From Syntrophobacteraceae bacterium (GTDB lineage Bacteria; Desulfobacterota; Syntrophobacteria; Syntrophobacterales; Syntrophobacteraceae): a stretch of DNA of 64,000 nucleotides. Each line of letters starts with the position of its first letter. The first letter of the stretch is position 1. The notes beneath the pieces are model-generated. The model searched no databases, had not been told where the DNA came from, and saw only the letters and a list, made by a program, of their open reading frames with translations. The position numbers were made by a program, and so were the translations under genes. Where the stretch lies: positions 1-64,000 of the forward strand of contig JARLHO010000112.1 of assembly GCA_031292215.1 (NCBI GenBank), in the 5' to 3' direction. Below, in pieces: positions 1-64,000 of this stretch.

Positions 1-234
1 GGGAGACGACGGCCGGTCGAAAGGGCTGCGCCTTCGGACGCCCGATTGGCGAAGCCTCTTATTGCTTCCTTCTCCGTCCACGCGGGGGCAGGTTCTTTTT
101 CAGAGCGGAGGCAAAGCTTAACTCGGCGGTGAACGGTTACCACAAATCACAAAGAACTTGATGCGATTTCCCTTTACTCTCTGTTGCGAAAATGATAGCT
201 GACAAAGCTTTGAATTCAGTGCCGGGGTTTTACC

Positions 235-597
235 ATGGATCAGAAAACGCAAATATATTTTAAGGATCTGCTTTTAAAGCGACTGGACGAACTCTATTCG
301 AAGGCTGCGGAGACGGCGGCCGATTTGACCGGAAATGAGGAAAACTTCGCTGATCCCGCAGATCGGGCTACCGCCGAATCGGATCGAAATTTTTTACTAA
401 CCATTCGGGAACGGGAGCGAAAGCTGGTCATTAAGATCCGCGAAGCCCTTCAAAAAATTGAAGAGGGCAATTTCGGAGAGTGTGAGGAATGCGGCGACGA
501 TATAGGGATAGAGCGGCTAAAAGCCCGGCCTGTCACTAGCTTGTGTATAGAGTGTAAGCGCAGGCAGGAAGCCTCGGAGCGCGCCAGAGGGGCATGA
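235..597 (+). CDS. dksA: DksA/TraR family C4-type zinc-finger transcription factor
   Basis: This 120-residue protein has the DksA layout: an N-terminal helical coiled-coil half (about residues 1-75) and a C-terminal four-cysteine zinc finger. The finger reads CEECG, then 16 residues later LCIECK, so both C-x2-C pairs are intact. DksA-type proteins bind the secondary channel of RNA polymerase and, with ppGpp, adjust initiation at rRNA and amino-acid promoters. The length is a little short of E. coli DksA (151 residues) and close to the short DksA forms common in deltaproteobacteria. The acidic residues at the coiled-coil tip (DPADRAT) support DksA rather than TraR. The gene is followed by an unrelated gene 80-100 bases downstream on the same strand. 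Confidence 0.9.
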   Translation: MDQKTQIYFKDLLLKRLDELYSKAAETAADLTGNEENFADPADRATAESDRNFLLTIRERERKLVIKIREALQKIEEGNFGECEECGDDIGIERLKARPVTSLCIECKRRQEASERARGA

Positions 598-693
598 GTC
601 GCCAGTCGATGTGTGCGCAAAATGTAAGTTGTCCCCGCTACAAATCTTGGATCGAAAGACCAAGCGGAGTGAACCAGGTTGAAAGGAGAACGG

Positions 694-1098
694 ATGAACA
701 GCGCTTATGAATACCTCAAGGCAAATCCCGTTTTTCACCTCGCCACCGTGGACGAAGGCAAAGGACGGGTCCGACCGTTTGGCTTTATTATGAAAAGAAA
801 CGATTTGCTCTACTTTTGCACTAACACCACAAAGGATGTCTACAAACAATTGGTTGCCAACCCGCAGATCGAGATCTCGGACAAAGGGACTGACGACACG
901 TGGTTAAGAGTTCGCGGCAGTATCGCCTTTGATGAAAGCCGGGAGGCCAAGGAGCAAGCTTTTGCCGAGGCGCCTGATCTTTTGAGGATTTACCCGAAGG
1001 GGGCGGAGGAAAAGACCTTCATCACCTTCCACTTCGTTGATGCCAAGGCTACGTTATACTCTTTTAGCCAGCCGCCGAAAACCTTGCCGCTTTTGTAG
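694..1098 (+). CDS. Pyridoxamine 5'-phosphate oxidase family (FMN-binding split barrel) protein
   Basis: The 134-residue product resembles small pyridoxamine-phosphate-oxidase-like flavoproteins. It has an opening helix (YEYLKANPVFHLATV), strands around RPFGFIMKRNDLLYFCT, and a C-terminal strand with FVDAKATLYSF. I chose the ATG at 694 because AAAGGAG lies six bases upstream; a TTG at 679 would add five residues but has no ribosome site. Such single-domain proteins bind FMN or F420/heme and reduce small substrates; the actual substrate cannot be read from the sequence. The gene is convergent with the deoxyribosyltransferase gene and has no obvious operon partner. Confidence 0.75.
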   Translation: MNSAYEYLKANPVFHLATVDEGKGRVRPFGFIMKRNDLLYFCTNTTKDVYKQLVANPQIEISDKGTDDTWLRVRGSIAFDESREAKEQAFAEAPDLLRIYPKGAEEKTFITFHFVDAKATLYSFSQPPKTLPLL

Positions 1099-1136
1099 AG
1101 TGCGAAACGGAATATTTTCAATAAGAGGGGGCCGAA

Positions 1137-1592
1137 CTAACTGTCAAGCGAGTCCATAACGGCCCCCAAAACCTCCTGCCTGCTCCTTACAATCAAATCG
1201 CATGCCACCTCGATCATGGCATTGACTATTGCGCCCTCGCTCTCACCTGCTCGCCTGAAATCGGTCCTAAGGCCGATTATTGTCTGCCCCGGCCGTTTTT
1301 TTGCAAAAAAATATCCGCTCTCCCAGGCGGTTCCATCATCTACCTGGGGACCATCGAGCAGGGCAATCAGCATGTCGGCATCGTCAAGATGGGATTTGCA
1401 GCGGGAAAAGATTTCAAATTTCGCCTGGCTCCCCAGGGATTGGGTCTCGGATTTGGTGATGAGATCGTAGGGCCACGTAACGGCGATGGGATGGCCCAGG
1501 GAGGCAGCCTTGGATTCGAGGTCGTGTTTCAGACCGCGAATCCAGTCCTGTTGCGATTCTGTGAACAAAGGGCCTGCGAGGTAGATTTTCAT
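1137..1592 (-). CDS. Nucleoside 2-deoxyribosyltransferase family protein
   Basis: The 151-residue protein begins with the family's MKIYLAGPLF strand-loop and carries the substrate-site signature DGPQVDDGTAWESGYFFA near residues 80-97. The Asp pair and the downstream Glu correspond to the nucleoside-binding and nucleophile positions of the family. These enzymes cleave the N-glycosidic bond of 2'-deoxynucleosides (and sometimes transfer the sugar), acting in the cytoplasm in purine and pyrimidine salvage or in hydrolysis of modified nucleotides. The length matches the short single-domain members. It is convergent with the preceding gene and about 80 bases from the mucR gene; no partner indicates the true substrate. 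Confidence 0.85.
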   Translation of the reverse strand: MKIYLAGPLFTESQQDWIRGLKHDLESKAASLGHPIAVTWPYDLITKSETQSLGSQAKFEIFSRCKSHLDDADMLIALLDGPQVDDGTAWESGYFFAKKRPGQTIIGLRTDFRRAGESEGAIVNAMIEVACDLIVRSRQEVLGAVMDSLDS

Positions 1593-1674
1593 TTCAAATC
1601 CCGCTCTTTCCCAAAGACCAAGCTTTACCGGTTGAAAGCGCCAAGATAAGGAGTTTATACGCTTCTCTGCTCAT

Positions 1675-2478
1675 TTAGCCCGTCTGTTTAGGACTAAATA
1701 GACTCTGCACCCTCTTGGCCCGCTCGGACCCCGCTGCGCCAGCTTCCCCATTATCGGTTCCCGAGGTCGCCTTCACCAGTCTTTTCGCTTCCCAAAACTG
1801 CTTCATCCTCTCCGAGAGCCCGGTCTTTTGGGCATTAGCCTGTCTGGTCGCAATCAAAGATTTTGCCGCCAAAGGCGTAGCTTTGGAAAAGCCGTATTTG
1901 CTCCTGTACTCATCCGAGCTCAGACCGTGAGAGACCAGGTGTTTTTCCGTGAGCTGTCTGAACTGTGCGCCACACTCCAGGCAGATTACCTTGTCTTCCT
2001 GAATGGAACTTTGGGGCGAGACGAGTTTTTGCGACTCCCGTTTGGCCTGCCGTCTTGCTTCAACCGATTTCACAAGGTTTTCAGGCAGTCCCCTTTTCTT
2101 TGCGGCTTTCTGTCTGGCCCTGGTCAAAGATTTCGCAGTAAGAGGGGTCCCTGCCGTGAATCCATATTTTTTCTTATATTCTTTGGCGCTCAAGCTGTGT
2201 GAATCAAGATGTAACTTCGTAAGCTGCCTTAGCCCGACCCCGCATTCCAGGCAGATTATTTTATCGTCCTGGATCGAATGCTCCGGTTTAAGAGGCGGAG
2301 CGGGATGGGGAGCCTCAATTTCACTGGGCTCGATTTCGCGGGACTCGGCAATGTAGAGTTCATGCAGGGCGCCGAAAACCTGCCGAAGAGATGAGCTGAT
2401 TTCAAGGGCGCTCATAGGGTTGCGCGATACTTGGGTTTGTACGATTTCCGATGCGATTTCGACAAGGTTTTTCGTCAT
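1675..2478 (-). CDS. MucR/Ros family transcriptional regulator with two zinc-finger domains
   Basis: This 267-residue protein is about twice the usual MucR length (140-150). After an N-terminal helical segment (TKNLVEIASEI to about residue 55) come two tandem MucR units. Each has the finger C-x2-C-x9-H-x4-H (CLECGVGLRQLTKLHLDSH; CLECGAQFRQLTEKHLVSH), a YKKKYGF or YRSKYGF motif, then TPLAAKSL-like basic residues. The two units are about 60% alike, so the gene arose by internal duplication. MucR/Ros proteins bind AT-rich promoter DNA and silence or activate exopolysaccharide, motility and virulence genes. The ATG has AAGGA eight bases upstream. The 766-base AT-rich upstream region could be its own target. 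A decayed relative lies at 4565-4690. Confidence 0.85.
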   Translation of the reverse strand: MTKNLVEIASEIVQTQVSRNPMSALEISSSLRQVFGALHELYIAESREIEPSEIEAPHPAPPLKPEHSIQDDKIICLECGVGLRQLTKLHLDSHSLSAKEYKKKYGFTAGTPLTAKSLTRARQKAAKKRGLPENLVKSVEARRQAKRESQKLVSPQSSIQEDKVICLECGAQFRQLTEKHLVSHGLSSDEYRSKYGFSKATPLAAKSLIATRQANAQKTGLSERMKQFWEAKRLVKATSGTDNGEAGAAGSERAKRVQSLFSPKQTG

Positions 2479-3244
2479 GGATGGATCCTTATTATCGTTC
2501 CATTACAGTAAGACCAAAAAGGTTCAGTAGAATGAATGAGATTATTTCAGTCGCTATTATGGCAGCAAGAATAACGAAATGTAAATGTAAATGAGACAGA
2601 ATGTCACGCGTTTTGCGCCCAAACTTACCAGGAACCCCAACTTGGTAAACGGTTGCTGTAGCGCCATGATTTCGTCAAATAATTAGGTGGGATATAGCGG
2701 CAGCCCAGAAGCTTCACTGCGGTCCGCAGCCCGCAAGTGGAGGAAACTGCGGTGCAGGTTCTACGAACCGAACCGGACAGGACCATGGCGACCATTTCAC
2801 TCTGCCAAAAAAACTTGGGGATTAACGGGGCGCGGATGCCACAGGGTCTAACCGTGCAGGTTCTCTTGCAATGCGTGTGCGCCCAATAGCAGCTCTAGGC
2901 GCCGACTCACCCTCTGCCTTCACTTGCGAACGAATCAAACTGATCCAGCCACACCAGAGTGAATTAGAGAGGGTGTCGTTTCCCGTACGCTTGTGGTCAA
3001 ACCGCGCGGAGGCTCATAATATGGGCGAAAGGACAAGGCTGCGACAGGCAACTTAGCATTCCCTGAATCCTTTGGCCTCATGGGATATTGTAAAATCTTT
3101 GGCGTTACAAGGTCTTAGATGTGCAAAATAAATCTCCCAAGGCGATCGGTATCCATGCCGTTTAGCCGCCCTTGCCTTAAAGTATCCGTTCCGCTATCAT
3201 TTGAGCGCAGCAAAGTGGCTGCCAATGAGGAATTGGAGAAAAAG
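2479..3244. other. Long intergenic region between mucR and the DUF2147 gene
   Basis: I see no convincing gene here. A 61-codon open frame at 2871-3056 has no ribosome site and no recognisable motif. The first ~180 bases upstream of mucR are AT-rich, with a direct repeat (TGTAAATGTAAATG) and a small palindrome GACAGAATGTC near 2603-2613. That is the sort of DNA MucR proteins bind, so autoregulation is possible. The rest is unassigned. Confidence 0.4.
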
Positions 3245-3703
3245 ATGAAGGCGTGGATTATTGCCTCGGCACTGTTTGCCGTTATACTGTGGACCTCGTT
3301 GGCACATGGCGCCGGTGGCGATGCGATCCTTGGAACTTGGAATACGCAGGATCACGACACGCGGTTTGAGATCTATAAGTGCGGGATGGAATATTGCGGG
3401 AAGATTTCGTATCTGCGCGAACCGAATTACTCACCCGCAAACAAAGACGGTCTTGCCGGCCTCCCACGGCTTGACAGCCACAATCCCGATCCTCGCTTAA
3501 GGAAACGGACCCTGCTCGGCCTGCCGCTTCTCGAGGGGTTCCGTTATAGGGGCGATAACCTGTGGGAAGGCGGAAAGATCTACGATCCGGAGGATGGCCG
3601 AAGGTATAGCTGTAAAATTTGGACCGAAGGCAAGAACCAAATGAAATTGAGGGGATATATGGGCTTTTCACTGTTTGGCCGAACGGAAACCTGGATCAGA
3701 TGA
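3245..3703 (+). CDS. DUF2147 domain secreted protein
   Basis: The 152-residue product has a cleavable signal peptide (MKAWIIASALFAVILW, with an AHGA cleavage region). A DUF2147 domain follows: ILGTWNTQDHDTRFEIYKCG, YCGKISYL, a central G-rich loop, GGKIYDPEDGRRYSCKI and a final KLRGYMGFSLFGRTETW. DUF2147 proteins are periplasmic lipocalin-like beta-barrels of unknown function, often in Gram-negative envelopes. The ATG at 3245 is preferred because GGAG lies six bases upstream and it begins the signal peptide; an upstream in-frame ATG at 3119 would bury the signal. It is monocistronic and convergent with the next gene. Confidence 0.8.
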   Translation: MKAWIIASALFAVILWTSLAHGAGGDAILGTWNTQDHDTRFEIYKCGMEYCGKISYLREPNYSPANKDGLAGLPRLDSHNPDPRLRKRTLLGLPLLEGFRYRGDNLWEGGKIYDPEDGRRYSCKIWTEGKNQMKLRGYMGFSLFGRTETWIR

Positions 3704-3756
3704 ACTCAAGAACTCGGATTGGGAAGCCGGCGTCCTTTGGTAGTTTTAAACAACCA

Positions 3757-4467
3757 TCACCATTTTTTGAGTATGGAAATACAATAACGGTGGCTTCCAT
3801 CGGGGGTCTGCTGCGCGCGCACCAGATCGAATAGATATTGATTGCGTTGATAGCTAAAAACCACCGGTTTCCGCTTATCGAGGCACAGCTTCTTTTTGTA
3901 TCCCTTTTCGATGAGATAGCAAATAGATGAAGAATCGTGGCACGACTTGTCGCTCTTGGTATTTTCATAAAGAATTATCATGAGGTTACCGTTAAACGTA
4001 GAAGTGCCTACTCCAGAGCCAACCCATACTGGTTCCAAAACCAAATACGGCGCGATGATATCCTTAAATATCTGTAAGTTGGCGGTTACATCTTTTAATC
4101 TGCCGGTGTCGATGTTGGCCGCTTTGATATCGTCTAAACATGACGTTAATTTGGAGTTAAGTGCCGCATATTTTTGGGTATAAGAATGGAGTTGTACAGC
4201 CAGATCGCTATTTTTAGAGTAAATATTGTTGTAGTCTACTTTGATTGTTTGAAATAAACTGTTAAAGTTCGCATTCTCATTTGATAAATCAGCAAGAGCT
4301 TTGTTATCGATTGAAAGTTGATTCGTCTGATTATCAATTTGCGTTTTATATTTAGCATCAAGGAGCGTATAAAATACTGAAACAGTAATAAGTGTAACGT
4401 ATACAAAAGATATAAACAAGATTAATAAGCGATAAATGGCTATCCCTTTTGTATCGTTTGTTGACAT
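3757..4467 (-). CDS. Hypothetical membrane-anchored coiled-coil protein
   Basis: I do not recognise this 236-residue protein. It has one N-terminal transmembrane segment (about residues 12-34, YRLLILFISFVYVTLITVSV). A helical, Asn/Gln/Ser-rich region with coiled-coil character follows (about 40-120), then a compact C-terminal domain with several cysteines. The topology suggests an inner-membrane anchor with a periplasmic globular domain. Base composition is clearly more AT-rich than the neighbours, which suggests horizontal acquisition. It lies alone, convergent with the DUF2147 gene. Confidence 0.6.
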   Translation of the reverse strand: MSTNDTKGIAIYRLLILFISFVYVTLITVSVFYTLLDAKYKTQIDNQTNQLSIDNKALADLSNENANFNSLFQTIKVDYNNIYSKNSDLAVQLHSYTQKYAALNSKLTSCLDDIKAANIDTGRLKDVTANLQIFKDIIAPYLVLEPVWVGSGVGTSTFNGNLMIILYENTKSDKSCHDSSSICYLIEKGYKKKLCLDKRKPVVFSYQRNQYLFDLVRAQQTPDGSHRYCISILKKW

Positions 4468-4564
4468 AATAGCTCCCTTAACCTATTTTCTTTTCGGATT
4501 GTTCCAAAAGGATCCGGGCTGTCAGGCCGTCCTTTTCTCAAGCCGCCTCGCGTCGATGCCGCAG

Positions 4565-4690
4565 TCAATAGTGAGCCCCATTATCGTCCGGGATTAAGTC
4601 TTTGTGACTGATCCGCAGGGCGCCCATAGGGGTTCGGGAGGATTGGGCCTGCGGGATTTGCGATGCGATGGGGATGATTATCTTGGCCAC
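4565..4690 (-). pseudogene. Truncated mucR-like gene (N-terminal 41 codons only)
   Basis: On the minus strand a GTG at 4690 opens a 41-codon frame. Its product (MAKIIIPIASQIPQAQSS, then RTPMGALRIS) matches the N-terminus of the two-finger MucR at 1675-2478 (MTKNLVEIASEIVQTQVS, then RNPMSALEIS). The frame diverges and stops before any zinc finger. A strong ribosome site, GGGAGG, sits eight bases before the GTG, so the stub may still be translated. It looks like a duplicated mucR 5' end. Whether the short peptide does anything is unknown. Confidence 0.65.
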
Positions 4691-4812
4691 AGGTGACACC
4701 TCCCGATGGAAGTGTAAACGAAACGTTTCTGAAAAGACGCTATTTTATCGGTTCGCTACCGGAATGCAATGGATTTTGGAGCATGTAGCGCGCGATTTTC
4801 AGTGAATCCGCC

Positions 4813-4836
4813 GCGCCCCCCCCCCGGGGGGGCGTG
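4813..4836. repeat. C10/G7 homopolymer palindrome
   Basis: A run of ten C followed by seven G, flanked by GC on both sides, can fold into a very stable hairpin. It lies in the intergenic region upstream of the DAC-domain gene. It could be a structural element or a sequencing hazard; nothing else is claimed. Confidence 0.5.
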
Positions 4837-5139
4837 GAGCGATACCTGAGCAAGTTCATGGGACAGGGGGCGAGAGGCAAGGCGTAACCGCGGATGGGCT
4901 ATCGGCTCCTGCAGGGAACGCGATAGGCTCCCCTGACAATATCGTATCTGGAATTTTTAGCTTGCAGGAATAATGAGGACCATAGCCCCGGAATCTATCT
5001 CACAGGGCGGTTGGAGTGATATGCTATTGACAGCGGGGGGGGCTGGGCCATAATTTCGCACTGAAAAATATTATGGCCAATGGGTTGGAGGCCGATTTGG
5101 AGAATGTGCTCCCCGGGGACCGGACTTGGAGGAATAGAT

Positions 5140-6471
5140 ATGTCGCACGCAAATACACGGGATCTTGCGCTCTATGTTGTCGACCACTGGGGCGATGCCC
5201 GTCCGCACGGCTTTGATGGCGCAATTGATCGTGGTCCCGGGGATTTTCTTCCCGAACTCGAAAATCTCGAGCACATTCTTTCCTGTTGCTACCAGGCAAG
5301 TCTTATGAGGGAAGAGGATAGACCTGTTCGGTTCCGGCTCATTTTGAGGGAGCCCGGCTGCTTCGACGATAATGGCTGGCCGCCCAAAGGTCTGCATCGG
5401 CTTCTGTTTAGCGATCCGAGACCTTTTGATGAATATGAACTAAAGAGGCTCTCGCCTGCTGTGGACTTTTACCGGTCCATGATCGCCGTGAGCTATGGCG
5501 CGCAAAACCGGCTGGAGATATGGGGTATTGTACATTCCGGGTCTCGGTGGGTCCAAAATGCATATGGAGGAAAAGTGATCCCGCCGGAGTTGCCTGCCTC
5601 ACTGGTTGTTTATGTGACGGACCCCGGGCGAATAACCGTTTGCCGGGGACCTCTTACGATAGCAACGCTAAATCGTGGCCAGGTGGTGAGCCCTACACAC
5701 GAAGTCTTTGATTCCACCTGGCTTCCCGGAAATTTTGCCCGGGTTCGCTCAAGACTTTGGGGGCTGCACCTGGGGGCAAAGAAAGCAGCCCGGAAGCCCT
5801 GGGCCGATCTCGATCAAAGCATTGTAAAAACAATTGCTCAGCAGGTGGTGAGGCGAATCATCGGCTCTGTGAGAAATTCCGGACATGGCGGCACGATCCT
5901 GGTGATACCCCCGGAAACGGCCGACCATGTATTCGAGGAAAACTCCTATTTGAACATCGAATACAAGGTGAGCGACGAGGCTGGGCAAAAAAGGTTTCAG
6001 ACCCTGGTGCTCGACCTCATGAATGCTCTTGCCGAAGTGTACGGCCGCAAGGCCGGTACGGGCAAAACCGTTGGCTGGGAAGAATACGTGGCAAGCAGTG
6101 ACAAATCTCTTGCGCTCTGCGATGAGGCGGTCTTCGATCTTGCTCATTTCTTTGCGGATTTGGCCTCCGTAGACGGCGCCGTGGTATTTAGCGAGGGATT
6201 TGAATTGCTGGGCTTTGGGGCCATGATATCGGGTGGACTAAAAGGGGTCAGGACAGTGGCCAGGGCATTGGATATAGAGGGGGCTCAACGCGAAGAGGTC
6301 TACTCGGGAGGCTTTGGCGCCCGCCACCGCTCGGTATTTCGCTATTGCAACGCAGTGCAGGACGCCATTGCCATCGTCATCTCTCAGGATCGGGTAGTGC
6401 GTTTTGTAAAATGGAAAGAGGGCGTGGTTACCTATTGGGATGGAGTGGCAACAAGCATCATGGATTTTTAA
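5140..6471 (+). CDS. Protein with C-terminal diadenylate cyclase (DAC/DisA_N-like) domain
   Basis: This 443-residue protein has an N-terminal domain of about 190 residues that I do not recognise, a linker, and a C-terminal DAC-type domain (about residues 220-430). Both hallmark DAC motifs are visible: DGA at 345-347 followed by a beta-hairpin (VVFSEGFELLGFGAMI), and GARHRS with RHR at 395-397, then NAVQDAIAIVISQDRVVRFV. In DisA and CdaA these bind two ATP and form c-di-AMP. The N-terminal part is likely one of the sensor domains described fused to DAC domains in proteobacteria. I chose the ATG at 5140 because GGAGG is seven bases upstream. There are no membrane segments, so it is cytosolic. 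Catalytic activity is inferred, not proven. Confidence 0.7.
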   Translation: MSHANTRDLALYVVDHWGDARPHGFDGAIDRGPGDFLPELENLEHILSCCYQASLMREEDRPVRFRLILREPGCFDDNGWPPKGLHRLLFSDPRPFDEYELKRLSPAVDFYRSMIAVSYGAQNRLEIWGIVHSGSRWVQNAYGGKVIPPELPASLVVYVTDPGRITVCRGPLTIATLNRGQVVSPTHEVFDSTWLPGNFARVRSRLWGLHLGAKKAARKPWADLDQSIVKTIAQQVVRRIIGSVRNSGHGGTILVIPPETADHVFEENSYLNIEYKVSDEAGQKRFQTLVLDLMNALAEVYGRKAGTGKTVGWEEYVASSDKSLALCDEAVFDLAHFFADLASVDGAVVFSEGFELLGFGAMISGGLKGVRTVARALDIEGAQREEVYSGGFGARHRSVFRYCNAVQDAIAIVISQDRVVRFVKWKEGVVTYWDGVATSIMDF

Positions 6472-6577
6472 GGGATACGATTGGCCAAATGAGGTAGACG
6501 TAAAGGTTTATGAGGGCGTGGATAAATCCTGCGATGGCCGTTGCGCTCGGGTGGCTGTATTAGGAACCAGTGGGCGC

Positions 6578-6613
6578 AAAAAAAAGGACTTAACGGCAAT
6601 TCCGCTAAGCCCT
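6578..6613 (-). terminator. Rho-independent terminator of the tRNA-Arg gene
   Basis: On the minus strand an 11-pair stem (GGGCTTAGCGG with CCGTTAAGTCC, including G-T pairs) and a short AATTG loop are followed directly by eight T. It starts about 14 bases after the tRNA 3' end, so it probably ends the tRNA transcript. Confidence 0.8.
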
Positions 6614-6626
6614 TGATTTTCTTGAG

Positions 6627-6700
6627 TGCGCCCAGGGTGATTCGAACACCCGACCTACGGATTCGTAGTCCGGCACTCTATCCAGCTGAGCTATGGGCGC
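6627..6700 (-). tRNA. tRNA-Arg (anticodon ACG)
   Basis: The minus strand folds as a full tRNA. The acceptor arm is GCGCCCA pairing with TGGGCGC, the D arm is AGCTCAGCTGGATAGAGT, the anticodon loop is CTACGAA with anticodon ACG, and the T loop is GTTCGAATC. The discriminator base is A and the CCA end is not encoded. ACG (wobble inosine after TadA) reads CGU, CGC and CGA arginine codons. A terminator follows and a possible promoter precedes. Confidence 0.95.
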
Positions 6701-6712
6701 CGACGAGTTTTT

Positions 6713-6741
6713 CTTGTAGCAGGAAATCGCCTCGAAAGCAA
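6713..6741 (-). promoter_or_regulatory. Possible sigma-70 promoter of tRNA-Arg
   Basis: On the minus strand TTGCTT and TACAAG are 17 bases apart, and the -10 box ends 12 bases before the mature tRNA 5' end. The spacing is ideal but both boxes deviate from consensus, so this is a suggestion only. Confidence 0.4.
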
Positions 6742-6749
6742 GCTTTTGG

Positions 6750-8450
6750 CTACAGCCTGCCCGATTTCAGGATGGAAACGATCAGCCAGATTCCCAGAAG
6801 GGTCGCCACGCCGTAGCCGGCAAGTCCCAAAATCGCGGTAAGGGAGACTGTCTGGAGCCCCAGAAACTGGAATGTCAACTTAATGACTTTTTGTCCCGAA
6901 TTTAAAACCATCGCCCCGGCGATTATCGACGCGGCGATTATGACTCCAACCGTTAGCCGGTTTATCCCTTTTTCGAGGGCCGCCTGGGCCCGATCGAATC
7001 CCGAATGGCGCAGTTCCAGTCGCTGGCGGCCGGAGGCGGTCTGCCGGAGTATGTCGTTTATGTGTTTGGGGATGCTCCTGGCGTAGCCGCTTAGCGCCCG
7101 GCCTTCCCGGTCGAGGTGCCTTAGGGCGCTGCGGGCGTTTAATTCCCGCTGCAGGAGTTTTTTGGCAAACGGCCGGGTCACCTCAAGGATGCTCGCGTCG
7201 CTTCCCAGTATCTTTCCCAGGGCCTCCGTCTGGATGAAGGTCTTAAAGAGCAACAGAAGATTTCGCGGAAGCCTGATTCCGTACTTTAGCACAAGCTCCA
7301 TCATCTGGTCGTAGACGTCTTTTACCGAAATGTGTTGAAGAGATCTGCCGTAGAACGATTCGCTGACATCTTTTAGATCGTTTCGGAAAGCCTTGAGGTC
7401 CATCTCCTCGCTAATGAGGCCCGCGTCTGTCAGCGCGTCCATGACCAGCCCGTAGTCGTGTTCGGCGTAGCCCAAGAAGAGGTTGGCGATCTGGCGCATC
7501 GTTTCTTCGTCCAGGCAGCCCGTTATGCCGAAGTCCACCAGGCTCACCCGGCCGTCGTACATCACCAGGGTGTTTCCGGGGTGCGGATCGGCATGAAAGA
7601 AACCAAAGAGCATAAGCTGGCGGGAAAACGAGCGCAGCCCGATCAGCGCGACCTCCTTGGGGTCGATTCCCGCCGCGCGGATCTCTTCGACCTGGTCCAT
7701 CTTGATGCCGTCGATGTGCTCCATTACGAGCACCGAGCGTGTCGTGTAGTCCCAGTGGACCGCGGGGATGTAAATCTCTTTTACTTCTTTAAAATTCCTT
7801 GCGAACTTTTCGATGCTTCCGGCCTCGATCATCATGTCCAGTTCACGCACAATGTTGCGTTCGAACTCCCGGACAATATTGGTTGCCCCGATCGCCCGGC
7901 CAAGTTCCAGCGATTTTTCGGCCCTTGCCGCCAGAAAATACATAAGGCGCAGGTCTTCCTTAATTCTGCGCTCGATTCCAGGGCGAATGATTTTTACCGC
8001 CACCTTCTCGCCCGTGGGTAGCCTGGCAATATGGACCTGGCCAACCGAGGCCGCGGCGATAGGCTTTTCGTCGAATTGGGCGAAGACCTCGAGAAGAGGG
8101 CGTTTCAACTCGCGCTCCATGACGGCCTTAACTTCCTCGAAGGGAACCGGGGGCACCATGTCCTGGAGTTTTTTAAACTCGGCTATATATTCGGGGGGGA
8201 AAATATCGGCGCGTGTGCTCATGAGCTGTCCGAGCTTTATAAAACTCGGCCCCAACTCCTCGATCGCCATACGGATGCGGCGGGCCGAGGGAAATCCTTC
8301 CCCTGGAATCGTTTCGCCTTCCGGGTCGGTCTTTTTCCCCTTAAGCACCCTTTCGAAAATATCGCCAAACCCGTGCCTGGCGAGCACCCTGCCGATTGCG
8401 CCAAATCTTCCAAGCCCCTTTAGTCCATTAATTCCCCGGGAGATCTTCAT
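6750..8450 (-). CDS. ubiB: UbiB/ABC1 (AarF) family atypical kinase
   Basis: The 566-residue protein carries the UbiB fold. It has the KxGQ-type motif FIKLGQLMSTRADIFPPEY, the Ala-rich loop AAASVGQVH, the lysine strand VAVKIIRP, the catalytic loop HADPHPGNTL and the metal-binding LVDFG. Two C-terminal transmembrane helices (roughly residues 510-565) anchor it. UbiB proteins are ATPases or kinases that help extract or organise lipid quinone precursors in the inner membrane. The ATG at 8450 has AGAGGA about seven bases upstream and begins the usual KISRGINGLKG region; an upstream ATG at 8525 would add 25 unlike residues. No other quinone genes are adjacent. Confidence 0.9.
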   Translation of the reverse strand: MKISRGINGLKGLGRFGAIGRVLARHGFGDIFERVLKGKKTDPEGETIPGEGFPSARRIRMAIEELGPSFIKLGQLMSTRADIFPPEYIAEFKKLQDMVPPVPFEEVKAVMERELKRPLLEVFAQFDEKPIAAASVGQVHIARLPTGEKVAVKIIRPGIERRIKEDLRLMYFLAARAEKSLELGRAIGATNIVREFERNIVRELDMMIEAGSIEKFARNFKEVKEIYIPAVHWDYTTRSVLVMEHIDGIKMDQVEEIRAAGIDPKEVALIGLRSFSRQLMLFGFFHADPHPGNTLVMYDGRVSLVDFGITGCLDEETMRQIANLFLGYAEHDYGLVMDALTDAGLISEEMDLKAFRNDLKDVSESFYGRSLQHISVKDVYDQMMELVLKYGIRLPRNLLLLFKTFIQTEALGKILGSDASILEVTRPFAKKLLQRELNARSALRHLDREGRALSGYARSIPKHINDILRQTASGRQRLELRHSGFDRAQAALEKGINRLTVGVIIAASIIAGAMVLNSGQKVIKLTFQFLGLQTVSLTAILGLAGYGVATLLGIWLIVSILKSGRL

Positions 8451-8731
8451 TCCATTTCCTCTACGAGTGTAACGCTTCGCACCTGTGGCCCGCACATAAG
8501 GGGTAGAACACGCCGAAGGCCGCAAAGTCAGGCAGGGGGGGCTAGCAGATGCAGCCGGACGACCGCTTGCGCGGGTTATCCTTTGTTTTCCATAACGGGA
8601 ATTATAATACCTGACATTGGCCCGAAATCATAGCCAATCGGAAACGAAAAGGGCGGGGGGGGGGCAAAAACACAAAAGAAGCCATGCCCCGGGTTTGCCA
8701 CCCGAGGCTGTCCGATCGCAGATGTCGAATA

Positions 8732-9052
8732 CTAACGATAGCTCCAGTGTCCTGGCGCCCATCTCCCGTAAGGGGTGTAGTGGCCCGGGACCCAAAACCG
8801 GGGATAGTATTCCCGGGCGGGACGATAGTAATAGACCGGGGCCGGTGGCGGAGGGCCATAGGCCGGAGCGCAGTACGGGCAAAAAGGCGCGCCGGCGATT
8901 GCGGCCGCAGTGCCGACCGCGGCGCCCACGACCGCGAAGGGAAGCAGTAAGGGATTGCAGCCGTAACACTGCGCCTGCGCGGGCGCAGCGGGGGCGATAA
9001 TCAAAAAAGCGAGCGCCATGGCGGCCAATACCATCATCTTTTTCGTATTCAT
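8732..9052 (-). CDS. Small secreted Pro/Tyr-rich protein
   Basis: The 106-residue product has a clear signal peptide (MNTKKMMVLAAMALAFLII, then APAAPAQAQ). A hydrophobic Ala/Gly segment follows (PLLLPFAVVGAAVGTAAAIA). The tail is rich in Pro, Tyr and Trp, with WVPGHYTPYGRWAPGHW resembling YXWGXW-type repeats. Cys residues in CYGC and CPYC could form disulfides in the periplasm. Function is unknown. The start is set by a perfect AAGGAGG six bases before the ATG at 9052; longer frames upstream lack such a site. No operon partners. Confidence 0.65.
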   Translation of the reverse strand: MNTKKMMVLAAMALAFLIIAPAAPAQAQCYGCNPLLLPFAVVGAAVGTAAAIAGAPFCPYCAPAYGPPPPAPVYYYRPAREYYPRFWVPGHYTPYGRWAPGHWSYR

Positions 9053-9398
9053 TCTTTCCTCCTTGGTGTTTCGTAGACAGTTTCGAATGCAAACCTCCAC
9101 GGACAAAGGTTGAATTCACCTTGCTAAGACGAACATGGATTGGGATTAGTCTACTCCCGGCCCTTAAAAAATTTAACACCTTTACCGTATTGTTTTACTG
9201 TTTAGTCGAAGCGATAAATAAAGATCGACAGAAGGTGCGCTCCCGTGAATTCGCCCCAAAAAGGGTTGTAAGGGTGACAGGTATTCCGGTATCCTTAAAT
9301 CCCGCCAAAGTTCCTCCGGGAAAGTGGGCGGACGGTCGGCGATTGTGGGGTTTTACCCGATAGCGCAGAGCTGGATTTTTTTGCAGACGATGAGGCGT

Positions 9399-9590
9399 AT
9401 GGTCAAAATATTTTTTAGAGAATCGGAATTTGAATCCCCCGGAAAAATCACGATACGGGAATTGATAAAGGGGTTGGGGCTAAATCCCCAGAGTGTTCTG
9501 GCCGTAAAAGAGGGCAAGCTGGTAAGTAACGAGACCCGGCTAGGGACCGAGGGCGAGATAAAGCTGGTCTCCGTTATCTCCGGCGGATGA
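9399..9590 (+). CDS. MoaD/ThiS family sulfur-carrier protein (TtuB-like)
   Basis: This 63-residue protein has the ubiquitin-like sulfur-carrier pattern. It has an opening strand (VKIFFRESEF), IRELIKGLGLNPQSVLAVKEGKLV, and the diagnostic C-terminal VISGG, whose Gly-Gly tail is adenylated and thiocarboxylated. Placement directly before a TtuA-like tRNA thiolase and a cysteine desulfurase indicates it delivers sulfur for tRNA 2-thiolation (TtuB role) rather than for thiamine or molybdopterin. The likely ATG is 9399, with GAGG just upstream; an ATG at 9390 is possible. It is the first gene of a four-gene operon. Confidence 0.8.
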   Translation: MVKIFFRESEFESPGKITIRELIKGLGLNPQSVLAVKEGKLVSNETRLGTEGEIKLVSVISGG

Positions 9591-9690
9591 GCGCGCATTC
9601 CTTTTGGGATTTTTTTCACGATCAGTGGCGCCCTTCCCGGTGATTGTGACCGGGGTCCGGAGGGCGCGGCAAACAGCAATGGAGTAATTT

Positions 9691-10701
9691 GTGGGAGTGC
9701 ATCGTTGCCGCAAATGCGCGGCCGATTCGGTCATCAATATGCCACAGCACAAGCTTGCGCTGTGCGGGGAACACTTTTTGGCCTGGGTCGAAAAATCGAC
9801 TTTCGACTTTATCCACAAGCACCGGATGTTTGAGCCCGAAGACCGGGTGCTGGTGGCGGTATCGGGCGGAAAAGACAGCCTGTCTCTTTGGGCCATTCTT
9901 TTGAAATTGGGGTTCCATGCCGACGGTTTGTATATAGATCTCGGGATAGACGACGGGTGCGGGTATTCGAAAAGATCGGTAGACTATGCGCGCAAATTTG
10001 CGCAAAGCGTCTCGCCGGCCGCCGAGCTCCACGTGGTGGATGTCGGCGCCCTGTACGGCAAGACCGTGGCTGAACTGGCCGCCAGGAGGGCGGGGGGAAG
10101 AAAAAAGCTCTGCTCGGTTTGCGGGCTGGTAAAACGCCACGAGATGAACCGGGCGGCGCGAGAACTGGGCTACCCTGTCCTCGCAACGGGGCATAACCTA
10201 GACGATGAAGCAGCGGTGCTTTTTGGAAACACTCTGCGCTGGGAGGTCGAATACCTCGTCAGGCAGGCGCCGGTTTTGCCCTCGGGCGAACATGGCCTGA
10301 TGAAAAGGGTTAAGCCCCTTGCCCGGTTTTATGAGCGTGAAACCGCAGCGTATGCGATCGTATCCAACATTGATTATATTGAGGAAGAATGCCCGTTTTC
10401 CAAAGGAGCTACAAGCATTCGGCTAAAAGAGTCGCTAAATTCCATGGAGATTGGTTCTCCGGGGACCAAGCTAAACTTTTATTTCAGCTTTTTGCGGGCA
10501 AGGAAAAGCGGTATTTTCCCCGGGTGCGAGCGGCCGGCTCTTAAGGCTTGCGAAAAATGCGGTCAGGCGACAGCAATTCCGGGGCTTTGCGCATTCTGCC
10601 GGCTGACCGACCCCGAGATTGCGAGCGGCCGGGAAAACGATGGCCAGGAAGGGTTGCCGGGATTGGAGAACGCCAGTGAAACCGATATATCTCGACTATA
10701 A
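9691..10701 (+). CDS. TtuA/Ncs6-type tRNA 2-thiolation PP-loop ATPase
   Basis: The 336-residue protein has the TtuA/Ncs6/CTU1 layout. An N-terminal zinc-binding region comes first (C6, C9, then LCGEHF near 25-28). The PP-loop follows (SGGKDS at 58-63), then the CSVCG pair (C141, C144) and ECPF (C234). In TtuA three cysteines at these relative places hold the [4Fe-4S] cluster. A C-terminal zinc module ends it (CEKCG then CAFC). TtuA adenylates a uridine (position 54 in Thermus; position 34 for Ncs6) and receives sulfur from a thiocarboxylated carrier, which is the preceding gene. A GTG at 9691 has GGAG six bases upstream. The frame overlaps the desulfurase start by 26 bases, indicating coupling. 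Confidence 0.85.
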   Translation: MGVHRCRKCAADSVINMPQHKLALCGEHFLAWVEKSTFDFIHKHRMFEPEDRVLVAVSGGKDSLSLWAILLKLGFHADGLYIDLGIDDGCGYSKRSVDYARKFAQSVSPAAELHVVDVGALYGKTVAELAARRAGGRKKLCSVCGLVKRHEMNRAARELGYPVLATGHNLDDEAAVLFGNTLRWEVEYLVRQAPVLPSGEHGLMKRVKPLARFYERETAAYAIVSNIDYIEEECPFSKGATSIRLKESLNSMEIGSPGTKLNFYFSFLRARKSGIFPGCERPALKACEKCGQATAIPGLCAFCRLTDPEIASGRENDGQEGLPGLENASETDISRL

Positions 10702-11818
10702 CGCCACCACCCCTTCGGAGCCCGAAGTGGTCGAAGAGCTCCTGCCGTATCTTTGCGGGGAATTTGGCAATCCTTCGAGCGGACATGCTTACGGGAAAAA
10801 GGCCAGGGAGGCTGTCGAACTCGCGCGGATACGGATGGCCGCACTCCTTGGATGCGATCCCTCGGAGGTGCTTTTTACCGGCGGGGGCACCGAGTCCAAC
10901 AACCAGGCGCTGATCGGCGCGGCTTTGGCCAACAAAGAGCGTGGAAACCACATTATTTCCACTACGATCGAGCACCCGGCCGTTTTAAAGCCCCTGGAGC
11001 GGCTAGTCGAGCAGGGCTTTTCGGTGACGCTGCTCCCGGTTGACGGGACCGGCCGCCTCGACCCCGAAGAGGTCCGCCGCGCCATAACCCCAGGCACCAT
11101 CCTCGTAAGCGTCATGCACGCCAATAACGAAGTGGGAACGATCCAGCCGCTTCGCGAAATCGGCGGGATCTGCTCGGAAAAGGGAATTATCTTTCATACG
11201 GACGCCGCGCAGTCGGTGGGAAAGATCCCAACGCTTGTCGGTTTGCTTCAGGTGGACCTTTTGAGCGTTGCGGGCCATAAGTTTTACGCGCCCAAGGGTG
11301 TGGGGGCTCTATATGTTCGGCGGGGCGTAAAAGTTAATCCCTGTCTTTTTGGCGCAGGGCAAGAGGAGGGGAGGCGTCCCGGAACGGAAAACGTCCCTTA
11401 TATCGTGGCCCTGGGAAAGGCCGCCGAATTGGCCTCGCTTTGTCTTGCCTCCGAGGGGGCGCGCATTCTTTCCTTGAGGGAACATTTCTTTGAGAGGCTA
11501 AAGGCCCTGATAGAGGGTGTGAGGCTTAACGGACATCCTGTCGAGCGGCTCCCCAACACCCTTAACGTAAGTTTTCGGGGAGTTGGCGGGGCCCAGTTGC
11601 TTGAGCGCACCCCTGAGATCGCCGCTTCCACCGGTTCGGCCTGCCATGAGGGCAGCGGGGAGCTCTCCGGCGTGCTAAAGGCCATGGGGATGTCTCGAGA
11701 ACAGGGCTTTGGGGCAGTGCGTCTTAGCATCGGCAGGCCCACTACGGCGGCGGAAATAGAGCGCGCAGCCGAGGTGCTGGCCGAAAGGGTAGGGGAGCTT
11801 CGCGCCGGCAACCGTTGA
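10676..11818 (+). CDS. Cysteine desulfurase (IscS/NifS family)
   Basis: This class V aminotransferase of 380 residues begins IYLDYNATTP. It has the PLP lysine in SVAGHKFYAPKG, the HTDAAQSVGK motif, RRPGTEN, and the persulfide-forming cysteine in STGSACHEG. It converts cysteine to alanine and passes the sulfur as a persulfide. I set the start at GTG 10676, seven bases after GGAG and inside the end of the thiolase gene; an upstream ATG at 10619 would extend into unrelated residues. Located between the thiolase and cysteine synthase, it probably feeds the ThiS-like carrier for tRNA modification. It may be of the NifS/IscS class II type because the active-site loop is long. Confidence 0.9.
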   Translation: MKPIYLDYNATTPSEPEVVEELLPYLCGEFGNPSSGHAYGKKAREAVELARIRMAALLGCDPSEVLFTGGGTESNNQALIGAALANKERGNHIISTTIEHPAVLKPLERLVEQGFSVTLLPVDGTGRLDPEEVRRAITPGTILVSVMHANNEVGTIQPLREIGGICSEKGIIFHTDAAQSVGKIPTLVGLLQVDLLSVAGHKFYAPKGVGALYVRRGVKVNPCLFGAGQEEGRRPGTENVPYIVALGKAAELASLCLASEGARILSLREHFFERLKALIEGVRLNGHPVERLPNTLNVSFRGVGGAQLLERTPEIAASTGSACHEGSGELSGVLKAMGMSREQGFGAVRLSIGRPTTAAEIERAAEVLAERVGELRAGNR

Positions 11819-11854
11819 GGCCGGCCGGTTATGACCACAGGAGGAGGAACGGGT

Positions 11855-12823
11855 ATGGGAAATATTTTCGACGACAATAGTCTAAGCATAGGCCGAACAC
11901 CGCTTGTTCGCATCAATCGAATCACTGCGGGCATGCCGGGGATCGTTTTGGCCAAGGTAGAAGGAAGAAACCCCTCCTATTCGGTAAAGTGCCGCATAGG
12001 GGCTGCGATGATCTGGGCGGCTGAGGCCGAGGGGCGTCTTGTAAAGGGCAAAACGGATGTGACCGTAATCGAGCCTACGAGCGGCAACACGGGGATCGCC
12101 CTGGGATATGTGTGCGCGGCGAGAGGGTATCCGCTGGTGCTTACGATGCCCGATACCATGTCCATCGAGCGCAGGCGCATGCTAAAGGCCTTCGGGGCGG
12201 AATTGATCCTTACCGAGGGGGCAAAGGGTATGCCCGGGGCCATACAGAGAGCCGAAGAGATAGTCGCATCGGATCCTAAGAAGTATTTCATGCCCCAGCA
12301 GTTCACCAACCCCGCCAATCCCGATATACATTTCAAAACGACCGGCCCCGAGATTTGGGAGGACACAGCCGGGGGCGTCGATATCCTTATATCCGGGGTT
12401 GGGACCGGGGGGACCATTACCGGGGTGACCCGCTACATCAAGGGGGTTAAGGGGAAAGCCATACGAACGGTAGCGGTCGAGCCGGTTAATTCGGCTGTCC
12501 TTTGCGCCATTCGAAACGGGGAGACGCCCAAGCCCGGCCCTCACAAGATCCAGGGGATCGGCGCCGGGTTTAAGCCCGGAGTTTTGGACCTTGATTTGGT
12601 CGATGAGATAGTGACTGTTTCAAACGAGGAATCGGTTGAAATGGCGAGGCGTTTGCACCGGGAAGAAGGGATCACGTGCGGGATTTCGAGCGGCGCGGCG
12701 ATGGCTGCGGCTGTTCGGGTGGCGGCCCTTCCCGGGAGCAGGGACAAGTTGATCGTTGTCATTCTCCCCGATGCGGGAGAACGCTACCTGTCGAGCGTTT
12801 TATTCGAAGGTATCGACCCCTGA
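11855..12823 (+). CDS. cysK: Cysteine synthase (O-acetylserine sulfhydrylase)
   Basis: The 322-residue protein is a fold-type II PLP enzyme of the CysK/CysM family. It has [11 protein letters not shown] at the N-terminus and a substrate loop with [14 protein letters not shown]. The PLP phosphate-binding glycine run is [10 protein letters not shown], and a late [11 protein letters not shown] motif follows. The PLP lysine is in the segment SYSVKCRIG. It makes cysteine from O-acetylserine and sulfide. The start at 11855 follows GGAGGAGG by about six bases; an earlier ATG at 11831 has only a weak site. Its place right after a cysteine desulfurase links cysteine supply to sulfur transfer. Confidence 0.9.
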
Positions 12824-12833
12824 GAGGGACCTT

Positions 12834-13046
12834 ACAATTACCCACACGTGCGCTCACCTATCTCTTTTTGCAAAGTTGCAAATAAGGGGGGCGAGCGAGC
12901 CCAGCCGGTCCATGCGCGTCATTGCAAGCGGCTGGAGAGTAAATCCCCCCAACCCCCCTTTGCAAAAAAGGGGGGCGATATCGGGCCAAGCCCCTTTATT
13001 GGGAGTCTCCGCTAAGGGGTAAGTGGGCCCATGTGTGGGTAATTGT
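12834..13046. mobile_element. MITE-like element with terminal inverted repeats
   Basis: This 213-base non-coding unit begins with ACAATTACCCACAC and ends with its exact reverse complement. The match extends imperfectly to about 26 bases at each end. Inside is the C/G-rich core AATCCCCCCAACCCCCC, then TTTGCAAAAAAGGGGGGCG, which recurs at least four more times in this window. No coding capacity is present. It looks like a non-autonomous miniature inverted-repeat element; a matching transposase was not found here. Confidence 0.65.
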
Positions 13047-13068
13047 CAGGAGAGGGACGGGGAGAGTT

Positions 13069-13656
13069 TTATGTCGCCTCTCCTGTTTCTTCTTCCAGCC
13101 ACAAATAGTCGAGGTCGATCTCTACCTGCTCGAAAGGAGCGGCCCGGATTTTACCTTTTTTCGTGAAGGCAGTACGGTTGACCCACCGGTTGGAAGAATC
13201 GAGTTCGAACACTTCGACCGTTTTGAGGTTCGGATCGATCAGCCATGCGTGGAGTACCCCCTGTAGAGCGTAAATGGCCATTTTTTCAATGCGGTCGTAG
13301 CGCGCCGTGCCAGGGGAAAGGAGCTCGCGCACCCAATCCGGAGAAATGGAAATCCAGTTCGATTGTGTCGTTCGCGGAAATCGCTCCTTTTTCCAGCCGG
13401 CAAGGTCGGGAACCAGGAGGTGCTCCCCCAACATGATCTCAGGTTCGTAGAGGAGGATCCATCCGCCGGGTCCTCCGCCCTCTCCTAACCGGTAAGGTGG
13501 AATTAACTTGCCGCTAAGGACCGCAGCCACATGGGAATGTCGTGACGATGGCCGGGGAGTGGCTATAAGCTTCCCGTTTACGATCTCGCCGATCATGTTG
13601 TCCGGGATGGTGAAAAGGTCTTCATAATCGGCTTTTTTTGATGCCGTATGCGACAC
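13069..13656 (-). CDS. Uma2 family endonuclease-like protein (DUF820)
   Basis: The 195-residue product has the Uma2 pattern of the PD-(D/E)XK nuclease-like superfamily. It shows YEDLFTIPDNMIGEIVNGKLI, PRPSSRHSHVAAVLSGKL, EPEIMLGEHLLVPDLAGW, and WVRELLSPGTARYDRIEKMAIYA. Uma2 proteins are widespread, often in multiple copies near mobile DNA; their role is not established. I set the start at GTG 13656, where AGGAG is seven bases upstream; the longer ATG frame lacks a site. It is flanked by MITE-like repeats and is about 55% alike to the intact Uma2 gene at 56749-57327. Confidence 0.75.
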   Translation of the reverse strand: MSHTASKKADYEDLFTIPDNMIGEIVNGKLIATPRPSSRHSHVAAVLSGKLIPPYRLGEGGGPGGWILLYEPEIMLGEHLLVPDLAGWKKERFPRTTQSNWISISPDWVRELLSPGTARYDRIEKMAIYALQGVLHAWLIDPNLKTVEVFELDSSNRWVNRTAFTKKGKIRAAPFEQVEIDLDYLWLEEETGEAT

Positions 13657-13805
13657 GATAAGGCTCCTCGCTCCAGAGGTTCGGCCTGAGCGGGCAAATA
13701 ACAATTTAGTCCTAAAACCTCACTGAGGCAATGGGTCCTTTCTCGCGACTTCCAGGGTGACAGGCGCTGGTCCGGAAACTTCTTGTCGGGCACGATAAAA
13801 CTCTT

Positions 13806-14120
13806 ACAATTACCTACACATACGTACCTACACATGCGCCCGCTTTTTATCCGTGCTGTACGAACAGACTCGAAACCTCCCGCAACCCCGCTTTGCAAAC
13901 TTACAATTACCCACACATACGTCCGCCTATCTCCTTTTGCAAAGTTGCAAATAAGGGGGGCGAGCGAGCCCAGCCGGTCGGTGGGCGTCATTGCAAGCGG
14001 CTGGAGAGTAAATCCCCCCAACCCCCCTTTGCAAAAAAGGGGGGCGATCGAGCCAAGCCCCTTCATGCGGGTCAGTGCTAAGGGGGGGATCGAGGCAAGC
14101 CTCTTCGTGCGCGTCATTGC
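13806..14120. repeat. Partial and nested copies of the MITE-like repeat
   Basis: Two left ends (ACAATTACCTACACATAC at 13806 and ACAATTACCCACACATAC at 13902) are followed by the C/G-rich core at 14004-14048 and short degenerate tandem repeats. No right end is recognisable. Between the left ends, 20 bases at 13851-13870 are identical, in inverted orientation, to 38778-38797. The tract probably reflects repeated insertion and slippage between a Uma2 gene and cheB. Confidence 0.6.
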
Positions 14121-14223
14121 TAAAGGGGGGGGGAGCCGAGCCCCTTCTTGCGAGCCCGGTAGAGTGGGTACACGCATCACCGTGCCCAACGCCCCCTCAC
14201 GATCAGGGTTTTCGAATGGATCG

Positions 14224-15297
14224 CTAGTTTATCCGCCGGCAGATTCTTAATACCTCCCCGGCGATTTGTTCAAGGGAGACGATGCGGTCCACGGCCCCTT
14301 TTTTAATCGCCTCACAGGGCATGCCGAACACTACGCAGGACTTTTCATCCTGAGCGATGGTAAAGGCGCCCGACTCTTTCATTTCCGCCATGCCTTTGGC
14401 GCCATCGTCGCCCATGCCCGTCATGATGACGCCCACGCTGTTTTTCCCGGCATAAAGGGCGGCCGAGCGAAAAAGAACGTCCACCGAAGGGCGATGACGG
14501 CAGACGGGCGGTCCCTCCCTGATTTCGACCAGGTAGCGCGCGCCGCTGCGCTTAAGCAGCATGTGATGGTTACCCGGGGCTATCAGCGCTCGCCCCCTCA
14601 TCAGGATATCGTTATTTTCCGCCTCTTTTACGGAAATCCGGCACATTGCGTCCAGCCGTTTTGCAAAAGCCCCCGTGAAATGCTCCGGCATGTGCTGGAC
14701 GATCGCTATCGCCGGACAATCGGAAGGAAGCGATTCCAAAAAAACGGCTAACGCTTCGGTCCCTCCGGTGGATGCGCCCACCACGACCACCTTTTCGGTC
14801 GTATCCATCACGGCTGCCGTTTTGGGCCTGGCGATAACGACGTCGGCGCACAGTTTGGGAGCGACTTTGCGCACTTCGCCACCTCCCCCGGGCGCAGCCC
14901 TCGATGCGGCCTTTACGGCATCGCAGATCCGCGTCCTGGATTTTTCCAGGAATTGTTTGACGCCCACCCCCGGCATTTCGACTATTTCGACCGCGCCGTG
15001 TTCGAGGGCCTTTAGCGCCGCGTTGGAGCCGCGTCCGGTAAGACTCGAACAAATTACAATGGAGATGGGATGCTGGGCCATGAGCTTTTTAAGAAACTCG
15101 ATGGCGTCCGTGCATTCCCTTTCGACATCCAAGGTAATTACGTCCGGGATTTCGCCCTTTAGCCTTTGGACTGCAGTAATCGGGTCCGAGGCCGTAGCCA
15201 AGACCTCGATCCGCTCGTCCGAGGACAAAATGTCCTTAAGGGTCTGGCGGACCACGGCGGAACCATCGACGATCAGCACCTTGATCTTTTTGTTCAA
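14224..15297 (-). CDS. cheB: CheB-type protein-glutamate methylesterase with divergent receiver
   Basis: The 357-residue protein has a receiver domain (1-125), a linker, and a CheB esterase domain. Esterase catalytic residues are all present: Ser176 in GASTGG, His202 in VQHMPEHFT, and Asp297 in MTGMGDDGA. It removes methyl groups from receptor glutamates. The receiver is unusual: the acidic pair is D11-G12 instead of D-D, and the sequence after phospho-acceptor D57 ([14 protein letters not shown]) lacks the usual EMPRMDG. Metal binding and phospho-activation may therefore be weak. It is the last gene of the chemosensory operon, just after cheR. Confidence 0.9.
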
Positions 15298-15313
15298 CCG
15301 GGAACCTTAATAG

Positions 15314-16261
15314 TCACAGTTTCCTGTAGACGGTCGTAGCCGTTTGTTCCAGGGGCAGCTCCATTCCATGGAGACTCTCGGAATGGCCCACAAAAAGATA
15401 GCCCCCCCGAACCATATGTTGTGTGAATCGATTGACGATCTTTTCCTGCGTGGGCCTGTCGAAATATATGAGCGCGTTTCGGCAGAAAACGACATCCATG
15501 CGATCGTTTAGTCCATAGTCTTTTTCGAGAAAATTAAGCCTTCGGAACTCAACGCAATTTCGGAGTTCGGGCGTAACCCGCACGAGCCCTCTTTCCTTTT
15601 GCCTGCTCTTTAGGAGGTACTTTTTTCGAAATGTCATAGGAATTGGAATCGCGCGGTCATGTTCGTATATGCCCAGCCTGGCCTTTTCCAACACCTCAGT
15701 CGAGATATCGGTTGCAAGGATCGAGAAGTCAAACCCGGGACAAGCCTGCCCGAACTCGCGAAGAACCATTGCGATCGTGTAGGGTTCCTCCCCGGTCGAG
15801 CATGCCGCGCTCCAGAGATTGAGTTTTTTTCGAACCCCCGGCTTGCGTGAACGCAGGAGTTCGGGGAGGACCGTTCCGGAGAGGTAATCGAAGTGATCGG
15901 GCTCCCGGAAAAAATCGGTCTTGTTGGTGGTCACCACGTCGATCATGTGAATATACTCGGACTCCATTCCGTCCGAGCTGAACACAAATTCACAGTACTT
16001 GCCAAACGACTCGATGCCCAGGGCTCGCAACCGCTTGCGAAGCCGCCCCTCCATCATGGTTTTCTTCGCTTGAGGCAGTCGGATGCCGCAGGAATCGTGA
16101 ATGAATTTGCTCAGCCGGTCGAAGTCCTTACTCGACATCTGCGCCGAAAATATTCCCTCTGCGCGGTTGCGGTTAGTCTCGGCCGGGGAGGAAGACGACC
16201 CCTGGCGAGAAGATGGTTCCCTCTGCCAGGGGAGTTCTGCTTTTGAGGTATCATCCCGCAT
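15314..16261 (-). CDS. cheR: CheR-type chemoreceptor methyltransferase
   Basis: The 315-residue enzyme contains the full CheR fold. About 40 variable residues come first, then an N-terminal helical domain (DFDRLSKFIHDSCGIRLPQAKK). The SAM-binding domain has SAACSTGEEPYTIAM, ATDISTEVLEKAR and VVFCRNALIYFD. It methylates glutamates of the receptor signalling domains using S-adenosylmethionine. Position immediately before cheB, with a 16-base gap, matches the usual adaptation pair. The ATG at 16261 follows AGGTG. A second, shorter CheR-like gene is present earlier in the operon (26427-27047). Confidence 0.93.
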   Translation of the reverse strand: MRDDTSKAELPWQREPSSRQGSSSSPAETNRNRAEGIFSAQMSSKDFDRLSKFIHDSCGIRLPQAKKTMMEGRLRKRLRALGIESFGKYCEFVFSSDGMESEYIHMIDVVTTNKTDFFREPDHFDYLSGTVLPELLRSRKPGVRKKLNLWSAACSTGEEPYTIAMVLREFGQACPGFDFSILATDISTEVLEKARLGIYEHDRAIPIPMTFRKKYLLKSRQKERGLVRVTPELRNCVEFRRLNFLEKDYGLNDRMDVVFCRNALIYFDRPTQEKIVNRFTQHMVRGGYLFVGHSESLHGMELPLEQTATTVYRKL

Positions 16262-16306
16262 AGCGCACCTGTGAGTCCGGTTTTGGAAAAAGCCAATATT
16301 TTTCGA

Positions 16307-16804
16307 TTACGCGGCCGCTTGCTCGCATGTCTCGCCAATCGCTGCGACTTCATCGGCTGAGAATACCTTATCGATATCCAGGATGATTATAAAGCCGTTG
16401 TCGCGTTTTCCCATGCCCTTAATGAACTTTATGTCCAGGCGAGTCCCGATGCGTGGAGCAGGTTCAATCTGGTCAGGATCAAGATCCATGACCTCCTGGA
16501 CAGCATCGGTCAAGGCGCCAAGGATAGTGTTTTCCCCGTCGATTTCGATCTCCACGATGATAATGCAGGTATTGACCGTCCTTTGGGTCCTGGACATGCC
16601 GAATTTAAGCCGCATGTCCACCACGGGCACGACACTTCCCCGCAGGTTTATCACCCCGAGCATGAAATCGGGGGTCCGGGGCACCTTGGCTACCGTTGTA
16701 AAATCGAGCACTTCGCGCACCTTGGAGATATCGAGCGCAAAGATTTCTTCTTCGAGCTTAAAGGTCAAATATTGGGTCGTTTCGGTTATTGCGGTGACAC
16801 TCAT
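16307..16804 (-). CDS. cheW: CheW-type coupling protein
   Basis: The 165-residue protein is a single CheW domain (QYLTFKLEEEIFALDISKVREVLD, VPRTPDFMLGVINLRGSVVPVVDMRLKFG, and an acidic C-terminus). It tethers CheA to receptors. AGGAGG lies seven bases before the ATG and overlaps the end region of the upstream receptor gene. It is about 80% identical to the second CheW at 18872-19381, so it is a product of local duplication. Confidence 0.92.
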   Translation of the reverse strand: MSVTAITETTQYLTFKLEEEIFALDISKVREVLDFTTVAKVPRTPDFMLGVINLRGSVVPVVDMRLKFGMSRTQRTVNTCIIIVEIEIDGENTILGALTDAVQEVMDLDPDQIEPAPRIGTRLDIKFIKGMGKRDNGFIIILDIDKVFSADEVAAIGETCEQAAA

Positions 16805-16815
16805 GGGATATCCTC

Positions 16816-18603
16816 CTAGTATCTTTCGAACTCGTCTTCGAGACCGTCGCCTCGTTCATTGCCGCCAAGGTTTAGGTCGACGCCCCGGGCCTTGGCGCCG
16901 TCTTCGAGCGCCCTGGCGCCCTCGCCGGCGGGTTTTGCCTTTTCGAGCCTGGCGTGGAGCGCTCCGGACGTAAGATGGGCGATATGGGGCTTGTGTGCTC
17001 CATTTGCGCGCCCACGGGCGTTTGCGTTTCGCTCCTGGCCTTGGCGGGCGCCGTTTGCAGCCGCCCGTGTCTCTTTTGTCCCAGCAATGTTTCCGACTAC
17101 AAAGAACCCGATCGAGTGTTGGAGTTGCGCGGCCTGGCTCTGCAATTCCTCGGAAGTCGAAGCCATTTCCTCGGATGCCGAGGCGTTTTGCTGAATGACC
17201 TGGTCGAGCTGCTGGAGCGCCCTGTTTATCTGGTCGGCGCCCGAGTTTTGCTCATTGCACGCCGAGCTGATCTCCTGGACAAGGTCCGAGGTCTTCTGGA
17301 TGTCCGGGACGATGTTTTGCAGCATGGTTCCGGCCTTTTCCGCGACATCGACACTGGATACCGATAGCTTGCTGATCTCGGCCGCGGCCGTCTGGCTCCG
17401 TTCGGCGAGCTTTCGCACCTCCGAGGCCACGACTGCGAACCCCTTGCCGTGTTCGCCTGCGCGAGCCGCTTCGATGGCCGCATTTAGAGCCAGCAGGTTG
17501 GTCTGGCGGGCGATTTCCTCGATGATCGAGATTTTACCCGCGATTTCCTTCATTGCGGTAACAGTATGGGAGACGGCTTTGCCGCCTTCTTTGGCGTCTT
17601 GGGCCGATTTTACGGCGATTTTTTCGGTCTGCATGGCGTTATCGGCGTTTTGCCTGATATTTGAGCCCATTTGCTCCATGGATGAGGAGACTTCTTCTGC
17701 CGATGCCGCCTGTTCGGTTGCGCCCTGAGACATCTGCTCGGCTGTAGCGCTCAGCTCCTCGCTTCCCGCCGCCACGTTGTCGGACGCTGTCCGCACCTCG
17801 GTTACGATTTCCCGCAGCTTTCCCACCATGTTATCCATTGCCGACAACAGTTGCCCCGTTTCGTCCTTGCCGCTCGCATCGATTTTCATATCGAGATGGC
17901 CTTCGGCAAGCAGATTCGACACCGTCACGCATTCGGCGATCGGCTTGCTTATGATTCGGGATATGAAGACGCCGAGTCCGATGCCGATAAAAACGGCCAT
18001 CAAAATGGCTACAATCATAAAAAGACGGCTCCGGGCATAAAGAGCGTTGCTTTCCATGAATGCGGCCTTGCCGTTTTTATCATGTTCTTTGGCCAATTTT
18101 GCCATAAGATTGTCAACTATATCGATCTTTTCTCTTCCGGCAGTCTTGGCGAGCGCAATGGACGGACGATCTTTCTGGAGTTCTTCCTTTTGAGCAAGGT
18201 CTACAATTTTATTGTTGACTTGTTTGAAGGTTTCCCACGATGTATCTATCTGTGAAAGCAAGTCCTTAGCCGAATCGGTATGCGCTAGCGGCTTTAAGGC
18301 GGCAAGCTCATTTTTCATCGATGTTTCATAAGTATTCATTGCCTGTAGATATTTATTTCTTTCGTCCTGCGATAATGCAAGAAGAAAATTCTGTTGTTCG
18401 CGCGAAAAATTGATAAGATCGACATTTGCTTGTTTGGAGTATGATATACCGACTGTTTCCTTAGTATACAGCGAGCCTAGCATATCGTCAATCTTACTCA
18501 TGTTTTCAATACCAAGGTATCCAACTATCGATGTTATGGCTGCCATTATTATAAATGCAGTGACAAGTTTTGAGCCAATTTTAAGGTCGTAAAACCATTG
18601 CAT
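16816..18603 (-). CDS. Methyl-accepting chemotaxis protein (4HB sensor, HAMP)
   Basis: The 595-residue receptor has two membrane helices (about 8-28 and 191-213). A four-helix-bundle-type periplasmic domain lies between them, then a HAMP domain ([14 protein letters not shown]) and the cytoplasmic MA domain. The MA hairpin tip is intact ([32 protein letters not shown] in the family; seen in pieces). A long flexible linker rich in Ala, Asn and Arg follows, ending DEFERY. The last five residues, EFERY, fit the [x]-aromatic-x-x-aromatic CheR-tether pattern. I chose ATG 18603, about eight bases after GAGAGG; in-frame ATGs at 18621 and 18672 lack this spacing. Confidence 0.9.
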
Positions 18604-18654
18604 TCGTTTAATCCTCTCCATGGTTATCGTGGCCGGCAGCAGTTGTTTGGCGTA

Positions 18655-18698
18655 TGGAGTAAATCCCCCCAACCCCCCTTTGAAAAAAAGGGGGGCGA
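18655..18698. repeat. Core copy of the C/G-rich dispersed repeat
   Basis: A 44-base core (AATCCCCCCAACCCCCC, TTTG and a G-run) matches the MITE-like repeat core. Here the A/T spacer is TTTGAAAAAAA instead of TTTGCAAAAAA. It sits between a receptor gene and the preceding CheW gene. Confidence 0.6.
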
Positions 18699-18791
18699 GC
18701 GGACCAATCCGGTCCGCGGGAGTTATAAGACGCCGTTTCGGGCCTTATGCCAGGTTGCGTTCACGATTGACTAGATGGGTTGCGCTTTGCT

Positions 18792-18823
18792 CCACCCATC
18801 CTACTGCTTTGTAGGATGGGCGG
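18792..18823. repeat. Hairpin in the receptor-cheW spacer
   Basis: CCCATCCTAC and GTAGGATGGG form a perfect 10-pair stem with a TGCTTT loop. The surrounding sequence GGGTTGCGCTTTGCTCCACCC is of the REP-like type often found dispersed in related genomes. It may stabilise transcript ends or be a mobile repeat; no T-run follows. Confidence 0.5.
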
Positions 18824-18871
18824 AACGTAGCGGAGCTCATCTCCTTGACGCATCTTGAACGTAACGTGGTT

Positions 18872-19381
18872 TCAGCCCGTCGCGGCTAGAAGCGGTTCTT
18901 CGCACGTCTGCCCAACGGATGCCAGTTCGCGGACAGAAAACACTTCATCTATGTCCAGGATGATCAGGAACTCGCTTTCCCGTTTCCCCATGCCCTTTAT
19001 GAACCGGGTGTCGAGGCGCGTGCCGATGCGGGGGGGCGGCTCGATTTGATTGGGATCAAGATCCAAGACCTCCTGGACCGAATCGACCAGGGCGCCAAGG
19101 ATTGTGCTTTCCCCGTCTATTTCGATCTCCACGATTATGATGCAGGTGTTGACCGACCTTTGAGTCCCGGTCATCCCGAATTTCAGCCGCACGTCCACCA
19201 CGGGCACGACGCTTCCTCGGAGGTTGATCACCCCGAGCATAAAATCCGGGGTCCGGGGCACCTTGGCAACCGAGGTAAAATCGAGAACTTCGCGCACCTT
19301 GGAGATATCGAGCGCGAAAACCTCCTCATGGAGTTTAAAGGTCAGGTACTGACTCGTTTCGGTAATTGACTCCACACTCAT
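18872..19381 (-). CDS. cheW: CheW-type coupling protein (second copy)
   Basis: This 169-residue CheW domain (QYLTFKLHEEVFALDISK, VINLRGSVVPVVDVRLKF) is about 80% identical to the one at 16307-16804. AGGAGGACTGCG precedes the ATG at 19381. The upstream spacing and leader GATACTAGGAGG match that of the other copy, so receptor tail and cheW were duplicated together. It is the CheW between the two poly-HAMP receptors and the 4HB receptor. Confidence 0.92.
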   Translation of the reverse strand: MSVESITETSQYLTFKLHEEVFALDISKVREVLDFTSVAKVPRTPDFMLGVINLRGSVVPVVDVRLKFGMTGTQRSVNTCIIIVEIEIDGESTILGALVDSVQEVLDLDPNQIEPPPRIGTRLDTRFIKGMGKRESEFLIILDIDEVFSVRELASVGQTCEEPLLAATG

Positions 19382-19391
19382 CGCAGTCCTC

Positions 19392-22300
19392 CTAGTATCT
19401 TTCAAATTCCTCGTCTGCCAAATCAGACCGAACTTCCTTGCTCAGATTCAAAGCGATTCCGTTGCCCGGGCGATCCCCGTGATCTTGTCCGTTGTGCTTT
19501 TGGGGCGCGGGATGGGCCGTTCGCATTGGTTGTGTCTTATGCGGTTTGCCCGACTTATCGCTGAGCATGGCGCTTATCCGGGGGGCGGACGTGGACCCTT
19601 GGAACTTGAAAAAGGCAATCGAGTTCTGGAGTTGTTCGGCCTGAGTCAAAAGTTCGACGGAAGTCGAAGCCATCTCTTCGGAGGCCGCGGCGTTTTGCTG
19701 GACAACCTGGTCCAACTGTTGAATGGCCTTGTTGATCTGGCCGGCGCCCACTGACTGCTCGTTGCTGGCTGCGGAAATCTCCTGCACCAGGTCGGCGTTT
19801 CTCTGAATATCGGGAACCATCATGGTTAGCATCTCGCCGGCTCTTTCGGCAATTTTGACGCTCGAAGCCGACAGTTTATTGATTTCGCCCGCCGCGGTCT
19901 GACTGCGTTCGGCTAGTTTTCGCACCTCCGAGGCCACCACGGCGAATCCTTTCCCATGCTCGCCGGCGCGCGCGGCCTCGATTGCAGCATTTAAGGCCAG
20001 CAGGTTGGTCTGCCTGGCGATCTCTTCGATAATGGAAATCTTGCCCGCGATTTCCCTCATCGCCCCAACGGTCTCCGAAACCGACTTGCCGCCCTCTCTT
20101 CCGTCTTCGGCAGCCTTTATGGCGATCTTTTCCGTCTGCTGGGCATTATCGGAGTTCTGCTTGATGTTGGCCGCCATCTGCTCCATCGAGGAGGAAATCT
20201 CTTCGACCGAGGCCGACTGTTCCGTTGAGCCCTGAGAGAGTTCTTCGGCGCTCGAACTTATCTCCTGGCTTCCCGTCATGACCTGGTTGGCTGCCGATTG
20301 AATGTTTGACATGACTTCGGTTAGACCATCGACCATCTTGGCCAGCGCCTGCATCAGCTTGTCCTCCGCGGACCGCTCTTTGATCCTGACCGTGAGATTG
20401 CCGCCCGCGATCTCCTGGGCGGTGGTGGTCACCTCGTCCATGGCATCGATAAGCATGTGGATATTATTTTTTATCTTGTTGTATTGCCCCTTGTACTCCT
20501 TGGCAATTTTGGGAGGAATGACTCCCCGGGAGACCTTCTCCACATAGTCGGCGGTTACCATAAGCGGTTCGACGATATTTGCGATCGTGTCGTTTACCCC
20601 GGCTACGAGCTTATTCCATCCTCCTACGAAAAGAGTCGCGTCGGCCCGTTTGTCGAGTTCGCCGTTAGCGGCTGCCTGGATGATTATGTCGGTTTCGGCG
20701 AGCAGCTCGTTCATCATCTTGACCATGGCGTTCAGGTTGTTTTTGATGATGTTGTACTGGCCCTTGTATGCGGTGGTGATTTCGGGAGGTATGACGCCCT
20801 TGGAAACCTTTTCCACATAGTCGGCGGTAACCATGAGGGGTTCGACGATATTTGCGATCGTGTCGTTTACCCCGGATACGAGCTTATTCCATCCGCCGAC
20901 AAAAAGTGTCGCGTCGGCCCGTTTGTCGAGCTCGCCGCTTGCGGCCGCCAGGATGATTTTGTCGGTTTCGGCGAGCAGTTCGTTCATCATCTTGACCATG
21001 GCGTTCAGGTTGTTTTTGATGATGTTGTACTGGCCCTTGTATTCGGTGGCGATAGCAGGAGGTATGACGCCCTTGGAAACCTTCTCCACATAGTCCGCGG
21101 TAACCATGAGGGGGTCGACGATATTTGTGATCGCATCATTTACCCCGGTTACGAGCTTATTCCATCCGCCGACGAAAAGAGTCGCGTCGGCCCGTTTGCC
21201 CAGTTCCCCGCAGGCGGCTGCCTGGACAATTTTGTCGGTTTCGGCGAGCAGCTCGTTCATCATCTTGACCATGGCGTTCAGGTTGGTTTTGATGATGTTG
21301 TACTGGCCCTTGTATTCGGTGGTGATAGCGGGAGGTATGATGCCCTTCGATACCTTTTCCACGTAGTCGGCGGTAACCATAAGGGGTTCGACGATATTTG
21401 CGATCGTGTCGTTTACCCCGGATACGAGCTTGTGCCAGCCTCCAACGAACAGCTTGTCGTTTGCCCGTTTGTCCAGTTCGCCGTTTGCGGCCGCATGGAT
21501 GATCTTGTCGGTTTCCGCAAGCAGATTATTCATCATGTCGATAGTGGCGTTGAGATTGTTTTTGATTTCGTTGAAATCGCCCTTGTAGACATCGGTTATC
21601 CGCGGCGGAATGTCTCCTTTGGAGATGCGGTCTATATATTCGGCCGTGACGTTTATCGGGGCCACAAACGCATCGATCAGTTCATTTAATCCGGCTACGA
21701 GTTTTTTCCAGTCGCCCACAAATCTCGCCGCATTGCTGCGGGTGTCGAGCTTGCCGTCCTTGGTGGCTTGGATGAGGCTGTTTACTTCCTCTACATATTC
21801 CTTGAGGTTTTCTCGAACCTTCTCGATGGTGTCATTGATAAATGCCTTCTTGCCCGGAAACTTTTCCAGGGTCGCCTCAAAGTTTCCTTTGCCAAATTCG
21901 GCGATACAGGCCATGGCTTTTTTCTTTACGGAGATATGGCCGCTCACCATAACGTTTACGCCTTTGGCCATGGTGCGATAAGCGCCGTGGAATTTATCCT
22001 CCGCAATCATTACATCTATATCGCCCGCGTCGTGTTCCTTGGACATGTGACCCATCTCGGCTATCAAGGAATTAAGAGTATCGATGCAGAGGTTTAGATT
22101 GTTCTTTATTTCGTTGAAATCTCCTTTGTATTCATCGGTGATCCTTGGGGGGATATCGCCCTTGCTGATTCTGTCCACGTACTCAGCCGAGACGTTCAAG
22201 GGGCCGATGACAGCGTCCAGGGTATCGTTTACGCCCTGTACGATTTTTTTGTAATCGCCCGCATGGCTGGATGCATCGGCCCTTACGGCGAGCTTTCCCT

Positions 22301-23117
22301 GCACGGCGGCCTCACTTAGCATATCGATATCGTTTATGATGGCTTTAAACTTATCCACCATGATCTTCATGGCGGCAAAAAGCTGCCCGACTTCGTCGCC
22401 GCGGCTCGAATCGATGGAAACGCTCATATCGCCTTCGGCAAGTCGTTTGTTGATCGCGACCGCTTCGCTTATGGGCTTTGTTATGCTGCTGCTGACAAAT
22501 ATTATGATGAAAATCGCCAATGCCAGCGATCCGCACAAAAGGGCGATGAGAAGATTTCGAGAGGAGCGGTAAGAGTCCCCCGCGGCCTTGCCCGCGCTCT
22601 GCATCCTGTTGCGCTCGAATTTGATCAAATTGTCTACAGCCGAAAAATATTTATCCTGCATGGGACGCATGGCGAAAAGGGCGGCCGTGGCCTCTTGTTT
22701 TTTATTGGATTCAATAAGGCCCAGTACTTCGTCTTTGGCGCTGGTATAGGCGCTTCTGCGTTTCAGCACGTCATGTAGAATCGCTTTGCCTTCTTCGGAT
22801 GTAACCGTCTTGGAAAGTGAAGCGATATTTTCCGAGATCCTGGACTGCGATTGGGCGGCTGTCCGGAGCTCCTTTTCGATGTCGCCGGCATCCGTTAAAA
22901 GGATTGCATTGCGTAGCCTTCTCGCCACCTGGTTGATGTCCTGGACCGTCTCGTTTGCCAAAACGGTCTTTGGCCACCTGTCGGTTACCATCGAGGTGAC
23001 CGTATCATTTACTGTGCCTAGCCTGTTCATTGCAAAAAGCGCCGTGACGGTCATCAAAACGAGCATCACGCCAAAGGCGAGCGCCATTCTCAGACCGATC
23101 TTCATGTTTTTCAGCAT
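19392..23117 (-). CDS. Very large methyl-accepting chemotaxis protein with poly-HAMP array
   Basis: This 1241-residue receptor has two membrane helices (about 10-32 and 185-213) with a 4HB-type periplasmic domain. A cytoplasmic array follows from about 215 to 905 of alternating HAMP-like modules, then the MA signalling domain (about 915-1180), a flexible linker and a C-terminal EFERY tether. Module types read [20 protein letters not shown] with [18 protein letters not shown], and [18 protein letters not shown] with [14 protein letters not shown]. Four near-identical 91-residue units occupy about 510-888. Poly-HAMP domains relay conformational changes. It has AAGGA upstream and lies between its paralogue and cheW. 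Confidence 0.9.
20455..21590 (-). repeat. Tandem 273-bp repeats within the poly-HAMP receptor gene
   Basis: The gene contains near-identical units spaced exactly 273 bases (91 codons) apart; for example the sequence GCGTTCAGGTTG recurs at about 20729, 21002 and 21275. At least three units are almost identical in DNA, and a more diverged fourth follows near 21547. Such DNA-level identity indicates recent unequal recombination or slippage and predicts copy-number variation between strains. Confidence 0.85.
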
Positions 23118-23181
23118 CGTTTTTTCCTTTTGATAGGCTAGGGGTTGATATAAATTTCACGGTATTCTCATTGCGGTTCTG

Positions 23182-26100
23182 CTAGTAGTTCTCAAATTCT
23201 TCGTCGCTCAAATCCGACCTGGTTTCTTTAGACAGATTCAAAAGGATCCCGTTAGCGGGGCGATCCCCGTAAGTGTGTCCATTAGCCTTTTGAGGCGTTG
23301 GACGGTTTGACCTCGCCAGTTGTGTCTTATGAGGCTTAAGGAGTTTCTCGCCGCTCCTACCGTTTGTCTTCGCGACGGACGAGGACCCTTTAAACTTGAA
23401 AAAGGCAATGGAGTTCTGGAGTTGTTCGGCCTGGGTCAAAAGCTCGACGGAAGTCGAAGCCATCTCCTCGGATGCCGCGGCATTCTGCTGGATAACCTGG
23501 TCCAACTGTTGAATGGCCATGTTGATCTGGCCGGTTCCCGCGGACTGCTCGTTGCTGGCCGCGGCGATCTCCTGCACCAGGTCGGCGTTTTTCCGGATAT
23601 CGGGAACCATCATGGTTAGCATCTCGCCGGCTCTTTCGGCAATTTTGACGCTCGAAGCCGACAGTTTATTGATTTCGCCCGCCGCGGTCTGACTGCGTTC
23701 GGCAAGTTTTCGCACCTCCGAGGCCACCACGGCAAACCCCTTTCCATGCTCGCCGGCGCGCGCCGCCTCGATTGCGGCATTTAGCGCCAGCAGGTTGGTC
23801 TGCCTGGCGATCTCTTCGATAATGGAGATCTTTCCCGCGATTTCCTTCATCGCCCCAACGGTTTCCGAAACCGACTTTCCGCCCTCTCTTCCGTCTTCGG
23901 CAGCCTTTATGGCGATCTTTTCCGTCTGCTGGGCATTATCGGAATTCTGCTTGATGTTGGCCGCCATCTGCTCCATCGAGGAGGAGATCTCTTCGACCGA
24001 GGCCGACTGTTCCGTTGAGCCCTGAGAGAGTTCTTCGGCGCTCGAACTTATCTCCTGGCTTCCCGTCATGACCCGGTTGGCTGCCGATTGAATGTTTGAC
24101 ATGACTTCGGTTAGACCATCGACCATCTTGGCCATCGCCTGCATCAGCTTGTCTTCCGCGGACCGCTCCTTGATCTTGACCGTGAGGTTGCCGGCGGCAA
24201 TTTGTTCCGCGGTCTCGGTCACTTCTTCCATACAAACAAGCAACGTGTTGAGGTTGTTTTTGATTTCGTTAAAATCGCCTTTGTAGGTTTCGACGATCTT
24301 GGGAGGGATCTCTCCCTTGCTGATTCGGTCCACGTATTCCGCCGCCACGGTAAGAGGTCTTATCACCGCATCCAGGGTGCTATTGACACCTTCAACGATC
24401 TTGCGATAGTCCCCATGATGTTTTTTCGCATCCGCCCGTGATGCGAGGTTGCCATCGAGAGCGGTCTTGACCAGACCGTCGGTATCCTGGACCAACTGGA
24501 CGACAGCCTGAACCGTTCTTTCCAACCCATCGTTGATCTTCGTAAAATTTTCGCCGATTTGGCGGGTGTCTTCGTCAGTGGCGGCGGTGGAAGAGGTAAT
24601 GCTAAGATCTCCCCTGGCGACTTTCCCAAGATTGACCACCAACTTATCGACCTCAATCGCCTGATAATCGGCTCGCTTTTTGGCAAGACGCGCGGCTTTT
24701 TTTACTTCCGTGAGATCCGTTGCGACTTCGAGTGCTCCGATGATCCTGCCCTCGGCGTCTTTTACCGGCACGCCGGAGTAAGCGATATCCAAATCCTTGC
24801 CCTGCGGATGGGCTTCCGTTTCGGCTGTGATACTGTGGCCGCGCTGCATGCATTGTCCCGTGGCGCACTTATCCGTGCGGCAATGGGGCGTTTTGAAGTG
24901 ATCGTGGCATTTGGTCCCTATGAGGGCCTGCTGTGAAAGACCGGCAAGGCTTGCTCCGACGGCGTTCATGTATAGAACGGTGAAATCGCGATCCACAATG
25001 AAGGCCGGTACAGGCATGGAGTCAAGATGGGCAACAATTGCCCCCACGGTATTGTTCATCCCTTCCACGATTTTGCGGAAGTCGCCATGGTGTTTCGCTA
25101 CATCCACCCGTGCGGACAACTTTCCCTGGATAGCCGATTCGGCGAGCATATTGGCATCGCCTATTAAAGCTTTAATGTTATCGATGCAGCCATTGAGATT
25201 GTTCTTAATTTCATTGAAGTCGCCCTTGTATTCATCGGTGATCGAGGGAGGGATATCGCCCTTGCTTATTCGGTCCACATACTCGGCCGATACATTCAAG
25301 GGGCCGATGACAGCGTCAAGGGTATCGTTTACTCCCTGCACGATTTTTTTGTAATCGCCCGCATGGGTGGATGCATCGGCCCTCACGGCGAGCTTTCCCT
25401 GCACGGCGGCCTCACTTAGCATATCGATATCGTTTATGATCGCTTTAAACTTATCCACCATGTTCTTCATGGCGGCAAAAAGCTGCCCGACTTCATCGCC
25501 GCGGCTCGCATCGATGGAAACGCTCATATCGCCTTCGGCAAGTCTTTTGTTGATCGCAACCGCTTCGGCTATGGGCTTTGTAATGCCGATGGCGACAAAT
25601 AGTATGATAAAAACCGCCAAGGCCAGCGATCCGCACAAAAGGAAGGTGAGAAGATTTCGAGAGGAGTGGTAAGAGTCCCCCGCGGCCTTGCCGGCGCTTT
25701 CCATCATGGTGTGGTCGAATTTGATGAAACTGTCCAGAGCCGAAAAATATTTATCCTGTGCGGGACGCATGGCGAAAAGGGCGGCCGTGGCCTCTTGTTT
25801 TTTATTGGATTCAATAAGGCCGAGTACTTCGTCTTTGGCGCCGATATAGGCGCTTCTGCGTTTCAGCATGTCCTTTAGAATCGCTTTGCCTTCTTCGGAT
25901 TTAACCGTCTTGGAAAGTGAATCGATATTTCGCGAAGCCCTGGACTGCGCTTGGGCGGCTATCCGGAGCTCCCTTTCGATGTCGCCGGCATCGGTTAACA
26001 GGAGCGCATCGCGTAGCCCTCTTGCCGCCAGGTTGATGTTTAGGGCTGTCTCGTTTGCCAAAACGGCCTTTGGCCATCTGTCGGTTACTATCGAGGTTAC

Positions 26101-26217
26101 CGTATCGTTTACCGCCCCGAGTCTGTTCATTGCAAAAAGCGCCATGGCGGTCATCAAAGCGAGCAGTACGCCAAAGGCTAGAGAAATTCTCAGTCCGATT
26201 TTTAAGTTTTTCAGCAT
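23182..26217 (-). CDS. Methyl-accepting chemotaxis protein with poly-HAMP and PAS domains
   Basis: This 1011-residue receptor starts like its neighbour (TM helices about 10-30 and 190-213, 4HB-type periplasmic domain, HAMP). A PAS domain is inserted at about 390-500 ([20 protein letters not shown] and [21 protein letters not shown]). The PAS loop has a Cys/His cluster ([18 protein letters not shown], then QC), suggestive of a metal, cluster or redox sensor, which is inference. HAMP-type modules and the MA domain (about 715-960) follow, and a linker ends in EFENY. GAGGG precedes the ATG. It is paralogous to the 1241-residue receptor and cotranscribed with it. Confidence 0.9.
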
Positions 26218-26426
26218 TTTTTACCCTCTAGGTCGGCAAGTGGTCGTCATACACGAAAAAACTTCACAGATGAGCATTTCGGGTTTCAATCATCTCTTAT
26301 ACCAAGTTGGGTTCAAGCCCGGCCGCCACGTCCTCTGATGCGGTTGGAACAAGAATTAAACTTGAAGTTTCATGCAAGAGCCGTTTGTCGGGTTTTGCTT
26401 CACTCAACCCAACCTACAGATGCAAC

Positions 26427-27047
26427 TTATCGAGATTCGATGACATCTAGCTTTCTAAACAACTGGGCATCGCTTGCTACCGGTTCGAATAGCTCCGAGA
26501 TCTCAGCGGGCATTTTCTGAGTCTGTTCGGTGGCGAAAAAACCTCCGGGGGCAAGCGAGCGGTGAAACATTTCGATCACCTTTATCCGCTGGGCGTTTTC
26601 GAAGTGGAGCAGCACATTTTTGCAAAGGATCAGGCTAAAGCCTTCGCCTATGGGCTTGAGGGTAAGAAGATCGTGTCTTTGGTATTGGATTCGGTTTCGA
26701 AGAAGCTCGGCTATGCTGAAGTATCCCGGTCTATCGTCAGGTGTAAAGTACTTTGCCAGCAGGTCGCCCGGCATTCTTTTTACTTCTTCTTCCCGGTATG
26801 CCCCCGTGCGGATGATGTCGCCGAAAAGGGAGCAATCGTCTAGATCGGTAGCCTCTATACGCAGGTTTTTAAACCCGAAGGTTCCCATGTTTTCCGCAAA
26901 AAGCATTGCGAGCGAGTATGGCTCCTGCCCGGTAGCGCACCCCGCATCCCATACGCGCACCCGGCTTCGGCCGGAAGTGTAGGGGATCACATGTTCGACG
27001 ACCCGCTCCAAGGTCTGCATGTCTCTTAGGAAAAAGGTAAACGCCAT
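26427..27047 (-). CDS. CheR-like SAM methyltransferase (catalytic domain only)
   Basis: The 206-residue protein corresponds to the C-terminal SAM-binding half of CheR: VRVWDAGCATGQEPYSLAMLFA, IEATDLDDCS, FSLILCKNVLLHFEN and APGGFFATEQ. The N-terminal helical receptor-binding domain of CheR is absent. The ATG at 27047 has GGGAGA six bases upstream; alternatives further upstream lack this. It probably methylates receptors or another operon target. It sits between cheA and the PAS receptor gene. Confidence 0.8.
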   Translation of the reverse strand: MAFTFFLRDMQTLERVVEHVIPYTSGRSRVRVWDAGCATGQEPYSLAMLFAENMGTFGFKNLRIEATDLDDCSLFGDIIRTGAYREEEVKRMPGDLLAKYFTPDDRPGYFSIAELLRNRIQYQRHDLLTLKPIGEGFSLILCKNVLLHFENAQRIKVIEMFHRSLAPGGFFATEQTQKMPAEISELFEPVASDAQLFRKLDVIESR

Positions 27048-27066
27048 GCTCATTCTCCCTGATCTT

Positions 27067-29178
27067 TTAATGAATCGAGGCCTGATCCATTTCGACACTT
27101 TGGACCAGCTTGTGCACATCTATTATGAGCGCGACCGTTCCGTCCCCGAGTATGGTTGCCCCGGAGAGTTCATCGACGTTTTGGAAGACCTTTCCGATAT
27201 TTTTAATGACTGTCTGGTGTTCCCCTATGACCTTATCGACAACGAGGCCGACTTTGCCTCCCGCAGATTCGGTAATAACGATCTGCTCGACTTCCGGGCG
27301 CTCCCCGTTGATCGCAAAGCGCTCGCGGAGCCGGATATAGGGGACGATTTCACCGCGAACGCGTGTAATGTGGCGTCCGTGGGCCCTTGCCACGTCCTCG
27401 CGAGTCAGCTCCACGCACTCCTCGACTGTTGAAAGGGGTAAAACGAAGCGCCCATCTCTTACCTGGACCAGCAACCCGTCGACGATCGCAAGGGTAAGGG
27501 GGAGCTTAAGAGTTATGGTGGTTCCCACTCCCTGCCGGCTCGACACATCGATTGAGCCCCGCAGGGCATCCAGGCTCCGTTTTACGACATCCATCCCAAC
27601 ACCTCGGCCCGAGACGCTGGTGATTTTGGCCGCAGTGGAAAAGCCCGGGGCAAAAATCAGCGAAAAGATTTCCTTTTCGGATAGTTCCGCATCGGCTGAA
27701 ATGAGACCCCTTTCGATAGCCTTGGACCGGATAGCCTCCGACGCCAGGCCTGCGCCGTCGTCGGTTATGCGGATAAGAACACTTGCCCCAGAATGCATTG
27801 CCGAGAGCCGCACGGTCCCCTGCCTGGGTTTACCGGCAGCCTCCCGTGTTTGGGGCGCCTCGATGCCGTGGTCTATGCAATTGCGGATAAGGTGCACCAG
27901 GGGATCGTTTAGCCGTTCGATTACGGTCTTATCGAGCTCGGTTTCTCCACCGTCAGTAGTCAAAAGGATCTCTTTTCCGAGTTCCCCGGACAGATCGCGA
28001 ACCAGCCGGTTGAATTTGGTAAAGGTCGTCCCGATCGGAAGCATCCTGATGCTCAAGGTGTTGTCGCGCAACTCCGCGGTGAGATGCTCCACTTCCTCGG
28101 CTATCGACATGAGTTCCGGATGATCGATGGAGGCGGCCGTCTGGCTGAGGCGGGCCTGCACGGTGACCATCTCGCCGACGAGATTTACCAGGGTGTCGAG
28201 CTTTTCCGCGCGCACGCGTATGCTGGAAGCCTGTTCCTCTTTGAGATGTTTGCTTCTAACCGCCTGGAGATGTTCCTGTTCGGCAAGGCTCGACTCGATC
28301 ATGCTTGCCTCGATCACTCCCCTGGCGACCAGAAGCTCTCCGAGGCGCGTCTGCGAACCCAAGGCCTTCTGCAAATCCTCATAGGAGACCAGGCCCCGTT
28401 CGATAAGTATTTCACCGAGCCTTTTGGGAGGGATTCCATTTTCATCCAGGCCGGGCATATCGAGGGCCTTGATTTCCAACTCGCAGTCATCTTCTACGAA
28501 GATGAAAACGTCTCGTATGCCATTTTCTCCCCGGTTCGTCGTAAGGATCACGTCCCAGGAGAAGTGACATTCTTCGGGGTCCAGCTCCTCCAGGTCGGGA
28601 ACGGCTTCGGTGTGGGCGATGACAGTGCATTTGCCCATTTGCCGCAATTCGTCGAAAAGAAGGAGCGGATTGGCGCCTCGTGAGAAAATTTCGGGATTCG
28701 GCCGAAAATAGATGCGGAAGGTCTTCTGCTCCTGTTGCTGTTCGGGTTCGGGCCGCTGCGTTTGCGGCGGCTTTGCCGCAGGCTCTTCCCGCGTGGGGAT
28801 GAGTTGCTTTAGCGCGTTTGTGATATCGGTGGCGCTCGCCGCCAGGGCCGCCGCCTCGCCCTCCGCGACGTCGAGCATGGAGCGTATCCGGTCTCCCGCC
28901 TGGAGTGTTAGATCGACCAGCGTTTTGGTCACGCACAACTCGTTATTGCGGAGCAGATCGAAAACATTTTCGATGTCGTGGGTAAAGGAGGCGATATCAT
29001 CGAAGCCCGCCATGGCCCCGGAGCCCTTTATCGTATGGAGCGCCCTGAATACCCTGCCGATCACTTCCGTATCGCACGGGTCTTCCTCCAGGGCGAGTAG
29101 AGACGTTTCGAGTTCCGATAAGAGTTCGCAGGCTTCCGCCCGGTAAATTTCTCTTTGCGATTCTATTTGAAATTCCAT
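27067..29178 (-). CDS. cheA: CheA-type histidine kinase with extra mid-region domains
   Basis: The 703-residue kinase has an N-terminal Hpt domain with His48 (RALHTIKGSGAM). A region of about 155-235 contains RIYFRPNPEIF, LFDELRQMG and DVFIFVEDDCEL and may replace P2. At about 250-310 a stretch resembles the GspE/MshE N-terminal fold (RLGEILIERGLVSYEDLQKA, then RLGELLVARGVIEASM). The dimerisation, HATPase (HLIRNCIDHGIEAP; GRGVGMDVV) and CheW domains follow. It autophosphorylates on His48 and passes phosphate to CheY and perhaps CheB. Its ATG overlaps the TAA of cheY (TAATG), so they are coupled. Confidence 0.92.
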   Translation of the reverse strand: MEFQIESQREIYRAEACELLSELETSLLALEEDPCDTEVIGRVFRALHTIKGSGAMAGFDDIASFTHDIENVFDLLRNNELCVTKTLVDLTLQAGDRIRSMLDVAEGEAAALAASATDITNALKQLIPTREEPAAKPPQTQRPEPEQQQEQKTFRIYFRPNPEIFSRGANPLLLFDELRQMGKCTVIAHTEAVPDLEELDPEECHFSWDVILTTNRGENGIRDVFIFVEDDCELEIKALDMPGLDENGIPPKRLGEILIERGLVSYEDLQKALGSQTRLGELLVARGVIEASMIESSLAEQEHLQAVRSKHLKEEQASSIRVRAEKLDTLVNLVGEMVTVQARLSQTAASIDHPELMSIAEEVEHLTAELRDNTLSIRMLPIGTTFTKFNRLVRDLSGELGKEILLTTDGGETELDKTVIERLNDPLVHLIRNCIDHGIEAPQTREAAGKPRQGTVRLSAMHSGASVLIRITDDGAGLASEAIRSKAIERGLISADAELSEKEIFSLIFAPGFSTAAKITSVSGRGVGMDVVKRSLDALRGSIDVSSRQGVGTTITLKLPLTLAIVDGLLVQVRDGRFVLPLSTVEECVELTREDVARAHGRHITRVRGEIVPYIRLRERFAINGERPEVEQIVITESAGGKVGLVVDKVIGEHQTVIKNIGKVFQNVDELSGATILGDGTVALIIDVHKLVQSVEMDQASIH

Positions 29179-29543
29179 TATCCCAGGACCTTTTTTACTA
29201 CCGCGAGAAGTTGGTCAGGTTTAAAAGGTTTTACGATCCACCCGGTTGCTCCGGCAGTTTTGCCTTCCTGTTTCTTGTCCGCCTGGGACTCCGTGGTGAG
29301 CATCACGATCGGGATGAATTTACAGGAAGGGTTTGCCCTCAAACAGCGAATGAGTTGGATGCCATCCATATTGGGCATGTTGAGGTCGGTCAGCACCATA
29401 CTGACACTGGCGCCGCTAAGCTTTGACAGGGCGTCTTTTCCGTCTTTTGCCTCCACCACCTGATATCCGGCCTGCGCGAGGGTGAAAGTAACCATCTGGC
29501 GAACACTGGCCGAATCATCTACCGTCATGATGGTTTTGCTCAT
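29178..29543 (-). CDS. cheY: CheY-type response regulator
   Basis: The 121-residue single receiver domain has the acidic pair in MTVDDSASVRQM, phospho-acceptor Asp in VLTDLNMPNMDG, Thr/Ser in MLTTES and Lys in VKPFKP. It would be phosphorylated by the adjacent CheA. The ATG at 29543 has AGGAG about ten bases upstream; an upstream ATG at 29564 would add seven residues. It ends in the TAATG overlap with cheA and begins at the STAS gene end. Confidence 0.93.
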   Translation of the reverse strand: MSKTIMTVDDSASVRQMVTFTLAQAGYQVVEAKDGKDALSKLSGASVSMVLTDLNMPNMDGIQLIRCLRANPSCKFIPIVMLTTESQADKKQEGKTAGATGWIVKPFKPDQLLAVVKKVLG

Positions 29544-29941
29544 GCTGTCCAATCTCCTGTCCACAAGCAGTTCCGATTGGGGTTTTTGTTGCAGCCGATT
29601 GTGCGCACCAGTCCCGCATCCCGCACCATGCGCTTGAGCGGTTCGGATTTTTGCTCTAGAAATGTCAGATGCTTCCCCAGTCTAAGGGATGCGCGGTGCG
29701 CGGAGCAGAACAGTTGCAAGGCGGAAATGTCGACAGCCGCAACCTTTTCGAGGTCGAGGACAATACGTTCGCTTTTCCCCAGCGCTTCCAGCAGGGCGGG
29801 CTTTAGTTCGCCAGAACGCTCTATGGTCCAGTTTCCCTTGATCTTTAGAATGGTTGTCTCGGCAGACCCTGTCATTTCCAAATCCATCGTTTCCCCCTCC
29901 GCCGGCTTCCCCATCGGCTGGAAAAGCTCGGACATTGTCAC
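29540..29941 (-). CDS. STAS domain protein
   Basis: The 133-residue product contains a STAS (SpoIIAA-like) domain: ETTILKIKGNWTIERSGELK, RIVLDLEKVAAVDISALQLF, and AHRASLRLGKHLTFLE. The serine in VDISALQLF is the position phosphorylated in anti-anti-sigma factors. It overlaps the start of cheY by a few bases and is the first gene of the chemosensory operon, so it may regulate the pathway. The start may be GTG 29941 or ATG 29935; no clear ribosome site decides. Confidence 0.8.
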   Translation of the reverse strand: MTMSELFQPMGKPAEGETMDLEMTGSAETTILKIKGNWTIERSGELKPALLEALGKSERIVLDLEKVAAVDISALQLFCSAHRASLRLGKHLTFLEQKSEPLKRMVRDAGLVRTIGCNKNPNRNCLWTGDWTA

Positions 29942-30149
29942 CCGGTTCGCCCAAATTTGCCTCCCGAGGCCCGCCGCATAGCCCGGTACCCTCGAGCTGA
30001 GGCGCGGCCCTTAAGACACTCCAGCGGGGAGTTTATTTGCGAAAAAACGATCCCGGTTGGAGAGTTCCCGTTAAGATGCTAACTCGGTATAGTCGGGCGG
30101 AAACTCGATATTGAAAGAAGAGTGACAAATTAGTGAGGGGTGTTCACTA

Positions 30150-30953
30150 TTATTCGATGGAATTGAGGTAGGACCTCAGGTTGACCTTCTTTTGATTTAG
30201 CCCCAGCTTAGATCTGAGGCGATAGCGGTGAGTCATCACCGTATTGAGGGAAATACCTATTAATGAGGCAATCTCCTTGTTGCTTTTGCCGGATTTGACA
30301 AAATTTGCGACCTGGGCCTCCATCGAGCTGATGCGGGTGTTTTTTAGCGACAGGTTTCTAAGAAATGGAGAAAAGACCTCAAGGAGGTTCTTTTGCAGGA
30401 TCGCAACGTACTCTTGATGTTCTTTATCGAAGCGGCCGTTTTTTAGCTTATCGACGTAGGGCAGAATCGATTCCTTTACGTTGGCGGCGATATCTGCCTG
30501 GAGATTATCCTTATCTTTCCCGGCCCGTTGCAGGAGCACTGCCATGGCGATATTTAGTTCCCGGAGTTCCTTTTGCATTTTCCGTTCGCGCTCTATTCTT
30601 TCGATTTTCGCCAAGATTTCCGCCAGTCGGAATGGTTTTCCCATGAAATCGGCCGCTCCCGCCCTGATTATATCGCTGTATGTGTAGGTATTGGTGTGGC
30701 CGGTCATCATTATTATATCGATTTGTGGCGTTATTTCATGTAATTGACTAAGAAGTTGCATGCCGTCCATGCCTGCCATTTTAATGTCCGAGATTACCAG
30801 ATCGAAACTGTCCTTTTTCAATATCCCGAGCGCCCTGGCCGGATCTGTGGAACTATCGCAGCAATAACCGGAGGAGCGCAGGAATTTGGTCAGCATGGCG
30901 CAGATATCCTGTTCATCGTCAACGATAAAAATTTTTTCAATTATCTTTTCCAA
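30150..30953 (-). CDS. Response regulator with LuxR-type DNA-binding domain
   Basis: The 267-residue protein has an N-terminal receiver (IFIVDDEQDICAMLT; phospho-Asp in LVISDIKMAGMDG; MMTGH; GKPFRL). A helical linker follows (about 120-200), then a C-terminal LuxR-type HTH (RISSMEAQVANFVKSGKSNK, EIASLIGISLNTVMTH). I chose the TTG at 30953, with GGAGGAG four bases before it, inside the kinase gene end; the longer ATG frame at 30986 lacks such a site. Overlap with the kinase indicates a two-component pair, although the kinase lacks its phospho-acceptor histidine. Confidence 0.88.
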   Translation of the reverse strand: MEKIIEKIFIVDDEQDICAMLTKFLRSSGYCCDSSTDPARALGILKKDSFDLVISDIKMAGMDGMQLLSQLHEITPQIDIIMMTGHTNTYTYSDIIRAGAADFMGKPFRLAEILAKIERIERERKMQKELRELNIAMAVLLQRAGKDKDNLQADIAANVKESILPYVDKLKNGRFDKEHQEYVAILQKNLLEVFSPFLRNLSLKNTRISSMEAQVANFVKSGKSNKEIASLIGISLNTVMTHRYRLRSKLGLNQKKVNLRSYLNSIE

Positions 30954-32362
30954 ATCACTCCTCCCGCCCGTTTGGGGCCTGCGCATTTTGTCGGAAGATA
31001 ACCCGGGGTATCCGAGGCGTTAAAAAAGCCCGGTTCCCGGTCAACATGGCCGTCCAATTTATTCTCCGCGCTTATTCCCGGAATGTAGACACAGAACCTG
31101 GAGCCCTTCCCGGGCATGCTTTTTACAGTGATCGCCCCATCGTGTCTTTTTACTATGGCGTTTACTACCGCAAGCCCCAGTCCGGATCCCTTTCCAACTT
31201 CCCTGGTTGTAAAATAGGGGTCAAAAATACGCTCCAAATCCTCTTTATCGATCCCGCAACCCGTATCGGATACACACAATTTGAGGTATGGCCCCGGCTG
31301 GAGAGGAAAAAGCGATCGATTGGCCAAATCGGTTTTGGCCATGGTAACGTTTGAAAAAGTGACCTCCAGGATCCCCTTGCCATTGAGTGCCTGAACCGCA
31401 TTGGTGCAAAGATTGATCAAGACCTGCCGGATTTGAGTCGGGTCCGCCATCGCAATGCCGGTCTCGATATTTTCCCTTATTTCAATGGAGTCGGGAAGCG
31501 AAGAGCGTAAGGATTGCAATGCCTCCTTAACGATAGAGCCGAAATCGATCCGGGTCCTTTGGTACTCCACAGTGGAGCGGGAAACCGCAAGGATTTGCCC
31601 GAGCAGTTCCTCCGCTCTGCGACAAGCTTTTAGCACATGCTCCAGATCGTAGCGAAGGGGATTGGACTCGGGCAGTTCATTTAGCGCCATTTCCGTGTAG
31701 CCGACGACTGGTTGCAAAATATTGTTTAAATCGTTTGCTATTCCCCCGGCGAGGGTTCCGACGGCTTCCATCTTCTGCGCCAGGAAGAGGTGTTTTTCGA
31801 TGATTTTCTTTTCTTTTTCCGAACGTTTGCGCTCGGTGATATCCTCTAGCCATCCTTCGATATGGAGAAGTTTTCCCTGTTTGTCCCGCACGGCCCACGC
31901 ATGAATATTACAGGTAAAAAGGCTCCCGTCCCTGCGTTTGAATCGATTCTCGACATGAACGGGCTCCGTGGCTTTTAGAACCATCCGCAGGATTTCATCG
32001 CGTGTTGACGGATCCACCCACAAATCGTTTACCGGATTTTCCACCAGGCGCATCAATTCCTGCGGGGAATCAAAACCGAACATGCGAGCAAACGCCGGGT
32101 TGACGTTTAGGATCCTCGCATCGTGTGTTGTTTGAAAGATCCCCAGCACAGCGTCATCAAAAAGCGTTCCGTACCTGTTTTCACTATCTTGGAGCCTGTT
32201 TTCGGCAAGCGCTCTCTGAAGTCGCAACTCCTCTTCCGCCTGCCTGCGTTCCTCTTTCTCCCGCCTGAGTCTTTCGTTTGCCTCGGCCAGTTGGGCGGTG
32301 CGCTCCTCCAAACGCCTTTCCAACTCCAGGGTTGCGTATTTGTGCAATCTTTTGGTTTCCAT
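30941..32362 (-). CDS. PAS sensor histidine-kinase-like protein, H-box histidine replaced by Asn
   Basis: The 473-residue protein starts with a coiled coil (about 10-60), then a PAS domain with PAC (about 65-178: FDDAVLGIFQTTHDARILNV, FKRRDGSLF, GWLEDITERKRSEKE). A HisKA-like helix pair and an HATPase with intact NLCTNAVQAL, VSDTGCGI and GKGSGLGLAVV boxes follow. The H-box reads LAGGIANDLNNIL instead of the usual AHDFNN, with Asn210 (codon AAC) where the phospho-acceptor His normally sits. No membrane segment is present, so it is cytosolic. It overlaps the response regulator gene. It may bind ATP but cannot use the standard phosphotransfer. Confidence 0.88.
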   Translation of the reverse strand: METKRLHKYATLELERRLEERTAQLAEANERLRREKEERRQAEEELRLQRALAENRLQDSENRYGTLFDDAVLGIFQTTHDARILNVNPAFARMFGFDSPQELMRLVENPVNDLWVDPSTRDEILRMVLKATEPVHVENRFKRRDGSLFTCNIHAWAVRDKQGKLLHIEGWLEDITERKRSEKEKKIIEKHLFLAQKMEAVGTLAGGIANDLNNILQPVVGYTEMALNELPESNPLRYDLEHVLKACRRAEELLGQILAVSRSTVEYQRTRIDFGSIVKEALQSLRSSLPDSIEIRENIETGIAMADPTQIRQVLINLCTNAVQALNGKGILEVTFSNVTMAKTDLANRSLFPLQPGPYLKLCVSDTGCGIDKEDLERIFDPYFTTREVGKGSGLGLAVVNAIVKRHDGAITVKSMPGKGSRFCVYIPGISAENKLDGHVDREPGFFNASDTPGYLPTKCAGPKRAGGVIWKR

Positions 32363-32561
32363 TTGGCGCCTGTCGCCACCTCCCGCAAAAGCTCTAAGAG
32401 TAGTTTCGGAAACGACTGTCGGCCAGATCTATCGGCAGTCTCAAAGGAGATCCATTTGCAACAGGTGTGCTAACTGCGATTCGGCGAGTGCGATGCGCCT
32501 CAGAGCGTAACCGCGATTCGTTGTAACGCAGTTGGGACGCATTTCGCTTAAGACGGATTAT

Positions 32562-32798
32562 CACTACTGTCCGGTTAATTTTGAATCGGCAGCTATAAAC
32601 GTTTGATTTCTAATACTCTTTGGCATAGTTTCCCGTTTTCGATTTGAATTTGGGTAGTGCTGTCCGCACGGTATTCATGGATTAGAACCGATACTCGGGC
32701 CAAAATGTTGTGCCGGTTTTTGTAGGGTGGGCACGGTGAAACTGTGCCCCCCCTACTACACATTCGCCGCCGCTTTTGAAATTAACCGGACAGCAGTG
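32562..32798. mobile_element. Miniature inverted-repeat element of ~237 bases
   Basis: The left end CACTACTGTCCGGTTAATTT and the right end, read as its reverse complement CACTGCTGTCCGGTTAATTT, differ at one base and bracket 237 bases without coding capacity. An internal hairpin (GTAGGGTGGGCAC with GTGCCCCCCCTAC) lies near 32718-32754. It resembles an insertion-sequence end pair with the transposase lost. No flanking duplication is obvious. Confidence 0.6.
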
Positions 32799-32938
32799 AC
32801 GGTTTATGTCAATATTTTGGCGATTCTAAAAGGCAAAAGCTAACCATTATTTCTTCGCGCGCCCCGGGGTTCTTTGTGGCTAGCAATCGATCGCAGACGA
32901 CTGGAAAGCGGTGGCGCGATCATGTAAGATAGGAGGTT

Positions 32939-34453
32939 ATGATTCTTTTGATAAATCCTCCACTGGTTAAGCCCTCCGAGCCCCCGCCCGGGATTTCGCG
33001 GCTTTTGGGTACGCTTCGAGCCGAAGGGGTCGCATGCGAGGCGATTGACGCCAACATCGAGGGGATCCTGCATCTACTGGGAAAGGGTTCGCCTGCTTTA
33101 GACAGATGGACGCTCCGCGCGGGTAGAAACTGCGAGCGAAACCTTGATTTTATCCGCGCCCCGCAGTCCCGCCGGACTTTAGACCGGTACAAGCGGGCGG
33201 TCTCAGACATTAACCGGCTGCTTGGCAAGGCTTCGGAAAGCGCCGGAAAGGCAAGGCTTACACTTACCAACTATCAGGATGGGGAGCTTTCCCCGGTTCG
33301 GTCCGCAGATCTTTTGGAGGCGGCCGAAAAGTACGAAGAAAACCCGTTCCATGACTATTTTTCGAAGAGGATTTCGAGTGCTGTCGACCTTTTTTCGCCA
33401 GGGACGATCGGGATTTCCCTTAATTTTTTGAGCCAGGCGCTTACGGCCTTTTCGATGATCGGCTTTATCAAAGCCAGGTATGGGCGCATGCGGGTCGTGG
33501 TTGGAGGGAGCCTTGCGACGTCGTGGGGGGCGGCGTGGCCCGGATGGAAAAGCTCTTTTGAGGGGCTAATCGACCGGGTTGTGAGCGGGCCGGGCGAGCA
33601 GGCGCTCCTTGAGCTCTCCGGCATAGACCGGGTCGCCAGACGCAGGTTTTGCTATGGTCCCTTTGTTTCCAGCCGCTACCTTTCCCCGGGGTTGATTCTA
33701 CCCTACAGCGCCTCTTGCGGATGCTGGTGGAACCAGTGCTCCTTTTGCCCCGAAAAGGCGGAAGGGGTTCGCTACGACCCTGTCCCCCCCAAAGAAGCGG
33801 TGGTGGAAGCAGGGGAGTTATGGGCGGCGCATCGGCCCGACCTCATTCATTTCGTAGACTCCGCAATGAGCCCTGCGCTTCTGAGTAGACTTGCGGAAAA
33901 CCCGCCCGGGGCGCCGTGGTACGGTTTTGTCCGGATGACTAGAAGGCTTGCGGATGAAGATTTTTGCCGGGCGCTCCAGGCGAGCGGTTGCGTAATGCTA
34001 AAGCTCGGCCTGGAATCGGGCGATCAGTCGGTCCTTGACTCCGAGTGCAAGGGGATGGACCTGGGGCTTGCCACAAAAATTCTTGCCTCGCTTAAAAAAT
34101 CGGCCATCGGGACCTATGTCTATCTTCTTTTCGGCTCGCCGTCGGAATCCGAGGCCCAAGCTCGAAATACCCTCGATTTTACGGTCCGCCACGCTCCGCT
34201 AATCGATTTTTTAAATCTCGCAGTGTTTAATATGCCGCTAAACAGCCCCGATGCGAAGCGCTTGGCGACTTCTCCCCATTATGAGGCAGACCTCTCCCTC
34301 TACACCGGATTTAACCACCCGAAAGGTTGGGATCGAGCGAAGGTGCGGCGTTTTCTCGAATCGGAATTCAAAAGACACCCGGCCATAGCCGCCGTTTTAT
34401 CCAATGATCCGCCACTGTTTACTTCCAATCACGCGCCGTTTTTCCTGCGATGA
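32939..34453 (+). CDS. Radical SAM protein with B12-binding-like N-terminal region
   Basis: The 504-residue protein starts MILLINPPLVKPSEPP, typical of B12-binding-type radical SAM enzymes. A radical SAM core follows from about residue 255. Its cluster motif is C262-x4-C267-x2-C270 (CWWNQCSFC), with an extra Cys260, rather than the standard C-x3-C-x2-C. The motifs MLKLGLESGDQSVLD and YVYLLFGSPSESE of the radical SAM barrel are visible. The substrate cannot be inferred. It is alone on the plus strand and converges with the NtrC-type regulator; ATAGGAGG lies just before the ATG. Confidence 0.85.
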   Translation: MILLINPPLVKPSEPPPGISRLLGTLRAEGVACEAIDANIEGILHLLGKGSPALDRWTLRAGRNCERNLDFIRAPQSRRTLDRYKRAVSDINRLLGKASESAGKARLTLTNYQDGELSPVRSADLLEAAEKYEENPFHDYFSKRISSAVDLFSPGTIGISLNFLSQALTAFSMIGFIKARYGRMRVVVGGSLATSWGAAWPGWKSSFEGLIDRVVSGPGEQALLELSGIDRVARRRFCYGPFVSSRYLSPGLILPYSASCGCWWNQCSFCPEKAEGVRYDPVPPKEAVVEAGELWAAHRPDLIHFVDSAMSPALLSRLAENPPGAPWYGFVRMTRRLADEDFCRALQASGCVMLKLGLESGDQSVLDSECKGMDLGLATKILASLKKSAIGTYVYLLFGSPSESEAQARNTLDFTVRHAPLIDFLNLAVFNMPLNSPDAKRLATSPHYEADLSLYTGFNHPKGWDRAKVRRFLESEFKRHPAIAAVLSNDPPLFTSNHAPFFLR

Positions 34454-34476
34454 CCGTGTGGGCTACGGACAAGTCC

Positions 34477-35874
34477 TTACAGGGCTATCGGGTAGTCGAG
34501 CTGTTTTTTTTTCATCTTTTCTATCAGGGTCGTGCGGTTGAGTCCGAGGAGCTTGGCGGCCTTGTTTTTGACCCCGCCCGTTCGATGCAGCGCGTCGAGG
34601 ATCAGGCGGTTTTCGAGATTTTCGAGCATCTCCTTTAGGTTAATCCCCGCTTCGCCAAGTTCTATACACGCCGGTACGGGCTCGCCTACCGGCTCATCGA
34701 TGGCCTGCATTCTTTTGGGGAGGTCGCTTAGGTCGATTTCGTCGGCATCGGTCAAAATCACGAGGCGCTCGATGACGTTTTCAAGCTCTCGGACGTTTCC
34801 CGGCCAGTCGTATTGTTTTAAACTCTCGATGGCGCTATTGGACATTCGTTTTTGGACAATGTTTTTTTTCTGACAATGTTGAATGAGAAAATGGCGGATG
34901 AGCAGCGCCACATCTCCCGCGCGCTCTCGAAGGGGCGGGACGTGGATGGGGATAACGTTTAACCGGTAAAAAAGATCTTCTCGGAATTCGTTTTCAGCCA
35001 CCGCCCGCTCCAGATCCTTATTGGTAGCCGCCAAAATGCGAACATCGACTTCAATGGTTCGCGAGCCGCCGACCCGTTGGAACTTGGTTTCCTGCAGGAA
35101 GCGAAGGAGCTTTACCTGGAGCTTCGGGCTCATTTCCCCGATTTCATCGAGAAAAACCGTGCCTTTGTTGGCCAGTTCGAACCGTCCCCGCCTCTCTTTG
35201 AAAGCGCCGGTGAATGCCCCTTTTTCGTGGCCGAACAGCTCGCTTTCCAGGAGCTCTTCGGGAATGGCCCCGCAGTTTATCGGCACAAAAGGCATATCGC
35301 AACGAGGGCTCTGGTAGTGAATGGCGTTGGCTATAAGTTCTTTGCCCGTCCCGCTTTCCCCGGTTATAAGGATCGTCGAGTCGGTTTTAGCCACCCGCTT
35401 TATCACCCCGTAGAGCTTCTGCATGGGAACGCTTTGGCCGATCAGCCTTTCGAGCCGATGCTGTTCGAGGATTTGCGTGCGAAGGGCGACATTTTGATCT
35501 TTGAGATCCTTATGTTCGAGCGCTCTTTTTAGCGTGAGGGCGATTTCATCGAGATTGGCGGGCTTGGATAGATAGTCGTAGGCGCCGCGCTTTATCGCTT
35601 CGACCGCTGTTTCTATCGTCCCAAATCCGGTCAGAACGATCACCGGGGTATCCGGGTAATGCTGGACAAAATGGGCAAGGACTTCCATGCCGTTTATGTC
35701 GGGCATCCAGAGATCGGTTAAAACGAGTTTGAAGCTGCACTTATCGGCGGCCGCGATGGCCGCCTTTCCGCAGGACACCACCTCGATATCGTAGTCGCCC
35801 TGGAGACGCTCGACCACGAGTTCGAGCGTTAGCGGTTCGTCGTCGGCAATCAGAATTTTTGGCTTCAGTCCCAT
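34477..35874 (-). CDS. NtrC-family sigma-54-dependent response regulator
   Basis: The 465-residue protein has a receiver (ILIADDEPLTLELV; phospho-Asp in VLTDLWMPDINGME). An AAA+ sigma-54 interaction domain follows, with GESGTGKELIANAIH (Walker A), GAFTGA in EKGAFTGAF and FLDEIGEM (Walker B). A Fis-type HTH ends it (NKAAKLLGLNRTTLIEKMKK). It activates sigma-54 promoters when phosphorylated. No kinase gene is adjacent, so its partner is elsewhere or is the nearby PAS protein. The ATG at 35874 follows AGG by about eight bases; a TTG lies immediately before. It is convergent with the radical SAM gene. Confidence 0.92.
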   Translation of the reverse strand: MGLKPKILIADDEPLTLELVVERLQGDYDIEVVSCGKAAIAAADKCSFKLVLTDLWMPDINGMEVLAHFVQHYPDTPVIVLTGFGTIETAVEAIKRGAYDYLSKPANLDEIALTLKRALEHKDLKDQNVALRTQILEQHRLERLIGQSVPMQKLYGVIKRVAKTDSTILITGESGTGKELIANAIHYQSPRCDMPFVPINCGAIPEELLESELFGHEKGAFTGAFKERRGRFELANKGTVFLDEIGEMSPKLQVKLLRFLQETKFQRVGGSRTIEVDVRILAATNKDLERAVAENEFREDLFYRLNVIPIHVPPLRERAGDVALLIRHFLIQHCQKKNIVQKRMSNSAIESLKQYDWPGNVRELENVIERLVILTDADEIDLSDLPKRMQAIDEPVGEPVPACIELGEAGINLKEMLENLENRLILDALHRTGGVKNKAAKLLGLNRTTLIEKMKKKQLDYPIAL

Positions 35875-35952
35875 CAATTTACCTGGTTATGCTCAGAGTC
35901 TGGTTTTACAGCGGTAAACTCTCCGCAAATCAAAAACGATGGGCGGTTGCAA

Positions 35953-36495
35953 CTAGCCGCGGCTACCCTCATTTCCCGTGAGTCGTTGTGTCTGCAACCG
36001 CTCCGTGCAAAGCTTAAGACACGCCAGACAATCCGAGGTCTGGATACCCAGTTGGCAGAAACGGCCGAATGCGTCGAACCAGTCATCTCCGGTGCGGGGG
36101 CAGATGCTAACGAATTCAAGAAAGCGCACCAGCCGTTCGGTAGCCGTAGGATCGATGGCATGTTCGATGCGGCAGGCGTTGGCTTCGGCGTCTTCGTCGC
36201 CGAGTTGCAGGGTGTTTGCAAAAAACTCTTTGAGCACTTTGTGACGGCGGATGACTTCTCGCGCAATTTCTCGTCCGGAGGTCGTAAGGGTGATAAAACT
36301 ATACGGGCTGTAGTTGATAAGGCTACGAGCGGCCAGAGCCTTAAGAGCACCGGTCACCGAGGCGCGCTGCACGCTCATCTGCTCGGCTATGTCCTTGGCC
36401 CTTGCAACTCGGTTGGACTGCTCGAGATGGAAGATGACTTCAAGGTAATCTTCCAGGCTGGCGGACAACCCCTCGGTGTTTTCGCCACAGTCCAT
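35953..36495 (-). CDS. DtxR/MntR family metal-dependent transcriptional regulator
   Basis: The 180-residue protein has an N-terminal winged helix (SASLEDYLEVIFHLEQ, AKDIAEQMSVQRASVTGALK) and a dimerisation/metal region with HKVLKEFFA and EANACRIEHAI. It represses in response to Fe(II) or Mn(II), generally controlling metal uptake. An unusual C-terminal tail has CLACLKLC, a possible extra metal site. The ATG at 36495 has GGAGAGG six bases upstream; another ATG at 36522 lacks it. No metal transporter lies next to it, so targets are unknown. Confidence 0.85.
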   Translation of the reverse strand: MDCGENTEGLSASLEDYLEVIFHLEQSNRVARAKDIAEQMSVQRASVTGALKALAARSLINYSPYSFITLTTSGREIAREVIRRHKVLKEFFANTLQLGDEDAEANACRIEHAIDPTATERLVRFLEFVSICPRTGDDWFDAFGRFCQLGIQTSDCLACLKLCTERLQTQRLTGNEGSRG

Positions 36496-37083
36496 TTTAT
36501 CCTCTCCGTTGTGTCCAGACATTTCAAAAATAACGACGACATCAGCCAGCTTACTTCATCTGTGCTCATTGAGTCAAGTAAATCGCACGGTTGCAGGCTG
36601 GATCCATGCGCGCCGGTTCTCGAAAATCCGCGAGTGGCAAGCCGCGCGCGGGATTTTCGCCGCGCCATTGTTTCTCGTTTCGCAGGCGCCATACCTGGCC
36701 AACCTGAAAGTTTGCAATAATACACCAAGAACCCTGCTAAGACGGATAAATTATGCGGCCAAAGCGGGAAACAGGCAGAAGAGAGGGGGGGGGACGAAAA
36801 GTTTTCTCACGCGAAGCCGCGAAGAGGTGAGGAAGTGAAGAAACCTTTTCATGGTTTCAGGGTGTGCCGGCGGGACATGGAGGAGGTTACTCCATCGAGT
36901 CGGGAAGGCGCAGGGGGCGCAGATCCCGCGCTTCTGTCCTTTGCCTCTACGTGGGCGGCCGGCTACGACACAGTCTCCAAGCCGCCCCCGCCTACCCGAC
37001 AAGTAGAACCGGGCCCACGAAAAGATTGCCGCCCTGCGGGCTTGCGACATCTTTTAAGCCGCGACTGTCGCAATTTGCACGCT
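36496..37083. other. Intergenic region without recognised gene
   Basis: The 588 bases between the DtxR-type regulator and the glycosyltransferase contain only short open frames without ribosome sites. A run of nine G lies near 36785. Nothing else was recognised. Confidence 0.35.
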
Positions 37084-38505
37084 TTACCGTGTGGACCCCA
37101 TCGCGACTGCTTGTTCCACGCCAACCTCGGAGGGCGAGCGGCTATTGTGGTCGGACGTCAACCCACGTGTCAACCACGCAGAGCGTGAAGCGCTCATGAG
37201 CGCCCAGAAGGAAATCCAGGAGAGGGCGAAAAGCTGGAAAAACGAATAGGGAATAGCCCAGCGCCACCCAAACCATGAGCGATAGCGCATATGGTAGACA
37301 GTCGCAGGGATTATCGAGCTGATCAGGCAGCCTACGGCCAGGATTCGCAGGGTGATAAAGGGGCGCATGAGCAGTTCGGCCACAAGACCCACCTTAAAGG
37401 CCTCGGTCACCGCGAGTTGAAGCAATTGCACGGCCGCAAGGAATCGAATCCATCCGGAGCCCCCGTCGCCTTTTCGAAACCGTTTCAGCATGAAAGTAGC
37501 CGTGACCAGGCTTTCGCGGACATTACTTCTGGCCCAGCGCAGCAACATTTTGCGCAGCCCTCCAAAAGTTGTCGGGAGCTTGGTCAGCACTATCGCATCT
37601 CTTTGGTAAACCACGCGGTAGCCGCTTTTAAGCACAAGGTTGGTCAAAGCCCTGTCTTCGCCTATCGTTGCCGGGGTCCCGAGGAAGGCCTGTTTAACCC
37701 AGCCCTTTAATTGGACTTTTATTACCGAGGCCCTGTAGGCCGAAAGAGCCCCGGGGGTGCAGAATACGCCCCCGTAAACGCTTTGGCCCGCTCGAATGAA
37801 GTCAAAACCGGCGGTAAAGAAAACTTCCATCATCTTGGGAATGGAACCTTCCGAGCGGTTTAGCACGCGAACATTGCCCGCAACAGCGCCCACCCTGGGG
37901 TTTACGGCAAAGGGGCTTGCCAGGTGCAAAAGCGTGTCGCTAGACACCTCGGAATCCGAGTCGATGGTGATCCACACGGCGCCGCGAGCATAGCGAAACC
38001 CGGCCATCAGGGCTTTACGCTTACCGCTGTTTTGGGGCTGGCGAACGAGTTGAAGCCGCGAGGAAAACTCCTTTCGCGCCTCCTCCATCCACTGCCAGGT
38101 ATCATCGGTTGAGCCGTCGTCTACGCAAATTACCTGCATCTTGTCCGCAGGATAGTTGCTGTTCATGATCGATCGCACAGCGGGAAGAACCTGACGGCCT
38201 TCGTTGTAGGCCGGAATCACGATGGTCACCACGGGGAGCTCATTTGCCGCAACCGGGGCGACCGGCTTATAGCGGTACGCCATCCAGATTCTCCAGACGA
38301 GCACGAAAAGGGCCAAAAGGCCCAGCAGCGAACCGGGCCTTACGCCGAGAAGGAGCGGATGGGGGTGTTTCAGGAGCCTTAGAAAGTGTACTTTGCCGGA
38401 TAACCTCGAACAGACAAGCGTTGCGGCTACGATCAGGTTGATAAGGAGAATCCAAAGATACAGGTGATCAATTTTATTTTTAAAGGAAAAAAATTTTCTT
38501 TTCAT
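37084..38505 (-). CDS. Membrane glycosyltransferase family 2 (polysaccharide synthase type)
   Basis: The 473-residue protein has N-terminal membrane helices (about 15-33 and 50-70), a GT2 catalytic domain and several C-terminal helices. Catalytic motifs are visible: TIVIPAYNEG, VDDGSTDDTW, IDSDSEVS, GEDRALT and an R-x2-x-RW-like LRKMLLRW; the Q of QxxRW is replaced. The fold is that of hyaluronan, chitin or poly-GlcNAc synthases, adding UDP- or GDP-sugars at the inner membrane and extruding the chain. The product is unknown. A conserved 40-base element shared with the Spy gene lies about 91-131 bases upstream. Confidence 0.87.
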   Translation of the reverse strand: MKRKFFSFKNKIDHLYLWILLINLIVAATLVCSRLSGKVHFLRLLKHPHPLLLGVRPGSLLGLLALFVLVWRIWMAYRYKPVAPVAANELPVVTIVIPAYNEGRQVLPAVRSIMNSNYPADKMQVICVDDGSTDDTWQWMEEARKEFSSRLQLVRQPQNSGKRKALMAGFRYARGAVWITIDSDSEVSSDTLLHLASPFAVNPRVGAVAGNVRVLNRSEGSIPKMMEVFFTAGFDFIRAGQSVYGGVFCTPGALSAYRASVIKVQLKGWVKQAFLGTPATIGEDRALTNLVLKSGYRVVYQRDAIVLTKLPTTFGGLRKMLLRWARSNVRESLVTATFMLKRFRKGDGGSGWIRFLAAVQLLQLAVTEAFKVGLVAELLMRPFITLRILAVGCLISSIIPATVYHMRYRSWFGWRWAIPYSFFQLFALSWISFWALMSASRSAWLTRGLTSDHNSRSPSEVGVEQAVAMGSTR

Positions 38506-38595
38506 GGATAACCTATCCTCGATGACGTTGGCACTTTGGCATGTGCGCCAAGATTATGAATCAACAACCTTTGATGATACAAGACCTTGGGGGCG

Positions 38596-38636
38596 AGTCG
38601 AGTTAAGTAATGTTATTACGCGTTAAGTTTTGTTAA
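38596..38636 (-). promoter_or_regulatory. Shared element upstream of the glycosyltransferase gene
   Basis: A 41-base segment beginning AGTCGAGTTAAG and ending AAGTTTTGTTAA matches, at about 32 of 40 positions, the segment at 39811-39850 upstream of the Spy-like gene. Both lie 55-130 bases before a minus-strand start. They could be binding sites for the same regulator, possibly CpxR-like, since GTAAA-type boxes occur. This is inference. Confidence 0.55.
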
Positions 38637-38736
38637 GAAGCGCTTGGCCGCAAGAGAAAAACGACTCCAATTTTTTCCGGGGGAGGGGGCAAATACGCCC
38701 ACTTACCCCTTAGCGGAGACTCCCGGGCTTGGCCCG

Positions 38737-38775
38737 ATCGCCCTCCTTTTTTGCAAAGGGGGGTCGGGGGGATTT
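38737..38775 (-). repeat. Inverted copy of the C/G-rich repeat core
   Basis: Read on the minus strand, this carries the core AAATCCCCCCGACCCCCCTT with TTGCAAAAAAGGAGGG, matching the MITE-like repeat with a few changes. The adjacent 38778-38797 is identical in inverted orientation to 13851-13870. Confidence 0.55.
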
Positions 38776-38997
38776 CAAGTCTGTTCGTACAGCACGGAGT
38801 AAGCTCCGTCCCTGTTCTTAAGGATATCGAGGTCGAAAAACCTGAGTAATGAACAACCCAAAATCTTTTACTCTGCCGATAGAAAACCCGATCATTGAGT
38901 CGTTTTCGCCTAGCTGAATCGTCCCTCGTTTTTGACCGGATCCTTACCCCCCGAACTGAAGTGTATCGGACAGTTGTTTCGTTTTTTCCGGCGCCGG

Positions 38998-39113
38998 CAG
39001 AGTAAATCCCCCCAACCCCCCTTTGCAAAAAAAGGGGGGCGATCGAGCCTGGAGCCCCTCCAGGCGCGAGTCATTGCAAAAGGAGATAGGTGGGCGCATG
39101 TGTGGGTAATTGT
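38998..39113. mobile_element. Partial MITE-like element with right inverted end
   Basis: The C/G-rich core is followed by AGGTGGGCGCATGTGTGGG and TAATTGT, the same right end as the element at 12834-13046. The left end has been lost or replaced. A further fragment TTTGAAAAAAAGGGGGGCG follows at about 39117. Confidence 0.55.
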
Positions 39114-39246
39114 AAGTTTGAAAAAAAGGGGGGCGATAAGAGCCTGCCGAAGACCATTGTTTAGGAGCGCAGGCGCCCGATTGCGCTCGAAGGGGGAGCA
39201 TGCGGGAAAAACCGGGATGGTAATTCCTTGCATGCTCCCACACTGT

Positions 39247-39756
39247 TTAGTGCTTCTTTTGATGTTCCATTTCGTGGCGAGATTTCCATTGCTCGTGCAT
39301 TTTGTCGAGTTTAGCGCGCTGCTCGGGGGTAAGGACCGCGTACATCCTGGCATGCATGCGCGCTACGTCAACGATGATGTCGGATAGGACGGCTGCCTGT
39401 CCCTTAGCAATCTCTTTGGCCTTGGCCTCGTCGAATTTGCCGCTCTTTACAAGGGCTACGAGCTGCTCGCGGGCGGTCTTAAGCGATTGGAAAAGCGGCT
39501 TCATCTTTGCCCGCTCCTCGAGTTTTATGGAAAACATCTCTTTTTTCTGATTGTCGGTCAAATCGAGCATTTTCCAAAAGTGGTGATGATGTCTCCAGTG
39601 ACCCCCGTGATGCCGGCAAAAACAGCCTTCTCCGGCAATGGCCTGAGCTCCGACTCCTTCGGCGCTCCGGGCGATCGAGTTAAAGAAGATAGATGATCCG
39701 CTCATCCATACTGTCGCCACCAAAGCGATGCAGAACCCGATAAAGATTTTCTTCAT
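39247..39756 (-). CDS. Spy/CpxP family periplasmic protein
   Basis: The 169-residue protein has a signal peptide (MKKIFIGFCIALVATVWM) and a His-rich segment HHGGHWRHHHHFW that could bind metals. Two LTxxQ-like motifs follow: LDLTDNQKKEMF and VLTPEQRAKLDK. Spy/CpxP proteins are helical periplasmic chaperones or envelope-stress adaptors, often under CpxR or metal control. A good site, AAGGAG, precedes the ATG. A conserved 40-base element upstream is shared with the glycosyltransferase promoter. Confidence 0.82.
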   Translation of the reverse strand: MKKIFIGFCIALVATVWMSGSSIFFNSIARSAEGVGAQAIAGEGCFCRHHGGHWRHHHHFWKMLDLTDNQKKEMFSIKLEERAKMKPLFQSLKTAREQLVALVKSGKFDEAKAKEIAKGQAAVLSDIIVDVARMHARMYAVLTPEQRAKLDKMHEQWKSRHEMEHQKKH

Positions 39757-39810
39757 TTTTTCTCTCCTTCAAGTTGTGTGGTGTCCTAAATTACAGAGCC
39801 GGGGCTTCGC

Positions 39811-39850
39811 AGTCGAGTTAACTATCGTTAATACAGGTAAAGTTTTGTAA
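39811..39850 (-). promoter_or_regulatory. Shared element upstream of the Spy-like gene
   Basis: The 40-base segment starting AGTCGAGTTAAC and ending AAAGTTTTGTAA matches the element at 38596-38636. Downstream of it GGTAAAGTTTTGTAAT and GGTAAAGGTAAA show GTAAA-type repeats like CpxR boxes (GTAAA-N5-GTAAA). A CpxR-like regulator is plausible for a Spy-type gene; no such regulator is visible here. Confidence 0.5.
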
Positions 39851-40099
39851 TTGGGTTCTTGAGGTCGGGGAAGGTAAAGGTAAAATTAACAAATTTTCAC
39901 AAAAGTTTATTTGCCCGTGCGGCGGGTGGGGGCTAGGATGCGCCTGCCGACCTGGTTGCGAGGACCTATGGATTTGAGGCCGTGTGGCTGAGAAAACTTA
40001 TGAGCTGACCACACTTTTAAATTGGCCGGGTAAAGGCTCAGCCGGGTGAGGAGATCTCCTGGCCGATCCCGATTTCGTTATTTCTACAAGGGCGATCAG

Positions 40100-41305
40100 A
40101 TGACTTTTTCACCGCAAGTCGAAGAAAAAAAGGTCCCGAGGCAAAAAGCTGACCTTGCAAGGCGGGGCGTCCGGGTAGTTGCGGCTCTTTTGGCGGGGAT
40201 TCTACTTTTTGCCGCAGACTGGGTATTTTTGGGAATAACAGCCGCAGGGCAGCGTCCGCACCCGGCGATGAGCGTTCCCGTTATCGCAGTTGCGGCAAAA
40301 AAAGGGGATATCCCGGTATACGTTACGGGTCTTGGTACGGTCACGGCCCTTTACACGGCCACTGTGCTCACCCAGGTTAACGGCCAGGTCGTAAAAGTTC
40401 CCTTTAAAGAGGGCGATATCGTGAGGAAGGGGGCGCTGCTTGCGCAGATCGACCCGGCGGCCTACGAGGCGACGCTTCTCCAGGCGCAGGGACAGCTTGC
40501 AAGAGACAAGGCCTTGCTGGCACAGGCCAAAACCAACTTTACGCGCTACGATATCCTTGTTAAACAAAATTCCATATCCCGGCAGCAGCGAGACGATCAG
40601 CTCTTCCTGGTGCATCAGTATGAGGGGACGGTCAAACTCGATGAGGGATTGGTCAAAAGCGCCGCGATAAACCTGGGTTATACTCGCATTACCGCCCCGT
40701 TTACGGGGCGAATCGGCCTGCGGTTCGTAGATCCTGGAAACATTGTCCATACAACGGATACCAACGGGATTGCGGTGATCACGCAGGACCGGCCCATTAC
40801 GGTCATCTTCCCCGTTGCCGAAGAGAACCTGCCGGCCATCATGAAAAAGCTAAACGCCGGGGAAAGCCTCGCAGTCGAAGCTCTCGATCGGGCTCAAAAC
40901 CGGTTGATCGCAACGGGGCGTCTTCTTACCGCCGACAATCAGATCGACACGACAACGGGTACTGTCCGGCTAAAAGCGATTTTCAAAAACGGGGACAACA
41001 CCCTTTTCCCCAATCAGTTCGTAAACGCCAGGGTGCTGATGGAAACCCTGCGGGGTGTTACGGTTGTCCCCTCGGCGGCGGTACAGCGAAGCCCTGAGGG
41101 AACGTTTGTCTATGTCGTTAATAAGGACGAAACGGTTTCGGTTCGCAAGGTGACGCTTGGTCCCTCCCAAAAGGACACGCAGTCGATCGAAAAGGGGCTT
41201 TCTCCCGGCGAATCGGTGGTGGTCGAGGGTGCTGAAAAGCTACGGGAGGGGAGCAAAGTGAGGGTGCAAACTCCGGGCGCCAAAAATTCCGGAAAGAAGA
41301 GCTGA
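40100..41305 (+). CDS. mdtA: RND efflux periplasmic adaptor (MdtA-like)
   Basis: The 401-residue adaptor has one N-terminal membrane anchor ([19 protein letters not shown]). The lipoyl/barrel-sandwich region ([22 protein letters not shown]), alpha-hairpin ([17 protein letters not shown]), beta-barrel ([14 protein letters not shown]) and membrane-proximal domain follow. It bridges the two RND permeases and the outer-membrane factor encoded downstream. The ATG at 40100 is preferred; a GTG at 40046 would add 18 residues without a ribosome site. Substrates are unknown. Confidence 0.88.
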
Positions 41306-41306
41306 G

Positions 41307-44300
41307 ATGAACCCCTCGCGCATCTTCATCCTACGGCCGGTTGCAACCACTCTTCTTATGGTTGCCATTTTACTGGCGGGAGCTGTGGCCTATTATCAGT
41401 TGCCCGTATCCGCGCTGCCGCAGGTGGACTATCCCACCATCCAGGTATTGACATTTTTCCCCGGGGCCAGTCCCGATGTCATGGCTTCAACTGTCACAGC
41501 GCCCCTGGAGCGCCAGTTCGGTCAAATGCCGGGCCTAAAGCAGATGATCTCCAACAGTTCGAGCACCAGTTCGGTGATTATACTCCAGTTTAGCCTTGAC
41601 CTGGGGCTGGACGTCGCCGAGCAGGAGGTGCAGGCAGCGATCAACGCATCCTCTACTTTTTTGCCCTCAAACCTTCCCAACCCGCCGGTCTACAGCAAGG
41701 TCAACCCGGCAGATGCCCCGATTCTAACGCTTGCGCTAACCTCCAAGACTCTTGCCTTGCCAAAGATCGAGGATTTAGCCGACACAAGGCTTGCCCAGAA
41801 AATCTCCCAGTTGCCGGGAGTTGGGCTCGTCAGCATAAGCGGCGGTCAAAGACCGGCCATCCGCATAGGGGTAAATCCGGTAGCCCTGTCCGCCTACGGG
41901 CTTAGCCTCGAAGACGTTCGCGAGGCTATAGCGGCTGCCAATGTCGATCTGGCGAAAGGCTCCTTTGACGGGCCGCACCAGTCTTCGCTAATAGGCGCAG
42001 ACGATCAGCTTCTTCGCGCCGAGGACTACCGGCCCATGGTTGTTGCCTATCGCAACAACTCGCCCGTGGTTTTGTCCGATGTGGCAAGTGTTGCCGACGG
42101 GGCTGAAAATGTGGACCAGGCTGCCTGGATGAACACCACCCCGGCGGTGATAGTAAATATACAGAGGCAGCCGGGGGCCAATGTCATCCAGGTCGTAGAC
42201 CGGATAAAACGGCTTTTGCCCTCGCTCCGGACCACTTTGCCGGCGGGCGTCGATGTTACGATATTGACCGATCGCACCACGACGATCCGCGGATCGGTCC
42301 AAGACGTTGAGTTCGAACTCCTGCTGGCCGTGGCCCTGGTCATCATGGTGATCTTTTTATTTCTCCGAAACCTTTCGGCCACGATCATTCCGGGGGTCGC
42401 GGTTCCGCTCTCGCTTGTCGGCACATTCGGCGTCATGTATCTCCTGGGGTTTAGCTTAAACAACCTATCCCTTATGGCCCTCACCATATCCACGGGCTTT
42501 GTCGTAGATGATGCGATCGTCATGATAGAAAACGTCTCGCGCTTTCTCGAGCAGGGGTACTCACCCGTTGAGGCGGCGCTAAAAGGGTCCGCCCAGATCG
42601 CCTTTACGATCATGTCCCTTACCATCTCGCTAATAGCGGTACTCATTCCGCTGCTTTTCATGGGAGATGTGGTGGGAAGGCTTTTCCGAGAGTTTGCGGT
42701 CACTCTCGGCGTTACGATCCTGATTTCGGCTGTGGTCTCGCTAACGTTAACGCCCATGATGTGCGCGAAGCTTCTGCATCACACGCCCGAGGAAGAACAG
42801 ACCAAATTCTACCGGAAATCCCAGGCGGCATGGGATAATCTCATCAGCTTCTACGGGAAAACGCTTCGCTGGGTGCTCGACCGACAGACGGCCACCCTGA
42901 TTGTGGCGGCGGCAACGCTTGTGTTGACGGTTTTTCTCTACATCATCGTGCCCAAAGGTTTTTTCCCGGTGCAGGATACCGGAGTAATTCTTGGCATCTC
43001 GGAGGCGCCCCAGTCGATATCTTTTCCGGCGATGGCCCAAAAGGAGCAGGAGCTTGCCGGGATAATCCTAAAGGACCCGGCGGTCCAAAGCCTTTCCACA
43101 TTTATCGGAATAGACGGAACCAACATCACCCTGAATTCGGGCAGAATGCTGATAAACCTCAAACCTCTAAATGTGCGCCAGATGAGTGCAAGCGCGGTTA
43201 TTCGGCGTCTCCAAGGCGAGCTCGCGCAACTCCACGGCATCACGCTCTATATGCAGCCGGTACAGGATCTGACTGTCGAAGACCATGTGAGCCGCACGGA
43301 GTTTCAGTACACACTAGAAGATCCCAATATCAAAGAGTTAAATGTATGGGTCCCCAAATTTGTCGATGCCTTGAGTAAATCACCCGTGCTAAGTGATGTT
43401 AGCAGCGATCAGCAGGACCAGGGGGTGGTGGCGAACCTTGCCATCGACCGCAGCAATGCATCGCGCTACGGCATCACTCCGCAGTTACTAGATAATATCC
43501 TCTACGACGCTTTCGGCCAGCGGCAGGTATCGACAATTTTCACCCAGTTAAACCAGTACCGGGTTATCCTCGAGGTACAGGGGGCGTTTAAATTAACCCC
43601 GGGGGATCTTAAAAATATTTACATCCCCACGCAGACGATTGCGAACACGGCTAGCGCCACCACACCCATTTCGGCTGTCCCTTCCGCTCCGCGGCCGGTA
43701 GCGGCCGTAGCATCGACAACCGCGCCGGTGACGTCGGGATCGGCATCGGCGGGCTCCTCGCCCCACGCCGTAACGACCAACACCACCACCGGCGGAGTGG
43801 TAACGTCGGGCCCGGAGGGGCAGGTCCCCCTTAGCGCAATCGCGCGGTTGTCCATGGGTACCGCGCCGCTTCTTATCGCCCACCTGGGACAGTTTCCGGC
43901 GGCGACTATTTCTTTTAACCTGGCCCGGGGGGCATCGCTTGGGGAGGCGACAGACGCCATCGAGGCCACCGAGGCCAAGCTGGGGCTGCCCAAAAGCATT
44001 CAGACAAGCTTTCAGGGAACGGCCCAGGCATTCCGGGCGGCCCTGGCAAATGAGCCGATTCTTTTACTGGCGGCCCTCATAACGGTCTATATCGTTCTTG
44101 GCGTTTTGTACGAAAGCTACATTCACCCGATCACCATTTTGTCCACGCTGCCCTCGGCGGGCATAGGGGCAATTCTTGCGCTTTTCCTGTTTCGTTCGGA
44201 ATTTAGCGTCATCGCGCTGATCGGCCTCATCCTGCTGATCGGGATCGTTAAGAAAAACGGCATCATGATCGTGGACTTCGCGCTGGAGGCCGAGCGAAAA

Positions 44301-44597
44301 GAGGGCAAGGCGCCGGTGGAAGCCATCTATGAGGCGAGTTTACTAAGGTTTCGGCCCATCATGATGACCACGATGGCGGCCATTTTGGGCGCGCTTCCCC
44401 TGGCCATGGGGAGCGGTCTTGGGTCAGAGCTGCGCCGGCCTCTTGGGATCTCCATAGTGGGAGGGTTAATAATCAGCCAGCTCCTCACCCTGTACACGAC
44501 TCCCGTCATTTACCTGTGGTTCGATCGTTTGGCGAGAAGGTTTGAAAGGACTCAGTCCCAAAACGGCGAGGGCGGCTCCGGGGCTGGGCCGGCATGA
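41307..44597 (+). CDS. mdtB: RND efflux inner-membrane permease (MdtB/MuxB-like)
   Basis: The 1096-residue pump has the RND architecture: [20 protein letters not shown], two large porter loops and 12 helices. The proton-relay Asp pair lies in [14 protein letters not shown]. Relative to the next permease it carries an extra insertion of about 55 Ala/Thr/Ser/Pro-rich residues (about 778-838) in the second porter loop ([20 protein letters not shown]). It probably forms a heterotrimeric pump with the following permease, as MdtB/MdtC do. It starts one base after the adaptor stop and overlaps the next gene by ATGA. Confidence 0.92.
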
Positions 44598-47500
44598 ACC
44601 TTTCCGAGATATTCATAAAACGTCCTGTAGCTTCGACCTTACTTACGGTAGGAATGACGCTGGCCGGGGTCGTAGCTTTTTATCTGCTCCCGGTAGCGCC
44701 GCTTCCGCAGATCGATTTTCCAACGATAAGCGTGCAGGCGGGCCTTCCCGGCGCGGACCCCGAGACCATGGCCACATCGGTTGCCGCGCCTCTTGAGCGG
44801 CAGCTAGGCCATATTGCCGGGGTAACCGAGATGACTTCCACCAGCACCCTCGGGGGAACCTCGATCGTCCTGCAATTCGAGCTGGACAGAAACATCGACG
44901 GGGCGGCGCGCGATGTGCAAGCGGCGATAAACGCGGCCAGGAGCAATCTGCCGTCCAATCTGCCAAGCAATCCGACCTACCGCAAGGTTAACCCGGCCGA
45001 TGCGCCGATCCTGATTATTGCCCTTACATCGAGTCTCGTCAGTAAGTCCCAGATGTACGATACGGCCTCGACGGTCCTTGCGCAAAAGCTCGCGCAGGTA
45101 AGAGGCGTGGGCCAGGTTTTTGCGGGCGGAGGCGCTTTGCCCGCTGTGCGGGTGGAGCTTTCTCCGGGAGCGGTTAGTAAATATGGACTGGGTCTAAATG
45201 ATGTGGCCTCGGCAATACAACTCCAAAGCGTTTTCCAGCCGGAGGGCCAATTCGAAAACGGGTCGCAGATCGTGCAAATCGTTGCCGACGATCAACTCCA
45301 CACAGCCGCGCAATACCGGCGGGTGATAATAAAATATCAAAACGGGGCCCCGGTCCGTCTCTGCGATCTGGGGTCGGTGGAGGATTCCGTCCAGGATTTG
45401 CGAACCGGGGGCGGGGTAAACGGCAAGCCTGCGATAATGCTTATCGTATTCCGCTCGCCGGGGGCAAACATCATCAATACGGTTGGCCGGGTACGGGCGC
45501 TGCTTCCGCAACTATCGGCCCTTGTGCCCAAAAGCGTAGAGCTATCTGTAGTTCTGGATCGCAGCCCGCCCATTAAAGGGTCTTTGCAGCATGTCGAGCA
45601 CACCCTCGTTATTTCCGGCATACTGGTCGTTTTGGTCGTATTCGCTTTTTTGCGCAACGTGCGGGGCACGATCATTCCCGCCGTCGCCGTTCCGGTATCG
45701 CTCATAAGCAGCTTCGGGGTCATGTATTTATTTGGCTACAGCCTCGATAATCTTTCCCTCATGGCGCTCACCATCGCGACCGGTTTTGTGGTGGACGACG
45801 CTATAGTTGTGCTCGAAAACATCACCCGCTACATCGAACAGGGGTTGTCTCCGATGGAGGCAGCACTTGTCGGGGCACGCGAGATTGCCTTTACGGTTTT
45901 GTCGATGAGCGTCTCGCTTGTCGCGGTGTTTATCCCGATCCTGCTTATGGGCGGCATGGTCGGCCGACTTTTCCGAGAATTCGCGGTGACCCTTTCGGCG
46001 GCAATTGTCATCTCGCTGGTGATTTCGCTCACAACCACTCCGATGATGTGCGCGGCGATCCTTCGGAAGGAAAAACCGGGGGGGCACGGATATCTCTACA
46101 GGGCTTCGGAGTGGGTTTACGAACGTTTGCGAATGGGCTACGAGGTAAGTCTTGGCTGGGCGATTCGCCATTCGTTTATCATGCTCTTTATTACTGTTTT
46201 GACCCTTGCGGTAAACGTCGTGTTGTTTTCCCACATACCGAAAGGATTTTTCCCGGATCAGGACACCGGGCGAATCGCCGGGCGGATGCAGGCGTCGCAG
46301 GATATCTCTTTTCAGAGTATGAATAAAAAACTCACCAAGGTTATGAACATCATACGGAAAGACCCGGACGTCACCTATGTGACGGGTTTTACCGGCGGGG
46401 GCGGGATTGGGGCCAGCACGACGAATTCCGCTCGCATGTTCATCTCGCTAAAGCCCTTTGCCGAGAGGAAGGCCACGGCGATGGAGATCATCGGGCGACT
46501 GCGGAAAAAACTGGCCACGGTGGCAGGCGCCCCCACCTTTTTGCAACCGGTCCAGGACCTGCGGGTGGGCGGACATATAAGCAATGCCGAATATCAATAC
46601 ACTCTTCGGGACGAAAACCTGGCGGAGTTAAATAATTGGGCGCCCCGCATAATGGCCATGGCCGCTAAACTGCCCGAACTACGGGATGTGAGCAGCGATC
46701 AGCAAAACATGGGGCGCCAGACCTACCTTGCAATCGACCGTACGACCGCTTCCCGGCTGGGCATATCCACAAGGCTAATAGATAATACCCTCTACTCGGC
46801 TTTCGGCCAGTCGGAGGTGGGCATCAACTACACGCCGCTTAACCAGTATTACGTGGTGATGGAGTTGGCGCCACCATTTCTTGAGCGGCCCGAGACCCTG
46901 AAAGACGTCTATGTCCACTCCTCTACCGGAGCGGAGGTCCCTCTTAGCGCCTTTGCCCGCTACATACCGCGCGCCACCTCTCTTGAGGTGGACCATGCGA
47001 GTCAGTTCCCCTCGGTTACCATTTCCTTTAACCTCGCCCCGGGTGTGGCCCTGGGGGATGCGGTAAACGCTATCCAGGCCGCAACCGATAAGATGAGAAT
47101 ACCCGAAACCGTCCATGGGAGTTTTCTCGGCACTGCCCAGGCGTTCCAGGCCTCTTTGGCAAACGAGCCGATTTTGATCCTCGCGGCTTTGGTTTCGGTA
47201 TATATAGTTCTTGGAATCCTTTACGAATCCTACGTCCACCCGATCACGATCCTTTCGACGCTCCCCTCGGCCGGCGTGGGCGCCCTTGTGGCCCTGCTGA
47301 TCTGCCGAGAGGATCTCAGCCTCATAGCGGTCGTTGGAATTATCCTGCTGATCGGTCTGGTCAAAAAGAACGGTATAATGATTGTCGACTTCGCCCTGGA
47401 ATCGGAGCGAAAGTATGGTAAAAGCCCTTCCGAGGCCATTTATGAGGCATCTTTGCTGAGGTTTCGCCCGATTATGATGACGACGATGGCCGCACTTCTC

Positions 47501-47698
47501 GGGGCGCTGCCCCTGGCGCTGGGGTCGGGGGTGGGCTACGAGCTGCGCCGGCCTCTTGGAATATCGATTGTCGGCGGGCTGATTTTTAGCCAGATGTTGA
47601 CCTTGTTTACCACTCCAGTGATCTACCTCTACATGGACCGCTTGCGAATTTGGCTCCAGAGCTTGCGGGGCAAAGGTTTAGAAGATGAAAACCAGTAA
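44594..47698 (+). CDS. mdtC: RND efflux inner-membrane permease (MdtC/MuxC-like)
   Basis: The 1034-residue paralogue of the previous permease has the same layout: [20 protein letters not shown] at the start, [15 protein letters not shown] with the relay Asp pair, and [13 protein letters not shown] before the last helices. The second porter loop is short ([16 protein letters not shown]). It starts by ATGA overlap with the preceding gene and ends 14 bases inside the outer-membrane factor gene, so all four genes are translationally linked. Confidence 0.92.
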
Positions 47699-49223
47699 TC
47701 ATTCCAGTGGCCTGCCCTTGGTTGAATGGAACGAGGCGCGGGGGAAGGGGCGAGCGCCGGCAAAACTTATCGGATGCGCAGCGTTTGCGTTCCTGTTCGC
47801 ATCTCTTGCCTCCTGCACGGTTGGCCCCAACTACGTGAGGCCCAAAGCCGTTGTCCCGCCCTCCTATAAGGAACTGAAGGGGTGGAAGAGGGCGCAGCCA
47901 AAGGACGGTATCGCCCGTGGGCGGTGGTGGGAAATCTTCGGCGATCCGCGGCTAAATTCTCTCGAGTCGCAGGTAGACATTACGAACCAAAACCTTGCAG
48001 CAGCGGAGGCGCAGTTTAGAGAGGCGCTCGCCGCGGTTCAGGCCGCCGGATCGGGCTATTTTCCGGTGGTATCCGCCGGGACCTCGGCCGGCAGGAGCCG
48101 CATCCCGGGCACCCTCGGGAGATCCTCTTCGACTTCTACGGGCAGATCCGGGACCACTCAATCCGATCTTTTGCTTTCCGGCGACGTGTCCTGGGAACTC
48201 GATTTGTGGGGCAAGGTCCGAAGGACGGTTGAGGCAAGCAAGGCGGGGGCTCAGGCGAGCGAAGCCGACTTGGAAGGAGTGCGCCTGGCGGCGACCGCTC
48301 AACTTGCCCAGGATTACTTCGCGCTTCGAGCCCTGGATTCCCAGCACCAGGTCCTTCATTTGACGGTTGTAAACTACAGGAAGTTTCTAAGTTTTACGAA
48401 AAACCGGTATGCAACGGGTGTGGCCGGCCAGGCCGATGTGCTCCAGGCGGAAACGCAACTAAAGACCGCGCAGGCCCAGGAGATCGATACGGGCGTACAG
48501 CGCGCCCAGTTCGAACACGCCATAGCGATGCTCATGGGCAAACCCCCTTCGGCTCTGACCATTGCTCCTTCGCCTCTTGACCTGACACCGCCCCCGGTTC
48601 CAACGGGCCTACCCTCGGAACTTCTCGAGCGAAGGCCCGATATCGCGGCCGCCGAACGGCAGGCGGCAGCAGCCAATGCCCGGATAGGGGTAGCAATAGC
48701 TGCGTACTATCCAACCGTTACCCTAAGCGCTACGGGTGGATTCGAGGCGGCCAACGCCGCTCAGTGGCTTACCTGGCCGGCCCGCATGTGGACGCTTGGC
48801 CCGGCTGTCCTTGGACAGACAATATTTGAGGGCGGGCTAAGGCATGCTCAGACCCAAGAGGCCAGGGCCGCTTATGACGCAAACGTTGCGACTTACCGTC
48901 AGACAGTTCTTACCGCTTTTCAGCAGGTCGAAGACAACCTGTCCGCTCTTCGCATACTCGAGCAGGAGGCGCTCGTGCAGGCGGAGGCAGTCGATGCCGC
49001 GAAAAAATCGGTAGTCGTTGAAACCAACCAGTACCTGGCAGGGACGGTAAGCGCACTCGATGTGATCGTCACTCAAGCCATCGCCCTAAACGACGAACTG
49101 ACCGCGGCCAACATCCTGGGCCGCCGCATGGTGGCCGACGTGCTCCTGATTCAGGCACTGGGCGGCGGGTGGCAGGCCGGGAGTTTGCCGTTATGCAAAA
49201 CACGATGCAATGGTCCCAAATAA
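47685..49223 (+). CDS. RND efflux outer-membrane factor lipoprotein (NodT family)
   Basis: The 512-residue TolC/OprM-type protein begins with a basic region and a lipobox (FASLASC) near residues 41-47. VGPNYVRPK, the usual start of mature NodT-family proteins, follows, then two helical OEP repeats with LLLSGDVSWELDLWGKVR and LGPAVLGQTIFEGGLR. It forms the outer-membrane exit duct for the upstream adaptor and permeases. The start at 47685 lies inside the previous gene; the N-terminus is long, so a later start is possible. Confidence 0.87.
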   Translation: MKTSNHSSGLPLVEWNEARGKGRAPAKLIGCAAFAFLFASLASCTVGPNYVRPKAVVPPSYKELKGWKRAQPKDGIARGRWWEIFGDPRLNSLESQVDITNQNLAAAEAQFREALAAVQAAGSGYFPVVSAGTSAGRSRIPGTLGRSSSTSTGRSGTTQSDLLLSGDVSWELDLWGKVRRTVEASKAGAQASEADLEGVRLAATAQLAQDYFALRALDSQHQVLHLTVVNYRKFLSFTKNRYATGVAGQADVLQAETQLKTAQAQEIDTGVQRAQFEHAIAMLMGKPPSALTIAPSPLDLTPPPVPTGLPSELLERRPDIAAAERQAAAANARIGVAIAAYYPTVTLSATGGFEAANAAQWLTWPARMWTLGPAVLGQTIFEGGLRHAQTQEARAAYDANVATYRQTVLTAFQQVEDNLSALRILEQEALVQAEAVDAAKKSVVVETNQYLAGTVSALDVIVTQAIALNDELTAANILGRRMVADVLLIQALGGGWQAGSLPLCKTRCNGPK

Positions 49224-49239
49224 GGCCAGCCTGGAGGAT

Positions 49240-49265
49240 GAGGCGCCGACCCGCATCGGCGCCTC
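49240..49265 (+). repeat. Hairpin after the efflux operon
   Basis: GAGGCGCCGA and TCGGCGCCTC form a perfect ten-pair stem with a CCCGCA loop, shortly after the outer-membrane factor stop. No T-run follows, so it is not a classical terminator, but it may stabilise the transcript end. Confidence 0.5.
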
Positions 49266-49414
49266 GATCAATCAGAAGACGCGCGACAGAAAGCGGAGGA
49301 AGCCAAAACGAAGGCCTTTACAGGGAATGTAAGCCCAATTGAATCGCCAGGGACACAAAGAGCTGGAATCGAGCAGCGGCTTACGATTTCAGGCTACGAT
49401 AGACTGCGGTCTAG

Positions 49415-49615
49415 AAATCCATATATACGGAAAATGATGTCGCATCGGCGAAGGGCAGTATTTGCGTTGAAGGCCGGAAACCGCTGGCGGCTGATCTACG
49501 TCAAGAGGTGGTTTTCCTCGCGGCGGGCGGCATCGCGAAAGCCAGCATTGCCCGCCAACTGAACATCGAGGAGGCCACTGTATATCGAATTTTGGCGGCA
49601 ACGATAAATGGATAG
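49415..49615 (+). pseudogene. C-terminal stub of a serine recombinase (resolvase family)
   Basis: A 66-codon frame following a stop reads KSIYTENDVASAKGSICVEG, then RKPLAADLRQEVVFLAAGGI, AKASIARQLNIEEATVYRIL. This matches the C-terminal HTH region of Tn3/Hin-type resolvases (A...KGxYKGRKPL...IARQLNI..ATVYRIL). The catalytic N-terminal part is absent. It is therefore the tail of a lost mobile element, at the left edge of a rearranged region. Confidence 0.75.
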
Positions 49616-49662
49616 CGCGAAAGATATTTTTGAACGTTAGCCGTCACCAATAAGGATCGTCC

Positions 49663-49812
49663 ATGCAAAAAATTGATCTCAAAAAGGACCTGAAACAGCT
49701 ATACCAACCGTCTGCCAAGGAAATTGCGCAAGTCGAGGCGCCAATGTTCAAATTCCTCATGGTTGACGGCGAGGGGGATCCGAACATGTCCCAGGAATAT
49801 GCGCAGGCCGTA
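49663..49812 (+). pseudogene. N-terminal fragment of a GyrI-like/YdaJ-type protein
   Basis: The frame starting MQKIDLKKDLKQLYQPSAKE, with FLMVDGEGDPNMSQEYAQAVE, matches the first ~50 residues of GyrI-like small-molecule-binding proteins. After about residue 50 the frame runs into the antisense of an acyl-CoA dehydrogenase gene and loses similarity. The remaining 50 codons before the stop at 49980 are out of register for the family. This is a rearrangement junction. Confidence 0.65.
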
Positions 49813-49814
49813 GA

Positions 49815-50375
49815 GACCCGTATTAACCGAACTCAGCAGCTCTCCGGCAGGGGTGAGAATCCATTGTTGTGTTCCGAATCCCTGCTCCGGCTCAGACACT
49901 ATCATCATGTTCTCAGGGATCTTGACCTCATCGAAAACGATGGCGCCCTGGGGATACGAACGAAGCCCAAGTTTGTCTAACGGCTTGCTGCGGGATATTC
50001 CGGGCAGATCAAGGGGGATAAACGCTATCCCGGTCCCCCGCATTCCCTTGGACCTGTCCACGTTGAGAATGAGAAGGGCATGGGTGGCAATAGGACCATT
50101 ACTGATAAAATCGGATTTCTGTCCGGTGATGACATATTCTGAACCTTTTCGCACCGCTCTAACCGAAGGCGAGAACTTCGGATCGTCCATTTCGGATTGG
50201 CCGGCGAGCACCCAGTCAGAACCATGATCCGGTTCGGTAAAGGCAAAACACCCGACCATTTTACCTGTAGTGTCGTCACAGTATTCCCGTACGTAACGCC
50301 GGATCTCAGGACCTCCGAAGGCAGATGTGAGGAGAAACGGTACGATTGAGCAGGCAAGGCTTTCGCACAGCCCGG
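49815..50375 (-). pseudogene. Acyl-CoA dehydrogenase internal fragment
   Basis: The minus strand encodes the middle of an acyl-CoA dehydrogenase: GCFAFTEPDHGSDW (FAD/substrate region), KSDFISNGPIATHALLILNV, and IPENMMIVSEPEQGFGTQQW. The N-terminal domain is missing: the open frame begins at ATG 50400 with residues MRGDSHVH unlike the family, probably derived from an intron scrap. The C-terminal catalytic helices are cut at the junction near 49812. It cannot be a functional enzyme. Confidence 0.75.
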
Positions 50376-50410
50376 CGTGTACGTGAGAGTCTCCCCTCAT
50401 ACGGCTCTTC
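50376..50410 (-). other. Possible group II intron domain V remnant
   Basis: The minus strand reads GAGCCGTATGAGGGGAGACT, then CTCACGTAC. This resembles group II intron domain V (consensus GAGCCGTATGA with GGGGAAACTC and TCACGTACGGTTC). The 3' arm is cut after CACGTAC, so only part of the hairpin remains. It lies at the broken 5' edge of the acyl-CoA dehydrogenase fragment. Confidence 0.45.
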
Positions 50411-50479
50411 TCGTTGCTTCATACGTGTTGCGCCCTTCAGTTTATTGGTGTAAAAAAATGCACGATTTGATTCTAGAGT

Positions 50480-50518
50480 AAAGAAAAACCCCTGTCAAAT
50501 CGAGAACTGCCAGGGGTA
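50480..50518 (-). terminator. Rho-independent terminator after the methyltransferase gene
   Basis: On the minus strand ACCCCTG and CAGGGGT form a seven-pair stem around an ~16-base loop, followed by TTTTTCTTT. It lies about 220 bases after the methyltransferase stop, in its orientation, so the intervening open frame is probably untranslated. Confidence 0.6.
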
Positions 50519-50737
50519 ATGTTGCACGGTTCCGACAAATACTGCATACGGAAAACCATATATGGAGTACAAACAGCGAGTTCCTTTTCTGCTCCCGAAA
50601 TTGCCAAACAGAACCCAGATGCGCGTCTAACCTCTGTTATTATAGAATTATTATCAGTACTCCTTGTTATCCTCAGCCCTGAATAATTATCGCAGTGGTT
50701 TTTGACACACAATCGGCTTATTTTTGTATCCATATTT

Positions 50738-51409
50738 TTATTCCGGACGAGTGAAGGTGGACCTGAATCTACGTACTGGAGGCTCTTCGTCGTCTATATA
50801 ATCTTCGAACGTAAGCTGGTTGAGCCCATGAGTCTGGAATAACGATAGTTCCAACTTCGTGACAGGCCATGGCATCTTCCCTTCGGGTTCATTTGGTTCT
50901 CTTGCTCGGGCAATGACAAGCAGCACCCCACTGGGAGCCAAGAGCGATGATATGCATCGCACCGCCTCCGCCCGAAGATGCGGCGGAAGTACTTGAAGGG
51001 TATAGGATTCGAGCACGAAAGGGAACTTGTGTTGCCATCCATTTGGAGCAGAAAACAAATTCGCAACCAAATAAGAGACGGAAGAACCGGGAAAACGCTT
51101 TCTGGTCCAGTCAATGGCCGACTCGGAAATGTCGAAAGCTATCGTTTCTAATCCCCTCCGCGCCAATTCCTCGGCATCGTCACCCAAGCCACTGCCAATC
51201 TTGAGTGCCGGCCCGGTAACAAGAGATCTATTTTGGTTCAGCCAGCTAACCAGATTAGGATTCGGCTTCAAATCAGCCCAGGGAATAATCCTACCGTCTT
51301 GCCCTGCTCGTGAGTAGAGCTCTTCAAACCAGCCTAGAGGGTCACCTGCCTCAAGATGTTTGTGTGCAAGTTCTCTTGCTGTTGCTCTGCGTTTTTCGTT
51401 CACTTGCAT
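50738..51409 (-). CDS. Class I SAM-dependent methyltransferase
   Basis: The 223-residue protein has an N-terminal helical region, DPLGWFEELYSRAG and PWADLKPNPNLVSWL. A Rossmann methyltransferase core follows with the glycine loop ALKIGSGLGDDAEELA, an acidic FDISESAIDWTRKRFP and PFVLESYTLQVLP. The substrate is not identifiable. It is preceded by an AGGAGATGC-type site and sits apart from the MFS cluster. Confidence 0.8.
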   Translation of the reverse strand: MQVNEKRRATARELAHKHLEAGDPLGWFEELYSRAGQDGRIIPWADLKPNPNLVSWLNQNRSLVTGPALKIGSGLGDDAEELARRGLETIAFDISESAIDWTRKRFPGSSVSYLVANLFSAPNGWQHKFPFVLESYTLQVLPPHLRAEAVRCISSLLAPSGVLLVIARAREPNEPEGKMPWPVTKLELSLFQTHGLNQLTFEDYIDDEEPPVRRFRSTFTRPE

Positions 51410-51528
51410 CTCCTACTGCCGTCGCGATAGTGAAGGACCCCCTGCGTTCGGTCAACGAACTCAAATCTACCCGATGATCCTATTGACGTTTTGATAGTCC
51501 CTGCTCGATCGACAAGTGGTTGGTCGGG

Positions 51529-51867
51529 CTAAGGGGCGGGAGTATTGCCGCCATGGAATTTTCCAAAATGGCGCGCGGAAAAAAGGGCGATCAGGAAACC
51601 GCCCGTTCCCATGGCAAAGATATCGGGGAGGGAACGGAGGTCGAAGGTCCCGACATGGACGATAAGCAGATAGCCCACCATCGCATTAAAGAATCCCCAG
51701 ACGATGTTGACGGTAGATGACGAAAGCCCTTCGCCGGAGGGTTTTGCGAAAGGGCTTTGAAAAGCACGCCCCATCATTGCGCTTACAACATGGGGAATGG
51801 CGTTGGCGAGAAAAGCGCCGCCGAAAAGATAAGAGATGAAATAAGTGATATGGTTTGTCCAGTTCAT
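51529..51867 (-). CDS. Small multi-helix membrane protein of unknown function
   Basis: The 112-residue protein has at least three hydrophobic helices (HITYFISYLFGGAFLANAIP; STVNIVWGFFNAMVGYLLIV; MGTGGFLIALFSARHFG). The conserved-looking loop MMGRAFQSPFAKPSGEGLSS lies between the first two. I cannot name the family. It follows the isochorismatase-like gene on the same strand after about 24 bases and is part of the MarR-controlled operon. Confidence 0.7.
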   Translation of the reverse strand: MNWTNHITYFISYLFGGAFLANAIPHVVSAMMGRAFQSPFAKPSGEGLSSSTVNIVWGFFNAMVGYLLIVHVGTFDLRSLPDIFAMGTGGFLIALFSARHFGKFHGGNTPAP

Positions 51868-51890
51868 GTCGAGTCCCCCCTTTCCATCGG

Positions 51891-52457
51891 TTATGCCTGT
51901 TTAGAGACAAACGCATCCGTAGTGAGAACCGTTCCCCGTTTTGGAAATATTTTTTCCATCAGAACGCGATGGGTTTCGGCATCGGCATCGAAGCAGGCGT
52001 CGGAAATGACGGTGAGTCTGAAATCCAGATCGAACGCCCTGGTAACGGTTGCCAGGACGATACCGCTTGTGGAAATGCCGAAAAGAACGAGATTTTCGAT
52101 GGCCCGCGCGCGAAGCGTCAGGTTTAGGTGGTTTTCGGAAAACGCTCCGATGCGCTGTTTATAAATGATCAGGTCGCCTGGTTTGGCGATCGCGCCGTGA
52201 AATTGGGCGGAAGCGCTTCCTTTCACAAAGAGATTGTTTTGTTTTGCCTTTAGAAAAGGGGTATCCCGGTCGGTGACTTCCGGATGGCCATCCGAAAAAC
52301 CAAGTCCCACATGGATGAGTAGATAGTCTTTCTCGCGGGCAAAATCCACGATCCGGGATGCATTGGGAATGACGCTTTCATAGCCGCTGCCCATCTCCAA
52401 TATTCCTTTTTGCAGATCCAGCGTCAGTATGGCTGTTTTAGACGGTTCAAGTTTCAA
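51891..52457 (-). CDS. Isochorismatase-like hydrolase lacking the Cys nucleophile
   Basis: The 188-residue protein is an isochorismatase-fold protein: TAILTLDLQKGIL (Asp), IIYKQRIGAFSENHL (Lys) and LVLFGISTSGIVLATVTR. The nucleophilic Cys of nicotinamidase-type enzymes (T-x-x-CV) is replaced by Ile (TSGIV), so amidase chemistry is unlikely. Isochorismatase-type hydrolysis does not need the Cys. It starts by ATGA overlap with the MFS gene and belongs to the MarR operon. Confidence 0.8.
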   Translation of the reverse strand: MKLEPSKTAILTLDLQKGILEMGSGYESVIPNASRIVDFAREKDYLLIHVGLGFSDGHPEVTDRDTPFLKAKQNNLFVKGSASAQFHGAIAKPGDLIIYKQRIGAFSENHLNLTLRARAIENLVLFGISTSGIVLATVTRAFDLDFRLTVISDACFDADAETHRVLMEKIFPKRGTVLTTDAFVSKQA

Positions 52458-53737
52458 GTCATTTCTCCTTGCCCGGGAAATTTAGGCATAAGCCCCATTT
52501 CCTGATAGATCGGGTGTATGAGCGCTCCGATTTTGGCCATTTGCAGCGAGAACCAGACAGAGCCCAAAAGACAGAACGTCCCGGTGATGATAATCGTGTC
52601 GGATGCGCCAATTTTCTGAGACAAAGCGCCTGCCAGCAGGCTGCCGATTGGAGCCGCGCCAAAGTAGGCCATTGCGTAATAGCTGATGACGCGGGCACGC
52701 TTATCTTCGGGCACAAGGGTTTGCATAACCGTATTGCTCGCGGCGGCGCACTGCATCATGCCAAAACCCGCAAAGGCCATGAGAAAAAGTGATAGATCGA
52801 ACCGGTGGGAGAAGCCAAAAAGGATTAACGCAATCCCAAGGGTCGCCGAACTCATCCCGATCATACGGGTCAATCCCACGACCGATTTTCTGAATGCAAG
52901 AGAAAGCGCGGAAATGAGAGCACCTAATCCCGAAGCAGCCGTAAGCCAGCCCAATGCATGGGGGCCGCCGTGGAAAACCCGGCCGGCAAAGATTGGAAGC
53001 AAAACCATATAGGGATAGCCCATAAGCGATACGATAGCGAAAAGCAAAAGAATCGTCCGGACAGGGGAAAAGGTACGGACATAATCCCAGCCCTCACGCA
53101 TTTGGCTAAATAAGTTGTCTGCGGAACGCGCTACCTCCACAGGCTGGATATTCATCATGAGAAGCGATGCGATTACGGCCACATAGCTTATGGCGTCGAT
53201 TAGAAAACATCCTCCCTCTCCTACAAGGCCGATTGCGATTCCGGCGAGGGCCGGCCCCAGCAGGCGCGCGCCATTGACCATCGTCGAGTTTAAGGCGATG
53301 GCGTTTCCAAGGTCGCTTCGATCATCAATCATTCGAATAAAAAACGACTGGCGTCCCGGCACATCAAACGCATTAATCAGCCCCTGCAGTCCGCTAAGAG
53401 CTATGATTTCCCAGATCGTTACGATATGGCCGAGGGTAAGGCAGGCAAGCATAAGAGACTGGATGGCTGCTGCGACTTGCGTCCAGACGAGGAGCTTTCG
53501 CCGATCCATCCTTTCGACCCGGGCGCCCGCCAGGGGTTGCAGAAGGAAGGGAACAATCTGCCCGGCGAAGCCGACAATACCGAGAAGGAGCGCCGATCCG
53601 GTCAGCCGGTAAACCAACCAGCCGGTCGCCATTCGCGTCATCCATGTGCCGATGACCGAAATGCCTTGCCCTATGAAAAAGAGTCTGAAATTTCGATTTC
53701 TTAATGCGCACCATGCGTGAGAAATAGAGGTCTTCAT
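52454..53737 (-). CDS. MFS transporter (EntS-like)
   Basis: The 427-residue protein shows 12 helices and the MFS_3 pattern of enterobactin exporter/EntS-type pumps: NFRLFFIGQGISVIGTWMTR, GWLVYRLTGSALLLG, and GRQSFFIRMI in the mid loop. It would export small molecules through proton exchange. It overlaps the MarR gene end (by four bases) and the isochorismatase gene (ATGA), so it is in one translationally coupled unit. Substrate unknown. Confidence 0.85.
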   Translation of the reverse strand: MKTSISHAWCALRNRNFRLFFIGQGISVIGTWMTRMATGWLVYRLTGSALLLGIVGFAGQIVPFLLQPLAGARVERMDRRKLLVWTQVAAAIQSLMLACLTLGHIVTIWEIIALSGLQGLINAFDVPGRQSFFIRMIDDRSDLGNAIALNSTMVNGARLLGPALAGIAIGLVGEGGCFLIDAISYVAVIASLLMMNIQPVEVARSADNLFSQMREGWDYVRTFSPVRTILLLFAIVSLMGYPYMVLLPIFAGRVFHGGPHALGWLTAASGLGALISALSLAFRKSVVGLTRMIGMSSATLGIALILFGFSHRFDLSLFLMAFAGFGMMQCAAASNTVMQTLVPEDKRARVISYYAMAYFGAAPIGSLLAGALSQKIGASDTIIITGTFCLLGSVWFSLQMAKIGALIHPIYQEMGLMPKFPGQGEMT

Positions 53738-54207
53738 AGATCGACGAGTTTCTTTATCACTTCGGCCGCTGCAAAAAGCTTTTCCTGCTCTTTTTTATCT
53801 AGTTTTTCTATCGCGTGAGCCAGCCAGGTATGTTTGGCCTCTCGCGTATTTTTGCGCATGGCCTTGCCCTTAGCGGTCAAAACGATGTTTATCCGGCGAC
53901 GGTCCGTGGGGTGTGCCATGCGTTCGACCAGCCCCATTTTCTCAAGCGTTGCGATAGCCGCTCCCATGGACTGCGACTTCACTCCTTCGGCCCGCGCAAG
54001 GTCTGCGGCGGTAGCCGAGCCGTCTTTATCCAACCGAACGATGACAGATTTTTGCGTCCATGAAAGATCATGGAGTTCCGAAGGGGCCGCGGCCCGTATG
54101 CGCCGGATAAGCGAGCCGAAGGCTAGGGTCAGTTCGGCGACTGCTGATTCGACAGTGGATTCCACGGCCGATGCGATGTTTGATTCTATGTTTTTGGATG
54201 AAGTCAT
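53734..54207 (-). CDS. MarR family transcriptional regulator
   Basis: The 157-residue protein has a MarR winged helix (SWTQKSVIVRLDKDGSATAA, LARAEGVKSQSMGAAIATLE, GLVERMAHPTDRRRINIVLT). It probably represses its own operon with the MFS transporter, isochorismatase-like and membrane proteins until a ligand binds. The start is ATG 54207 rather than 54225, because the promoter -10 box lies in the intervening bases. Gene and operon overlap a promoter and palindrome at 54214-54243. Confidence 0.88.
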   Translation of the reverse strand: MTSSKNIESNIASAVESTVESAVAELTLAFGSLIRRIRAAAPSELHDLSWTQKSVIVRLDKDGSATAADLARAEGVKSQSMGAAIATLEKMGLVERMAHPTDRRRINIVLTAKGKAMRKNTREAKHTWLAHAIEKLDKKEQEKLFAAAEVIKKLVDL

Positions 54208-54213
54208 GGTTGG

Positions 54214-54243
54214 ATTATACTGCATTGACAGCTAAACTGTCAA
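54214..54243 (-). promoter_or_regulatory. marR operon promoter with overlapping palindromic operator
   Basis: The minus strand has TTGACA and TATAAT, both perfect sigma-70 boxes, 18 bases apart. The palindrome TTGACAG-TTTAG-CTGTCAA spans 54225-54243 and covers the -35 box and spacer. The -10 box ends six bases before ATG 54207, so transcription would start at or next to the start codon and the mRNA is likely leaderless. A MarR dimer on the palindrome would block RNA polymerase. Confidence 0.75.
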
Positions 54244-54591
54244 GATTAACTGTTGGTATGCAGAGGGCATAAAGGTTGCGGCCGGCGCATTTTTCGGAAA
54301 TTCTATTTCTCATCATGAAGCACCCCTTGTTTGCGCGTGTAATCGTGTCTTTTTCCGGTACGCCATGGCCTGCGGCGGTAAATCGACCGCTAGTCATCTT
54401 CGGAGGCTTTCCACCTCCCCGATCTTGTTCGAAATTTATTGGCAAAATGGTAAGAGGACGCAAAAGCTTAAGACGATTTACTATTGCGCCAAATGCCATG
54501 CTAAAATGAAACTGCTAGATCTTTGTGGTTGCGACGAGTCGCGGTACATAGAAAAATATGTCGTGTGGGTTATCATATAAACAGGCATAAA
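54244..54591. other. Intergenic region before brnT
   Basis: No gene can be supported here. A 71-codon frame at 54365-54580 contains YYCAKCHAKMKLLDLCGC, a possible zinc-binding pattern, but it has no ribosome site and ends just before brnT. It may be a relic. Confidence 0.3.
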
Positions 54592-54864
54592 ATGCAATTT
54601 GAATGGGACCTGAAAAAGGCGGTTAAAAACAAACAAAAGCACGGGATATCATTTGAAGAGGCATCCACGGTCTTTTCCGATCCTTTGGCTATCACCTTTG
54701 CCGATCCGGATCATTTCTTTGGCGAAGACCGTTATCTTACGTTTGGCCTTTCAAGACTGGAGCGGCTCCTGGTTGTAGCGCACACTTCTCATGGGGATCG
54801 AACAAGGATAATCAGCGCACGGCCTTTAACCCGCGAGGAAAGGAATATTTATGAAGAAGGATGA
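54592..54864 (+). CDS. brnT: BrnT family toxin of a type II toxin-antitoxin system
   Basis: The 90-residue protein starts MQFEWDLKKAVKNKQKHGIS, the BrnT signature, followed by FEEASTVFSDPLAITFADPD, EDRYLTFGLS and a C-terminal RIISARPLTREERNIYE. BrnT proteins are RelE-fold mRNA endonucleases that halt growth. The stop overlaps the antitoxin gene by 14 bases. A second copy of about 95 bases of this gene lies at 56531-56629. The start at 54592 has only a weak ribosome site. Confidence 0.88.
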   Translation: MQFEWDLKKAVKNKQKHGISFEEASTVFSDPLAITFADPDHFFGEDRYLTFGLSRLERLLVVAHTSHGDRTRIISARPLTREERNIYEEG

Positions 54865-55102
54865 GATCGACGAAATACGCCCAGAGTACCGTCGCGAGGA
54901 CTTGGGGCCGGGTGTCAGGGGGAAATATTTGGAAGCTTATCGGGCTGGGACCAACTTGGTGCTGCTCAGCCCCGATGTCGCAAGGGCGTTTCCAACCGAG
55001 GAAGCCGTAAATGACGCACTTCGCTCGCTGATCGAGGTGGCGCAAAGATCAGTCGCTCCGAAAAAGCGTTCCGGCCGACAACCGAAAACGACCCAGTCTT
55101 GA
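54851..55102 (+). CDS. BrnT-partner antitoxin (BrnA-like)
   Basis: The 83-residue protein (EIRPEYRREDLGPGVRGKYL, GTNLVLLSPDVARAFPTEEA, VNDALRSLIEVAQRS) matches antitoxins found after BrnT genes. The N-terminal half would wrap the toxin and a C-terminal helical region may bind DNA. It overlaps brnT by 14 bases and has AGGA six bases before its ATG. The exact family name is uncertain, so I call it BrnA-like. Confidence 0.75.
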   Translation: MKKDEIDEIRPEYRREDLGPGVRGKYLEAYRAGTNLVLLSPDVARAFPTEEAVNDALRSLIEVAQRSVAPKKRSGRQPKTTQS

Positions 55103-55344
55103 TGTTCCCAAGCGGTATGGCCAACCGTATCGCCCACGGCTACTTTGCGATCAATCTTGATGTGGTGTGGACACCGTGCAAACGGCGTTGCCGAAATTAC
55201 TCGATCGATTGAGCCGCGTGCGTCTATAGCCAGTTGTCAGTAGGAACCCTCGTGGAAGAGGTCACCGACCGAGGCGCGCTGTGCGATAATCTGGCCGGCT
55301 ATGTCCTTTGGCCCCGCAACAGGAATCGGGCCGCTGCCTCCTTT

Positions 55345-55519
55345 AATGGCTTCGCAAAAAGATAGGTAAACACGCAGTAACTCGGCTGGGTCGATTACCC
55401 AAGCCTGGTGTAACGTCGTGGCACGCAGCGGAAATTTTCCCGCTTCGAATCGCCCCAAGGATCGAGTGGTTGCTTTTCCCAGTCGCTTCGACAGCCAGTT
55501 TCAGGCTATCGCGATTGGG
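55345..55519 (-). pseudogene. Decayed excisionase-like helix-turn-helix gene (copy 1)
   Basis: On the minus strand, after a TAA, the frame reads PNRDSLKLAVEATGKSNHSI, then LGAIRSGKISAA. In another frame HQAWVIDPAELLRVY continues it. The two halves match plasmid- and transposon-borne HTH proteins of the type L..AAEATGKSK.TI.RAIKSGKISA.RDE.G.W.IDPAEL.RVYP, broken by a frameshift. It points to a lost plasmid or integrative element. Confidence 0.6.
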
Positions 55520-55576
55520 TTATGTTCCTTTGTCAAAAGGGGCTCTTTTTAGTGGTATAACGTACTATTTCATAGC

Positions 55577-56064
55577 TCACACAATATCAATATCGATGTG
55601 TCCTGGAAATTCCCCAAAGAACTCGCTTCTTTTCAGTTCCCCTTGAGGATTAAAAAACCGCATGTTGCCATCCTCATCGCAAAGCCAAAACTCCCTTGCT
55701 CCTACTTCGAAATAGAGCTGCTTTTTTCTTCCAACTCAGCGACGCAATTCGATGGGGATTCCATTTCAATGACTACTTCCGGGGATTCAGGGAGCGAAAC
55801 ATTACGCATCCCATGTTTTTTAATGAATGCCAGGCTACGCCAGGCAACATCGGCAACCTTGGTTCCCTTGGCGGTCTCAACGGGGCATTCGGGTGTTACC
55901 ATACCCTGTCTCTCACGTCTATTGAACCATCGTATTATGATCCCTTGGCACACCGCATGTGTGTCCGAGGCCGGAGCCATCATAATCTTTCCCCATTCGT
56001 TCGTCTCGATTTTGAAGGGCAGGTCTTTTAAGCTTGGGTGTTCGACCACTTCACGCCATTCCAT
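55577..56064 (-). pseudogene. Uma2 family gene with a frameshift in a poly-A run
   Basis: The frame from ATG 56064 encodes a Uma2 domain (WREVVEHPSLKDLPFKIETN, DVAWRSLAFIKKHG, SPEVVIEMESPSN) but stops early at 55702. Adding one A to the A6 run near 55723-55728 restores ELEEKKQLYFEVGAREFWLC and runs to a TGA at 55577, giving a normal ~162-residue Uma2. It is a pseudogene, a sequencing slip, or a gene read by slippage. Confidence 0.75.
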
Positions 56065-56530
56065 TGTGTTTCTCCTTTTTCAAGACGCCTGGTGGCAAAT
56101 TGTTCGACGTCCTCGGCGCTGGTTTCGGCGAACCTGTCGGAAGCATTATTAAGGCGCCCTCCTGCCGCGCAGTTCCAAATGGTCCCTTTTCTTTAGGTTG
56201 TCATGCACACTATAACCACTTTACAATCTCTTATTTGTAGCGACTACTTTTTTTGCGCCGGCGGTTTTTCATTTTAGTTTGCATAATGTTAGAAGGCGGA
56301 CCCCGGGCGGCCCTTCATTCCCGGTTTTGCGCGGGTCTCGGCACGTTTCAGCGTTTCAGCCAGTTGTCGAAGGTCAGACGATGGCGCTATAACACTAATC
56401 TGTCCGACCGTCGATCCTTATGCTGACGGCAGATCACTTCCTTTTATATTCGTCTGAAGGCTCCAGTACCGGGGGGGCGACTCGTAACTGGGTAGATATG
56501 CATAATAAAATAGAAAATGGACGCGGTCCG

Positions 56531-56629
56531 CCGGCGGATGATTCCTTTGGCGAAGACCGTTACCTTACGTTTGGCCTTTCGAGACTGGAGCGGCTCCTGG
56601 TTGTAGCGCACACTTCCCATGGGGATCGG
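56531..56629 (+). pseudogene. Duplicated fragment of brnT
   Basis: About 95 bases match brnT (54702-54800) at over 90% and encode GEDRYLTFGLSRLERLLVVA and HTSHGD. The left side joins unrelated DNA; the right side joins a copy of the decayed HTH gene. The fragment lacks start and end of the toxin. Confidence 0.75.
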
Positions 56630-56740
56630 CTTCGCAAAAGATAGGTAAACACGAAGTAAACTCTGCCGGGTCGATTGACCAAGCCTGGTGTAGCGCGCGT
56701 GGCGCGCAGCGGAAATCTTCCCGCTTCTTCGCTCCTCTTC
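56629..56740 (-). pseudogene. Decayed excisionase-like HTH gene (copy 2)
   Basis: The minus strand carries the pieces GKISAARH, HQAWSIDPAE and SLLRVYLSF in shifting frames, matching copy 1 at 55345-55519. The DNA is about 85-90% alike over some 100 bases (for example CCAAGCCTGGTGTA is shared). Both copies derive from the same lost element. Confidence 0.55.
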
Positions 56741-56748
56741 TTAAATGG

Positions 56749-57327
56749 TTACGGCTTTGAGCTTTCGATCCATAGATCTCCAAGATCAATTTCAACCTCC
56801 TTAAAGGGCTCGGCCCGCATTTTGTCATTTTCGCCATAGCTCCATACCAAGCGCCACCACCCTTCGGACTCGAGTCTATAGACATCGAGGGTCTTCAACA
56901 TTGGATCAATGATCCAGGCATATTCGACTCCATATCGGGCATAAATGGGCATCTTTTCGGCCTTGTCGAGACTGGCCGTCTTTGGGGAAAGAATTTCGCA
57001 GATCCAATCGGGGGTTGCGGATATCCAATTATGATCCTCTTCGACAGGGAACCTCTGTTTCCTCCAGCCCGCCAGATCCGGGACCATGATGTGCTCTGCC
57101 AGTCCGATTTCCGGTTCAACGATAATAATCCATCCGCCAGGACCGCCGCCACGTCCAAACTGGTAAGGCGCGGCCAGGTTGGTTTCCAGGGCCGAAGCCG
57201 CGTAAGTATGCCTCCGAGAGGGCCTGGGGGAAACGATCAGCGCTCCATTGATAATTTCACCGATCGTGTTTTCAGGGATACTGTATAAATCCTCATACGT
57301 TGCTTTCTTTTTTGCGGCCTCGGCCAT
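56749..57327 (-). CDS. Uma2 family endonuclease-like protein (DUF820)
   Basis: The 192-residue protein is an intact Uma2: ATYEDLYSIPENTIGEIING, SPRPSRRHTYAASALETNLA, VEPEIGLAEHIMVPDLAGW, WICEILSPKTASLDKAEKMP. The candidate nuclease residues of the PD-(D/E)XK-like fold (Glu, Asp, Glu-x-Leu, Lys) are retained. It is the best-preserved of three Uma2 genes here. The function remains unknown; such genes cluster around mobile DNA. Confidence 0.8.
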   Translation of the reverse strand: MAEAAKKKATYEDLYSIPENTIGEIINGALIVSPRPSRRHTYAASALETNLAAPYQFGRGGGPGGWIIIVEPEIGLAEHIMVPDLAGWRKQRFPVEEDHNWISATPDWICEILSPKTASLDKAEKMPIYARYGVEYAWIIDPMLKTLDVYRLESEGWWRLVWSYGENDKMRAEPFKEVEIDLGDLWIESSKP

Positions 57328-57481
57328 TGCATCCTCTCTTTGCTCAAGGGGAAGACGGTCTCCCTGGCGACTACCCCATAATTTTTATGAGTTCGAACGG
57401 AGGCCTTCCTTGCTGCGTTGCATCACTCTATAATGAAAGGCGTTTCTCCTCGCTTCGGACCAACTAAATGGTTTGTATTCA

Positions 57482-58096
57482 CTAACTGGACAATTTACAA
57501 GAAACAGTTTTTTGCTTGCTCCGCAAGAGGGCGACATTCCGTACTTCATGCCTGCAAGAGAGCCTCGGCAAAATCTCCCCGGATTTACCCATAATCGAAA
57601 TGGTGTAGATATCGGAAAATGGAGTGGGCTCAAGGTTAATCTTGGCAACGGTTGCGCCGTATCTTTTGGCTTCGACACCCATGGAGGCGGCGGGCTGGAC
57701 CGTTCCGGAGGCGCCGATCACCATCATGAGGGCGCAGTTTTGGATCGCTTCATAGGCGGCATTTAGCACCTGCGGGTCAAGGCTTTCTCCAAACCAGACG
57801 ACATGGGGCCGTAGAAGGGCGCCGCAGGAGTTGCAGGCGGGAAGAGGGGGCAGGGGAGACGTTTTGTCTTCGTAGACCTTGCGGCAGCGGATGCACCGAA
57901 CGCGCCACAGGTTGCCGTGAAGCTCGATTACGTTGGTGCTACCGGCTCTTTGGCGCAGGCCGTCGATATTTTGGGTTACCAGGGTGAAGTGGGCGGAAAG
58001 AGTTCGCTCCATTTCGGCAAGAGCCGTGTGTCCGGGGTTTGGGCCAAGGGGCGCGAGGAGTTGCCGGCGCCAGTTATAGAATTCGCCATTTGTCAC
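57482..58096 (-). pseudogene. 5'-truncated sirtuin (Sir2 family NAD-dependent deacylase)
   Basis: The 204-codon frame from GTG 58096 has the Sir2 middle and C-terminal parts: NPGHTALAEMERTLSAHFTL, TQNIDGLRQRAG, ELHGNLWRVRC (catalytic His), zinc pairs CIRC and CNSC, and RPHVVWFGE. The NAD-binding start (GAGISAESGIPTFR) and ~50 residues are absent; the upstream DNA is the terminator of the next gene. The C-terminus after SGEILPRL also runs on for 25 unlike residues. Without the GAGxS loop it cannot bind NAD normally, so I call it a pseudogene. Confidence 0.7.
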
Positions 58097-58125
58097 GGGC
58101 CTTTGGACGGGACGGGGAAAGAGGG

Positions 58126-58159
58126 AAAAAACGACCCGGAGCGGCTCCGGGTCGTTTTA
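58126..58159 (-). terminator. Rho-independent terminator of the UDP-glucuronate decarboxylase gene
   Basis: ACGACCCGGA and TCCGGGTCGT form a ten-pair stem with loop GCGGC, flanked by A6 and TTTT. It is thus symmetrical. It lies immediately after the stop of the decarboxylase gene, ending its transcript on the minus strand and possibly blocking reads the other way. Confidence 0.85.
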
Positions 58160-58162
58160 CGA

Positions 58163-59161
58163 TCAGCGTAGCCGCGCGGGCTGAACTTCGGGCGGGGAAA
58201 CCGCCTCGGTCCCCTCGGTGCGGAGCAGTTCGTCGAAGTAATCGATCGTGTTTTTAAGCCCCTGCTGCAGCGGGACCTTGGGCTCCCAGCCAAGATTTTC
58301 CCTGGCTACGGATATATCGGGCTTTCGCATAACCGGATCGTCCTGGGGGAGGGGTTTGCGAATGAGCTCGGACTTTGACGCGGTCATTTCGATCACCATG
58401 TCGGCAAGCTCCAAGATGGTGAACTCGACGGGATTTCCAAGATTTACCGGACCCGTAAACCCCTTGGGGCTGTTCATCAGTCTTATGAAGCCCTCTATCA
58501 GGTCATCGACGTAGCAAAAGGAACGGGTCTGTTTGCCGTCTCCATAGATGGTGATGGGCTGGCCGGTCAAAGCCTGGACGATGAAGTTTGAGACAACCCG
58601 GCCGTCGTTTGGGTGCATCCTGGGGCCGTAGGTGTTAAAAATTCTGGCCACCTTGATATCCAGCGCGTGCTGCCGATTATAGTCGAAAAAGAGGGTCTCC
58701 GCGCAACGCTTCCCCTCGTCGTAGCAGGAGCGGGGCCCTATGGGGTTGACGTTTCCCCAGTAGGTCTCCTTCTGCGGGTGTTCGAAGGGATTGCCGTAGA
58801 CCTCGGAAGTGGAGGCCTGCATGATTTTTATCTTCAACCGCTTCGCAAGCCCCAGCATGTTGATGGAACCATGCACGTTAACCTTGGTCGTCTGGACCGG
58901 ATCGTTTTGATAGTGAATGGGAGAGGCCGGACAGGCAAGGTTATATATCTCGTCGACTTCGACATACAAAGGATAGGTGATATCGTGTCTCATAAGTTCA
59001 AAATAGGGGTTGCCGATAAGGTCGACGATATTCCTTTTGCTGCCGGTGTATAAATTGTCAATGCACAGAACGTCCTGTTGGTCCTGTAAAAGCCGTTCGC
59101 ACAGATGGGAGCCAAGAAAGCCGGCCCCGCCGGTTACTGCACATCTTTTCCGAAGATGCAT
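58163..59161 (-). CDS. UDP-glucuronate decarboxylase (UDP-xylose synthase)
   Basis: The 332-residue short-chain dehydrogenase has [14 protein letters not shown] (NAD loop), [29 protein letters not shown], the Tyr-x-x-x-Lys pair in [11 protein letters not shown], and [20 protein letters not shown]. This matches UXS-type enzymes that oxidise and decarboxylate UDP-glucuronate to UDP-xylose for surface polysaccharide. The ATG at 59161 follows GAGGA by eight bases and starts just before the NAD loop; ATGs at 59176 and 59206 lack this. A terminator follows. Confidence 0.9.
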
Positions 59162-59244
59162 GGCTGTTTTCCTCATAAATTGGCAAATTGTTACAAAGCC
59201 TTCCAAAAAGGGAAGAATATTTCGAACTGCCGCAACGGGCGCAA

Positions 59245-59547
59245 TTATACCCGTTTGCTAAATGTTGACAATCTTTTCACTGATTTTGTCGGGGAAAAAG
59301 TCCTTTGCCGGGGGCGGGGAAGGCCGGCGACAAAGAGAGCCCTGATCGCTCTTATACCCGTTGGAGTTTCGAGAGTGAGTGGAGCGGTTTCGTTTGGAAG
59401 CCCAGCCCATCTGGCCAGTCGGTAACACAGCGTGGTATAAGCCCCCTCTACCGACTCGCCGGGCGGATTTTTGGGGCCATGTCGCCCCTTTGCCAAATCC
59501 ATTGCAATCACGGGTAGTTGACGGTATTTGAATGAAACGATGCGCAT
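59245..59547 (-). CDS. Uncertain small ORF of 100 codons
   Basis: The 690-base gap between the decarboxylase and transglycosylase genes contains this frame ([59 protein letters not shown]). I recognise no domain and see no strong ribosome site. It may be a relic or a small unknown protein. The rest of the gap shows nothing recognisable. Confidence 0.2.
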
Positions 59548-59851
59548 TATCGCGATTTACTCCATAAAAAAGCGATTGGACGAAATACGATTAGAAAAAC
59601 GATCAAGTTCCGTTCAAGGCCGGACCGGCTTGATCTAATTAGTCCGAACCTGGCGCTATCTTTTCGGATAGTTTCATCCGGGCGGGTTAATCGGGCCATT
59701 TTCATCATTATAGCTCCTAATCCTTGATTATGGCCTATTACGCGGTTTGATTTCTTCGGGGTGGGCTGCTAGGCTTTGAGTAATTCCTATCACTCTTGCG
59801 GGTTCGTGAGGGCCATAGGGGCTTCTTTGAAAAATGTGAGGAGAAACCAGT

Positions 59852-60901
59852 ATGGCGCCTGATTCAAGCCTCTATGGGCTCCATGCGGCGGGAACCGATG
59901 CAAGCCTTCGCGGATTTTTCGTAAAGCTTACCGCTTTGGTTCTATTATCCCAGTTGATTTTTCCATTTGCAGCTCAGGCAGGCTCAGAGAATATGGATAA
60001 TCCGGGGCCCCTGGCATCGTTATCGGTGCCGGGAGATTCGCTCAATGCGGAGACTCCCCCCATGACTTCCATACTACCCGTTCCTGCGGGGCCGGCTAAA
60101 GGGACCGCCGCTGACCTCTGGAGAAACAGAATCCAGATACCCATCAATGAACCACTTGTCAAGAAATACATCCGCTTCTATGAAGGAAGTGGCAGAAGGA
60201 CTTTTTCTGTCGCCCTGTCAAAGGCAGGGGCATGCCTTCCCGAGATGGCTGAGATACTGGAGAGCCGGGGCGTTCCCGGCGAGTTGGTTTCCATAGTGTT
60301 TGTGGAGAGCGGCTTTAAGGGAAGCTCTGAGTCATATCGCGGAGCGGGTGGTTACTGGCAGTTGTTGCCGGCGACAGCAAGAGAAATGGGCTTACGGGTC
60401 AATCGCTGGGTCGACGAAAGGTTTGACCCGGTTAAATCGACCAAAGCTGCCGCCAAATACTTGAGCAAACTTCACGAACAGTACGATTCATGGTTGCTGG
60501 CCATCGCCGCGTATAACGCGGGAACGATGCCGGCTCGTTGCGTGGCGGGAAAATGCCGCGTTAAGGACGGGATGCTTTATGGGCGAAGGTTGCCCGCGTA
60601 TTCGGCAGTCTATGTTTCCAAGGTGCTGGCCGCGATGGATATACTTCGCGAGCCGGAAAAGTACGGATTTAGGAATCCCCACTTTTGCAGGCCTACGGCC
60701 TACGATCCGGTCTTAGTCACTTCCTCTCTGTCTCTGGAGAGGGTGGCCCAGTGGGTCGATGTGCCGGTCGGTCGTTTGAAGGAACTAAATCCGTCACTGC
60801 GTCAGGATACGATGTCTCCCAGTTCCGGATTTGCACTGCGTTTACCCCCGGGGACAAGAGATAAGTTCGACCTCGCCTACGAGGTCTACTCCGGAAGGTA
60901 A
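59852..60901 (+). CDS. Lytic transglycosylase (MltD-like SLT domain)
   Basis: The 349-residue protein has a signal sequence (about residues 22-44, FFVKLTALVLLSQLIFPFAA), a linker, and an SLT domain with catalytic Glu in VFVESGFKGSSES, GAGGYWQLLPATAREMGL and LLAIAAYNAG. It cleaves the MurNAc-GlcNAc bond of peptidoglycan in the periplasm. The last ~55 residues (SSLSLERVAQWVDVPVGRLK, LNPSLRQDT) resemble a degenerate LysM. ATGTGAGGAGAAACC precedes the ATG. A small cytoplasmic protein gene follows. Confidence 0.88.
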   Translation: MAPDSSLYGLHAAGTDASLRGFFVKLTALVLLSQLIFPFAAQAGSENMDNPGPLASLSVPGDSLNAETPPMTSILPVPAGPAKGTAADLWRNRIQIPINEPLVKKYIRFYEGSGRRTFSVALSKAGACLPEMAEILESRGVPGELVSIVFVESGFKGSSESYRGAGGYWQLLPATAREMGLRVNRWVDERFDPVKSTKAAAKYLSKLHEQYDSWLLAIAAYNAGTMPARCVAGKCRVKDGMLYGRRLPAYSAVYVSKVLAAMDILREPEKYGFRNPHFCRPTAYDPVLVTSSLSLERVAQWVDVPVGRLKELNPSLRQDTMSPSSGFALRLPPGTRDKFDLAYEVYSGR

Positions 60902-60965
60902 ACCACTAGAAAAGGGACTGTGGCGCCTCACGAAATCATCTTCACAATAGGGAAAAGTTGCCCGC

Positions 60966-61151
60966 ATGAGTATAAGAATGGTTGCAGTCGAGCTCTATCG
61001 GCTGATGAAACAGATTGAAGAGCTCGAAAGCAGGAGGAAGAGTTTGCCGGAAGGCGCCCCCGAGAGGGAAGACATCAGCAACAGCCTGAGGGGTGCCCGC
61101 GCTTTGAGAGATCGGCTAAAACGCATGATCGACGGTGCAAAGGGCGACTAG
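60966..61151 (+). CDS. Small helical hypothetical protein
   Basis: The 61-residue protein (MVAVELYRLMKQIEELESRR, GAPEREDISNSLRGARALRD) is a helical hairpin with heptad-like hydrophobic spacing. No function is known. It follows the transglycosylase and is ended by the perfect hairpin at 61204-61248. Confidence 0.6.
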   Translation: MSIRMVAVELYRLMKQIEELESRRKSLPEGAPEREDISNSLRGARALRDRLKRMIDGAKGD

Positions 61152-61203
61152 AGGCCATGTAGAGGGTTTCTGTAATCGACGGCTCACATCCTTAAATGGA
61201 AAG

Positions 61204-61248
61204 AAACGACAAAAGGTCCTCCGCAAAACGGAGGACCTTTTGTCGTTT
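61204..61248. terminator. Bidirectional rho-independent terminator
   Basis: AAACGACAAAAGGTCCTCCG and its exact reverse complement form a perfect 20-pair stem with a CAAAA loop. A/T runs at both flanks make it work for the plus-strand small gene and the minus-strand RNase Z gene, which converge here. Confidence 0.92.
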
Positions 61249-61281
61249 TGCCAAAAGATTTCCTGCCCGGCAAAGAACCCG

Positions 61282-62220
61282 TCAGTCTCCGGGTACTTCG
61301 GGAAAGCTCACCGCAAAAGTATCGAGATCCCGCCCGACCCGTACGGGCTCAAATTCCCTGCGAGCCTCGTCTTCTAGCTCTTTTAGCTCGAAGTTTTCGT
61401 ACCGGGGGCTTATGTGGGTCAAAACAACCCTTTCAACTTGGGCCCGCCGCGCGACCGCCGCGGCTTCCACAGCCGTCATGTGGCCCTTTTTCTCGGCGTG
61501 TTGCCCGTGCTCGGCTAGAAACATGCCCTCTAAAAACGCGAGGTCGGCTTCCCTGCACAGGGCGTAGACTCCGGGGGCGGGCCGGGTATCTACGACAAAG
61601 GCTACATGTCGGCCTCTTCTTGGCGGCCCGAGCACCTCCGAGGGCTCAACGGTTCTTTGGGAGGGCGTGGTCACGCTTTGGCCTCTTTGCAGCCTCCCCC
61701 ATAGCGGCCCCCTCTCCACTCCCAGTTCCTGCGCGCGCTCGGGACTGAATTTGCCGGGCCGGTCGAGTTCTTCCAGCCGGTAGCCGAGGCAAAAACGGGT
61801 GTGCTGGACCGGTTGCCACAATATCTTCGCCTGCTCGTCGCAAAACGCGAGGCCATCGCTTTCGGGCGACCACTCGATAACGGTTACCGGATAGTTTAGT
61901 CTAAAATCGAGCAGCCTGCGGCATTGGGAGACAAACTCGCCTATCCCGGGAGGGCCCAAGATTACAAGCGGGGCCGATTCCTCCATCTGCGCCTTAAACA
62001 TCATCATCCCGGGTATCCCCAGGCAGTGGTCGGCATGCAGGTGCGTTACGGCGATCACCTTGAGGCCCCGCACCCCGAGTCGGGCTTTTTTCCAGTTTAT
62101 CTGCGTTCCTTCCCCCGCATCGAACAGATAGAGCGCCCCGTTTAGCCGTACTGCCATGGAAGAGAGCATTCTATAGGGCATCGGCATCATTCCGCCGGTC
62201 CCGATCAATATGCATTCCAA
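61282..62220 (-). CDS. rnz: Ribonuclease Z (tRNA 3' endonuclease)
   Basis: The 312-residue metallo-beta-lactamase-fold protein starts MECILIGTGGMMPMPYRMLS and has the zinc motif THLHADHCLGIPG, an internal LEGMF, the His in EKKGHMTAVEAAAVAR and LTHISPRY. RNase Z trims the 3' trailer from tRNA precursors, needed here because the window's tRNA gene lacks an encoded CCA. The flexible arm is of the short bacterial type. The ATG lies near the divergent start of the next gene. Confidence 0.9.
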   Translation of the reverse strand: MECILIGTGGMMPMPYRMLSSMAVRLNGALYLFDAGEGTQINWKKARLGVRGLKVIAVTHLHADHCLGIPGMMMFKAQMEESAPLVILGPPGIGEFVSQCRRLLDFRLNYPVTVIEWSPESDGLAFCDEQAKILWQPVQHTRFCLGYRLEELDRPGKFSPERAQELGVERGPLWGRLQRGQSVTTPSQRTVEPSEVLGPPRRGRHVAFVVDTRPAPGVYALCREADLAFLEGMFLAEHGQHAEKKGHMTAVEAAAVARRAQVERVVLTHISPRYENFELKELEDEARREFEPVRVGRDLDTFAVSFPEVPGD

Positions 62221-62342
62221 TTCGTGTTCCTCTTCGTCAATGGAAAGATAAAAATACCGAATCCGCCTTTTGATGGAATTTTTTCCACTGGTAAAGTATC
62301 ATTAAACCGATTCGATTAGAAACCGGCGTTTTAGAAGGGAGC

Positions 62343-63038
62343 ATGAAAATGGTTGACGAAAGCGGGTGTAGCACGGATTACGTAAAGATGCCGGTAAGCC
62401 GGCTGGACAAAGGGGAGATGGGGGCCTTGCTGGCTCGGGCCGGCGCGGGAAAAACAGCGGTTCTTACTCATCTTGGGCTGGGGTACCTCCTCGACAGGCA
62501 ACCTGTGCTCCATGTATGCGTCGACGTTGTCCCGGAGAAAGTCAAACTCTGGTACAACGAGCTTTTGAGGGACATTTTTTCGACCGCCGCCCCCCAAAGC
62601 AACCTGGCCGATCTGCAGCATGCCGTTGAACCCTTGAGATTCATCATGTCGTTTCTAAACCAGACGTTTAGTCCGGAAAAACTGGAAACGGGCATCGACA
62701 ACTTAAGGAGTCAGGCCGGGTTTGAGCCTGCGGTTATCATTTTAGACGGTCTGGACTTCGGGCGGGAGAGGGCTCTTATCGAAAAATTAGCAGAGCTCGC
62801 CCGTAAACTTTCCACCCCCGTCTGGGTTTCCGCAAGGTCTCATCGCCACATTCCAGACGTTAACGATAGAGGGGTCCCCTACCCGATCGATGCGATGGAC
62901 GATCTGTTTAGCTCCATCTTTATCCTTGAGGCCGAAGACGCCGGCATACGGCTTAAGGCGCTAAAGGAAAAGGGTAGCTACAATCCGGTGGCTACCGACT
63001 TTTTTCTGGACCCCATCACTTTTCTGCCGCGCAAGTAA
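62343..63038 (+). CDS. P-loop ATPase-like cytoplasmic protein of unknown function
   Basis: The 231-residue protein has Walker A in ARAGAGKTAVL (about residues 32-40) and a RecA-like Walker B AVIILDGLDF (about 130-139). WVSARSHRHI follows, possibly sensor-type. I cannot name the family. The Asp/Gly-rich LDGLDF and a late FFLDPITF suggest an ATP-binding regulatory protein. A good GGGAGC site precedes the ATG. It is 26 bases before the next gene and probably in one operon with it. Confidence 0.75.
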   Translation: MKMVDESGCSTDYVKMPVSRLDKGEMGALLARAGAGKTAVLTHLGLGYLLDRQPVLHVCVDVVPEKVKLWYNELLRDIFSTAAPQSNLADLQHAVEPLRFIMSFLNQTFSPEKLETGIDNLRSQAGFEPAVIILDGLDFGRERALIEKLAELARKLSTPVWVSARSHRHIPDVNDRGVPYPIDAMDDLFSSIFILEAEDAGIRLKALKEKGSYNPVATDFFLDPITFLPRK

Positions 63039-63064
63039 TTGCATTTTCCGCTGCGCGGCGGACC

Positions 63065-63808
63065 GTGAAAAATGGTGAGGTCTTCGGTCCGCTTATGGAT
63101 GACGATCTGATTTCGAGCCTCACGCGACAGGTAAAACAGGAGGTAGTGGAAAACTATCTGCTGGAGCGTCGCCTCATAGAGCTGCAAATCGACCATGTAG
63201 AGGAGTTGGCCGGTGCTGCGAGGAAACAGGCGCAAGCCGTCGGTCTGCGGCTGGCAAGGATTTCCACCCTCATGATCGAGCCCGGGATGCGGGGCAGGCT
63301 CGATGAAATTCTCGGAGTAAACCTTACCTGCTTTTGGACCTCCTGCCTGGAGGGGAAGTACAGGGGGCAGGTGCGCTTTATCCGGGCAAGAGGGCTTACG
63401 AAAAATTCGAAATTTCGAAAAGTTGTCCTTGAGGCTTACAGCCGGCTTCATTCCTGGATGGCACGCTATGAAAAAATGTATGGCCGGATTGCAGAGGAGT
63501 GCAAAGCGGTCAACACGAACATCGAAACCTTTCAGAGAAATTTCGACTTGCTTTGCATTCTAAATTTTCTGAAAGGGTTGGACACGCAGGGGATCGAGAG
63601 GAAAAAAATCCTGGGGGAAAATTTTACCGCCCGGGAAATGGGCGCCTTGGACCAAAACCTTTACATCAATCCCGTGTCGGTGGAAAAAATTGATGTTCCG
63701 CCCCCCTTGCATCTTCCCGCTCCCGATTCGGTCAGGGGGAAACTGTGTATGCTGGCAGATGAAATATTTGTCCGCTACCCTGAAAAGGTGAGAAAAATCC
63801 TCATGTAG
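63065..63808 (+). CDS. Hypothetical helical protein paired with the P-loop protein
   Basis: The 247-residue protein is mostly helical (VKQEVVENYLLERRLIELQI, AARKQAQAVGLRLARIST, SRLHSWMARYEKMYGRIAEE). A Pro-rich region (VSVEKIDVPPPLHLPAPDS) precedes a conserved-looking C-terminal segment. I do not recognise it. The start is probably GTG 63065; ATG 63095 is an alternative. It follows the P-loop gene directly, suggesting a partner or substrate of that ATPase. The last 190 bases of the window beyond it hold no recognisable gene. Confidence 0.6.
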   Translation: MKNGEVFGPLMDDDLISSLTRQVKQEVVENYLLERRLIELQIDHVEELAGAARKQAQAVGLRLARISTLMIEPGMRGRLDEILGVNLTCFWTSCLEGKYRGQVRFIRARGLTKNSKFRKVVLEAYSRLHSWMARYEKMYGRIAEECKAVNTNIETFQRNFDLLCILNFLKGLDTQGIERKKILGENFTAREMGALDQNLYINPVSVEKIDVPPPLHLPAPDSVRGKLCMLADEIFVRYPEKVRKILM

Positions 63809-64000
63809 GACTTCCCCGGCGATCTTTTTCGGCGGATTTTTCGCTTATTTGCGATTTGACGGTTTGCCGGTTTGGGTATATCTCTCTCCTCGCTTGCATG
63901 AATTTTTGCTTGGCAGGACTTCCGGCCCGCGGGTTTGGGCCGGATTATTTTCTCCTTGTCGCCTCCGAGGGGGCGACAACGACTCGGGTTGTGGAGGGCA

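Follow-up and report, generated by a model that had tools for sequence, protein, structure and literature searches.

The window analysed here, a stretch of 64,000 nucleotides from a Syntrophobacteraceae bacterium, contains a gene whose product carries the hallmarks of the DAC domain of c-di-AMP synthases in its C-terminal half. The locus raises the question of whether this protein makes c-di-AMP, and what its N-terminal half does. Work on c-di-AMP centres on Gram-positive bacteria. An original prediction, made from the sequence alone, had placed the gene in a deltaproteobacterium-like genome, as befits a Syntrophobacteraceae-type member of the Desulfobacterota, and had described a stand-alone DAC-type protein with an N-terminus of no nameable family.

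The CDS of this DACNV-DAC protein lies at positions 5140-6471 of the forward strand, on which all coordinates are given unless noted. It is an ORF of 443 aa with an ATG at 5140 and a stop at 6471. A ribosome-binding site, GGAGG (5128-5132), lies 7 nt 5' of the ATG, while an alternative in-frame start at 5080, which would give a longer ORF, has none. A putative sigma70-like promoter (5027-5054; TTGACA-16-CATAAT, 11/12 match) was picked up by consensus scan alone. On the 3' side of the gene there is a tRNA-Arg on the opposite strand (6626-6700). The neighbours are genes for a DUF2147 protein, a 236-aa ORF without assignment and an ABC1-type kinase; with such flanks the gene is apparently monocistronic, and no c-di-AMP partner adjoins it. 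As had been predicted, neither a phosphodiesterase nor a known c-di-AMP receptor is among the flanking genes. Orthologues are under purifying selection (dN/dS about 0.08-0.19). Searches of NCBIfam, PADLOC and the PDB (phmmer) gave no family for the full-length protein, the sole PDB match by phmmer being a chain named b-iTHR-110 (E 0.092). Elsewhere in the window, a 267-aa tandem ROS/MUCR regulator containing two MucR-type stretches is encoded at 1675-2478 (minus strand). At 12756-14250 there are overlapping ORFs with recurring short phrases, one of 14 protein letters with a reverse-strand counterpart, a pattern that suggests an intergenic repeat array.

The DGA (residues 345-347) and RHR (395-397) motifs, with a hairpin between them, are where the original prediction had put them, and the structural model bears out a DAC-type C-terminal domain. 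In the AlphaFold model of the 443-aa protein (mean pLDDT 79.6), the predicted catalytic DAC fold spans about residues 225-439 (5812-6456). Model residues 191-441 have DisA (4yxm) as best match (Z 12.0, 136 residues, rmsd 2.8), followed by CdaA chains at Z 9.6-11.3. The strong matches are DAC chains only, unrelated chains giving Z 2.7 or less. Since this region matches both DisA and CdaA at Z 9.6-12.0, the motifs are not a chance finding.

Active-site residues were compared with those named for Listeria CdaA (PMC7288161) and surveyed in 42 sequences. The equivalent of the GALI motif is GGTI (250-253; 5887-5898). The DGAhh motif is present as D345-G346-A347-V348-V349 (DGA at 6172-6180), and in the model the DGA leads into a beta hairpin (347-351 and 356-363). 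The GxRHRxA motif reads GARHRSV (GARHRS, 393-398; 6316-6333), in which G and R395-H396-R397 are kept and the final A has become V. The Thr of TRHR is Ala in this protein, and mostly Ala, Thr or Ser across the 42 sequences. The (V/I)SEE consensus reads ISQD (SQD, 415-417; 6382-6390), with the Ser kept and Asp at the position of the metal-binding Glu, so that the metal residue is still acidic. In the survey, D345 and G346 are conserved in 100% of sequences, R395 and H396 in 98%, S415 in 98% and D417 in 93%; the second Arg of RHR is variable, and many relatives have Q, H, N, S or C at that position. The strands equivalent to GALI and DGA are separated by a stretch of 83 residues (258-340; 5911-6159), about 50 more than in a canonical DAC. 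The Pfam DAC model gives this protein 19.2 or 21.3 bits against a cut-off of 27, which is a search convention. It matches 40 of 40 sampled family members. Together with their frame neighbours, some relatives reach 27.6-29 bits. Judged by its sequence, the DAC domain is divergent, given the 19-21 bits against 27, the insertion of about 50 residues and ISQD for (V/I)SEE. Parts of the family could have little or no catalytic activity, because Thr is changed to Ala and SEE to SQD, and the second Arg varies.

The N-terminal part does belong to a nameable family, contrary to what had been predicted. A profile search found the Pfam domain DACNV (PF21751), a putative DAC-associated sensor, at residues 37-132 (5248-5535; E 7.1e-31), N-terminal to the DAC fold at 225-439, with 106.7 bits against a curated cut-off of 27. 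The N-terminal half was also modelled alone, from an alignment of 40 N-terminal halves with no DAC domain included (pLDDT 79.5, pTM 0.79). Its residues 38-183 (5251-5688) adopt a DAC-like fold in this model, probably that of a degenerate DAC, and cover CdaA 8-145. The model was compared by VIA-align with the 1000 chains ranked highest by Foldseek, 992 of which aligned, and 67 of these 992 gave a Z of 2 or more. Among the matches listed, all are DAC structures (110-120 residues, rmsd 3.2-4.2), with Z 6.6-7.6, where 7.6 is middling by the tool's calibration and within a range that unrelated folds can reach. Foldseek by itself returned only insignificant, mixed matches for this half, so its DAC likeness rests on VIA-align and on profile tests.

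The secondary-structure elements of the N-terminal half, as we read them, come in the same order as those of the C-terminal half. Helix 40-54 pairs with 227-247, strand 65-69 with 251-256, strand 86-95 with 271-276, and helix 98-107 with 322-341. Strands 113-119 and 125-132 pair with 347-351 and 356-363, helix 136-142 with 394-405, and the last strands, 155-161, 164-169 and 172-178, with 410-414, 420-426 and 429-434. Profile comparison of DACNV with a merged DAC profile aligned 79 columns, from the helix preceding DGA through the last strands, with a score of 25.2 (P 0.0021), weak but in register; the best null scores were 17.7 for 80 column shuffles and 17.8 for 36 unrelated real or reversed windows. 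In this alignment the DACNV sequence VTDPG is set against ISQDR, so that the position of the metal Asp is Pro in DACNV, and both DGA and RHR are absent from this half. The Pfam DAC model matched 0 of 40 N-terminal halves, and in single-family comparisons DACNV against CdaA alone was not clearly above shuffles. DACNH, which is akin to DACNV by overlapping Pfam matches and by hhalign (P 3.5e-4), likewise gave no clear sequence signal above shuffles against DAC. Matches to DAC structures only, in-register profile similarity and missing catalytic motifs suggest that DACNV is probably a degenerate DAC, an ancestry for which the predicted fold match to DAC chains and the weak profile similarity are the basis. 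We thus lean towards regarding DACNV (and, by homology, DACNH) as a catalytically dead DAC and not a separate sensor fold. This DAC-like fold is not implied by the Pfam match and is new here; with it, the family would probably be a tandem of pseudo-DAC and DAC. No description of a degenerate DAC regulator was found in the literature searched.

The protein is a member of the catalogued but uncharacterised DACNV-DAC family (PF21751 + PF02457). It has the same architecture, with DACNV ahead of a DAC that carries DGA and RHR, and shows no essential difference from these proteins: identity is 62-82% to congeneric and confamilial orthologues and about 31-32% to Hymenobacter plasmid proteins. A DACND-DACNH-DAC protein of the same genome (L003) likewise places sensor domains N-terminally to a DGA-bearing DAC, its DACNH being distantly related to DACNV, but it differs by an additional DACND domain, a DAC that lacks the large insertion, and RFN in place of RHR. 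CdaA (DacA) shares the DAC fold and most active-site residues; it differs in having N-terminal membrane helices and no DACNV, and the CdaA of this genome is a fusion with YbbR domains. The transmembrane helices found directly before the DAC in the CdaA class are absent from our protein, whose N-terminus is DACNV, alpha/beta in the model. DisA, the source of the best fold match (Z 12.0), has an N-terminal DAC and a C-terminal DNA-binding part, whereas here the DAC is C-terminal and ends the protein. DacZ/CdaZ, the archaeal type (L002 in this genome), is likewise a soluble DAC, but its N-terminal PK_C-like fold (PMC6741144) is not DACNV.

In the papers of the literature searched neither the name DACNV nor an assay of any DACNV protein was found; NCBI names the plasmid relatives 'putative sensor domain DACNV-containing protein'. 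The named relatives are proteins of Syntrophobacteraceae, of other deltaproteobacterial MAGs, and of Hydrogenedentota, Planctomycetota, Eremiobacterota and Myxococcales. DACNV is above the cut-off in 16 of the 56 genomes of the class, a sample of 395 genomes of the phylum has it in 20, and two Hymenobacter plasmids carry DACNV proteins. In the window's family the tree shows two subclades, an RHR type that includes the window gene and an RHN/RHH/RHQ type, which are present together in two genomes (G048 and G049). No conserved neighbour genes were found for the window-type clade. A sister DACNV clade that has lost the second Arg of RHR (L028:7807-11168, L032:7127-12783) has a conserved small ORF ahead and, at some loci, a STAS-domain protein and HlyD/RND-type genes nearby, unlike the window-type clade. 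These neighbours were rejected as partners of the window gene, those loci being a different gene.

The description 'stand-alone' holds for the operon and fails for the genome, which has three further DAC proteins. The first (L001, G000:C95, about 3283-4794, minus strand) is a CdaA-type DAC of 504 aa with two YbbR (CdaR-like) stretches. DAC frames of about 480-530 aa occur in nearly all genomes of the class, which suggests that the CdaA-YbbR fusion is class-wide. The second (L002, G000:C60, about 8600-9200) is a small DacZ-like (archaeal-type) DAC with DGA and with RHM for RHR; similar proteins of about 200-290 aa recur in many genomes of the class. The third is the DACND-DACNH-DAC protein mentioned above (L003, G000:C163, about 12960-14440, minus strand), and DACNH is found in 28 of the 56 genomes. 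The genome also encodes two PgpH-like phosphodiesterases (7TM-HD proteins) and an NrnA-type DHH-DHHA1 protein. It has one c-di-AMP (ydaO-type) riboswitch (L083, G000:C17:5954-6084, minus strand; 92.5 bits), which precedes an AA_permease_2 ORF (APC-superfamily permease) encoded on the same strand. Within the class, DAC proteins occur in 55 of 56 genomes, PgpH-like 7TM-HD proteins in 55 of 56 and the riboswitch in 15 of 56. DACNV and the riboswitch are not associated in the window's family (both in 9 genomes, DACNV only in 5, riboswitch only in 5, neither in 7). The product, which had been left open, is less so than claimed: because the genome has other DACs, PgpH-like phosphodiesterases and a riboswitch, c-di-AMP is the expected product, and the window protein would be an accessory source of it.

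Taken together, we favor, with a probability of about 0.7, a soluble accessory c-di-AMP synthase whose DACNV half is probably a degenerate regulatory DAC. DACs work in pairs, the DGA Asp of one subunit serving the ATP on the other (PMC6741144). The DAC domain (about 225-439) would most likely dimerise face to face and join two ATP to form c-di-AMP; Asp345 would act on the ribose, the phosphates would be held by the GARHRS loop and Ser415, and Asp417 would stand in for the usual metal-binding Glu. The DACNV half (about 38-183) would have retained the fold without the catalytic motifs, becoming the regulatory half. This dead half may bind adenine nucleotides (ATP, AMP or c-di-AMP) and signal to the live half; alternatively, it may compete for or shape the dimer face, holding the live half inactive until released. 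Such regulation would be comparable to that by degenerate GGDEF or pseudokinase regulators. The c-di-AMP formed may add to a pool that the class-wide CdaA synthase and the PgpH-like phosphodiesterases maintain and that the riboswitch upstream of the APC-type permease reads.

Several other explanations were weighed. DACNV could be an alpha/beta sensor unrelated to DAC that resembles it by chance or convergence, which would leave the protein an ordinary DACNV-DAC synthase. The failure of the Pfam DAC model on all 40 N-terminal halves, the lack of a significant Foldseek match and a top Z that is middling by the tool's calibration agree with this, and we regard it as a tentative, rather unlikely alternative, as the 67 of 992 chains at Z of 2 or more are, among the entries listed, all DAC structures, the helix and strand order repeats that of the C-terminal half, and the in-register profile similarity exceeds both the shuffle and the unrelated-window nulls. 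More doubtful is a C-terminal DAC that only binds a nucleotide (ATP or c-di-AMP) as a receiver, the protein being an effector of a signal made by CdaA. A divergent domain under the Pfam cut-off, pocket changes of Thr to Ala and Glu to Asp, paralogues that lose the second Arg and a CdaA already in the genome would fit a receiver. Yet conservation across phyla is 93-100% for the DGA Asp and Gly, the RH, the Ser and the acidic metal residue, a pure receiver would need neither the metal acid nor the in-trans catalytic Asp, and the protein has no output domain.

If the domain is instead a working enzyme, a different product, another cyclic dinucleotide or a linear nucleotide, seems very improbable. 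The altered pocket and the insertion that separates two active-site motifs would leave room for it, as would the lack of a DACNV protein assay in the literature searched, but c-di-AMP is what characterised DACs make (PMC7288161, PMC6741144), and the c-di-AMP riboswitch and the PgpH-like enzymes are present in this genome. We give least credit of all to a role in an anti-phage or conflict system, which the patchy spread over phyla, the paralogues and the two Hymenobacter plasmids might evoke: PADLOC gives no match for the protein, there is no effector-like neighbour and no conserved partner in the window-type clade, and the phages searched gave no match.

The preferred reading, an accessory synthase with a regulatory DACNV half, is set in a desulfobacterial class where DAC and PgpH-like proteins are nearly universal, and in which one genome has four DAC architectures and a riboswitch. 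DACNV itself occurs in Desulfobacterota, Myxococcota, Planctomycetota, Hydrogenedentota, Vulcanimicrobiota and on Hymenobacter plasmids. If DACNV is a degenerate DAC, this sensor domain would gain a testable class of ligands, the adenine nucleotides, and a mechanism to test, the control of DAC dimerisation. The finding of a DACNV-DAC protein is thus sound and less exotic than first proposed, and what deserves to be followed up is that DACNV is probably a pseudo-DAC.
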